A stretch of DNA of 35,745 nucleotides, from assembly GCA_014376935.1 (NCBI GenBank), contig JACMQO010000132.1:1-35745 (forward strand), in the 5' to 3' direction. The translations under genes were made by a program, and so were the position numbers. The number at the start of each line of letters is the position of its first letter. Position 1 is the first letter of the stretch. Positions 1-35,745 of this stretch are shown in pieces. The notes beneath the pieces were generated by a model. The model had not been told where the DNA came from. It did no database searches and saw only the letters and a list, made by a program, of their open reading frames with translations. The stretch comes from Bdellovibrio sp. GTDB taxonomy: Bacteria; Bdellovibrionota; Bdellovibrionia; Bdellovibrionales; Bdellovibrionaceae.

Positions 1-3000
1 ACTTCGATATCAGGATCAACCCCGTGGTTTTCAATATTCCATTCCACATCTTTAAACCAATGGCTGTATTCAGGTTGAGTGATGTAAGCGCCGTCACGTA
101 ACGAGTACTGACCGTTGATACCGATCACGCCACCCCAAGTTCTTTTACCGACTAATTTTCCTAAGCCCATTAATTTAAATGCATGCGGAAAAATGTCTCC
201 GTCACTGCCCGAGTTTTCATTGGCTAATGCCACCAAAACTCCGGGGGCATACATCGGGTATGTTTCAAGACCATGATGTCTGGTTTCATCAAACCCAATC
301 ACTTTTTGCGCTAAGACTTTTAATAAGTGCTGAGACACATGCCCGCCACCGTTATAGCGAACATCCACGATTAATCCGTCGTACTGCGATTCAACGATAA
401 AGTGACGATAGAATTCGGCGTAGCCAATCGGGCCCATATCTGGAATATGCACGTAACCTAATTTTCCGCCGGATTTTTCGTGAACGAATTTTTTATTGTT
501 CGCAACCCATTGGCGATAACCCGCGGCCGATTGGCTTAAATTTGGTTTTACTAAAACCGTTTCTTTACGTTTCGTGCCTTTACGAAGAATCGTTAATTCG
601 ATCTTAGCACCGACTTTATTTTCTAAATTTTCATAAAGGTCTTGAGCTGATATAAATTCAACACCGTTAAAAGCTAAAATCTGATCGCCGACATTTAACG
701 AAATTCCCATCGCTTTTAATGGAGATTCTGTCGCAGGCATCCAAGAATCACCCTGGGGTAATTCTAAGATCGTGTATCTTTTTAGTTTAGCATTATAACT
801 AAACGTCGCACCTAAGCGCGCTAACGGAATGCGTGCACCGTAACGATCATAATTGCCGTTCATTTCGTAACAGTGCGAAGTTCCTAGTTCACCCTGCATC
901 TCCCACATCAAATCTGAAAATTCAGCACGAGTCGATACTTTGGGTAATAAATTTATGTAGCGTTTATAAACTAAGTCCCAATCAATTTTATTTAAATCAC
1001 GACGCCAAAAATGCTCTTTCTGAAAAACCCAGGCTTCGTGATACATCTGCTGCCATTCGGCACGCGGGTTTACTTTTAACTTAACACCGCTGGTATCGAC
1101 CCAACCGTCTTTTTTACCGATTTTAAAATCTGACGTCGGCTTATTTTTCGTTTCGGTCAAACGTAATTTAGAATCTACGAACGATAAGAAGTACGTTTTG
1201 CTTTTGTTTAAAGTAAAGAAAGCTGCATTTCTTTGATATGAATCGTATTCATTATCTTCAAATTTGTATTGATAAACGTTCATCGTCGGGGCATCGCCAA
1301 ATATTTCATCGCCATTGATGGGTTCGACACTCGATTTCCAATATAGAATTCCGCCTTTAATGCCGACAACTTTTTGATATCCGCCCAAATCTAAACCAAA
1401 TGCCTCGATACGCTGATCAATGCCATTAAAATCAATTTCAATTTTTAACTCGGGCGCAGGAACTGGTTTGCCATTTCTATTTTTCGCTTTAACGATCGGC
1501 AGTGGTGCGTGCGGATTTTCTAATCCGGCATCGAAAGGACTTGGTGTTCCGGGCAGTAAAGACACGACATAAGGTCTAATCGCGAACGGAAAACCTAAGT
1601 CAAAATGCGTTTCGTTGTAATTTGGCGCAAATTCACGCACGCCCAAAAAATAAATATATTTACCGGTAGGGTCAAACGACGGCGACGTATCTGAAAGTAT
1701 CGGAGTCACTAGGAGCCGTAACTTCTTAGTCGTCATATCGTAAATACGAATACCCGTGCGGCGCGAATCTAAATTCGCCGAATAAACCAAATAACGTCCG
1801 TCCGGAGACCATTCTAAATCACAAGGTCTTGCGAATGCATTTGTTTCAATTTTTTTCGATGTTTGTTTTTTTAAATCTAATAGATAAACTTCATTACGAT
1901 TGGTAATAACTGCCGCAAAATCAGCTTTCGGAGAACACTTTAATCCCCAAATTTTTCCCCAATTGATTTTAGAAAAGATTCTTTTTCGCGTTCCAGATTT
2001 AGTATCAAATTCATAAACGGCTTCGTCAGTCGCACCATGTGCCGCCGCAACTAAAAGCTTAGATCCGTTAAAATTGTAATCAGGATGGCTGTATCGAATA
2101 TTTTTATCTAGATCTAACTCTTTCACGACGCCATTAAATGGCGGTACCTGAAACAAATGACCCCGTGAAATCACAGCGACTTCGCTACCGGTTGGATGAA
2201 CAGCCGCCCCATGAAAATAGCGACTCCATTTTTCAAAACGTGGCGCAGCCTGAATCGCCGAAGCGTTAAATTCAATTGGAACTAATTTAGTTTTTCCAAC
2301 TTTTAAATCGTAGACAAAGATGACAGCTCCGCACTGGTAAACTAGCTGTGATTGATTGGCTTGTAAATTTCTAGCGTAATAATCTGTGTGATGAGTTAAA
2401 CGCTTTCTGTTTTCGCCAGATAGATCACACGAGTAAAGATTAGCGACGCCTTCGTGATCAGAAATAAAATAAATGGTTTTACCCAGCACAACCGGTCTTG
2501 CGATATTGGTTTTTAAATCAGTCAAAATTCTTTCGAATTTAGATTTTCCTTTTTGAACCCAAAGAACTCCAGCCGTTCCACCTTGATAACGCTTCCATCT
2601 AGCGGAATCACCCGAATGGCGTCCTAAAATTTGAAAGCCATCGCCTTGATGATAGAAAGAACTGGGACCTAAATTTATTTTCTTAAAATCTTTGGTGCGA
2701 ATATTTAATTCATAGGTGTACGTTTCACGGCGCGGATAGCCTTCAAGACCCGAGGTAAAAAATAGAACGTCAGCATTTTTCCAGCCGATTATTTTAATCA
2801 CTCCAATCCAAGTTACGCGTTCAAGCGCGCCACCTTGCATGGGTAATAAATAAATATCCCCAATCGAATGATCGGTGCTGATTAAGGCGATTGAATTTCC
2901 GTCAGGTGAAAAACACGGAGAAGAAATATGGCCTTTGTTCGCCGTTAAGCGCTGGGCCGTTCCGCCCGCTTTGGGCACAATCCATAGGTCATCGTCAGAT

Positions 3001-3056
3001 ATAAATGCGATTTGATTTTTAGATAAAGTGGGTTGCTGAAAATAACCTTGGTTCAC
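1..3056 (-). CDS. Tricorn-type S41 serine protease, C-terminus cut by window edge
   Basis: A minus-strand frame stays open for 1018 codons from a GTG at 3056 to the window edge. The GTG follows TAAGGAG with 7-nt spacing, which decides the start. The N-terminal two thirds is made of TolB/WD40-like propeller repeats (for example SPDGRYLVYSANLDSRRTGI near residue 420). A PDZ-like segment (GDQILAFNGVEF) and an S41 protease core follow. Catalytic residues match the tricorn family: His728 in GTSHCYE, Ser951 in NSGSDGDIF and Glu1009 in NIENHGVDPD. Their spacing parallels archaeal tricorn (His746, Ser965, Glu1023). There is no signal peptide, so a cytoplasmic oligopeptide-degrading role is likely, as in the family. 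Only about 50 residues should be missing. It lies downstream of the Crp-like gene on the same strand but behind a terminator-like hairpin, so it may be separately controlled. Confidence 0.9.
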   Translation of the reverse strand, partial: MNQGYFQQPTLSKNQIAFISDDDLWIVPKAGGTAQRLTANKGHISSPCFSPDGNSIALISTDHSIGDIYLLPMQGGALERVTWIGVIKIIGWKNADVLFFTSGLEGYPRRETYTYELNIRTKDFKKINLGPSSFYHQGDGFQILGRHSGDSARWKRYQGGTAGVLWVQKGKSKFERILTDLKTNIARPVVLGKTIYFISDHEGVANLYSCDLSGENRKRLTHHTDYYARNLQANQSQLVYQCGAVIFVYDLKVGKTKLVPIEFNASAIQAAPRFEKWSRYFHGAAVHPTGSEVAVISRGHLFQVPPFNGVVKELDLDKNIRYSHPDYNFNGSKLLVAAAHGATDEAVYEFDTKSGTRKRIFSKINWGKIWGLKCSPKADFAAVITNRNEVYLLDLKKQTSKKIETNAFARPCDLEWSPDGRYLVYSANLDSRRTGIRIYDMTTKKLRLLVTPILSDTSPSFDPTGKYIYFLGVREFAPNYNETHFDLGFPFAIRPYVVSLLPGTPSPFDAGLENPHAPLPIVKAKNRNGKPVPAPELKIEIDFNGIDQRIEAFGLDLGGYQKVVGIKGGILYWKSSVEPINGDEIFGDAPTMNVYQYKFEDNEYDSYQRNAAFFTLNKSKTYFLSFVDSKLRLTETKNKPTSDFKIGKKDGWVDTSGVKLKVNPRAEWQQMYHEAWVFQKEHFWRRDLNKIDWDLVYKRYINLLPKVSTRAEFSDLMWEMQGELGTSHCYEMNGNYDRYGARIPLARLGATFSYNAKLKRYTILELPQGDSWMPATESPLKAMGISLNVGDQILAFNGVEFISAQDLYENLENKVGAKIELTILRKGTKRKETVLVKPNLSQSAAGYRQWVANNKKFVHEKSGGKLGYVHIPDMGPIGYAEFYRHFIVESQYDGLIVDVRYNGGGHVSQHLLKVLAQKVIGFDETRHHGLETYPMYAPGVLVALANENSGSDGDIFPHAFKLMGLGKLVGKRTWGGVIGINGQYSLRDGAYITQPEYSHWFKDVEWNIENHGVDPDIE

Positions 3057-3063
3057 AAAAAAA

Positions 3064-3120
3064 CTCCTTAATCTGAACTTAGACTTTCAAGTCTAAAAGA
3101 TCAGATTAAGGAAAGTCTAA
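3064..3120 (-). promoter_or_regulatory. Terminator-like hairpin that includes the tricorn Shine-Dalgarno, with an alternative pairing
   Basis: An 11-bp perfect stem pairs 3066-3076 (CCTTAATCTGA) with 3101-3111. A 7-bp inner stem pairs 3079-3085 with 3090-3096. Read on the minus strand, the outer stem is followed two bases later by seven T's, as in an intrinsic terminator for the Crp-like gene whose stop is at 3151. The closing strand contains most of TAAGGAG (3064-3070), the tricorn ribosome-binding site, and the T-run fills the space before its GTG. A second 10-bp pairing, 3079-3088 with 3111-3120 (GAAAGTCTAA), excludes the first and would free the Shine-Dalgarno. The pairings are read directly from the sequence; a switching role is inference. 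Confidence 0.6.
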
Positions 3121-3150
3121 TACCAATTGAACTTATACTTAAACCTATAC

Positions 3151-3912
3151 TTAGAAGTTACCCGATTTCTCAGCTAGACCTTCGCGATTTAGAATAATAA
3201 TTTCTTTACCGTTTAGGTCGATCAAACCTTCGTTTTTAAACTCAGTTAAGTGTCTTGATAACGACTCATTGATCGTGCTAGCCAGCTGGGCAAATTCATT
3301 ACGTGTTAATTTCAAGTTTAACGAAATACCACGATCTGTCTTTACTCCGAAACGGTCACTTAGAACCACAAGTTGGTAAGCGATACGTTCTTGAACAGAC
3401 GCTAGATAATGCAACTGGCTTGTTTTTTCATAGCCACGAATATCTAGAACCGCTTGCTCTAAGATGTTTTTAATCAAAGGATGTACGCTACCCAAAAGTT
3501 GCATGATAGCTTCTTTCTTGTAGATCCAAACCGTCGTTTTTCTGATCGCTTTCGCGTAAGCTAAATTCGGTTGGCTAAACACCAATGATTTGTATCCAAA
3601 CACTTCGCCCGGAGAAAGTAATTTTGTTACGTACTCAGGCGATGTTGTGCGGCCACGGTTATGATCGCGGTTAACAAACATTTTTACGCAACCCGATTTC
3701 ATCAGGTAAAGACCTGCGGGCTGGTCACCCTCTTTAAATAGGATTTCGCCTTCGTTGAACGAAGCCACATCATAAGGGATGTCTGCCGTTGATAAAAAGC
3801 TAGTTATATTGGGTTCTGCATGTTGTTGCATATATAAGTCTCCAGAATAATTGTAATGACCTGCCATTAATTTGATAGTTGTCGAATCTGTTGGGTCGAA
3901 TGAGCTCGCCAT
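3151..3912 (-). CDS. Crp/Fnr-family transcriptional regulator
   Basis: 253 residues. Residues about 45-140 form a cyclic-nucleotide-binding-type jelly roll (FNEGEILFKEGDQPAGLYLM, then SPGEVFGYKSLVF). A dimerisation helix follows, then a C-terminal winged helix-turn-helix at about 205-240 (LTRNEFAQLASTINESLSRH). The pocket segment after GEVFG reads SQPNLAYAKA and lacks the Arg-Ser pair that contacts cAMP in E. coli CRP. There is no N-terminal cysteine cluster for an Fnr-type iron-sulfur centre. The ligand is therefore unknown and may not be cAMP. GGAAAGG lies upstream of the ATG. It is divergent from the nucleoside importer and shares a palindrome-rich control region with it, so autoregulation or control of the importer is plausible but not shown. 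Confidence 0.88.
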   Translation of the reverse strand: MASSFDPTDSTTIKLMAGHYNYSGDLYMQQHAEPNITSFLSTADIPYDVASFNEGEILFKEGDQPAGLYLMKSGCVKMFVNRDHNRGRTTSPEYVTKLLSPGEVFGYKSLVFSQPNLAYAKAIRKTTVWIYKKEAIMQLLGSVHPLIKNILEQAVLDIRGYEKTSQLHYLASVQERIAYQLVVLSDRFGVKTDRGISLNLKLTRNEFAQLASTINESLSRHLTEFKNEGLIDLNGKEIIILNREGLAEKSGNF

Positions 3913-3927
3913 GTTTCTTGCCTTTCC

Positions 3928-3961
3928 TTTTAAGCCTTCGCTTAAAAATACTGTTTAAGCC
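3928..3961 (-). promoter_or_regulatory. Leader hairpin of the Crp-like gene with a competing upstream copy
   Basis: TTTTAAGC at 3928-3935 pairs perfectly with GCTTAAAA at 3940-3947 across a 4-nt loop. In the mRNA the stem ends next to the GGAAAGG ribosome-binding region. A further copy of the 5' arm (TTTAAGCC, 3954-3961) could pair with the same central arm, giving two mutually exclusive hairpins. Function is unknown. Confidence 0.4.
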
Positions 3962-3976
3962 TATTTTCTCAGCCGC

Positions 3977-4031
3977 TGTATGTTTATAATTTATTAAACT
4001 TACTGTAAGTTTACAATTTATTAAACATACA
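3977..4031. promoter_or_regulatory. 55-bp composite palindrome (candidate operator) between divergent genes
   Basis: Centred on 4004, this is a near-symmetric element. The inner arms are 9 bp (3995-4003 with 4005-4013, core TTACTGTAA) and the outer arms are 10 bp (3977-3986 TGTATGTTTA with 4022-4031). It also contains an 18-bp direct repeat with one mismatch: GTTTATAATTTATTAAAC at 3982-3999 and GTTTACAATTTATTAAAC at 4009-4026. Each copy is itself a GTTTA-N8-TAAAC palindrome. The copies are offset by 27 bp. It looks like a cooperative multi-site operator; the regulator is not identified. Confidence 0.6.
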
Positions 4032-4034
4032 TTG

Positions 4035-4044
4035 ATGACGTCAT
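4035..4044. promoter_or_regulatory. 10-bp perfect palindrome ATGACGTCAT
   Basis: ATGACGTCAT is a perfect 10-bp palindrome lying just beyond the large palindrome on the importer side. It could be a second operator or part of the importer promoter region. No regulator is assigned. Confidence 0.3.
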
Positions 4045-4062
4045 AGATAGAATTTATGTTGA

Positions 4063-4072
4063 CTGCGCGCAG
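4063..4072. promoter_or_regulatory. 10-bp perfect palindrome CTGCGCGCAG
   Basis: CTGCGCGCAG is a GC-rich perfect palindrome in otherwise AT-rich control DNA, 56 bp before the start of the importer binding protein. It may be an operator or a short leader hairpin. Confidence 0.3.
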
Positions 4073-4127
4073 AGCTAGACATAGAACCAGCTGACCTGTT
4101 TTTTCTTAATCGTTTCAAGGAGTTAGC

Positions 4128-5108
4128 ATGGCAAGAAATATCTTATTTATTTTATTTTTTGGTTTTTTTTCGACTCTTCAAGTTTCAGCGACAGTTAAAA
4201 TTGGTCTAGTTTTAGACAAGGGTGGCAAGGACGACAAGTCGTTCAATACCTCGGCCTACGAAGGCGCTAAGAAAGCCGAGAAAGAGCTGGGTATCGAACT
4301 GAAATACGTTGAAGCCACGGATTCGAACTCTTTAGAGACACTTCACAGAAATTTCGCGCAAAAAAAATATGACTTAGTGATCGGTATCGGCTTCGCACAA
4401 ATCGACGCCGTCAAAAAAGTAGCCGTTTTATTTCCACAGACTCACTTCGCGATCGTTGACGGAGAAGTGTCGGCAGCCAACGTTCGTTCATTATTATTCG
4501 AAGAACACGAAGGCTCATTCTTAGCGGGAGCCGCGGCCGCCATGAAATCTAAAACAGGCGTGGTTGGCTTTATCGGCGGAATGGACATTCCATTAATCCG
4601 TCGCTTTCAAAAAGGCTACGAAGCGGGAGTTAAATACGTTAACCCCAAAGCGACCGTTATCAATAATTACGTCGGCGTAACTGGCGAAGCCTGGAATAAC
4701 CCTGCTAAAGCTAAAGAGATGGCCTTATCGCAAATTGGACAAAAAGCAGATGTGATCTTTCACGCGGCCGGAGCTTCGGGCGCCGGAATTTTCGATGCGG
4801 CGGCTGACAAAAAAATCTACGCGATTGGTGTCGATTCAAATCAGAACTGGATCAAACCGGGCGTGGTGCTAACAAGTATGCTTAAGCGCGTCGACGTGGC
4901 CGTTTTTGAAACAATTAAATCAGTTAAAGATAATAAGTTTCAGTCCGGCATCATCCGCTTTGGATTAAAAGACTCGGGCGTTGATTGGGCTTTCGATTCT
5001 TTCAACGAAAAACTTTGGTCAGCCCCTGAAAAAACAAAGATGGAAGACATCAAAAAACAAATCATTAGCGGCAAAATTAAAGTTCCAGATTATTACAAAA
5101 CGAAATAA
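4128..5108 (+). CDS. BMP-family periplasmic nucleoside-binding protein of ABC importer
   Basis: 326 residues. It has an N-terminal signal peptide (hydrophobic residues 4-16, likely cleavage after VSA near residue 21). There is no lipobox cysteine, so it should be a soluble periplasmic protein and not a lipoprotein like PnrA/TmpC. The mature part has the BMP/PnrA fold signatures: KIGLVLDKGGKDDKSFNTSA, the early segment GIGFAQIDAV, GVVGFIGGMDIPLIRRFQKG and IGVDSNQNW. Family members bind purine or other nucleosides. AAGGAG precedes the ATG. It is the first gene of a four-gene importer operon with a 5-bp gap to the ATPase. Exact substrate preference cannot be read from sequence. Confidence 0.9.
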   Translation: MARNILFILFFGFFSTLQVSATVKIGLVLDKGGKDDKSFNTSAYEGAKKAEKELGIELKYVEATDSNSLETLHRNFAQKKYDLVIGIGFAQIDAVKKVAVLFPQTHFAIVDGEVSAANVRSLLFEEHEGSFLAGAAAAMKSKTGVVGFIGGMDIPLIRRFQKGYEAGVKYVNPKATVINNYVGVTGEAWNNPAKAKEMALSQIGQKADVIFHAAGASGAGIFDAAADKKIYAIGVDSNQNWIKPGVVLTSMLKRVDVAVFETIKSVKDNKFQSGIIRFGLKDSGVDWAFDSFNEKLWSAPEKTKMEDIKKQIISGKIKVPDYYKTK

Positions 5109-5113
5109 TCCGC

Positions 5114-6568
5114 TTGAAACCAATCGTCGAATTTCAAAAGATAAATAAATTTTACGGGTCGGCTCAGGCCTGTAAAGACATTACTTTTACTATTCAAGAC
5201 CAAACGATTCATGCCCTTGTTGGTGAAAACGGCGCCGGCAAATCGACGTTAATGAAAATTTTCGCGGGCCTTGAGCGCGCTGATTCTGGACAGATTTTTT
5301 TAAAAGGATCTGCGTACAAACCTGAATCTGCCAAGGATGCCTTCAAATATCGAATTGGTTTCGTGCAACAGCATTTCTTGTTAGCTGATAATCGAAATGT
5401 CATTGATCACCTGATTCTAAATTGGCCTTACAAAAGTTTACTGCGCCCCGCTTCGACAAATGAGCTTTTAAAAAAAGTCGAACTATTCAGTGCTAAATTC
5501 AATTGGCATATCAATCTAAAAACTAAGATTCGCGATTTATCTGTCGGCGAACAACAGCGTATCGAAATTATTAAAGCTTTACTAACAGATCCAGAAATAA
5601 TCATTTTCGACGAGCCCACAGCCGTTCTGGCACCTGGTGAAATTCTAGATTTTTTAAAATTCTTAAAAGATTTAAAAGCCGAAGGTAAAACGGTTATTTT
5701 AATTTCTCATAAATTAAATGAAATTAAAAATGTTGCCGATGCCGTAACGGTACTTCGTCACGGGCAGAGCATTTTAACCAGAGATGTTTCAGAAATGTCT
5801 GTCGCCGATATGGCCGAAAGCATGATCGGACAAAAATTAGGTTCACTGGTAACGAACGCCAATATCAAAAAAGAAAATCGCGAATTATTTAAAATCGGTG
5901 ATATTGGTTTGATTGTCGAAAAAAATGAAATCTTGGGCGTCGCCGGCATCGAAGGTCACGGCCAAAGCCAATTGATCGAAAAAGTTTTGGCAACCGTGCA
6001 AAAAAATAAGATCAGCTATGGTGACATCGCCGAAGATCGTATTAAGTTTAACTTATTTCCGGGCCTCAATTTAGTTGAACACATGACCTTAAGACATCCG
6101 AAACATTTAACGAAGCATGGCTTTATTCAACAAGCAAAAGCGGTCGCAACGACGCGCGATCTTGTTAAGGCGTGGGATGTACGCCCACACGATCATCTGA
6201 TCGCGGTTGACAAACTATCTGGCGGAAATCAGCAAAAATTTGTGGTTGGACGCGAACTATTTCACGATCCAGATTTTATTCTGGCGGCTCATCCCACACG
6301 CGGGGTCGACTTAGGAGCCCAGCAAATGATTCATTCGGCCTTAGTCGCCCGTAAAGACGCCGGCAAATCTGTAATGTTGGTGTCGTCTGATTTGGACGAG
6401 ATCTTGAATTTGTCAGACGTTTTTATCATTTTAAATAAAAATCAAATTTACGGACCCTTCTTTAAAAAGCAACTTTCTGAAATTGAAATTGGACAGTTTA
6501 TGACCGATTCGCACCCTGAACAAAAAAACTTTCGCTTGGGTTCGGTTGGAACTGGGACATTAACATGA
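5114..6568 (+). CDS. Nucleoside ABC importer, tandem ATPase subunit
   Basis: 484 residues with two ABC domains. Domain 1 is complete: Walker A GENGAGKST (37-45), signature LSVGEQQR (142-149), Walker B IIIFDEPT and H-switch ISHK. Domain 2 (from about 255) has no Walker A lysine (GIEGHGQSQL). It keeps the signature LSGGNQQKF (368-376), and its Walker B end reads AAHPTRGVD without the catalytic Glu. This asymmetry is usual for the MglA/RbsA/NupO-type ATPases. Domain 2 looks shorter than usual between Walker A and the signature. The start is a TTG at 5114, five bases after the previous stop and without a clear ribosome-binding site, so translational coupling is likely. Its stop overlaps the next start (ATGA). 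Confidence 0.9.
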   Translation: MKPIVEFQKINKFYGSAQACKDITFTIQDQTIHALVGENGAGKSTLMKIFAGLERADSGQIFLKGSAYKPESAKDAFKYRIGFVQQHFLLADNRNVIDHLILNWPYKSLLRPASTNELLKKVELFSAKFNWHINLKTKIRDLSVGEQQRIEIIKALLTDPEIIIFDEPTAVLAPGEILDFLKFLKDLKAEGKTVILISHKLNEIKNVADAVTVLRHGQSILTRDVSEMSVADMAESMIGQKLGSLVTNANIKKENRELFKIGDIGLIVEKNEILGVAGIEGHGQSQLIEKVLATVQKNKISYGDIAEDRIKFNLFPGLNLVEHMTLRHPKHLTKHGFIQQAKAVATTRDLVKAWDVRPHDHLIAVDKLSGGNQQKFVVGRELFHDPDFILAAHPTRGVDLGAQQMIHSALVARKDAGKSVMLVSSDLDEILNLSDVFIILNKNQIYGPFFKKQLSEIEIGQFMTDSHPEQKNFRLGSVGTGTLT

Positions 6569-7605
6569 AACGCGAAAACTTAGCGCCCTGGTTTGGCTTC
6601 TTATTCGGATTATTCTTAGCTTGCTCGTTGGCTTTATTTTTTAAAGAAAGCCCCGTCCACGTATTAAAAATTGTGACGACTAGTTTTTTAAATTCTAAAT
6701 ACGATTTTGGATTAACTTTATTTTATACGACTTGCTTAATATTTGCGGGCTTATCATTTGCTATTCCTATGAAGGCCGGTTTATTTCATATCGGTAGCGA
6801 AGGACAATTAACGATCAGTGCCACGATCGCGGCGATTATTGGCGTTTCTTTTAACGCCAATACATTTACGGGCCTAGCCGCGATTTTTATAATTACGATT
6901 CTAACCGGCATGCTTTCAGCTTTGATCATTGCCTTACTTAAATTTTACCGCAAAGCCCACGAAGTTGTTGTCGCCATCATGCTGAATTTTGTGTTTGCCG
7001 CCCTTAGTACTTGGGTTACCGTGAACCACTTTCAAAATACGGCCTCGCAAAATCCAGAGACTGGTTTAATTTTAGACGCCTACCAGATCTTTAAAAATGA
7101 TCCCATTAAAAATTATTTTGAGCAGTCCCCGGTCAGTTCGTTCTTTGTCTTGGCGATTATTTTTTGTATTTTACTTCGTTGGCTTGAATCGAAAACTTTA
7201 TTTTTCCAGGTGATCAAAAGCTACGGTGCAAATCCCGCGGCGAACAAACGTTTTGGGTTTTCAGAACTTAAAATTTTAACTTCCGTCATGCTAATGGCCG
7301 GTTTCTTTTCAGCCTTTATCGGGTTAACTGAAGTCTTAGGTAACAGCTTTCAATATAAAATTGGTTTTTCTCCGTCTTACGGATTCTTGGGAATTGCGGT
7401 TGCGCTACTGGCTAGACAAAATTTCATCGGCCTGATTGGGTCGTCATTCTTGATTGCATTACTTCACAAAGGGGCCTCTGACCTTGATTTAGAGACTCAG
7501 TTTTTGACACGTGACTTTTCGCGGGTGCTGCAAGCCCTGATTATTTTCAGCGTGGCCGCCTCTTACTACGTCTTTACTTATCGAAAACGTAAGGAGTCGA
7601 ACTAA
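6565..7605 (+). CDS. Nucleoside ABC importer, inner-membrane permease 1
   Basis: 346 residues, very hydrophobic with about 8-9 predicted membrane helices, of the BPD_transp_2 (MglC/RbsC/NupP) permease family. Diagnostic segments are FAIPMKAGLFHIGSEGQL (about 65-82) and HEVVVAIMLNFVFAAL (about 132-147), the coupling-helix region typical of nucleoside permeases. The ATG overlaps the ATPase stop by four bases (ATGA) and the stop overlaps the next ATG by one base (TAATG). It pairs with the following gene as a heterodimeric channel. Confidence 0.9.
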   Translation: MKRENLAPWFGFLFGLFLACSLALFFKESPVHVLKIVTTSFLNSKYDFGLTLFYTTCLIFAGLSFAIPMKAGLFHIGSEGQLTISATIAAIIGVSFNANTFTGLAAIFIITILTGMLSALIIALLKFYRKAHEVVVAIMLNFVFAALSTWVTVNHFQNTASQNPETGLILDAYQIFKNDPIKNYFEQSPVSSFFVLAIIFCILLRWLESKTLFFQVIKSYGANPAANKRFGFSELKILTSVMLMAGFFSAFIGLTEVLGNSFQYKIGFSPSYGFLGIAVALLARQNFIGLIGSSFLIALLHKGASDLDLETQFLTRDFSRVLQALIIFSVAASYYVFTYRKRKESN

Positions 7606-8483
7606 TGAGTGAAATGAATTTTTCTGATTCGATCTTCGTTCTGTTGTTATTTTCGACGTTTCGTTTATCGCTACCTTTAGTATTAACGGCCGTCGGTGGG
7701 TATTTTTCTGAAAAATCAGGTGTTGCCCAAATTGGTCTTGAAGCCTTTTTGTTGATTGGCGCGTTCACCGCATCGTCCGTGACGTATTTAAGTGGATCAT
7801 TATTTTATGGTTATATCTCGGCCGCTTTGGCCTCTTTACTGATGGCTCAGCTATTTTGCTTTTTAGTTTTAAAATTACGCGCCAACGCGATCGTGATTGG
7901 AACCGGTTTAAATTTATTCGTGATTGGCCTAATCCCTTTAATTGGTAAAGTTCTTTTCGATTCAACCGGATCAACTCCTACTATTCCGACATTCGATAAT
8001 ACTTTGATCTACCCCATGGTCACTTTAGTTTTAGCTTTGGGATTAAGTTATTATTTATCTGAAAAAACCATTTGGGGGCTTCAGGTTAAATTTGCGGGTG
8101 AAAAACAAGATGCATTGTCGGCAATCGGAGTTAATTTCGATACTCGGCGATGGCAAGCGGTCAGTTACGGAGCTTTCGTAACGGGTCTTGCGGGCGCTAT
8201 TTTATCAACGTATTTATCATCATCGTATTCACCGTTGATGAGCGCGGGGCGTGGTTACATTGCATTAGCGGCCATTATTTTCGCCGGTTGGGATTTACGT
8301 CGTACGATTTTGATCAGTTTATTTTTTGGTTTCTTTGAAGCGTTACAAATTCAGGCGCAGTCGAATCAAGCGGTCTCTTCCCTAATTCCGGGCGAGTTCA
8401 TCCAAATGATTCCTTATCTAATCACTTTATTGGCGCTGTTGTTCTTTAAATCAAAGCGACAAGCTCCAAAGGAACTTAAATAG
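7605..8483 (+). CDS. Nucleoside ABC importer, inner-membrane permease 2
   Basis: 292 residues, the shorter NupQ-type permease. It begins with RLSLPLVLTAVGGYFSEKSG near residue 20 and contains NAIVIGTGLNLF and a helix ending in YIALAAIIFAGWD, all typical of the second BPD_transp_2 subunit. About eight membrane helices are apparent. AAGGAG lies 8 bases before the ATG, and the ATG shares one base with the preceding stop. It is the last gene of the importer operon. The 87-bp gap to the next gene has no obvious terminator, so read-through into the nuclease is possible. Confidence 0.9.
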   Translation: MSEMNFSDSIFVLLLFSTFRLSLPLVLTAVGGYFSEKSGVAQIGLEAFLLIGAFTASSVTYLSGSLFYGYISAALASLLMAQLFCFLVLKLRANAIVIGTGLNLFVIGLIPLIGKVLFDSTGSTPTIPTFDNTLIYPMVTLVLALGLSYYLSEKTIWGLQVKFAGEKQDALSAIGVNFDTRRWQAVSYGAFVTGLAGAILSTYLSSSYSPLMSAGRGYIALAAIIFAGWDLRRTILISLFFGFFEALQIQAQSNQAVSSLIPGEFIQMIPYLITLLALLFFKSKRQAPKELK

Positions 8484-8570
8484 GTACGCACAAAAAAGCT
8501 TAAGTCAGTTTATTAGGGCGCCCAAGAATTGAATTATTTTTTTAGATCTTAAATCTTTTAAAGGAGATAT

Positions 8571-9674
8571 ATGAAAAACCTAATCACGAACCGCTTCGTA
8601 ACTAGCTTACTTTTAGCGGCTCTATCGATCGTATCTTTTCAACAAAAAGCTTTCGCATGGGGCGCGCGTGGCCACGCTTCTATTTGTGAAGCCGCGGTGT
8701 TTTTAGTAAAAAATCAAAATTTAAAAGAGTACCTACAAAATAAGCCCGACATGATGGGACATCTTTGTAATATTCCAGACATTTACTGGAAATCCCTTTC
8801 TGATGACGCCAGAAAATACGGCGACCCAGGACACTTCATGGATGTTGAAATCTTAGGAATCAAAGTGAAAGAAGTTCCGACCGATTACAAACACATCGTT
8901 GAAACGTACACGGGCACACCGAACAAATTCAAAGAAGGTGCAAAAATATTCTCGGTACCAAATGAATTAGGTTCTAACTGGTGGAGAGCCGATCAATTTT
9001 ACCGCCGCGCCCTAGAAGACGGTAAAAAATTAAAAACGGCTACGGCCCCTAGTACTTCAAAAGAAGAACAAGATGAAAACTTTGAATATAATAAAAGTTT
9101 TTACAACATGATCGTCAACATGGGTTTGATGGGTCACTTCGTTGGCGACAACGGCCAACCGTTTCACAGCACGTCTGATTATGACGGATACGCCGCTGGA
9201 CATGGCGGCATTCATGCTTACTTCGAAGATTCATCCGTGGCGTACTTCGGTCCTGATTTAGTCGCGCTTATTACTAATAAAGCAAAGACACTGAATAAAG
9301 CTCCGTTTCTTAAGCCGGGTTCTGTTGTCGAAAAAATGCGAGCTCTGGGTGAAATTTCAAATTCAGAAATGAAAGATATTCTTAAGTTAGATCCGATGAC
9401 GAAACCGTCTTCGGTCAAAGAAGACAAAGGTATGAAAATTCGTACGCCGGCCGAAAGAAAATCGGCAGCGGTTGGATTTAAAAAATTCGAAAAATTATTC
9501 GTGATCGAAATGGCACGATCGGCTGCGCTTTTAGCCCAATTGTGGGATCAAGCCTACGTTGAAGCCGGAGAGCCCGCGATCAAAGCTTATAAAAGCTATA
9601 AGTACCCATTAACACCTGAATTTGTAATGCCAGATTATTTTGAAATTAAAGTTGAAGAGCCAAAGAAGAAATAA
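8571..9674 (+). CDS. Exported S1/P1-type zinc nuclease
   Basis: 367 residues. A signal peptide ends ...KAFA at residue 29 and exposes Trp30, whose free amino group is a zinc ligand in S1/P1 nucleases; His35 follows at the family spacing (WGARGH). Further ligand motifs are a DPGHFMD segment at 85-91 and GHFVGDNGQPFH (H-x3-D-x5-H). The last ligand motif reads GIHAYFE: H-x3-E here, where fungal P1 nuclease has H-x3-D. Family members cut single-stranded RNA and DNA to 5'-mononucleotides; related bacterial proteins can be phospholipases C. AAAGGAG precedes the ATG. Its position directly after a nucleoside importer suggests extracellular or periplasmic nucleic-acid scavenging. Confidence 0.82.
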   Translation: MKNLITNRFVTSLLLAALSIVSFQQKAFAWGARGHASICEAAVFLVKNQNLKEYLQNKPDMMGHLCNIPDIYWKSLSDDARKYGDPGHFMDVEILGIKVKEVPTDYKHIVETYTGTPNKFKEGAKIFSVPNELGSNWWRADQFYRRALEDGKKLKTATAPSTSKEEQDENFEYNKSFYNMIVNMGLMGHFVGDNGQPFHSTSDYDGYAAGHGGIHAYFEDSSVAYFGPDLVALITNKAKTLNKAPFLKPGSVVEKMRALGEISNSEMKDILKLDPMTKPSSVKEDKGMKIRTPAERKSAAVGFKKFEKLFVIEMARSAALLAQLWDQAYVEAGEPAIKAYKSYKYPLTPEFVMPDYFEIKVEEPKKK

Positions 9675-9691
9675 TCATAAATTTATAAAGC

Positions 9692-9727
9692 AAAAAAGGC
9701 CTATTTAAAAAAAGTAGGCCTTTTTTT
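9692..9727. terminator. Bidirectional intrinsic terminator
   Basis: Arms A6-GGCCTA (9692-9703) and TAGGCC-T7 (9715-9727) form a GC-cored stem with A-run and T-run on opposite flanks, so it can stop transcription from both sides. It sits between convergent genes ending at 9674 (+) and 9751 (-). Confidence 0.9.
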
Positions 9728-9750
9728 AAATACTATTTTGTATTTAGTTT

Positions 9751-10230
9751 CTATTTCGTCGCGATAAATAATTCTACAACCGCATTCGCCGGATTCATAG
9801 AACGTTCATCGTAAACTTCTAAATCAACAGAGTATTTTCTTTTTAATTCAGATTTACTTTCAAGCTGCCACACTTTTTGCCACATTTCGATGACGACACC
9901 GGGCATTTCACCTTGGCGCGAAGTCAATTGAGAATAACTTTGCGCCGGCACATTCACGATATGCATTCCTTCGGGCGCATGTGTTCCTGGCGCGACTTTG
10001 ACGCCAATCAGGACTGAATAAGCACCATTCGCGTCGCTTTCATAGTCGTGGTAAGCAGATATAATTTTTGCATCCATCTTTTCTGGAATTTGAGCCATCG
10101 TTTGTTCTGAATAAAACTGGGCCCACAATGCTTGAATGCGCCCAGCACCTTTCATTTCTTCGGCATTGGTTGTTCTAGTTTTGATTCCAATCATTTGAAA
10201 GCCGTCTAACTTTGTCGATTGCTGCTTCAT
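9751..10230 (-). CDS. GyrI-like / AraC-type effector-binding domain protein
   Basis: 159 residues consisting of a single GyrI-like small-molecule-binding domain (YdeE/BmrR C-terminal fold). The N-terminus reads LDGFQMIGIKTRTTN, the middle YSVLIGVKV and GMHIVNVPAQSYSQL, and the end has the family hallmark NAVVELFIATK. There is no DNA-binding domain. Stand-alone members bind or hydrolyse diverse hydrophobic or cationic compounds, but the ligand here cannot be predicted. AAGG precedes the ATG. It starts 12 bp after the stop of the exported propeller gene and ends before a strong terminator, so it is the third gene of the operon 13955-9751. Confidence 0.75.
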   Translation of the reverse strand: MKQQSTKLDGFQMIGIKTRTTNAEEMKGAGRIQALWAQFYSEQTMAQIPEKMDAKIISAYHDYESDANGAYSVLIGVKVAPGTHAPEGMHIVNVPAQSYSQLTSRQGEMPGVVIEMWQKVWQLESKSELKRKYSVDLEVYDERSMNPANAVVELFIATK

Positions 10231-10242
10231 ACTTTTTTCCTT

Positions 10243-12438
10243 TTAAGGTGCTGACCACAAAAATATATTTTGATCACCCGATCGAATCTGGTCTCCGATA
10301 AAAATAACTGTCTTCGAATCATTTAAGAAAACCGCTTTTTGAATCGTCGCCGCAGAATACACAGGTGTATTAACAGCATACGAAACTTTTCCGTTTAAAG
10401 GAATATATAGAAGTAAGTTTAAAGGCGCCGCATTCAAATCTAAACCACCTACATTCGCTAAAATATTTTTCGCATCGGGCGAAATTGAAATCTCGACCGA
10501 TTCCATTTTAGATGCTGCGAATGGAATCGAATTAACAAGCTTACATTTTTCATCCGCCTGTCTTAGGTAAACGTTTATTATTCTTTTGCTGGAATCAAAG
10601 CCAACCAACAGGAGTGATCCATCGTTCATTTGTTTAACGTAGGATGACGTCACTCCGGCGCATACAGAAGATACCGATCCATCAATTAGTGAAACTGCAA
10701 TCGTTTCGTTATTTAGGTTCGAGTTCGCTTTGACTCCGATAAATGATTTTGAATCGGCGGCAAAAAAAGCTGATTCAATTGTCTGACTGCCATCACGCAC
10801 TAGGCTAGCCGATTTAGGTAAGTTCAATGTTGGCAAAGTCATAATTGCGCCTGTTTTAAAATTAACAAGCGCTTGCAAGCTTGGATCAGTCTGATTGACT
10901 AAAAGTCCGTTCAGATCGTCTGGGCTTGTCGACACCCATAACCATCCCGTCGGCAATTTCAACGACCACGATCCATCAATAGCGATAATATAATTTGCTG
11001 ATCCACCCGGCGCAATCCATGTCCAGGCCCAGACTGAAACTGCTTTTTGCTGACGAAGAATCGATAAATTTGACGCTGAAAAATCCCAGTTTGCAGGTAA
11101 TACGGGCCTAGGAATTTTTGTTAAGGCTGTCCCATCAAAATTATTAATATAAATATCGGTTGGAGTATTACAGCATAAGAAAACAACTTTATCTTTTGTC
11201 ACATCCATAGCAGAAGCTCCCATCGTGGCCACGGCGACTGGCGGGCTTAAAACAGAATTATTGCCACCGGCGCTTGGAACTGACCTCAAACCTGGAGCTC
11301 CGTTAACGTAACCGTTATAAATCAAGCGGCTTCCGTCCGTAGATAATTTAAATTTAAAGATCTCGGTCACAGTTGCCAGTACACGACTAGATGATCCATC
11401 CATCGGGGCACTCATCAAGACAGGGGTTGTGCTGGCGCCGGTCGCGTAAAATAGATTTTTCGAATCCGGACCAAAACTGAAATTTAAATTATTTGAAGAA
11501 ATCTCTTTGGAAACAAGAAATGAGTTTGCCCCATTACTTTTAGAAATAAATAAATTTTGAGCCGGTGCTGGCCCAGCCCCCGTCAACGACGAGTATGAAA
11601 AATAGTTTAAATCCACCGTCTGCTTAAATGCCGAAACGTTCAGATCGACGATTTGTTTGACTGGCCAAACTTTAGCATCAAGGCTACCGCCAAATCGGCA
11701 ATATGTTTTTCGCTCATACTTGATGCCGTTCATCGTCGCATTCAGTTGACCGACAAATAGACCTGGCTTAAGCGGAGCCGGTTGGTCGCGGTAAACATTT
11801 AAGTCAAAACCAGATCCATCGCTGATAGTTACTTTCGATTTCGATACGACTCGAGCAACCGAGAAGTCTTTAACCACTTTGTTTGTTAAAGTTCCAGTGG
11901 CGTCAGCTGAAGCAAAATAAATACGGTTCACGGCCAAGCTAGATAGATGGTCGAAATGAGTTATGGTCTCAATTCCCGATTGGTCGTTCGTATCACGACA
12001 CCATACTTCGACCAAATTGGCCGGTATCGTAGTCGGAACCGAAGGCACACCTTCAAAAATACCCTCTTGGTATCCAATAATTTCGTCTTGATAGATCGAT
12101 ACATCAATTTGTCCTGCATCTAGGGTCTGTTGAACCGCACCGCAAATATCTTTTTTGTTTTCGGTGATGGTCAATGTATTTTCGGCTGATAAAATATTTG
12201 CAACGGCCGATTCTCTATTTTCACATTTAAAACCAGGTGTAAATCGAGCGTAATCTTGTGACGGCTTACCGCCATACCCGGCCCCATTATTGTAATTTCC
12301 GAATAAACCACCGGCCACCGTCGTTGAAAAAAACGCCGTTCGATTGCAATTCTGAAAGGCCATCAACAAGGCAAAACCAAATAGGATCAAAAAGCTGTAA
12401 CGAACGGGATGACGTTGAATGTCAATTTTTAATTTCAC
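10243..12438 (-). CDS. Exported beta-propeller-like protein of unknown function (FQNC N-terminus)
   Basis: 731 residues starting at a GTG that overlaps the preceding stop by four bases (GTGA). AAGGTGG lies 6 bases upstream. One hydrophobic segment (about 14-29) is followed by AFQNCNR, Cys31. It is not a standard lipobox, because -3 is Phe. I recall similar FQNC ends on exported proteins of Bdellovibrio relatives, so lipidation or cleavage there is possible but unproven. Residues about 50-290 are unassigned. About 310-731 contains TolB/WD40-like repeats (DSKNLFYATG, DGSRLIYNGY, SAFFAADSKSFIGVKANSN, ISPDAKNILANVGGL), suggesting a periplasmic or surface propeller. No catalytic motif is recognised. 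Translational coupling ties it to the TPR/winged-helix gene. Confidence 0.65.
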   Translation of the reverse strand: MKLKIDIQRHPVRYSFLILFGFALLMAFQNCNRTAFFSTTVAGGLFGNYNNGAGYGGKPSQDYARFTPGFKCENRESAVANILSAENTLTITENKKDICGAVQQTLDAGQIDVSIYQDEIIGYQEGIFEGVPSVPTTIPANLVEVWCRDTNDQSGIETITHFDHLSSLAVNRIYFASADATGTLTNKVVKDFSVARVVSKSKVTISDGSGFDLNVYRDQPAPLKPGLFVGQLNATMNGIKYERKTYCRFGGSLDAKVWPVKQIVDLNVSAFKQTVDLNYFSYSSLTGAGPAPAQNLFISKSNGANSFLVSKEISSNNLNFSFGPDSKNLFYATGASTTPVLMSAPMDGSSSRVLATVTEIFKFKLSTDGSRLIYNGYVNGAPGLRSVPSAGGNNSVLSPPVAVATMGASAMDVTKDKVVFLCCNTPTDIYINNFDGTALTKIPRPVLPANWDFSASNLSILRQQKAVSVWAWTWIAPGGSANYIIAIDGSWSLKLPTGWLWVSTSPDDLNGLLVNQTDPSLQALVNFKTGAIMTLPTLNLPKSASLVRDGSQTIESAFFAADSKSFIGVKANSNLNNETIAVSLIDGSVSSVCAGVTSSYVKQMNDGSLLLVGFDSSKRIINVYLRQADEKCKLVNSIPFAASKMESVEISISPDAKNILANVGGLDLNAAPLNLLLYIPLNGKVSYAVNTPVYSAATIQKAVFLNDSKTVIFIGDQIRSGDQNIFLWSAP

Positions 12439-13955
12439 GCGGCCACCTTTTTTCTACTTTTTGAAATGATCGAGTACGTTGTCGAACGACCCGTTCCCAT
12501 TTTTTTGATATAACCATTTTCAATGGCCTGTAAAATTAAATTCTGAGCTGATGATTTCGATATATCCATTTTTTCTGAAACGGCCATCGCTGAAAATGTG
12601 CGATCTTTGAAGTGCTGCTTTAAAGAAAATAATTGTCCTTGCTCTTTTGATAATGGTTTTGTTCTTTGAAGAAAAATTCTAACGCACGCCGAATCGATCG
12701 CGATAATCTGGAACTCGCTTTTTTTAAACTTAACTTGCAGTGGTACTTTTTTCTCAGCGAACCACTGATTTAGTCTTTTCATCAAACTTAAAACTCTTTG
12801 CGGTGATGTATATGCACTAAATTTTTCATTTTTGTAAATGCGCTGAAATAACAACCCAATGTAACTTGGTTTATAGAAATCAACCATCAAAGCTTCAAAT
12901 AAAGCCAACAGCTGAGGTTTTGTATATAAGCCCTGTTGATTATTTTGAACTTCGTAGGGATTAAAGCTAAAATGATTTTCAGTCGGCTGCTCAGAGCCCA
13001 ACTCTAAAGTAAAGTTACCTTGCGCAGTCATAATTTTGCCGAACAATTGACGTGCTCTTCGGCGGTAATGCTCAGATGGAGTTCCCATTATCACTTTGCG
13101 AAACAAGTCCCCATTCTGGGTCAAAACAGATTCGAACAAATCACAATCACGTACGGTTTCAAATTCATTCAGACTTTTCGCTTTGAATCGAAATTGAACT
13201 AAAGCGTTTAAATTTTTTTCATTATTGTTTTGAAATAATCGATTTATAAGCTTCCATTTTTCGGCAAAAAGAAAAAATTCTCCGCCTTGATTCTTCAATA
13301 TGCGCATCGACTGATCTAATAGAAGTTCTGCTTGATCGAAATCTTTTTGAAAGAATTGAATTTGCCCTTGTAGTTCAAAAGTATTACCTAAAAGTAATAG
13401 ATAGCTATTTTCTTCGCAAACCTGTTTTATTTTGTTTAAAAGCTGCTGCGATTCGTCGAAACGATTTTCAATAACGAAAGCCGCTGCTAAATTCACTTTA
13501 CCAATTAATTGACGATACGGCGCCAGATTAGACTGCTTTAAATAATCTTCTAATAGCGGCACGGCGGCGGTATAGTTCCAATCCCGAAAGTAAGCCATCG
13601 CTTTTCGCAATAGTACTTCTGGTTCATTGCGATGATCTATTGTACTAAACATTTCGATGGCTTCGTGAACGGCTCCTAAATTAGCTAATGCCGTCGCGTA
13701 AATAAATTTTTCTTTATCCGTAGCAGATAGCGCAAATCGGTTTTCAGGACACACGACATCGTTCAATAATTTTAATGCCATGATCGGTTCGCTCATTCGA
13801 CAAGCCAATTCTGCAAACGGCGCTAACTGAACTTTTGGAATTTGCTTTAAATTTACTCCCTCAAAGAACTGTTTCGCTTCGCCATGTTGACCTTGAATCA
13901 CTAGTGATTCAATTTTTTCTAAAATTTCAGACCATGGTTCAATTTGCAACTTCAT
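12435..13955 (-). CDS. TPR protein with C-terminal winged-helix DNA-binding domain
   Basis: 506 residues, no signal peptide. Residues about 10-270 are helical tetratricopeptide-like repeats (for example NLGAVHEAIEMFSTIDHRNE and FQKDFDQAELLLDQSMRILK). A middle region (about 330-430) is unassigned. The end (about 430-495) looks like a MarR/ArsR-type winged helix: FSAMAVSEKMDISKSSAQNL, IENGYIKKMGTGR and a basic tail SKSRKKVAA. A cytoplasmic transcriptional regulator whose repeats sense a partner or ligand is the best reading. It is the first gene of an operon with the exported propeller protein and the GyrI-like protein. Its leader carries a small ATCGG-CCCC-CCGAT inverted repeat (13965-13978). 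Confidence 0.6.
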   Translation of the reverse strand: MKLQIEPWSEILEKIESLVIQGQHGEAKQFFEGVNLKQIPKVQLAPFAELACRMSEPIMALKLLNDVVCPENRFALSATDKEKFIYATALANLGAVHEAIEMFSTIDHRNEPEVLLRKAMAYFRDWNYTAAVPLLEDYLKQSNLAPYRQLIGKVNLAAAFVIENRFDESQQLLNKIKQVCEENSYLLLLGNTFELQGQIQFFQKDFDQAELLLDQSMRILKNQGGEFFLFAEKWKLINRLFQNNNEKNLNALVQFRFKAKSLNEFETVRDCDLFESVLTQNGDLFRKVIMGTPSEHYRRRARQLFGKIMTAQGNFTLELGSEQPTENHFSFNPYEVQNNQQGLYTKPQLLALFEALMVDFYKPSYIGLLFQRIYKNEKFSAYTSPQRVLSLMKRLNQWFAEKKVPLQVKFKKSEFQIIAIDSACVRIFLQRTKPLSKEQGQLFSLKQHFKDRTFSAMAVSEKMDISKSSAQNLILQAIENGYIKKMGTGRSTTYSIISKSRKKVAA

Positions 13956-14080
13956 AGTTAACCTATCGGCCCCCCGATTAAAAACTTAAGTATCTGAATT
14001 GAGTAAGAATTTTTAATTTATCGACCAAAATAAGTGAGTCATAAAACTCATGAAAATTCACTATCCTGTCATTACAAAGC

Positions 14081-14086
14081 GGAGGA
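14081..14086 (+). promoter_or_regulatory. Strong ribosome-binding site fixing the methyltransferase start
   Basis: GGAGGA lies 4 bases before the ATG at 14091. The in-frame GTG at 14034 has no such site, so the internal ATG is chosen as the start. Confidence 0.8.
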
Positions 14087-14090
14087 ATTT

Positions 14091-15032
14091 ATGAAACGTC
14101 ACATTTTGAAACAACTTAAATATGTCCAACTGGTGATCATGAATTTATTTTCTAAATCAAAGCTTCCGCGAACGCCTGAACCGTCGGCCCTGACTGATCA
14201 ATTACAGCATGTTGAAGAGTATAACCAAGCCATCAACACGATCATGATTCTTCCTTATGTATTAGTGCTCGATATGATAGCTCGCTTAACAGATACCAAA
14301 GGGCTTTCGTTCCAGGAGTCAAAAAAAGCCATAGATCTTTGTTGTGGACCAGGCCATTTTACTCGTTTATTAGCCAGCTATGGAAACTGCGGCGAAGTGA
14401 CCGGCGTTGATTTGTCAGAGCCTATGTTAGAAGTGGCCGCTTCAAATGCACGAAAAGAAAATTTAGAAAATAAATTAACTTACATCAAATCAGACGTTAT
14501 GAGTCTAGAGGCTATTCCTTCGAACTCGTTAGATATTGTCAGTTTTATGGACGGCGCTCATCACATGAATTCGATCAATGATGTTAAAAAAATTCTAACC
14601 GAGGCCGCACGGGTAGCAAAAAGCTCGGGCCTTATCGTCTTATTAGATCCAGTTCGTCCAAAAAATTTAGCCACGGCTGATCTGTACGAAAAAATTTCGG
14701 GTGAATCCTACGTTGAAATGGGCTTAACGCATTTTATGAAAGACTTCCACGATTCTATTCACGCCAGCTGGAAAGCGGATGAGCTATTTGAAGCTATTCC
14801 TACCAACACAAACAGAAAGTGGATTCAGTTAGTGCCTTTTGGATTTCCGGCGTTTCAAATTGTGATTGGGTTACCTGAAGGTCAAACAAGTTTGAACCAA
14901 GGCAAAGGTTTGTCAGCCGAAGCGATCGCAGAACTAATTCCGAAAAAATATAAAGCTGACTGGGATATGTTGAAATTGTCTTTCAGCCTAGCTAAGAAAA
15001 ATCCGGTACAACCCGCAAATACATTAACCTAG
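14091..15032 (+). CDS. Class I SAM-dependent methyltransferase, substrate unknown
   Basis: 313 residues from the ATG at 14091. The SAM-binding Rossmann core begins at about residue 78: AIDLCCGPGHFTRLL (motif I), GEVTGVDLSEPMLEVA (acidic loop), and IVSFMDGAHHMNSI (motif IV region), with a post-core segment LIVLLDPVRPKNL. It resembles ubiquinone/menaquinone- or small-molecule-type methyltransferases, but nothing fixes the substrate. It is monocistronic: divergent from the TPR operon and convergent with the DUF721 gene, whose stop lies 8 bp beyond its own. It could methylate a small metabolite. A link to the distant thiol-imidazole operon in this window is possible but unsupported by position. 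Confidence 0.8.
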   Translation: MKRHILKQLKYVQLVIMNLFSKSKLPRTPEPSALTDQLQHVEEYNQAINTIMILPYVLVLDMIARLTDTKGLSFQESKKAIDLCCGPGHFTRLLASYGNCGEVTGVDLSEPMLEVAASNARKENLENKLTYIKSDVMSLEAIPSNSLDIVSFMDGAHHMNSINDVKKILTEAARVAKSSGLIVLLDPVRPKNLATADLYEKISGESYVEMGLTHFMKDFHDSIHASWKADELFEAIPTNTNRKWIQLVPFGFPAFQIVIGLPEGQTSLNQGKGLSAEAIAELIPKKYKADWDMLKLSFSLAKKNPVQPANTLT

Positions 15033-15040
15033 AATTAGTT

Positions 15041-15418
15041 TTATTTTAAAAACTTTTTTACGTTATCGCGAAATTGATCGTCTTCAGCAGAAGGCACTTG
15101 GCGACGATCGGTCGTGTAGCGAATTTCGCGCACGAAACCCTGTTTGAATTTTTCATTAATCGTTTTTTTGATGGTTTCAGTCATAAAACCCATTTGCTGC
15201 ATCCAGACCGCATTGTCGACGCACAACCACAGTAAGCCATTACGGTACGAGATCGGCTCTGAGTGCTGCGATACGGTGGGCCCTACAATGTCTTTCCAGT
15301 TCAGCCAAAGCTTCCAACGTAGGTACTGATCCGACACCGGACCCGCCTTACCTTCTAGAAGTTTTTGTAAAACCTCTGCACCTGTATTGAATCTGGTTTT
15401 AAAATCGTTTTCAGACAT
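15041..15418 (-). CDS. DUF721 / DciA-like protein
   Basis: 125 residues. The DUF721 core is visible: LRWKLWLNWKDIVGPTVSQH, the SEPISYRNGLLWLCVDNAVW strand pair, and MQQMGFMTETIKKTINEKF. DciA proteins load or recruit the replicative DnaB helicase in bacteria lacking DnaC, while shorter DUF721 proteins are uncharacterised. The N-terminal VLQKLLEGKAG segment fits the family. It is divergent from trmFO with a 63-bp gap. Assignment to the domain is firm; the helicase-loading role is inferred from the family. Confidence 0.75.
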   Translation of the reverse strand: MSENDFKTRFNTGAEVLQKLLEGKAGPVSDQYLRWKLWLNWKDIVGPTVSQHSEPISYRNGLLWLCVDNAVWMQQMGFMTETIKKTINEKFKQGFVREIRYTTDRRQVPSAEDDQFRDNVKKFLK

Positions 15419-15481
15419 ATTCCGTTTTTAGAAATAGCACAAACCGTTGCTTTTTTCGAATGAAAAGTCTAAACCCAGTCC

Positions 15482-16816
15482 ATGTCATTAAACCTACAAA
15501 AAATATCTGTCGTCGGTGCGGGCCTTGCTGGCAGCGAATGTGCCTTACAACTTGCCAATATGGGCTTTGATGTCGTCCTATACGAAATGAGATCTGTTAA
15601 ACAAACTCCGGCTCATAAAACCACGAATTTTGCAGAGCTTGTGTGTTCGAATTCTTTCGGCAGCTTGTCAGAAGTTTCGGCCACTGGACAGCTTAAGTGG
15701 GAAGCAGAGAAATTAAATTCATATATTTTAAAAGCCGCTAAAGACTGCGCCGTTCCCGCAGGACAAGCGTTAGGCATCGACCGCGAAGTCTTCGCCGAAA
15801 AGGTAACTGCGCTAGTTAAAGCCCATCCCAAAATAGAAATTAAAAACGAAGTCGTGCAATCGTTAGACGACGTTCCACGCCCGGCCGTCATCGCCACGGG
15901 CCCTTTAACGGACGAGCCTTTAGCACTTAGTTTACAAAAACATTTCGGCGATGATTTTCTTTATTTCTTCGACGCCATCGCACCGATCGTCGATGCCGAA
16001 TCAATTAATACAGATATCGCATGGAAAGCCGATCGTTACGACAAAGGCACGCCTGACTACTACAACTGCCCACTAGATAAAGAACAGTACAATAACTTCA
16101 TCGAAGAAATAAAAAACGCCAGAAAAATTGAACCGAAACATTTTGAAACCACCGAATTTTTCGAAGGTTGCATGCCGATTGAAGTGATGGTTGATCGCGG
16201 CCCGCAAACTTTACGCTTTGGTCCGATGAAACCCGTAGGCTTAACAAATCCAAAAACAGGTCGCTACCCTTTTGCAGCCGTGCAATTACGCCAAGATAAC
16301 AAAGAAGCCACGGCCTACAACATCGTGGGCTTTCAAACCCGCATGGCCTACGGCGAACAAATAAGAATTTTCAGAATGATTCCCGGATTAGAAAACGCAG
16401 AGTTTTTAAAACTAGGAAGTATTCACAGAAATTTATATATCAATTCACCAAAACGTTTGAATAAAGATTTAAGTAGCAAGAACGACCCCTGGTTATTCTT
16501 CGCCGGCCAAATCACGGGCGTTGAAGGCTACTTCGAATCAACATGCATCGGCTTATTAGTGGCTCAATTCATCAACCAAAAAGTAAAAGACCAACCCTTT
16601 GCTCCACCACCACGTGATTCAGCATTCGGTTCACTTTTAGAAGCCATCACAGACCCATTCCGCGAAAAAAACTTCCAACCAACAAACATCAACTTCGCAT
16701 TGATCCCACCATGGCCAGAAAATATTCGCGATAAAAAAGAAAAAAAACAAAAACAAATCGAAAGAGCCCGCCTAGCTTTAGACAGCTGGAAAACAAACAC
16801 AGTCGATCAAATCTAA
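15482..16816 (+). CDS. trmFO: Folate/FAD-dependent tRNA (uracil-54 C5) methyltransferase TrmFO
   Basis: 444 residues, normal length. The FAD Rossmann motif is VVGAGLAGSE (10-19). Catalytic cysteines known from B. subtilis TrmFO (Cys53, Cys226) correspond to Cys55 in AELVCSNSFG and Cys230 in FEGCMPIEVM. Other hallmarks are RSVKQTPAHKT, ALGIDREVF and AGQITGVEGYFES near the C-terminus. It makes ribothymidine at position 54 of tRNA using methylenetetrahydrofolate, so it draws on the folate pool that pabABC in this window supports. No Shine-Dalgarno is visible before the ATG; a weak promoter-like TTGCTT-15-TCTAAA would put the transcript start very near it. The last 250 bp are noticeably T-poor and rich in C-ending codons compared with the rest. 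Confidence 0.95.
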   Translation: MSLNLQKISVVGAGLAGSECALQLANMGFDVVLYEMRSVKQTPAHKTTNFAELVCSNSFGSLSEVSATGQLKWEAEKLNSYILKAAKDCAVPAGQALGIDREVFAEKVTALVKAHPKIEIKNEVVQSLDDVPRPAVIATGPLTDEPLALSLQKHFGDDFLYFFDAIAPIVDAESINTDIAWKADRYDKGTPDYYNCPLDKEQYNNFIEEIKNARKIEPKHFETTEFFEGCMPIEVMVDRGPQTLRFGPMKPVGLTNPKTGRYPFAAVQLRQDNKEATAYNIVGFQTRMAYGEQIRIFRMIPGLENAEFLKLGSIHRNLYINSPKRLNKDLSSKNDPWLFFAGQITGVEGYFESTCIGLLVAQFINQKVKDQPFAPPPRDSAFGSLLEAITDPFREKNFQPTNINFALIPPWPENIRDKKEKKQKQIERARLALDSWKTNTVDQI

Positions 16817-16839
16817 AAATTAATTTGCGTTCAAAATCC

Positions 16840-16857
16840 GTCGATCAAATGATCGAC
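16840..16857. repeat. GTCGATCA inverted repeat after trmFO
   Basis: GTCGATCA-AA-TGATCGAC is an 8-bp perfect inverted repeat 24 bp after the trmFO stop. Its left half repeats GTCGATCAAAT, which also ends the trmFO coding sequence (16802-16812). There is no T-run, so it is not a typical terminator. The surrounding 16817-16988 gap is GC-richer than its neighbours and holds no convincing gene. Confidence 0.4.
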
Positions 16858-16988
16858 AACGCCTCAAACACGATATCAACCGTCGGCATAGCGCGGCCAA
16901 CGCATCATACCAACGGTCAACATCCCGGTCGAAGCCAATTCAAGCGTTCCCCACCCGACGCAGTTTCGCGCGCAAGTGAAGCGAGGGC

Positions 16989-17019
16989 AAAAAAAAAGAC
17001 CGACTTTACAGCCGGTCTT
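16989..17019 (-). terminator. Intrinsic terminator of the phospholipase D-like gene
   Basis: Read on the minus strand, AAGACCG (from 17019) pairs with CGGTCTT and runs into a stretch of nine or more T's (complement of A's from 16989). It lies about 55 bp after the stop of the gene at 17072. Confidence 0.85.
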
Positions 17020-17071
17020 ACAAGTTCAAATCATTTTAAGTCTACTTACGAATGAACTATATTTAAAAAAA

Positions 17072-19645
17072 TTAGAACATCCCGAATTTCAAGTTGAAGC
17101 CGGGATCAACTGACTGCACTTTTTCTTGCTTCAATGAATCTTCGCAGTGGTTATTAAGAATTAAAGTAACAGCTCTGTTTGGATCCATTGAGCTGTAGTC
17201 ATCATTATCACGAATATCGCGCTTGATTTGTTTCATCACGTTCGCGTCAGCTTTTGTATCTTTCACACATTTATCAATCGCGCTGCTGGCGACACGAACT
17301 GAATCCATATCTGTTGGAGGATTCATAATTGTGTTTGTTGCTGCGTAAATTTCGTTGGCTAACGAATCTGTAAACTTAACAGCCATCGCTTTGTTTTTTC
17401 CGTACTTAACCATCGCTTTATCGATTGATTCTTTTTGCGCAATTGAACTACGTCCAATCCAGTAATCAACAACGGCTTCAGTCAATTTTTGAACCGTTAC
17501 TCGGTAGTTAGTGAAAACCATTTTACCGTTAACGACTGATCCAAAAGTAGATGTTTTATCAACGATCGTTCCGTCTTGAACTAAGCCATTAATGTATCTT
17601 GCATAGTCTGCAGTTAATTCTGGTGCATTATGGACATACACACCTGTATTGGCGTCCATGTAGTAACTACGTACGTCAGCATTCGCCGAACCAACAATCA
17701 TATCGTCACCCAAAACAGACAGTTTCGTGTGAAGTGATTGACCTTGCCCTTGCGGTCTTACGTATTCGTAATAATGTAAACTAGCTTTTCCTAAAGATGT
17801 GCTGCTGGCGTTTCTTTGGAAAATCGCCTGCATTTGGCTTTGCGCTAAAATATTAATAACGTTTAGATCTGTCGTTTCAAAAGAGTTCGTGATGATTTTA
17901 ATTTGAACGTTACGGCAGTCCCAAGTTCCATCTAACATTTTACCTAATACGCGGACCATATTCGAAGCGGGCATTAAGTAAGCTGTATGAAGGATAATTT
18001 GCTGTGGCTTTTCAGACGCACATGCATTTTCTAAACCTTTTAACCAAAGATCAGAAATGTAGCGCCCGTCTTGAGCTTCGTTACCACTTGCTGTTCCGTA
18101 AGTGCGAACTGGGTTTTGTGCGTCTTTATTGTAATGTAAGTTTTCAATGAACGTGATCGTTGAATTTCTAAGGTCATTGGCACTGATCGCGTCTGACTGA
18201 CCGTTACCACGAATAGAGAATTTCGTGCTAGCCGCTAACTTCATCGAAGGCGTTAAATACTTATTCATAAATACAGCTGATTTTTGTTCCATGTTGGCAA
18301 CTTCAGCTTTAACACGTTCTACTGCTTTGGCTTTAAGTGCATCCGGGTTTGACAGAATCTGCATCGCACATTGATTAAATGTTGGAGCACTCGAATCACA
18401 ACCTCGTAACGCTAACTGCGCATCAAACGGAGCTAAAGAATCCATTTCAGAACTAGTCGCAACCATTTCTGAGAAATTCCAATTTTGTAAAAATGCTTTG
18501 GCGATGGCGTCGCCACCAGAACTGACTTCACCGTAGAAATCAGTATCTTTAAATAGATATTTTTGTTCGCCTTTTAAGTCTTTTAAGTAGGTCGTTTTAA
18601 GATGGTATGAATCTTCAATATTACGACCACCCGTTTCGAAATTAAATTTTCCGCCACCCATATCACCAAGAATCAATTTTTGGTGAGTATAGTCTGTCCA
18701 ATGATCGAAATCTTTTTTCAATTGCGGATCTTTATTGATTTCATTTAATGGCAATACGCCTGTTGCGAAGTTAATGTCTTCTCCGACTAAATCACCTAAG
18801 GCTTTATTGAAATTACTTGCTGCTAAACCGTCAGAAATACTGCCCGTCATACGGTATCTATTTCCAGATTTTACTAAACCTGAAATGTTTGATTTTTGCG
18901 CTTTGCTTTGCTCAAGTAAATTTTTCGCATAAGCAACGTCAATCCCTTGTCCGCCGACAACGGAAGCAATGGCCGCATTTTTAGACTTTCCGTAGAATGC
19001 AGAAAGGAATACACGAGATAAACCAATGGCACGCATGGCATCTTGATTTCCGGCTGCGGCACCTTGTTCGATCATGGCTACTTTTTGTTTTTTCTCGTTA
19101 TCACACGCTGACTTGTTCGCTGATTTTAAGTTCGCCGGAGAACAACCAACAACTGCGTATAGCGCAATTTTTTGAATTCCGCGTGATGGCTTATTATAGA
19201 ATCTAACTTCAATGTTTCCGCCACCGGCGTACTCAAGCATACGGAATAAATCCATACGGCTGTAATTCGTCGTTAAATCGACCATGATTTTGATCTTCGT
19301 ACCTGATCTAGCTTTTTTGATTAAAGCAGCGTTGAACAATGATGAAGAGTAATCATTCGCGTAGATGTAATAAGTTAAATACAAATTATCTTTCGCGTTT
19401 TGCACGATCGCTAATTTCGTATTGAAGGCTTCATCGTTATCCGTAATTAATCTAGCATTTGCTAAACCCAATTTACCTGAAGATGAGCTTGCTAAAATTT
19501 CATTAATGCTTAATGGATTTGGTCCTGTACTAGAAATACTACGAGCTTCTGAAGCCGCCGTTCGTTCGGTATTTTTCATTGTCGAAACACAAGCCGTGAC
19601 GGCCAATGCCGATGCCATTCCAACCATTAATAACTTTTTACTCAT
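17072..19645 (-). CDS. Large phospholipase D-like lipoprotein (ClsC/PLDc_2 type)
   Basis: 857 residues. A lipoprotein signal ends in AVTAC (Cys19). Residues 70-130 start the first PLD half (AIVQNAKDNLYLTYYIYAND, an N-terminal hallmark). Its HKD motif is HQKLILGD (His321, Lys323, Asp328), followed by GGRN. The second half has HTKLSVLGDD (His639, Lys641, Asp647) then GSAN; here five residues separate Lys and Asp instead of the usual four. About 150-300 and 400-500 are insertions that make it far longer than E. coli cardiolipin synthases (about 410-490). It could be a phospholipase, a cardiolipin synthase-like transferase or a phosphodiesterase. The lipid anchor puts it in the periplasm or outer membrane. 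TAGGAG precedes the ATG. Confidence 0.85.
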   Translation of the reverse strand: MSKKLLMVGMASALAVTACVSTMKNTERTAASEARSISSTGPNPLSINEILASSSSGKLGLANARLITDNDEAFNTKLAIVQNAKDNLYLTYYIYANDYSSSLFNAALIKKARSGTKIKIMVDLTTNYSRMDLFRMLEYAGGGNIEVRFYNKPSRGIQKIALYAVVGCSPANLKSANKSACDNEKKQKVAMIEQGAAAGNQDAMRAIGLSRVFLSAFYGKSKNAAIASVVGGQGIDVAYAKNLLEQSKAQKSNISGLVKSGNRYRMTGSISDGLAASNFNKALGDLVGEDINFATGVLPLNEINKDPQLKKDFDHWTDYTHQKLILGDMGGGKFNFETGGRNIEDSYHLKTTYLKDLKGEQKYLFKDTDFYGEVSSGGDAIAKAFLQNWNFSEMVATSSEMDSLAPFDAQLALRGCDSSAPTFNQCAMQILSNPDALKAKAVERVKAEVANMEQKSAVFMNKYLTPSMKLAASTKFSIRGNGQSDAISANDLRNSTITFIENLHYNKDAQNPVRTYGTASGNEAQDGRYISDLWLKGLENACASEKPQQIILHTAYLMPASNMVRVLGKMLDGTWDCRNVQIKIITNSFETTDLNVINILAQSQMQAIFQRNASSTSLGKASLHYYEYVRPQGQGQSLHTKLSVLGDDMIVGSANADVRSYYMDANTGVYVHNAPELTADYARYINGLVQDGTIVDKTSTFGSVVNGKMVFTNYRVTVQKLTEAVVDYWIGRSSIAQKESIDKAMVKYGKNKAMAVKFTDSLANEIYAATNTIMNPPTDMDSVRVASSAIDKCVKDTKADANVMKQIKRDIRDNDDYSSMDPNRAVTLILNNHCEDSLKQEKVQSVDPGFNLKFGMF

Positions 19646-19898
19646 GGATTCTCCTAATAAATTTAATTACTTAATTTGTAATCAGATAATTTCAGCATAA
19701 GGCAGAATGAATAACTTGAAAGAATTTTTATGTTAAAATAGCCATACGTCGGGTGCTTGTTTAGCTATGACGAAAGTCCAGAAAAGAATTTTTTGCACAG
19801 AGCATCGATATTAACTGTTTAGAAACATTAGGTTGTTTTTCAAACTCAATAAGAGTGTTCTCAGGGGCTACGTAGATTTTTCACATTGGTGACGAAAA

Positions 19899-19926
19899 TT
19901 GTGTGACCTAGTCGTAGGTCTATAAT
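19899..19926 (+). promoter_or_regulatory. mltF promoter with palindromic spacer
   Basis: TTGTGT (19899-19904) and TATAAT (19921-19926) are separated by exactly 16 bp. That spacer, 19905-19920, is an inverted repeat GACCTA-GTCG-TAGGTC filling it end to end. The ATG lies 15 bp after TATAAT and has no Shine-Dalgarno, so the transcript would have a leader of only about 9 nt. The remaining gap (19646-19898) shows no gene. Confidence 0.6.
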
Positions 19927-19941
19927 AGACAGAACATCCCA

Positions 19942-21282
19942 ATGAAAACGAAGACACGAGTGTTCATTTTATCGGCATACTTTTCTCTGCTATTTTTATT
20001 ATTTATAAATGGCTGCCACAGTTTTTTTTCGACTCCTGCTGATGCAGATTCGATGACGTATCGTGGTCCATTAACAGTGGCTCTTCAAGAAAATCTAGTC
20101 ACGAAAAGTTTAGAAAAAGATCTGATGAATCAGTTTGCGAAAACGTATTCATTAAAAATTAATTTCATTTCTTTCAAAACGATTAACCAGGCTGAAACGC
20201 TTTTAAGTTTAAATAAAACAGATTTAGTTTTTACGCGCATGCCGATTAAGACGACCAACTTTCAAGATGACTACAGCTTAGCCTACGATGATTTAAAATT
20301 GTCTGTGGTCTGCTCTAGCGACATTGAGCATGCCAAAGATCTGTATATACCAAACCAGTACATGTACCTGGCGTCTAACCAAGAATTCAATCCACTTTTT
20401 CGTAACCTGCACTGGACACCAACAACTTTACCCGCGGTGCACTTAAATAAATTAGCTCTCAAGCAAGATGGTTTTTGTTACGTCGTTGATTCGCGCGTCG
20501 CCAAAAAAGCTGTTATGATTGCGCCAAGCTTAAATATCACTTGGACAACTAAAAAAGCAGAGCCCGTGGCTTGGGTGACTCGGCACGATTTAAAAGAGCT
20601 GAACCGCCTTGTGCAGTTTTGGTTTCAAAATCTAGTTCGCCAAAATCAAATTAGAAAATTCTGGGACCCCTACGAAACAAACAACTTCAATATGTCGAAG
20701 TTTGCAAACAAGCGTTTTGAGAAAGATGTCCAGGAAGCCTTGCCACAGTGGCAGGATCTATTCGTTAAATACGCGAACAAGAATCAAATCCCTTGGACTT
20801 TATTAGCCGCTGTCGCCTACCAAGAGTCGAAGTGGGATAACGAAGCTAGAAGCTACACCGGCGTTCGTGGGCTGATGCAAATCACCACCAGCACGGCCGA
20901 GCACTTAGGCATCGAAGACCGCAGCGATCCAGAGCAAAGCATTGAAGGTGGAGCTTACTATTTAAAGTATCTTTACAAAAAAACACCTAAGCATCTATCA
21001 ACGTATGAACGTTGGGCTCAAGCCCTGGCAGCTTATAATATTGGCTGGGCCCATATCAAGGACGCACGCGGTTTGGCCAAAGACCTAAACCACGACTCAA
21101 ACCGCTGGTCGAAATTTAAAAAGATTTTACCGTTGTTAGCCCAAGAAAAATATTACCAGGGCTTAACGTTCGGACAAGCCCGTGGTGACGAGACCGTTGA
21201 TTTCGTAGACTGCGTGTTCGGGTACACCGAAGTCTTGAATGCCGCCTTTACTCGACGGTCACCGACTTCGCAAGATTTCTAG
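19942..21282 (+). CDS. mltF: MltF-type membrane-bound lytic transglycosylase
   Basis: 446 residues. A lipoprotein signal ends in FINGC (Cys25). Residues about 42-245 are a periplasmic solute-binding-like domain (GPLTVALQENL, LLSLNKTDLVFTRMP), which regulates activity in MltF. Residues about 275-400 are an SLT (family 1) transglycosylase domain: WTLLAAVAYQESKWD with catalytic Glu295, TGVRGLMQITTSTAEHLG, IEGGAYYLKYLYK and WAQALAAYNIGWAH. It cleaves murein to 1,6-anhydro products from the outer membrane. Its 3' end overlaps the convergent glmS gene by 35 bp, so no terminator lies between them. Substrate turnover (murein) and the neighbouring glmUS genes (murein precursor supply) are functionally related. 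Confidence 0.9.
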   Translation: MKTKTRVFILSAYFSLLFLLFINGCHSFFSTPADADSMTYRGPLTVALQENLVTKSLEKDLMNQFAKTYSLKINFISFKTINQAETLLSLNKTDLVFTRMPIKTTNFQDDYSLAYDDLKLSVVCSSDIEHAKDLYIPNQYMYLASNQEFNPLFRNLHWTPTTLPAVHLNKLALKQDGFCYVVDSRVAKKAVMIAPSLNITWTTKKAEPVAWVTRHDLKELNRLVQFWFQNLVRQNQIRKFWDPYETNNFNMSKFANKRFEKDVQEALPQWQDLFVKYANKNQIPWTLLAAVAYQESKWDNEARSYTGVRGLMQITTSTAEHLGIEDRSDPEQSIEGGAYYLKYLYKKTPKHLSTYERWAQALAAYNIGWAHIKDARGLAKDLNHDSNRWSKFKKILPLLAQEKYYQGLTFGQARGDETVDFVDCVFGYTEVLNAAFTRRSPTSQDF

Positions 21283-23086
21283 GCTGATCGACATCCAACC
21301 CCAAATTGTCAGCTAAGTGATAAGCCATCAATTGAAGCGGAACAGTCGCGATCAACGGGTTTGTCATCCAGCTAGCCGATGGCAATGACAAATAGTATTC
21401 ACTCATTGATTTCAAGGCTTCATTTTCACCGGTACCGATCGAAATGATTTTTCCACCGCGGGCTTTAGCTTCTTGAAGATTACTGACTGTTTTTTCGATC
21501 AAATCATCCGTCGGAGCCACAACCACAATCGCCATGCGTGAATCAATCAACGCTAACGGACCATGCTTCATTTCTCCGGCCGCATAACCTTCAGCATGAA
21601 GGTACGCTAATTCTTTTAATTTCAAAGCACCTTCTAAGGCGATGGGGTAATTCACGCCACGACCTAAATACAAGAATCCTTTGAAGTCTTTTAACTTTTG
21701 GGCCGCTTCAGAGAAGTATTTATCAAAAGATAAAACGGCCTCTAATTGGCTTGGAACCGCTAATAGGTTTTTAACACCTTCGATTTCGTCTTCTTTAGAA
21801 AGGACTGATCGCGCCTTTGCGATTTCTAAGGCTAAAACGTTTAACAACGCCAACGTGCTTGTGAAAGCTTTAGTACTAGCCACACCAACTTCGACGCCCG
21901 AACTCATGTACAAATGCCCGTCAGCTTCGCGGTCGATCGATGACTTTTGAACGTTCGTGATACTTAACGTGATCGCGCCGTGCTCTTTGGCCAATCGGAT
22001 TGCCGCCAAAGTATCTGCCGTTTCACCACTTTGTGAAATTGTGATCACAAGCGTATTCTTTTTGATAATTGGTTTACGGTATCTAAATTCGCTGGCGATA
22101 TCGACTTCAACTGGAATACGCGCATTTTGCTCGATTAAATACTTACCAACCATCGCTGCGTAATAACTTGTTCCACACGCCACAAATAAAATTTGATCGA
22201 TGCCACTAAAAACTTCTTTCGACGTTTTTTTGAAACCCAAATTTTTAATTTCAACTTCATGCGTTTCCGGATTTAAATGGGGACCTATCGCTGCGGCTAC
22301 GGCACGCGGTTGTTCATAAATTTCTTTAAGCATGTAGTGCTTAAATCCCATTTTTTCAGTCAATTCCGTCGTCCAATCTAGATGATTCACCTTTTTTTCA
22401 ATTGGCTTTCCGTCCGCAGAGAAATAACGAACTTCTTTATTTTTAATATGAACAATTTCGCGGTCTTCAAGATAAACAAAATTCTTGGTGTACTGCAAAG
22501 CCGCTTGCACGTCGCTGACGATAAAGTTTTCTTTTTCACCAAGACCCACGATTAAAGGTGGACCGTCTTTAAACGCAACTAATTCATCCGGAGATTTTTC
22601 CCAAATCACGACGATCGAGAAAGCGCCGACTAATTTGCTTAAAGTCTTTTGAACAGCCTCAAATAAATTATTTGTTCTTAAAATTTCTTCATTCACTAAA
22701 TGCGCGACTAACTCAGAATCTGTGTCTGATTTAATAATGGCGCCACGAGCCAGCAACCCTTTTTTAATTTCTAAATAATTTTCGATGATCCCGTTATGCA
22801 CAAGACTGATATCACCAACACGGTGCGGATGTGCATTACGCTCTGACGGAGCGCCATGTGTGGCCCAGCGTGTATGACCAATGCCTAAATGACCGTTAAA
22901 ATGTTCTTGACCTAATTTGTCTTCTAAAAATTTAATTTTACCTTCAGCGCGAACGGTTTTAATTTTACCATCGTTCATAACTGCTATACCTGCGCTATCG
23001 TAACCACGGTATTCTAATTTTTTTAAACCATCGACAATAATTTTTTTAGGATCTTGAAAACCTAAGTAACCTACGATTCCACACAT
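21248..23086 (-). CDS. glmS: Glutamine--fructose-6-phosphate aminotransferase (isomerising)
   Basis: 612 residues, normal length. The N-terminus MCGIVGYLG places the catalytic Cys at position 2 of the class II amidotransferase domain, with GIGHTRWATHG and VHNGIIENY following. Two SIS domains carry VACGTSYYA, TISQSGETADT and LGRGVNYPIALEGALKLKE. The C-terminus ends in the canonical NLAKSVTVE. It makes glucosamine-6-phosphate, the first step to UDP-GlcNAc. AGAGG precedes the ATG. It is second in the glmU-glmS operon (23-bp gap), and no glmS ribozyme-like leader fits in that gap. Confidence 0.97.
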   Translation of the reverse strand: MCGIVGYLGFQDPKKIIVDGLKKLEYRGYDSAGIAVMNDGKIKTVRAEGKIKFLEDKLGQEHFNGHLGIGHTRWATHGAPSERNAHPHRVGDISLVHNGIIENYLEIKKGLLARGAIIKSDTDSELVAHLVNEEILRTNNLFEAVQKTLSKLVGAFSIVVIWEKSPDELVAFKDGPPLIVGLGEKENFIVSDVQAALQYTKNFVYLEDREIVHIKNKEVRYFSADGKPIEKKVNHLDWTTELTEKMGFKHYMLKEIYEQPRAVAAAIGPHLNPETHEVEIKNLGFKKTSKEVFSGIDQILFVACGTSYYAAMVGKYLIEQNARIPVEVDIASEFRYRKPIIKKNTLVITISQSGETADTLAAIRLAKEHGAITLSITNVQKSSIDREADGHLYMSSGVEVGVASTKAFTSTLALLNVLALEIAKARSVLSKEDEIEGVKNLLAVPSQLEAVLSFDKYFSEAAQKLKDFKGFLYLGRGVNYPIALEGALKLKELAYLHAEGYAAGEMKHGPLALIDSRMAIVVVAPTDDLIEKTVSNLQEAKARGGKIISIGTGENEALKSMSEYYLSLPSASWMTNPLIATVPLQLMAYHLADNLGLDVDQPRNLAKSVTVE

Positions 23087-23109
23087 AACTGACCTCTTAA
23101 TTTAAAATT

Positions 23110-24489
23110 TTAATGCCCTGATTCTGTTTTCTTGAACTTTTTTGCGTAGCCTTCTTTATTCACTTGAGGCGTACGTGCTAAAGCTAAAGAACCTTCAGGA
23201 ACGTCTTTAGTGACCGTTGTTCCAGAAGCGATGATCGCATCATTTCCAACTGTCACGGGCGCAACTAACTGCGTATCACTGCCGACAAATACACGGTCGC
23301 CAATAATTGTTTTATATTTATTTTTATCGGCAGCGTAATTACACGTAATTGTACCGCATCCGATATTTACATCTTCGCCAATCTCAGCATCGCCTAAATA
23401 AGTCAGGTGACCGGCTTTTGATTTGGCTCCGAATTTAACTTTCTTCATTTCAACAAAATTACCCACATGGGCCGCTTTACCGATTGTTGTGTCGGGTCTT
23501 AGGCGGGCGTAAGGGCCTACCGAAGCTTGCGATTCAATGACCGTTTTTTCAATGTAACTGCCTGCTTTGATTTGAACACCATCAGCAATGATTGAATCGA
23601 CAATGAAACAATTAGGTTCTAAAACGGTAAAGCCACCAATCGCTGTTTTTCCACGAATGAAAACACCCGGATAAACAATGGCACCCGAGCCAATCACAAC
23701 GGTGTCATCAATGTAACATGTTTTAGGATCAATAAAGATTACGCCGTTATTCATCAGTTTTTCTGCATTTTGCATGTAAACTTTTTGACTGGCATTTGCT
23801 AGTTCAATTTGGTTATTTACACCATGAGCGATATCCGAATTTTGACTTAAAATCGCGTCGACATTGTATTTAAATTCGGCCGCAAGAGTAATTATATCAG
23901 TTAAGTAAAACTCTTTTTTTGAATTTTCGTTTTTTACTAAAGGGATTAGTTTTTGTAAAACCTCAGCCTTTGCGATGTAGATGCCCGTATTAATTTCTTT
24001 GGTCTTTAAGATTTCTGCCGAAGCTTCTTTGGCTTCAACGATAGAAGATAACTTATTATCTTTTCGAACGATGCGTCCGAACTCTCCCGGCTGTTCTAAT
24101 TCAACCGTGAAGACAGCTAGATCTAAATTTTTTGCGGTAAATTCGGCGAAAAAACTTTTGATGTCGGCGGTGGTGATCAAAGGGTGATCGCCGTTCATGA
24201 TTAAAATGTGGCCGTCTAAACTTTCTAAGTCGGCCGCTTTAACTGCGTCGGCTGTTCCTAACTGCTGTTCTTGCACATACGCTTTGATGGCGTAAGGCTC
24301 TAAAACTGTTTTTACTAAATTCTGTCCGTGACCTACGACCACGCGAATGTTTTTAACGCCGGCTTGAAGGCAGCCTTCGATCGCGCGAACGATCATCGGA
24401 CGACCCGCTACGGGATGTAATACTTTTGGCAAAGGACTTTTCATACGAGTGCCTTGGCCGCCTGCTAAAATTAATGCTGTCATTATCAT
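23110..24489 (-). CDS. glmU: Bifunctional GlmU (GlcN-1-P acetyltransferase / UDP-GlcNAc pyrophosphorylase)
   Basis: 459 residues, normal length. The N-terminal uridylyltransferase has LILAGGQGTRMKSPLPKVLH (6-25), EQQLGTADAV and MNGDHPLI. The C-terminal left-handed beta-helix (about 250-459) carries hexapeptide repeats, RPDTTIGKAAHVGNFVEMKK with the catalytic His, and CGTITCNYAADKNKYKT. It converts GlcN-1-P to UDP-GlcNAc. Two ATGs, at 24489 and 24483, are possible; neither has a strong ribosome-binding site, and family alignment would favour MTALILAGG (24483). It is co-transcribed with glmS. Confidence 0.96.
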   Translation of the reverse strand: MIMTALILAGGQGTRMKSPLPKVLHPVAGRPMIVRAIEGCLQAGVKNIRVVVGHGQNLVKTVLEPYAIKAYVQEQQLGTADAVKAADLESLDGHILIMNGDHPLITTADIKSFFAEFTAKNLDLAVFTVELEQPGEFGRIVRKDNKLSSIVEAKEASAEILKTKEINTGIYIAKAEVLQKLIPLVKNENSKKEFYLTDIITLAAEFKYNVDAILSQNSDIAHGVNNQIELANASQKVYMQNAEKLMNNGVIFIDPKTCYIDDTVVIGSGAIVYPGVFIRGKTAIGGFTVLEPNCFIVDSIIADGVQIKAGSYIEKTVIESQASVGPYARLRPDTTIGKAAHVGNFVEMKKVKFGAKSKAGHLTYLGDAEIGEDVNIGCGTITCNYAADKNKYKTIIGDRVFVGSDTQLVAPVTVGNDAIIASGTTVTKDVPEGSLALARTPQVNKEGYAKKFKKTESGH

Positions 24490-24505
24490 GCTTTGATTTT
24501 AGCCA

Positions 24506-24524
24506 CAGCGCTGCTGACAGTCAG
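24506..24524. promoter_or_regulatory. Two abutting palindromes between glmU and the HAD gene
   Basis: CAGCGCTG (24506-24513) is directly followed by CTGACAGTCAG (24514-24524). Both are perfect palindromes, in an 89-bp divergent gap that must contain both promoters. They are candidate operator half-arrays; no regulator is assigned. Confidence 0.35.
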
Positions 24525-24578
24525 TAGGTTTTTTTTTATGTCTAGGCAAATTGTGACTTTAGCGGCACACTATTTTAG

Positions 24579-25256
24579 ATGATAAAAGCTATAGCCTTTG
24601 ACCTTGATGACACTCTTCTAGACACGACGGGGATCTTAGTCCCCAAAGCCTCTGCGCATGCGTTTCAAATTTTAATCAACAACGGCCTTAGACTGACTTT
24701 GGCAGAGTGCCAAGAGCGTCGTTTGCAAATGATCCAGACGATGTCACACAAAGAAGTTTTCAGAATATTAGCTGACGAATTTGGCAATCAACAAACTGTT
24801 GCGGCCGTTCCCGCAGCTATCGCCGCTTTCTACGAACCGCAGCTTCCAGACACATTACCACTTTTACCTGGCGCAATCGAAAATATTAAAGAGCTTAAAG
24901 ACAAATACAAACTGTACATCGTTACGGCGGGAACCGAGTCTGCGCAACGATCAAAAGCTAAATCATTAGGTATCGAACCTTATTTTGAACATATTTACGT
25001 CGTAAACAGTTTGGATAAAAAAAGAAAAGAAGATGCTTTTTTAGATATTATTAAAAAAAATAATTTAAAAAACCATGAACTTCTTTGTGTTGGAAATTCG
25101 CTTTCGTCAGAGATTTTTGATGCGGTTAAAATTGGCGCCATCGCTTGTTATTTTGAATTCGGAGAAGAACGCTCGGTGTTTCCCACCGATCCGAAAGATC
25201 AACCCCACTTTCGCGTTCGCCATCATGGCGAGCTGATTGCGGCATGCAAACTGTAA
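24579..25256 (+). CDS. HAD-superfamily phosphatase (subfamily IA-like)
   Basis: 225 residues. HAD motif I is AIAFDLDDTLLDT (residues 4-16, nucleophile and acid Asp8/Asp10), motif II VTAGTES (about 112), motif III Lys in KKRKEDAF, and motif IV LLCVGNSLSSEIFDAVKIGA. Motif IV is GNS where many members have GDS, as in YjjG/PynA-like and other HAD hydrolases. The substrate is unknown; nucleotide, sugar-phosphate and phosphoglycolate substrates are all possible. No clear Shine-Dalgarno is seen. The 3' end overlaps the histidine-kinase start by 13 bp, so they are co-expressed. Confidence 0.85.
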   Translation: MIKAIAFDLDDTLLDTTGILVPKASAHAFQILINNGLRLTLAECQERRLQMIQTMSHKEVFRILADEFGNQQTVAAVPAAIAAFYEPQLPDTLPLLPGAIENIKELKDKYKLYIVTAGTESAQRSKAKSLGIEPYFEHIYVVNSLDKKRKEDAFLDIIKKNNLKNHELLCVGNSLSSEIFDAVKIGAIACYFEFGEERSVFPTDPKDQPHFRVRHHGELIAACKL

Positions 25257-27079
25257 CAACAAATACGAATCCAGTTAAAACGAATTTAGCTTTGCTTTGC
25301 GAAGATAAATCAATCCATGAAAAATGGAATGTTTTTGAGCCCCTTCATATTAAACCCGAAAATTTTAATTTTAAGAACTTAAGCACTGAGATCCTATTAG
25401 TCGACTTCGCTTCGCTGAAAAAATTAACGAGTTTAGATGATTTGTTTCAGGCACGCTCTCAAAAACAAGTTAAAAAAGTCATTCTAACTTTTGGTGATCA
25501 AAACGACGCCGCCGCAACTAGTTGGATCAACAGTATGAATCCCGATTTAGTCAAAAAGTCTTCAGACTTAACTTCAGAAGATTTTTTTATTTTATGGGAT
25601 TCGATCAAATTAGCCGAGCAAAATTTGACGTACATGAATTTATCCAGCGAACTGAACTCGGTTTACGAAGTCATCAAGGAAGAGCTTGAAACTAAAATTA
25701 ATGACAAGACAAAAAATTTAATCGAAAGCCGACGTAAAGTTTTTGAAGTCAACTCACGTGTCGAATTCTTACGTAAAACCTTATATACAATTTCTGAAAT
25801 TAAATCTTTTGATACCGCCGAAGAAAAACTAAATACACTTTTAACATCTTACAACAAAGTGACGTGGTTTAAAATTGTCGACCAAGCTTCAAGCATCGCC
25901 TTTGAAAAAGATGTTGATGATCAATTTGATTCGACATTGCTAAAAACCGAAATCACCCTAAAGGGGTTAATTTATTTTTTATATTTCTTCAAAGGGGATA
26001 AAAAGCCATTTAAACGAAACGACATTCATCTTTTTAAAAAAATGAGTGAAACTTTACAGATTAATTTATCGCGAATTAATAACTTACAAGCGCTGCAAAG
26101 GAACGAAAACTTTTTTGACTTGGCCTTTCACTCTTCAAAAAATCCGATTATCGTTTTGGATCAGAACTATCTTGTCATTCAAGCTAATAAAGCGGCTCGT
26201 ACAAGTTCTGCAAATCCAGATGCGAAACACTGTTATGAAATGCTGTTTAATCGCGATTCAAAATGCCTTAATTGCCATTTAGGAACAAAGTTTGAAATTC
26301 AAAATAATAACTCGTTCTTTAACGTGCATTCGCAACCACTTAATTTAATGGAACAAGAAGATAACCGCTATTGGGTTCACGTTTACGAAGATTCGACAGA
26401 GCAAAACTTATATGAAAAAAAATTAAGTCAATTTGCAAGGCTTGAGGAATTAGGCCTGATTTCAAGTTCCATCGCGCACGAACTGAATAACCCACTTGGT
26501 GGAATTTTATCTTACATTCAGATTATGAAAATGGAGTTGCCGGCGCAACATTCGCTAATGAGTGATTTGAATCTGATGCATGAAACTGGTTTACGTATGA
26601 AAAAAATCATCGAAGATTTGTTGATTTTTTCGCGCACGAATCAACAGTTGGTTTTAGAAGATGTTGATCTATCACAACTGACTCAAGATGTTTTAACTCA
26701 GGTCGATTTACAGTTTAAGATGGAAAAAATAAAAACATCTTTTTTACCACCCGCTGAAAAAACAATTTACAAACTATCGAAGACTTTATTTCAGGACGCG
26801 ATCCAATTAATCCTTTTATTCTTTATTCAAAAATCGAAGGAAAGGCGCCTGGGTAAACAAAACTTCATTAGTCTAGTCGAGGTTAAAATTACCCAAGACC
26901 AATCAAACATCTATTTAAGCTTAGCCAGTAATTTAGGCCCTTTCGAAAACGAGCTGAAAACGAAAGATCTTAACCTTTTAGCGGTCGAAAAGAATCTGAC
27001 AGATCAAGGGTTTCAGCTATTTATAAGCGAGCCTGCGAAAGAATGGATCCAATTTTCAATCCTTTTACCCCGTTATTAA
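25244..27079 (+). CDS. Sensor histidine kinase with degenerate ATP-binding domain
   Basis: 611 residues, no membrane segment, so cytoplasmic. About 10-120 resembles a pseudo-receiver (ILLVDFASL, KKVILTFGDQ). About 130-180 is a coiled coil; about 180-285 is possibly GAF-like. About 287-390 is a PAS domain with a Cys set (Cys330, Cys341, Cys344 in HCYEMLFNRDSKCLNC). DHp follows with the phospho-acceptor His412 in SSSIAHELNNPLGG. In the C-terminal catalytic region the N-box Asn is absent (FQDAIQLILLFFIQKSK). The G1 motif DxGxG is replaced by SNLGPF and no glycine-rich G2 is seen, so ATP binding looks lost. It may serve as a phosphatase, phosphotransfer or scaffold protein. It overlaps the HAD gene and precedes the NtrC-type regulator. 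Confidence 0.82.
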   Translation: MQTVTTNTNPVKTNLALLCEDKSIHEKWNVFEPLHIKPENFNFKNLSTEILLVDFASLKKLTSLDDLFQARSQKQVKKVILTFGDQNDAAATSWINSMNPDLVKKSSDLTSEDFFILWDSIKLAEQNLTYMNLSSELNSVYEVIKEELETKINDKTKNLIESRRKVFEVNSRVEFLRKTLYTISEIKSFDTAEEKLNTLLTSYNKVTWFKIVDQASSIAFEKDVDDQFDSTLLKTEITLKGLIYFLYFFKGDKKPFKRNDIHLFKKMSETLQINLSRINNLQALQRNENFFDLAFHSSKNPIIVLDQNYLVIQANKAARTSSANPDAKHCYEMLFNRDSKCLNCHLGTKFEIQNNNSFFNVHSQPLNLMEQEDNRYWVHVYEDSTEQNLYEKKLSQFARLEELGLISSSIAHELNNPLGGILSYIQIMKMELPAQHSLMSDLNLMHETGLRMKKIIEDLLIFSRTNQQLVLEDVDLSQLTQDVLTQVDLQFKMEKIKTSFLPPAEKTIYKLSKTLFQDAIQLILLFFIQKSKERRLGKQNFISLVEVKITQDQSNIYLSLASNLGPFENELKTKDLNLLAVEKNLTDQGFQLFISEPAKEWIQFSILLPRY

Positions 27080-27122
27080 ACATCTCGATCCTAAGTCCTG
27101 AAAATGACGGTTGATGCAGATT

Positions 27123-27142
27123 TTTTGACACGTACGTCAAAA
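27123..27142 (+). promoter_or_regulatory. Inverted repeat with consensus -35 box upstream of the response regulator
   Basis: TTTTGAC (27123-27129) and GTCAAAA (27136-27142) flank ACGTAC. The left arm contains TTGACA (27125-27130), a perfect sigma-70 -35 box. The best -10 is a poor TACTCT at 27150-27155 with a 19-bp spacer, so an activator or repressor acting at the repeat is plausible. No sigma-54 -24/-12 element is seen. Confidence 0.4.
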
Positions 27143-27197
27143 TTTGAATTACTCTTAATTATATAAATAAAAAGAACCCACCACGGAAGGAAGGTTC

Positions 27198-28601
27198 ATG
27201 AAATCACCAAGAGTCCTAATCTTAGATGATGAGTCGACGCTAAGAACGGCGTTGTTTCGTTTGCTTGATCGAAAAAGTTTTCAAGTTGTGACCGCGCAGC
27301 GTATCGACGAAGCCCGAACATTTCTATCACCTGAACGCACATTTGATTTAGCGATCATCGATATGAACTTACCTGACGGTAACGGTTTAGATTTCATGGC
27401 CGAATTAAAAGCGAATTCACCAAACACGCAAGTGATCGTCTTAACCGGCTTTGCAACTATCGATTCAGCAGTTCTGGCGACGCAAAAAGGCGCTTTTCAC
27501 TTTTTAACTAAGCCATTTAATGTGGAAGAGTTAATGAGTCTTGTGGATAAAGCATTAGCCATTAAAAGTTTAGAGCAAGAAAACCGCCAACTTCGTAATG
27601 AACTAGGCACCAAGTATCAGTTCGAACAAATCATCGGCGAAAGTGATGGCCTTAAACAGTGCTTATCATTGGTTGAGCGCGTGGCCCACACTGATTCAAC
27701 GGTTTTAATTACTGGTGAATCTGGAACCGGCAAAGAATTGATCGCGCGTGCGATTCATTACAACTCTCCACGTGCTAAAAATCCTTTTATTGCCATCAAC
27801 TGCGGCGCGATTCCGTCTGAACTTTTAGAAAGTGAACTATTTGGCCATGTGAGGGGCTCTTTTACCGGAGCTATCGCCAATCGTATCGGTCGTTTTGAAA
27901 TGGCCGATGAAGGCACTCTATTTTTAGATGAAATTGGTGACCTTGAGCCAAATCTACAAGTTAAAATTTTACGGGCATTGCAAGAACGCGCTTTTGAACC
28001 TGTCGGATCTACAAAGTCAGTTCAAGTCAACGTGCGCGTTATTGCCGCTACAAATTTAGATTTAGAAAAAGCAGTTTTAAATGGCCGCTTCCGTGAAGAT
28101 CTATTTTATCGTTTAAACGTCATTCCGATTCAGTTGCCCGCACTGCGTGAACGTAAAACAGATATTCCGATTTTATTAAATCACTTCATGAATCAATTTA
28201 ATAAAAATAAAACTCGTGTTTTAACGGGCTTCACCCAAGAATCTTTGAATTGCTTAAGTCATTACGCATGGCCCGGAAATATTCGCGAATTAGAAAACTT
28301 GATTGAACGCTTAAGTATTTTAAAAGGACAAGGCACAGTTGAACTGAACGACCTGCCACCAAAATACCGATCAAGTGTCGCTAGTTACGCTGAAACCGGA
28401 ACAATTCAAATACCCGAAGCCGGTTTAGATTTTAATTCAGCCGTTGATCAATTTGAAAATGCGTTGATTATGAAAGCTTTAGAAAAAACGGGGTGGAATA
28501 AAAACCAAGCAGCCATTTTACTTCGCCTTAATCGCACAACGTTGGTTGAGAAGATGAAGAAAAAAGGCTTGAAATCAAACGATTCCGAAGCCGAGATGTA
28601 A
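27198..28601 (+). CDS. NtrC-family response regulator (sigma-54 activator type)
   Basis: 467 residues. The receiver domain has Asp10/Asp11, phospho-acceptor Asp55 (AIIDMNLPDGNG), Thr83 and Lys105 (LTKPFN). The AAA+ domain (about 145-380) has Walker A GESGTGKE (173-180), the sigma-54 contact loop GSFTGA (220-225; GAFTGA in most members) and Walker B GTLFLDEIGD. A Fis-type helix-turn-helix ends the protein (NQAAILLRLNRTTLVEKMKK). It should activate sigma-54 promoters when phosphorylated. GGAAGGAAGG precedes the ATG. It lies 118 bp downstream of the kinase and has its own promoter candidate. Its stop directly abuts the stop of the convergent class V PLP gene. Confidence 0.93.
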   Translation: MKSPRVLILDDESTLRTALFRLLDRKSFQVVTAQRIDEARTFLSPERTFDLAIIDMNLPDGNGLDFMAELKANSPNTQVIVLTGFATIDSAVLATQKGAFHFLTKPFNVEELMSLVDKALAIKSLEQENRQLRNELGTKYQFEQIIGESDGLKQCLSLVERVAHTDSTVLITGESGTGKELIARAIHYNSPRAKNPFIAINCGAIPSELLESELFGHVRGSFTGAIANRIGRFEMADEGTLFLDEIGDLEPNLQVKILRALQERAFEPVGSTKSVQVNVRVIAATNLDLEKAVLNGRFREDLFYRLNVIPIQLPALRERKTDIPILLNHFMNQFNKNKTRVLTGFTQESLNCLSHYAWPGNIRELENLIERLSILKGQGTVELNDLPPKYRSSVASYAETGTIQIPEAGLDFNSAVDQFENALIMKALEKTGWNKNQAAILLRLNRTTLVEKMKKKGLKSNDSEAEM

Positions 28602-29723
28602 TTAAAACGACCGCAGGATAGTGATAAATTTATCAATGTCTTCGGCCGTATTGAATGCGTGCGGGGTGACCCGCATACCAGGCCCGCGTAACGGCACATG
28701 CACACCGTGATTAAAAAGAAACTTTTGTAGTTCTTTATTTCCTTTTTCAGTTGAAAAATTCACGAATTGATTCGGCTGTTCAGCGTAAGCAAAAACTTTG
28801 AAATTGAGTCTTTTAATTTCGTACCGAAGATGCTCGGCCAAACTAAAAGCTTCGGCTCTTAATGAATCCACACCGATTTGCATCGTGACTTCGATCGATC
28901 GACCTAAGGCACAAATTTCTAAAACTTGTTTTGATCCGGCTTCAAACTTTGATGCGTCTACTTTAGGTTCGCAGGAGAAATCACTTGGATCGTCGCATGT
29001 TCCATAAGTGCCGGAACCAATCGACAATGGTTGTATTTTTTGAATTAATTCTTTTTTTAAAACTAAAAAGGCAACGCCAACTGGGCCATTCAACCATTTG
29101 TGACTACCGCAAACCAATCCGTCTATTTTTAATTTCTTAAAAGACAGCGTGTGCATCCCTAAAGACTGCATCGCATCGACAAATAACAAAATACCGTTCT
29201 GCTGGCAGGCCGCTGAAACTTTTTCTAAATCGATCATCGCTCCCATTTGGTACTGAACAGCTGAAACGGCAATGACTTTCGTTTTTTTTGTGATTTTAGC
29301 AATCAACATTTCTGCGGTTACTAACTTTACAACATCTAAATCCACAACCACAAGTTGCGCTTCGGCCCGTTTACAAGCTTGTTGCCACGGGTATAGATTT
29401 GAAGAGTACTCTTGATCGAACAAAATAATTTCGTCGTCTTTTTTTAAATCAATTCCAAACGCGAACTGACTGATACCACCGGCGCAGCTTTGAAAGAATG
29501 CGATTTCGTCTTTTCCGCAATCGACAAGCTTTGATATTTGTTGGCGCGTCCAATCGACGCGGGCCATGTAGTCGTGATCAGAATAATATCCTTCTTCAAA
29601 AAAACGCTTTGCCCAAAAGTTGATTTCCTCTTGAGCGGGTTTCATGATCGGAGACAAACCCGCGTTATTTAAATGTAATTTTTCTGATCTAAAAAATAAT
29701 TCTTTGTACTCTTTTAAATTCAT
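28602..29723 (-). CDS. Class V aminotransferase-fold PLP enzyme, EgtE-like C-S lyase candidate
   Basis: 373 residues of the cysteine-desulfurase/isopenicillin-N-epimerase fold. It has LHLNNAGLSP near the start, the PLP-ring Asp183 in LLFVDAMQSLG and the Schiff-base Lys209 in CGSHKWLNGPVGV. EgtE, which cleaves the C-S bond of hercynylcysteine sulfoxide in ergothioneine synthesis, belongs to this fold. OvoB performs the same step for 5-histidylcysteine sulfoxide. The ATG overlaps the stop of the OvoA-like fusion by four bases (ATGA) and has no ribosome-binding site, indicating translational coupling, so it is very likely the lyase of the same pathway. A desulfurase or epimerase role is the alternative. 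Confidence 0.85.
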   Translation of the reverse strand: MNLKEYKELFFRSEKLHLNNAGLSPIMKPAQEEINFWAKRFFEEGYYSDHDYMARVDWTRQQISKLVDCGKDEIAFFQSCAGGISQFAFGIDLKKDDEIILFDQEYSSNLYPWQQACKRAEAQLVVVDLDVVKLVTAEMLIAKITKKTKVIAVSAVQYQMGAMIDLEKVSAACQQNGILLFVDAMQSLGMHTLSFKKLKIDGLVCGSHKWLNGPVGVAFLVLKKELIQKIQPLSIGSGTYGTCDDPSDFSCEPKVDASKFEAGSKQVLEICALGRSIEVTMQIGVDSLRAEAFSLAEHLRYEIKRLNFKVFAYAEQPNQFVNFSTEKGNKELQKFLFNHGVHVPLRGPGMRVTPHAFNTAEDIDKFITILRSF

Positions 29724-32700
29724 AGATTCACAAATTTTTTCAGTTTATCGACGAAAAGCTGTAAACGATCAAAGTGCAAGCGATGCCCCAGTAGACTTAT
29801 ACGAATAACTTTTTGCCCCGCAATGGTACAACTTGATAAAAACAATGTGTTGTCATTATTAATCAATTCTAAAAGTTTTTGTGTCTTATGACTTGAGTCT
29901 TCTAAATCTTTTCCTTCGGCGATAAAAGAAATAATCGTTAACTGCGCATCCGTAAATACTTTCAAACCTTTTATTTGCGCGATTTCTTTTTGAAGCCACT
30001 CTGTCAGTTTAAATTTTTCTTCCAAATTTAAAATAAATGGCTCGATACCTAAAGTTTTGATAGGAAGCCAAACACGGAAACCACGCCAGTCGCGTGAAAG
30101 CTCGATGCTAAGGTCAGCGTAATCAATTTTAATTCCGGTCTCTTCAGCTTCGGGTGATGGGGGCATATAACTGGACGAACTTAAATAGTCGTAATGGATG
30201 TTTTTAATATCACGTAGAAGTAGACCACCCGTTCCGTACGGAAGACATAGTGCTTTGTGCGGATCAAACACTAAAGAATCGGCTTGCTCGATTCCCTTAA
30301 GAATCGTTTTGCCCTTTTTGGTTAGCATAAATAAAGCCCCGTAAGCCCCATCCACATGAAACCAAAGATCATTTTCTTTCGCAATCTGCGCCACTTGATC
30401 TAATGGATCAATGGCGCCGGTATTTGTTGAACCTGCGGTCGCCACGATCGCAAACGGTTTCAGTCCCGCAGCTAAATCTGCTTTGATCTTCGATTCTAAA
30501 TCAGACGTTTCCATTTGCAAATTTGCGTTGACCGCAACTTTTTGCAAAGCTTCTGGCGGAAATCCTAAAAAATCTAACGCTTTTCCGACGCAGTGATGCG
30601 CCTGCGATGAAGCATAAACACGTGCTTTTGATAGATCGTAAAAACCTTTCAGTTTGTTTTTTCTTGCCATCGAAAGCGCAGCTAAATTCGCCTGACTACC
30701 ACCGCTTGTAAAGTAGCCAATCGACGTTTTTTCAGGAAATTGAAATAAATTTAAGAACCAATTCACCGCTTCTGCTTCTAAAGTCACAAATCCAGGGGCC
30801 ATCATATAGTGACCCGTATAAGGATTAATCGTCTGCGAAATCATTTGCGCCAAATTACTATAAACGTTCGCCGAACCTGAAACGTAAGCCGCATAACCCG
30901 GATGACCCGGCAATTGAACTTGCGGAGCTAATTCATCAAAAACAAGCTTTAACTGATCTGAAAAATTTTGCGGATGACGCGGAAAATTTTTTGCGGGTTG
31001 GTACGGAACCGCAAAATCGTCTCGCACGAAATTTTTTGCCGGATCGTGTGCCGTACCCGACGGTTTCATTTGTTCGTAATTCTTGTAAAAGTCCAAAATT
31101 TTGGACTCAGTCTCTTGAAACAATCCTTTTAAGTTTTGCTGGCTTGGTTCTAAAGGCTGATCAACATTTTTAAACCAGTCTGGCTTTTCGGCTATTTGAT
31201 CTAATACGCTGGCTCGTTTTTGATGAACGTATTCATTTGAACGGTTAAATTTAAATGAATTATTATCAAATGATCCATCTAACGTGACTGCCATTCTAAA
31301 ACCCGAATGCTGATAAAAGTGGGGTCTAAAATGAAAGCGCGCCCAGCGACTAGCTTCATGGCCACAGCTTATAAACGATCCGCCCAAAATCATGTAGTGC
31401 TTGCCATCATAACAAGGCGTTGAAAAATCGTCGTACAGTTTGTGCGTGCGAAAATTTTCTAAAGGATTAAATTGATCTTCTAATAAATGCCAAACGTTAC
31501 CAAATACTTTGCTGTCAGCCGGGCTAGCCGATGACCACACAAAATTAAAATTGATGTCTTCAAAATCAAAATTTTTAATTTTTGAAAATGATTGAATTTG
31601 TAAAACCGGATCACCCTTCATACCATCGCGAATCGCGACGTGTTCACCTTCAGTTAACAAACGATAATGAAGTTCGGATTGATCCTTTTTTTGCTTCCAG
31701 GCGCAGTAGGCTTTTGCTTCGTGATGATTCACTTCAACGGGCCAATCCCAGGGCATATCGATCATTTCGAAAATAGTTCTTAATTGATATTCATGAAGAC
31801 CTTCGGGTCCACTCGCTGACCAGAATGTCGGACGGCGGGTATTCCGAAACTTTCGCCATTGCAATCCTTCGGGCTCCCAAAATTCGTCTTTGCTATAGTC
31901 TCCGGATTTAACGAATTCATAGAATTCACCATTCGTAACCTGGGTTTGTGAAGACTGAAACGCGGCTAACGAGACTTCGCGATGACCGTATTCATTATCC
32001 CAACCGAATGATTTCTCATTGTCGGCCTTTCCAAGTATCACGGTTTTTTCTGGATATTTAACCCACGTGTTTTCTTTGTAATCAACGTTAGCGACCGGAA
32101 ATAAATTTCTAATTTTCGCGTAGCTTGGATGTAACGGAGCCCAGTATTTTGGTGTCTCAACATACTGAATTGGTAATTCACGAATTAAAACGGATGACGT
32201 TTCAAAATGAATTTTTTCATGCTCTAAAGACATCCATAGCGACCATAGTGCCGAATCGCTTTTAACACGATTTTTGTTTTCAATATCGGGATGGTTTAAG
32301 ATTAAATGGCGAATAACATCGTAACATTTTTTTCTGTAAGCATGGACGTCTTGAACCGAAGGCCAAAGCATTTCGTTTTTAGACATATCATCCCAGCTCA
32401 TTTCATCAACGCCGATCTCTAGTACTTTTTCTAAGTACAGATCAATCGGCTTTTCAATCAGCCCAGCCAAACGCAGTTTATTGATAAATAGAACGCATGT
32501 ATGCCCGTAATAAAAAATGAGAGGATGACGTAACTGATGGTACGGAGGGCGAACATAAATTTCTTCAGTCTTTAAACTTTGAAACAGAAGTTCAGTTAAT
32601 GTCCATTCGTTATCAAAATAATCTAAGACGTCTTGCCGCGTACAAATATCTAAATTTAAAAGCGGCAAGGCTTGTAGATAATTTTTTTCGCGATTGAAGC

Positions 32701-32827
32701 CCGGACAATTTTGCGGGGCTAAACCCGTCCACCAACTGTCGCCAAATTTTTTGGCGACTTCATTTTCTGTTTTTTCCGCAGGGGTAGACACACTTAAATT
32801 TGGATTTCTAGTTATTGTAACTGACAT
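29720..32827 (-). CDS. ovoA: OvoA-like 5-histidylcysteine sulfoxide synthase fused to a group II PLP decarboxylase
   Basis: 1035 residues. Residues 30-60 (DSWWTGLAPQNCPGF) and the DinB-type domain (about 65-215) match OvoA. The iron ligands are His109 (RHPLIFYYGHT), His203 and His207 with Glu209 (LEHEKIHFETSS). DEMSWDDM is an OvoA hallmark. About 255-515 is the FGE-sulfatase domain ending LGGSFISCGHEASRWARFHF, RPHFYQHSGFR. OvoA then normally has a SAM methyltransferase; here about 555-1035 is instead a complete aromatic-amino-acid/glutamate-decarboxylase-type domain: SGGSQANLAAL, His744 (SQAHHCVGKA), Asp826 (HVDGAYG) and PLP Lys858 (DPHKAL). The known module reaction joins His and Cys with O2 to give the sulfoxide. 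Decarboxylation of His, the sulfoxide or 5-thiohistidine is inferred. Start: ATG at 32827, apparently leaderless. Confidence 0.88.
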   Translation of the reverse strand: MSVTITRNPNLSVSTPAEKTENEVAKKFGDSWWTGLAPQNCPGFNREKNYLQALPLLNLDICTRQDVLDYFDNEWTLTELLFQSLKTEEIYVRPPYHQLRHPLIFYYGHTCVLFINKLRLAGLIEKPIDLYLEKVLEIGVDEMSWDDMSKNEMLWPSVQDVHAYRKKCYDVIRHLILNHPDIENKNRVKSDSALWSLWMSLEHEKIHFETSSVLIRELPIQYVETPKYWAPLHPSYAKIRNLFPVANVDYKENTWVKYPEKTVILGKADNEKSFGWDNEYGHREVSLAAFQSSQTQVTNGEFYEFVKSGDYSKDEFWEPEGLQWRKFRNTRRPTFWSASGPEGLHEYQLRTIFEMIDMPWDWPVEVNHHEAKAYCAWKQKKDQSELHYRLLTEGEHVAIRDGMKGDPVLQIQSFSKIKNFDFEDINFNFVWSSASPADSKVFGNVWHLLEDQFNPLENFRTHKLYDDFSTPCYDGKHYMILGGSFISCGHEASRWARFHFRPHFYQHSGFRMAVTLDGSFDNNSFKFNRSNEYVHQKRASVLDQIAEKPDWFKNVDQPLEPSQQNLKGLFQETESKILDFYKNYEQMKPSGTAHDPAKNFVRDDFAVPYQPAKNFPRHPQNFSDQLKLVFDELAPQVQLPGHPGYAAYVSGSANVYSNLAQMISQTINPYTGHYMMAPGFVTLEAEAVNWFLNLFQFPEKTSIGYFTSGGSQANLAALSMARKNKLKGFYDLSKARVYASSQAHHCVGKALDFLGFPPEALQKVAVNANLQMETSDLESKIKADLAAGLKPFAIVATAGSTNTGAIDPLDQVAQIAKENDLWFHVDGAYGALFMLTKKGKTILKGIEQADSLVFDPHKALCLPYGTGGLLLRDIKNIHYDYLSSSSYMPPSPEAEETGIKIDYADLSIELSRDWRGFRVWLPIKTLGIEPFILNLEEKFKLTEWLQKEIAQIKGLKVFTDAQLTIISFIAEGKDLEDSSHKTQKLLELINNDNTLFLSSCTIAGQKVIRISLLGHRLHFDRLQLFVDKLKKFVNL

Positions 32828-32835
32828 AGTGTTTA

Positions 32836-32876
32836 ATTATGACAATAGATCACCAATCACACAAACCAATGTGTGA
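32836..32876 (-). promoter_or_regulatory. Promoter and inverted-repeat operator of the OvoA-like operon
   Basis: On the minus strand TTGTGT (32864-32859) and CATAAT (32841-32836) are 17 bp apart. CATAAT ends 8 bp before the ATG, there is no Shine-Dalgarno, and a leaderless transcript is expected. A perfect 7-bp inverted repeat TCACACA-AACCAA-TGTGTGA (32857-32876) covers the -35 box and is a good repressor-site candidate. The half-sites resemble CRP-type TGTGA but face outward. Confidence 0.55.
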
Positions 32877-33077
32877 AAATCGATGATCTGATAGAGGTTT
32901 TATGTATTTTGCTAATCCAACATCTAGTTTTCATTTTTTATTTTTTCTTCCCCTTGATTTCAGACACATTTACATATTATCTACATATATAGTTTTTGTG
33001 TAAATTATTTTACATCGGGACTTTAAAAAACCGTCTTAAAAAGATGGCTTAATAACCACAATTGAATGAGGGGGCTC
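32877..33077. other. AT-rich gap between the divergent ovoA-like and pab operons
   Basis: The stretch is T-rich and contains a TGTAAA-TTAT-TTTACA inverted repeat (32999-33014) and a small hairpin (33031-33037 with 33041-33047, one G-U pair). An ATG at 32902 after GAGG opens a hydrophobic 33-codon frame ending at 33003; I do not consider it established as a gene. No clear sigma-70 pair with normal spacing was found for the pab side. Confidence 0.4.
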
Positions 33078-33185
33078 ATGAGTTCAAAAGGATTTGTTTT
33101 TAAAAAAACTAACTATTTCGACAAGTTAAATGTAGGCATATGGTTTACTCAATTATTAATAAGCTACGTCATTGCACTTAGCTAG
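33078..33185 (+). CDS. Possible 35-residue small protein or leader peptide upstream of pabA
   Basis: An ATG preceded by GAGGGGG opens a 35-codon frame ending in TAG. The peptide starts MSSKGFVFKKTNYFDKL, which is basic and polar. It ends VGIWFTQLLISYVIALS, a short hydrophobic segment that could insert in the membrane. It lies 100 bp before pabA, with a long inverted repeat between them. It could be a small membrane protein, a leader peptide or chance. One Trp codon is not enough to suggest a trp-type attenuator. Confidence 0.35.
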   Translation: MSSKGFVFKKTNYFDKLNVGIWFTQLLISYVIALS

Positions 33186-33205
33186 TTCTTTAAGCTTTTG
33201 TCGAG

Positions 33206-33251
33206 TGGGTTTAATTATTCTGTCGCGGTGCTAGCGTTACCCTTAAACCCA
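33206..33251 (+). promoter_or_regulatory. 9-bp inverted repeat in the pabA leader
   Basis: TGGGTTTAA (33206-33214) is matched perfectly by TTAAACCCA (33243-33251). The 28-nt enclosed segment can form further short pairs around GCTAGC. There is no T-run after it. It ends 34 bp before the pabA ATG and could be a leader RNA structure or an operator. Confidence 0.4.
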
Positions 33252-33285
33252 TGACATCTTCAAGTCTTTCAGGAAATTAAACCGC

Positions 33286-33831
33286 ATGAAAGACAATTTA
33301 AAAGTCATTCTTATAGATCACGATGATTCATTTACATTTAATCTTCGGCATTGGCTGTTTGATTTTGCGGATGAAGTTACCATCATTAATCATCGCGAAG
33401 TTTCAGAACAAAATTTTAGCCAGTTTGATTTAGTTGTGCTTTCACCGGGCCCTAAACACCCACAAGATTATCCGCATATTTTAACTTGGCTTAATAAAGT
33501 TTCGCCCGAAAAACCGATTTTCGGCGTGTGTTTGGGAATGCAGCTGATGACAATCTCTGCGGGTGGACAAGTGGAAAGTTATTCACCCCCCCTCCACGGA
33601 AAAACTTCTAATTTAATAAGCGGTAGTAACCTAAATAATTTAAAGGTCGCCAGATACCACTCTTTAAAATGTTCGGGACTAAAGCAATTTGACATATTGG
33701 CAGAAAGCGATGACCTACCCATGTGGATACAGCACCAAGAAAAGAAATGGATGGCTGTACAATTTCATCCTGAATCTTTCTTAACCGAAAATTCTGCACG
33801 ACTTCAGCACCATATAAAAGATTGGATCTAG
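33286..33831 (+). CDS. pabA: Aminodeoxychorismate synthase, glutamine amidotransferase subunit
   Basis: 181 residues. This is a class I amidotransferase with LIDHDDSFTFNL at the start, VLSPGPKHPQDYP, the nucleophile elbow FGVCLGMQLM (Cys82) and the catalytic His161/Glu163 in VQFHPESF. It is equivalent to PabA/TrpG. Pairing with a lysine-type PabB downstream argues for p-aminobenzoate over tryptophan synthesis, though some bacteria share one subunit. AGGAAA lies upstream of the ATG. One base separates its stop from pabB. Confidence 0.9.
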   Translation: MKDNLKVILIDHDDSFTFNLRHWLFDFADEVTIINHREVSEQNFSQFDLVVLSPGPKHPQDYPHILTWLNKVSPEKPIFGVCLGMQLMTISAGGQVESYSPPLHGKTSNLISGSNLNNLKVARYHSLKCSGLKQFDILAESDDLPMWIQHQEKKWMAVQFHPESFLTENSARLQHHIKDWI

Positions 33832-33832
33832 T

Positions 33833-34918
33833 ATGTTGCCAGTGATTTGTTTTTTTGAAAATGAAACTTATATTTATTCGACCGACTACGTTCTGCACTT
33901 ATGCCCTGACTCGATTTCGGCCACTGATTTTCTAAATCGGATTGAAAAAGAATTTGCCGACGAAATGAAAGTCGTTCAGGTCAATTTCGATGCCTACAAT
34001 TTCGAACCAACAAAGCATCAGACAAGACTTTACGAAAACAACAAAGCTTCTGTTTTTATTTTAAAAACATTCGAAATACTTTCTTTGACTGAAATTGCTT
34101 TAAAGCAAAAAGTAAATACTTCTTCGTCTGCCCCTTTTCAGTTACTAGTCACAAAAAATGAATTTTTAGAAAAAGTAATTCAAATTAAAGAAATGATTGC
34201 GGCCGGGCGCTTTTACCAAGTGAACCTGACATATGCATTTAAAGCTTTGTTAAAAACAAATCCGTTCGATTTCTTTTTAAATCATCAAGCCAACTACACC
34301 GGAAACTACAAAGCATTCTTGCCTTTTGCAAATCACAGCGTGATTAGCTTTTCTCCTGAATTGTTTCTAGAAAAAAAAGGTTTAACACTAAAAACCGAAC
34401 CTATTAAAGGTAGTATTTCAAAAAATGAAAACTCTGATACCGATCTTTTAAAAAGCGCCAAAGAACAGGCCGAGCTGTCAATGATCGTTGATTTACTAAG
34501 AAACGATTTAAATTCTTTAGAAACAAAATCATCGGCTCAAGTCACAAAGCACCGACAAGTGATGAATTTAAACTACATCCAACACACTTATTCAGAAGTA
34601 ACGATTCAAACTGAAAAAAATATGCCGTTTATTTTAGAAAAGATGATGCCCGGTGGATCGATTTCGGGCTGCCCTAAAAAAGAAAGTTTAATTGCGATCA
34701 GCGAACTTGAACCCACGGCACGCTCTATTTACACAGGTGGCATCGGTTTTTGGCAAAAGAATGACTTTAAATTGAATATTGCGATCAGAACCTTCGTTCA
34801 AACAGAAGAGGCTTATTATTACTTTGCCGGATGCGGAATTGTTTACGATTCAAATCCAGAAAAAGAATTTGAAGAGCTAATTAACAAAGCCGGGCGTTTA
34901 AATGTTCAGTACAAGTAA
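33833..34918 (+). CDS. pabB: Aminodeoxychorismate synthase component I
   Basis: 361 residues, shorter than E. coli PabB (453) because the N-terminal part is reduced. The chorismate-utilising core is complete: GRFYQVNLTYAF, VISFSPELFLEKK, TEPIKGSISK with the Lys192 that distinguishes PabB from anthranilate synthase, LSMIVDLLRNDL, MPGGSISGCPKKE and ELEPTARSIYTGGIGFW. It converts chorismate to 4-amino-4-deoxychorismate with ammonia from PabA. Its 3' end overlaps pabC by 17 bp. Confidence 0.92.
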   Translation: MLPVICFFENETYIYSTDYVLHLCPDSISATDFLNRIEKEFADEMKVVQVNFDAYNFEPTKHQTRLYENNKASVFILKTFEILSLTEIALKQKVNTSSSAPFQLLVTKNEFLEKVIQIKEMIAAGRFYQVNLTYAFKALLKTNPFDFFLNHQANYTGNYKAFLPFANHSVISFSPELFLEKKGLTLKTEPIKGSISKNENSDTDLLKSAKEQAELSMIVDLLRNDLNSLETKSSAQVTKHRQVMNLNYIQHTYSEVTIQTEKNMPFILEKMMPGGSISGCPKKESLIAISELEPTARSIYTGGIGFWQKNDFKLNIAIRTFVQTEEAYYYFAGCGIVYDSNPEKEFEELINKAGRLNVQYK

Positions 34919-35573
34919 TATTTTAGATACTTTACGTCTGGATTCGACTGGTTTCTTTCTTAAAGACCTACATGCCGAAAGAACTTTTGAGACCTATCAA
35001 ATTTTAGGTTTAAAAACAGATTTAAATTCAATTTTAAGAATTTATGATCAAGTAGAAGAGAAACTCATTAAAAATTTTCTAAAGCCGCAAAAGGTACGCT
35101 TAATTTTTAATGAAGCCACGCTTGATTACCATGTTCAAACTGAAAAATTAGATGCGATGTTAAATAATCCAATACGATTACAACTAACTACCATGGCTAC
35201 ACAAAAAGCTGGGATTGGGGCCGGAAATTATAAGTGGGAAGATCGTAGCTATTGGACACAATTACTAAGTCAAAAGCATGATAAAATTGACGATATTATA
35301 TCCATGAATACCAACAACGAAGTGACAGAAACCAGTCGATTCAACATTTTTATTTATTCGCCAGATCACGATGCTGTTTACACTCCCAATCTAGAAAGTG
35401 GCTGCATTAATGGCGTTTACCGCCGATTTATTTTTCAAACTCAGAAAATCGATCTGCCAAGCCTTGGTCGAAAATCCGTTTACGAAAAAACGCTGACCGC
35501 AAGCGACTTGAAGCAAGCAACGATTTTTGTCGCCAACTCGGTCCGCGGGGTGATTCGTGCGACTTTTATCTAA
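34902..35573 (+). CDS. pabC: Aminodeoxychorismate lyase (class IV PLP enzyme)
   Basis: 223 residues, compact. It resembles the PabC half of PabB-PabC fusions: ILDTLRLDSTGFFLKDLHAE, the PLP lysine probably Lys111 in AGNYKWEDRSYW, IDDIISMNTNNEVTETSRFN and the GCINGVYRRF segment. It releases pyruvate from aminodeoxychorismate to give p-aminobenzoate for folate. The start overlaps pabB. A branched-chain/D-amino-acid aminotransferase role is possible for the fold, but the operon context makes PabC the strong choice. Confidence 0.88.
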   Translation: MFSTSNILDTLRLDSTGFFLKDLHAERTFETYQILGLKTDLNSILRIYDQVEEKLIKNFLKPQKVRLIFNEATLDYHVQTEKLDAMLNNPIRLQLTTMATQKAGIGAGNYKWEDRSYWTQLLSQKHDKIDDIISMNTNNEVTETSRFNIFIYSPDHDAVYTPNLESGCINGVYRRFIFQTQKIDLPSLGRKSVYEKTLTASDLKQATIFVANSVRGVIRATFI

Positions 35574-35584
35574 AAGACATTCTG

Positions 35585-35745
35585 CTAAAATAAATTTTTA
35601 CAGCTCCGCATTGTCGGATTTTGATTCTCGATCGAATTAATCGATTCTAATAGAAGCCGAACGGCTTTAATTCGTGCCGCCTGCTTTGATTCGTAATTAA
35701 TCGTATCTAAACTATATAAGTTTTGATCCTGCAACAAAGCACTGA
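35585..35745 (-). CDS. 3' end of an unidentified minus-strand gene, cut by window edge
   Basis: A minus-strand frame is open from the window edge for 52 codons to a TAG at 35585-35587, while the other two minus frames hit stops within 13 codons. The visible end reads LLQDQNLYSLDTINYESKQA, then RIKAVRLLLESINSIENQ, and ends MRSCKNLF. It looks helical and hydrophilic; no family is recognised. It is convergent with pabC, with 11 bp between the stops. Confidence 0.5.
   Translation of the reverse strand, partial: SALLQDQNLYSLDTINYESKQAARIKAVRLLLESINSIENQNPTMRSCKNLF

Follow-up and report, generated by a model that had tools for sequence, protein, structure and literature searches.

An OvoA-type sulfoxide synthase fused to a PLP-dependent decarboxylase: a candidate two-gene pathway to a decarboxylated 5-thioimidazole

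Introduction

In the ordinary arrangement of the ovothiol pathway, the methyltransferase resides on the same chain as OvoA, and a separate lyase acts between the first and the third step (PMC12631010). Published sulfoxide synthases hold their iron by three histidines and possess a catalytic tyrosine (PMC4768315); in EgtB, an Asn-Trp pair binds hercynine (PMC9103826). Known deviations include OvoA proteins without a methyltransferase and the fusion of OvoB to OvoA in hydrozoans (PMC9103826). A paper of 2025 describes an acetyltransferase acting on 5-thiohistidine and also states how little is known about the enzymes transforming 5-thiohistidines (PMC12631010). A literature search that covered subscription papers in part found no description of an OvoA-decarboxylase fusion or of a thiohistamine or mercaptohistamine product.

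The window analysed here, a stretch of 35,745 nucleotides from Bdellovibrio sp. (phylum Bdellovibrionota; contig JACMQO010000132.1), encodes such a fusion next to a second PLP-dependent enzyme:

29720..32827, minus strand: fusion gene P0001 (1035 amino acids), a predicted OvoA-type sulfoxide synthase joined to a group II PLP decarboxylase
31288..32827, minus strand: sulfoxide synthase half (residues 1-513, core 59-512), matching TIGR04344 and 8KHQ
31015..31287, minus strand: linker (about residues 514-604), with low model confidence in parts
29723..31014, minus strand: decarboxylase half (about residues 605-1035), matching PF00282
28602..29723, minus strand: class V PLP enzyme P0002 (373 amino acids; PLP lysine Lys209), matching PF00266, a candidate C-S lyase
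29720..29723, minus strand: ATGA overlap of stop and start codons, read directly from the sequence
32828..33285, minus strand: intergenic region 5' of the fusion gene, which is divergent from a pabA-like gene

Organization and distribution of the gene pair

The fusion gene ends in GTG AAT CTA TGA, and the start codon of P0002 lies inside this end, in the ATGA at positions 29723-29720. Both the overlap and the location of P0002 directly 3' of the fusion gene had been pointed out in an earlier note on this DNA; the shared stop and start make translational coupling likely. The intergenic region upstream contains one consensus promoter-like match (33004-32976), the number of matches there being not above chance, and no Rfam family was detected within the window, this region included.

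Three genes on the plus strand (window positions 33286-35573), divergent from the fusion gene, resemble pabA, pabB, and pabC of aminodeoxychorismate synthesis; a single relative (G004) shares their synteny with the fusion gene. On the other side, an AtoS/AtoC-like two-component pair (25244-28601, plus strand) is convergent with P0002 and ends one base before it. Because it, too, is kept beside P0002 only in G004, the two-component pair is probably unrelated.

Fusions were searched among 119 near relatives and then among 369 genomes of the phylum. The near relatives yielded ten full-length copies, the window's own included, and the phylum as a whole 24 genomes with the fusion, which belong to six genera in three families: nine to the same family as the window (four genera), one to a second family of the order, and fourteen to one genus of a third family. 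Some fusion-bearing genomes, G013 and G055 among them, consist of a single contig and may therefore stem from isolates. The fusion is full-length in 22 of these genomes, with 52-71% identity to the window's protein, split over two contigs in another (G130), and disrupted in the last (G125). In the disrupted copy (L145:4191-9964), the fusion gene is broken by the open reading frame of a Tn5-type transposase and by a further frame break, and the lyase gene is intact. The recurrence of the same junction in 24 genomes of six genera rules out a chance joining or an assembly error, and with it the concern raised earlier that the fusion might be an accident of a single genome. No fusion was present in samples of 379, 395, and 398 genomes from three other phyla or among 72,556 sampled plasmids.

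Directly downstream of every full-length fusion (22 of 22) lies a gene for a class V PLP enzyme related to P0002 at family level; whether this association is constant was a question that the earlier note had raised. The pair occurs in at least six unrelated neighbourhoods that have no third gene in common, suggesting that it forms a self-contained cassette.

Predicted structure of the fusion protein

A structure model of P0001, built from an alignment of 96 sequences from loci fetched in this analysis, has a mean pLDDT of 87.5 and comprises two well-predicted halves connected by a weak linker (about residues 534-640), with values below 50 at residues 534-538, 587-591, and 605-637; a model from a shallow alignment of ten sequences (pLDDT 52.7) was not used. 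Residues 43-528 superpose on OvoA (8KHQ; Z 43.5, rmsd 1.9 over 441), with EgtB-IV giving almost the same value (Z 43.3), and residues 562-1035 superpose on the decarboxylase 4OBV (Z 49.0) and on human HDC (4E1O; Z 44.1). Since each half superposes on solved folds, both are predicted to be complete.

The sulfoxide synthase half

The N-terminal half of P0001 matches TIGR04344 (ovoA_Nterm) with 540.8 bits at residues 59-512, covering positions 5-443 of the 444 in the profile; the score lies well above the equivalog cut-off of 400 bits. The models of EgtB (TIGR03440; 114 bits) and of the selenoneine synthase SenA (NF041186; 126.9 bits) stay far under their cut-offs of 360 and 420 bits, respectively. 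With nearly the whole profile covered and a placement among OvoA in the tree, the complete OvoA-type sulfoxide synthase that the earlier note had recognized stands. His109, His203, and His207 align with the three histidines of the solved OvoA 8KHQ, and Tyr465 aligns with its catalytic Tyr406; all four residues are invariant in the 22 full-length fusions. The three histidines had been correctly named before as part of the active site, but Glu209, listed along with them, is conserved and no known iron ligand, and the catalytic tyrosine had been missed.

In a phmmer search of the PDB, the best match is OvoA 8KHQ (E 7.3e-92, 312 bits), and EgtB-IV follows with 306 bits. This closeness, which is mirrored in the superpositions of the model, would be compatible with an EgtB-like synthase that adds the sulfur to C2 of hercynine or histidine, so that the cassette would yield a decarboxylated, ergothioneine-like 2-thio compound. 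Several observations render this very improbable. The fusions have the motif ARFHFRPHF in common with their methyltransferase-bearing sister OvoA proteins (other OvoA proteins: RYAFRRHF; EgtB-IV: RNWFRP), and the motif alignment shows that they lack the Asn-Trp pair of EgtB (residues from PMC9103826). EgtD (PF10017) is missing from the window's genome, and 19 of the 24 fusion genomes are without a strong match; in one fusion genome that encodes EgtD (G034), a separate EgtB-like gene adjoins it. In the trees, the fusions and their sisters are set apart from EgtB-IV with FastTree support of 0.97-1.0 and IQ-TREE UFBoot values of 84-100. Profile scores, motif, tree, and the absence of EgtD all disfavour EgtB, and the sequence evidence supports an assignment of the synthase half to the OvoA type.

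The decarboxylase half

The C-terminal half matches Pyridoxal_deC (PF00282) with 188.7 bits at residues 614-969, over positions 11-373 of the 375 in the profile. Together with the complete predicted fold, this agrees with the earlier description of a full-length group II decarboxylase, as does the alignment with human HDC and AADC, in which His744, Asp826, and Lys858 correspond to the PLP-stacking histidine, the aspartate, and the Schiff-base lysine. These three residues, Thr801, and the loop residue Tyr887 are invariant in all 22 full-length fusions, so that true decarboxylation chemistry would be expected. A phenylalanine in place of the loop tyrosine would suggest an aldehyde synthase; the fusions have tyrosine throughout (22 of 22). 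That the domain is dead or a structural leftover, and that the pathway ends at 5-thiohistidine, is hardly conceivable: nothing direct favours it apart from the disrupted copy in G125, whereas the catalytic residues have all persisted despite a divergence of up to 48% among the 22 sequences.

Among solved structures, the decarboxylase half is most similar to the tryptophan decarboxylase of R. gnavus (4OBU, 221 bits); CSAD/GADL1 reach 139-148 bits and human HDC only 100 bits. The substrates of the closest solved enzymes are tryptophan, diaminobutyrate, and acidic amino acids, including cysteine sulfinate. The bacterial histidine decarboxylase model NF002748 gives P0001 83.5 bits, under its cut-off of 305. 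Ser911 occupies the position of Ser354, which selects histidine in human HDC, in all 22 fusions, but serine at this place is common among stand-alone relatives as well (28 of 74), including the majority of the sister stand-alone subfamily; it was therefore rejected as proof of histidine specificity. Tyr648 is the same residue in HDC and AADC; GAD and CSAD have glutamine at this position. Three pocket positions of HDC are changed in the fusions (Tyr81 to Val, Phe104 to Gly, and Thr105 to His). The histidine at the last of these, His673 in the pocket loop, is invariant in the fusions and occurs in 2 of the 74 stand-alone proteins, and a residue table of the 22 fusions and the 74 stand-alones shows that the fusions have lost the proline at position 650. 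Both differences fit a changed pocket, and neither of them names its substrate.

The affinity to enzymes for other amino acids and the undiagnostic pocket serine would agree with a substrate that does not derive from histidine, such as an aromatic amino acid or the cysteine sulfinate that the synthase makes as a by-product, in which case the fusion would merely couple two activities. This is unlikely, because a single unbroken fusion lineage with an invariant His673 speaks for a changed and constrained pocket, Tyr648 goes with HDC and AADC rather than with GAD and CSAD, and the cassette offers no further gene of the kind required for such a product.

The fused domain is the only group II decarboxylase above the cut-off in the window's genome. 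In the tree of the decarboxylase half, the fusions form one clade (support 1.0) on a long stem, placed among stand-alone decarboxylases of many phyla. None of the stand-alone relatives among the matches listed lies beside OvoA, and the sister stand-alone decarboxylases have no common neighbour gene from which their substrate could be read.

The class V PLP enzyme

P0002 matches the class V family PF00266 with 171.6 bits but stays under the cut-offs of the EgtE model TIGR04343 (53.2 of 400 bits) and of the SufS model (136.2 of 475 bits). The earlier note's designation as an EgtE-fold PLP enzyme is thus right as to the class V PLP enzyme; the likeness to EgtE is loose, and SufS-type enzymes are nearer. 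The alignment shows that the loop with the catalytic cysteine of desulfurases is missing, and over its full length P0002 can be aligned with C-DES (1ELQ), a cyst(e)ine C-S lyase, but less well with EgtE (8IRK). Its constant association with the fusion gene makes P0002 the candidate C-S lyase of the pair.

Relatives of P0002 with 33-39% identity occur in genomes in which no OvoA was detected. In family f10 (L221, L219, L208, and L209), a class V PLP gene has mazG-like and CysQ-like genes in its vicinity, and an OvoA core adjoins it in some of these loci but not in others. It seems that the OvoA core of f10 was inserted next to a PLP gene already in place, and the occurrence of the locus in both forms points to the probable recruitment of a pre-existing class V enzyme.

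Origin of the fusion

When the synthase halves are placed in a tree, the fusions group into a single clade, and the OvoA proteins around it have retained the methyltransferase (support 0.79-1.0 in FastTree, UFBoot 84-100 in IQ-TREE). Their nearest relatives are the OvoA-methyltransferase proteins L012, of the same family (228.7 bits with TIGR04345), L182, of another phylum (187.8 bits), and that of Streptomyces sp. RerS4; the stand-alone OvoA cores of family f10, which also lie beside a class V PLP gene, branch farther out. This placement indicates that the decarboxylase replaced the methyltransferase, and the decarboxylase occupies the same position as the methyltransferase of the sister proteins, as the earlier note had it. 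A one-time replacement would be the simplest history.

Among the plasmids searched, the closest OvoA is that of the Streptomyces sp. RerS4 plasmid (L202; NZ_CP097323.1 140960-166543), which has 48% identity and carries the methyltransferase. Nearby are metK, additional methyltransferases, and ketosynthase/ACP genes, so that the region has the appearance of a biosynthetic cluster centred on an ovothiol-type thiol.

At the base of the OvoA tree, three OvoA-type cores branch off that stand alone and measure 464-496 amino acids (L175, 501-2973; L176, 1405-3976; L178, 470-2964); their genomes were sampled from the phylum to which the Myxococcales genome of L050 belongs. They carry the tryptophan of EgtB-IV, and each of the three has directly 3' of it a gene for an ATP-grasp ligase (RimK / cyanophycin-synthetase-like). 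The ligase possibly represents another branch, in which an amino acid is attached to thiolated histidine.

Proposed pathway

OvoC (TIGR04345, cut-off 170) is not reported in the fusion, and its best match in the window's genome has 35.8 bits; a second sulfoxide synthase is likewise absent from this genome. The combined absence of the Asn-Trp motif, EgtD, OvoC, and another sulfoxide synthase makes histidine the likely substrate of the synthase half and rules out ovothiol as the end product by the known route in the window's genome.

From these features, the following substrates, order of steps, and product may be inferred. The N-terminal iron enzyme would use O2 to attach the cysteine sulfur to C5 of histidine, forming 5-histidylcysteine sulfoxide. 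P0002 would split the C-S bond in the cysteine moiety, which would leave 5-thiohistidine and set free pyruvate and ammonia, as reported for OvoB. The C-terminal PLP half would then decarboxylate 5-thiohistidine to 5-thiohistamine (5-sulfanylhistamine), at the point where ordinary OvoA methylates the ring to give ovothiol. The first and the third step would thus reside on one chain, with the lyase acting in between, as in ordinary OvoA. Because the fusion keeps the OvoA layout and differs in the third step, the most economical reading has 5-thiohistidine converted to 5-thiohistamine. The earlier note had proposed 5-thiohistamine or a related amine-thiol as well; its interpretation is supported in part, namely in the OvoA type of the synthase, the place taken by the decarboxylase, the adjoining lyase gene, and the conservation of the fusion.

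That the gene pair makes a decarboxylated 5-thioimidazole, most likely in this order, appears reasonably probable, with more weight on the product than on the order. If such a compound is the product, decarboxylation would come last with a slightly better than even chance; decarboxylation as the first step would be a lesser possibility, and decarboxylation at the sulfoxide stage, with the sulfoxide still near, would be somewhat less plausible again. OvoA accepts histamine as a substrate, according to a review (PMC9103826), so that decarboxylation may also come first. In this alternative, histidine would be converted to histamine, the OvoA half would sulfurise histamine, and the lyase would free 5-thiohistamine; some histamine might be released. 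Ser911 at the position of Ser354 and the HDC-like Tyr648 are in line with it, yet the low score of the bacterial HDC model and the three altered pocket positions speak against histidine as the substrate of the decarboxylase, and histidine is presumably what the methyltransferase-bearing sister OvoA proteins, with their identical synthase motif, take as substrate. Overall, a histamine-first route seems rather unlikely.

The exchange of the OvoA methyltransferase may have created a dedicated decarboxylase of 5-thiohistidine or 5-histidylcysteine sulfoxide. Several genera of one phylum would then make a new thiol or amine of low molecular weight, either 5-thiohistamine itself or a compound closely derived from it; the scales tip slightly in favour of this proposal.

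Comparison with known systems

The similarity to EgtB-IV (8VIG, 8VIH) extends to the fold and the iron site. By contrast, EgtB-IV has the Asn-Trp motif and uses hercynine, whereas the fusions are without the motif and the window's genome is without EgtD. P0002 resembles EgtE / Egt2 and the C-S lyase C-DES as a fold-type I class V PLP enzyme that would likewise cleave a C-S bond, but it scores far under the EgtE cut-off. The decarboxylase half shares the fold (Z 44-49) and all catalytic residues with the group II PLP decarboxylases 4OBU/4OBV, HDC (4E1O), and AADC (1JS3); it differs from HDC, AADC, and 4OBU in a pocket with Ala/Ser650, Gly672, and the invariant His673 and in its fusion to a sulfoxide synthase.

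The closest described system is the OvoA/OvoB/OvoC pathway (OvoA_Th2, 8KHQ; OvoA of E. tasmaniensis). Both have a complete OvoA_Nterm domain with the three-histidine iron site and a tyrosine at the catalytic position, a separate PLP lyase, and a third activity fused to the C terminus. The differences lie in the third activity, a PLP decarboxylase in place of the methyltransferase (OvoC), and in the presumed lyase, which is a SufS/C-DES-like class V enzyme and always encoded in the operon. The 5-thiohistidine N-acetyltransferase of Proteiniphilum (PMC12631010) is comparable as an OvoA-linked enzyme that diverts 5-thiohistidine from ovothiol, but it is encoded by a separate gene, whereas here the decarboxylase is fused and the methyltransferase is absent.

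What is new in the present locus is that another kind of enzyme would finish the OvoA pathway, which suggests a sulfur-containing relative of histamine as the product. The end points described for OvoA-like pathways are ovothiols, their seleno analogue, and N-acetyl-5-thiohistidine; the replacement of the methyltransferase by a decarboxylase would represent a second, testable branch, with the whole candidate pathway contained in two genes. If this is true, the 5-thiohistidine core is a hub that different lineages finish in different ways.
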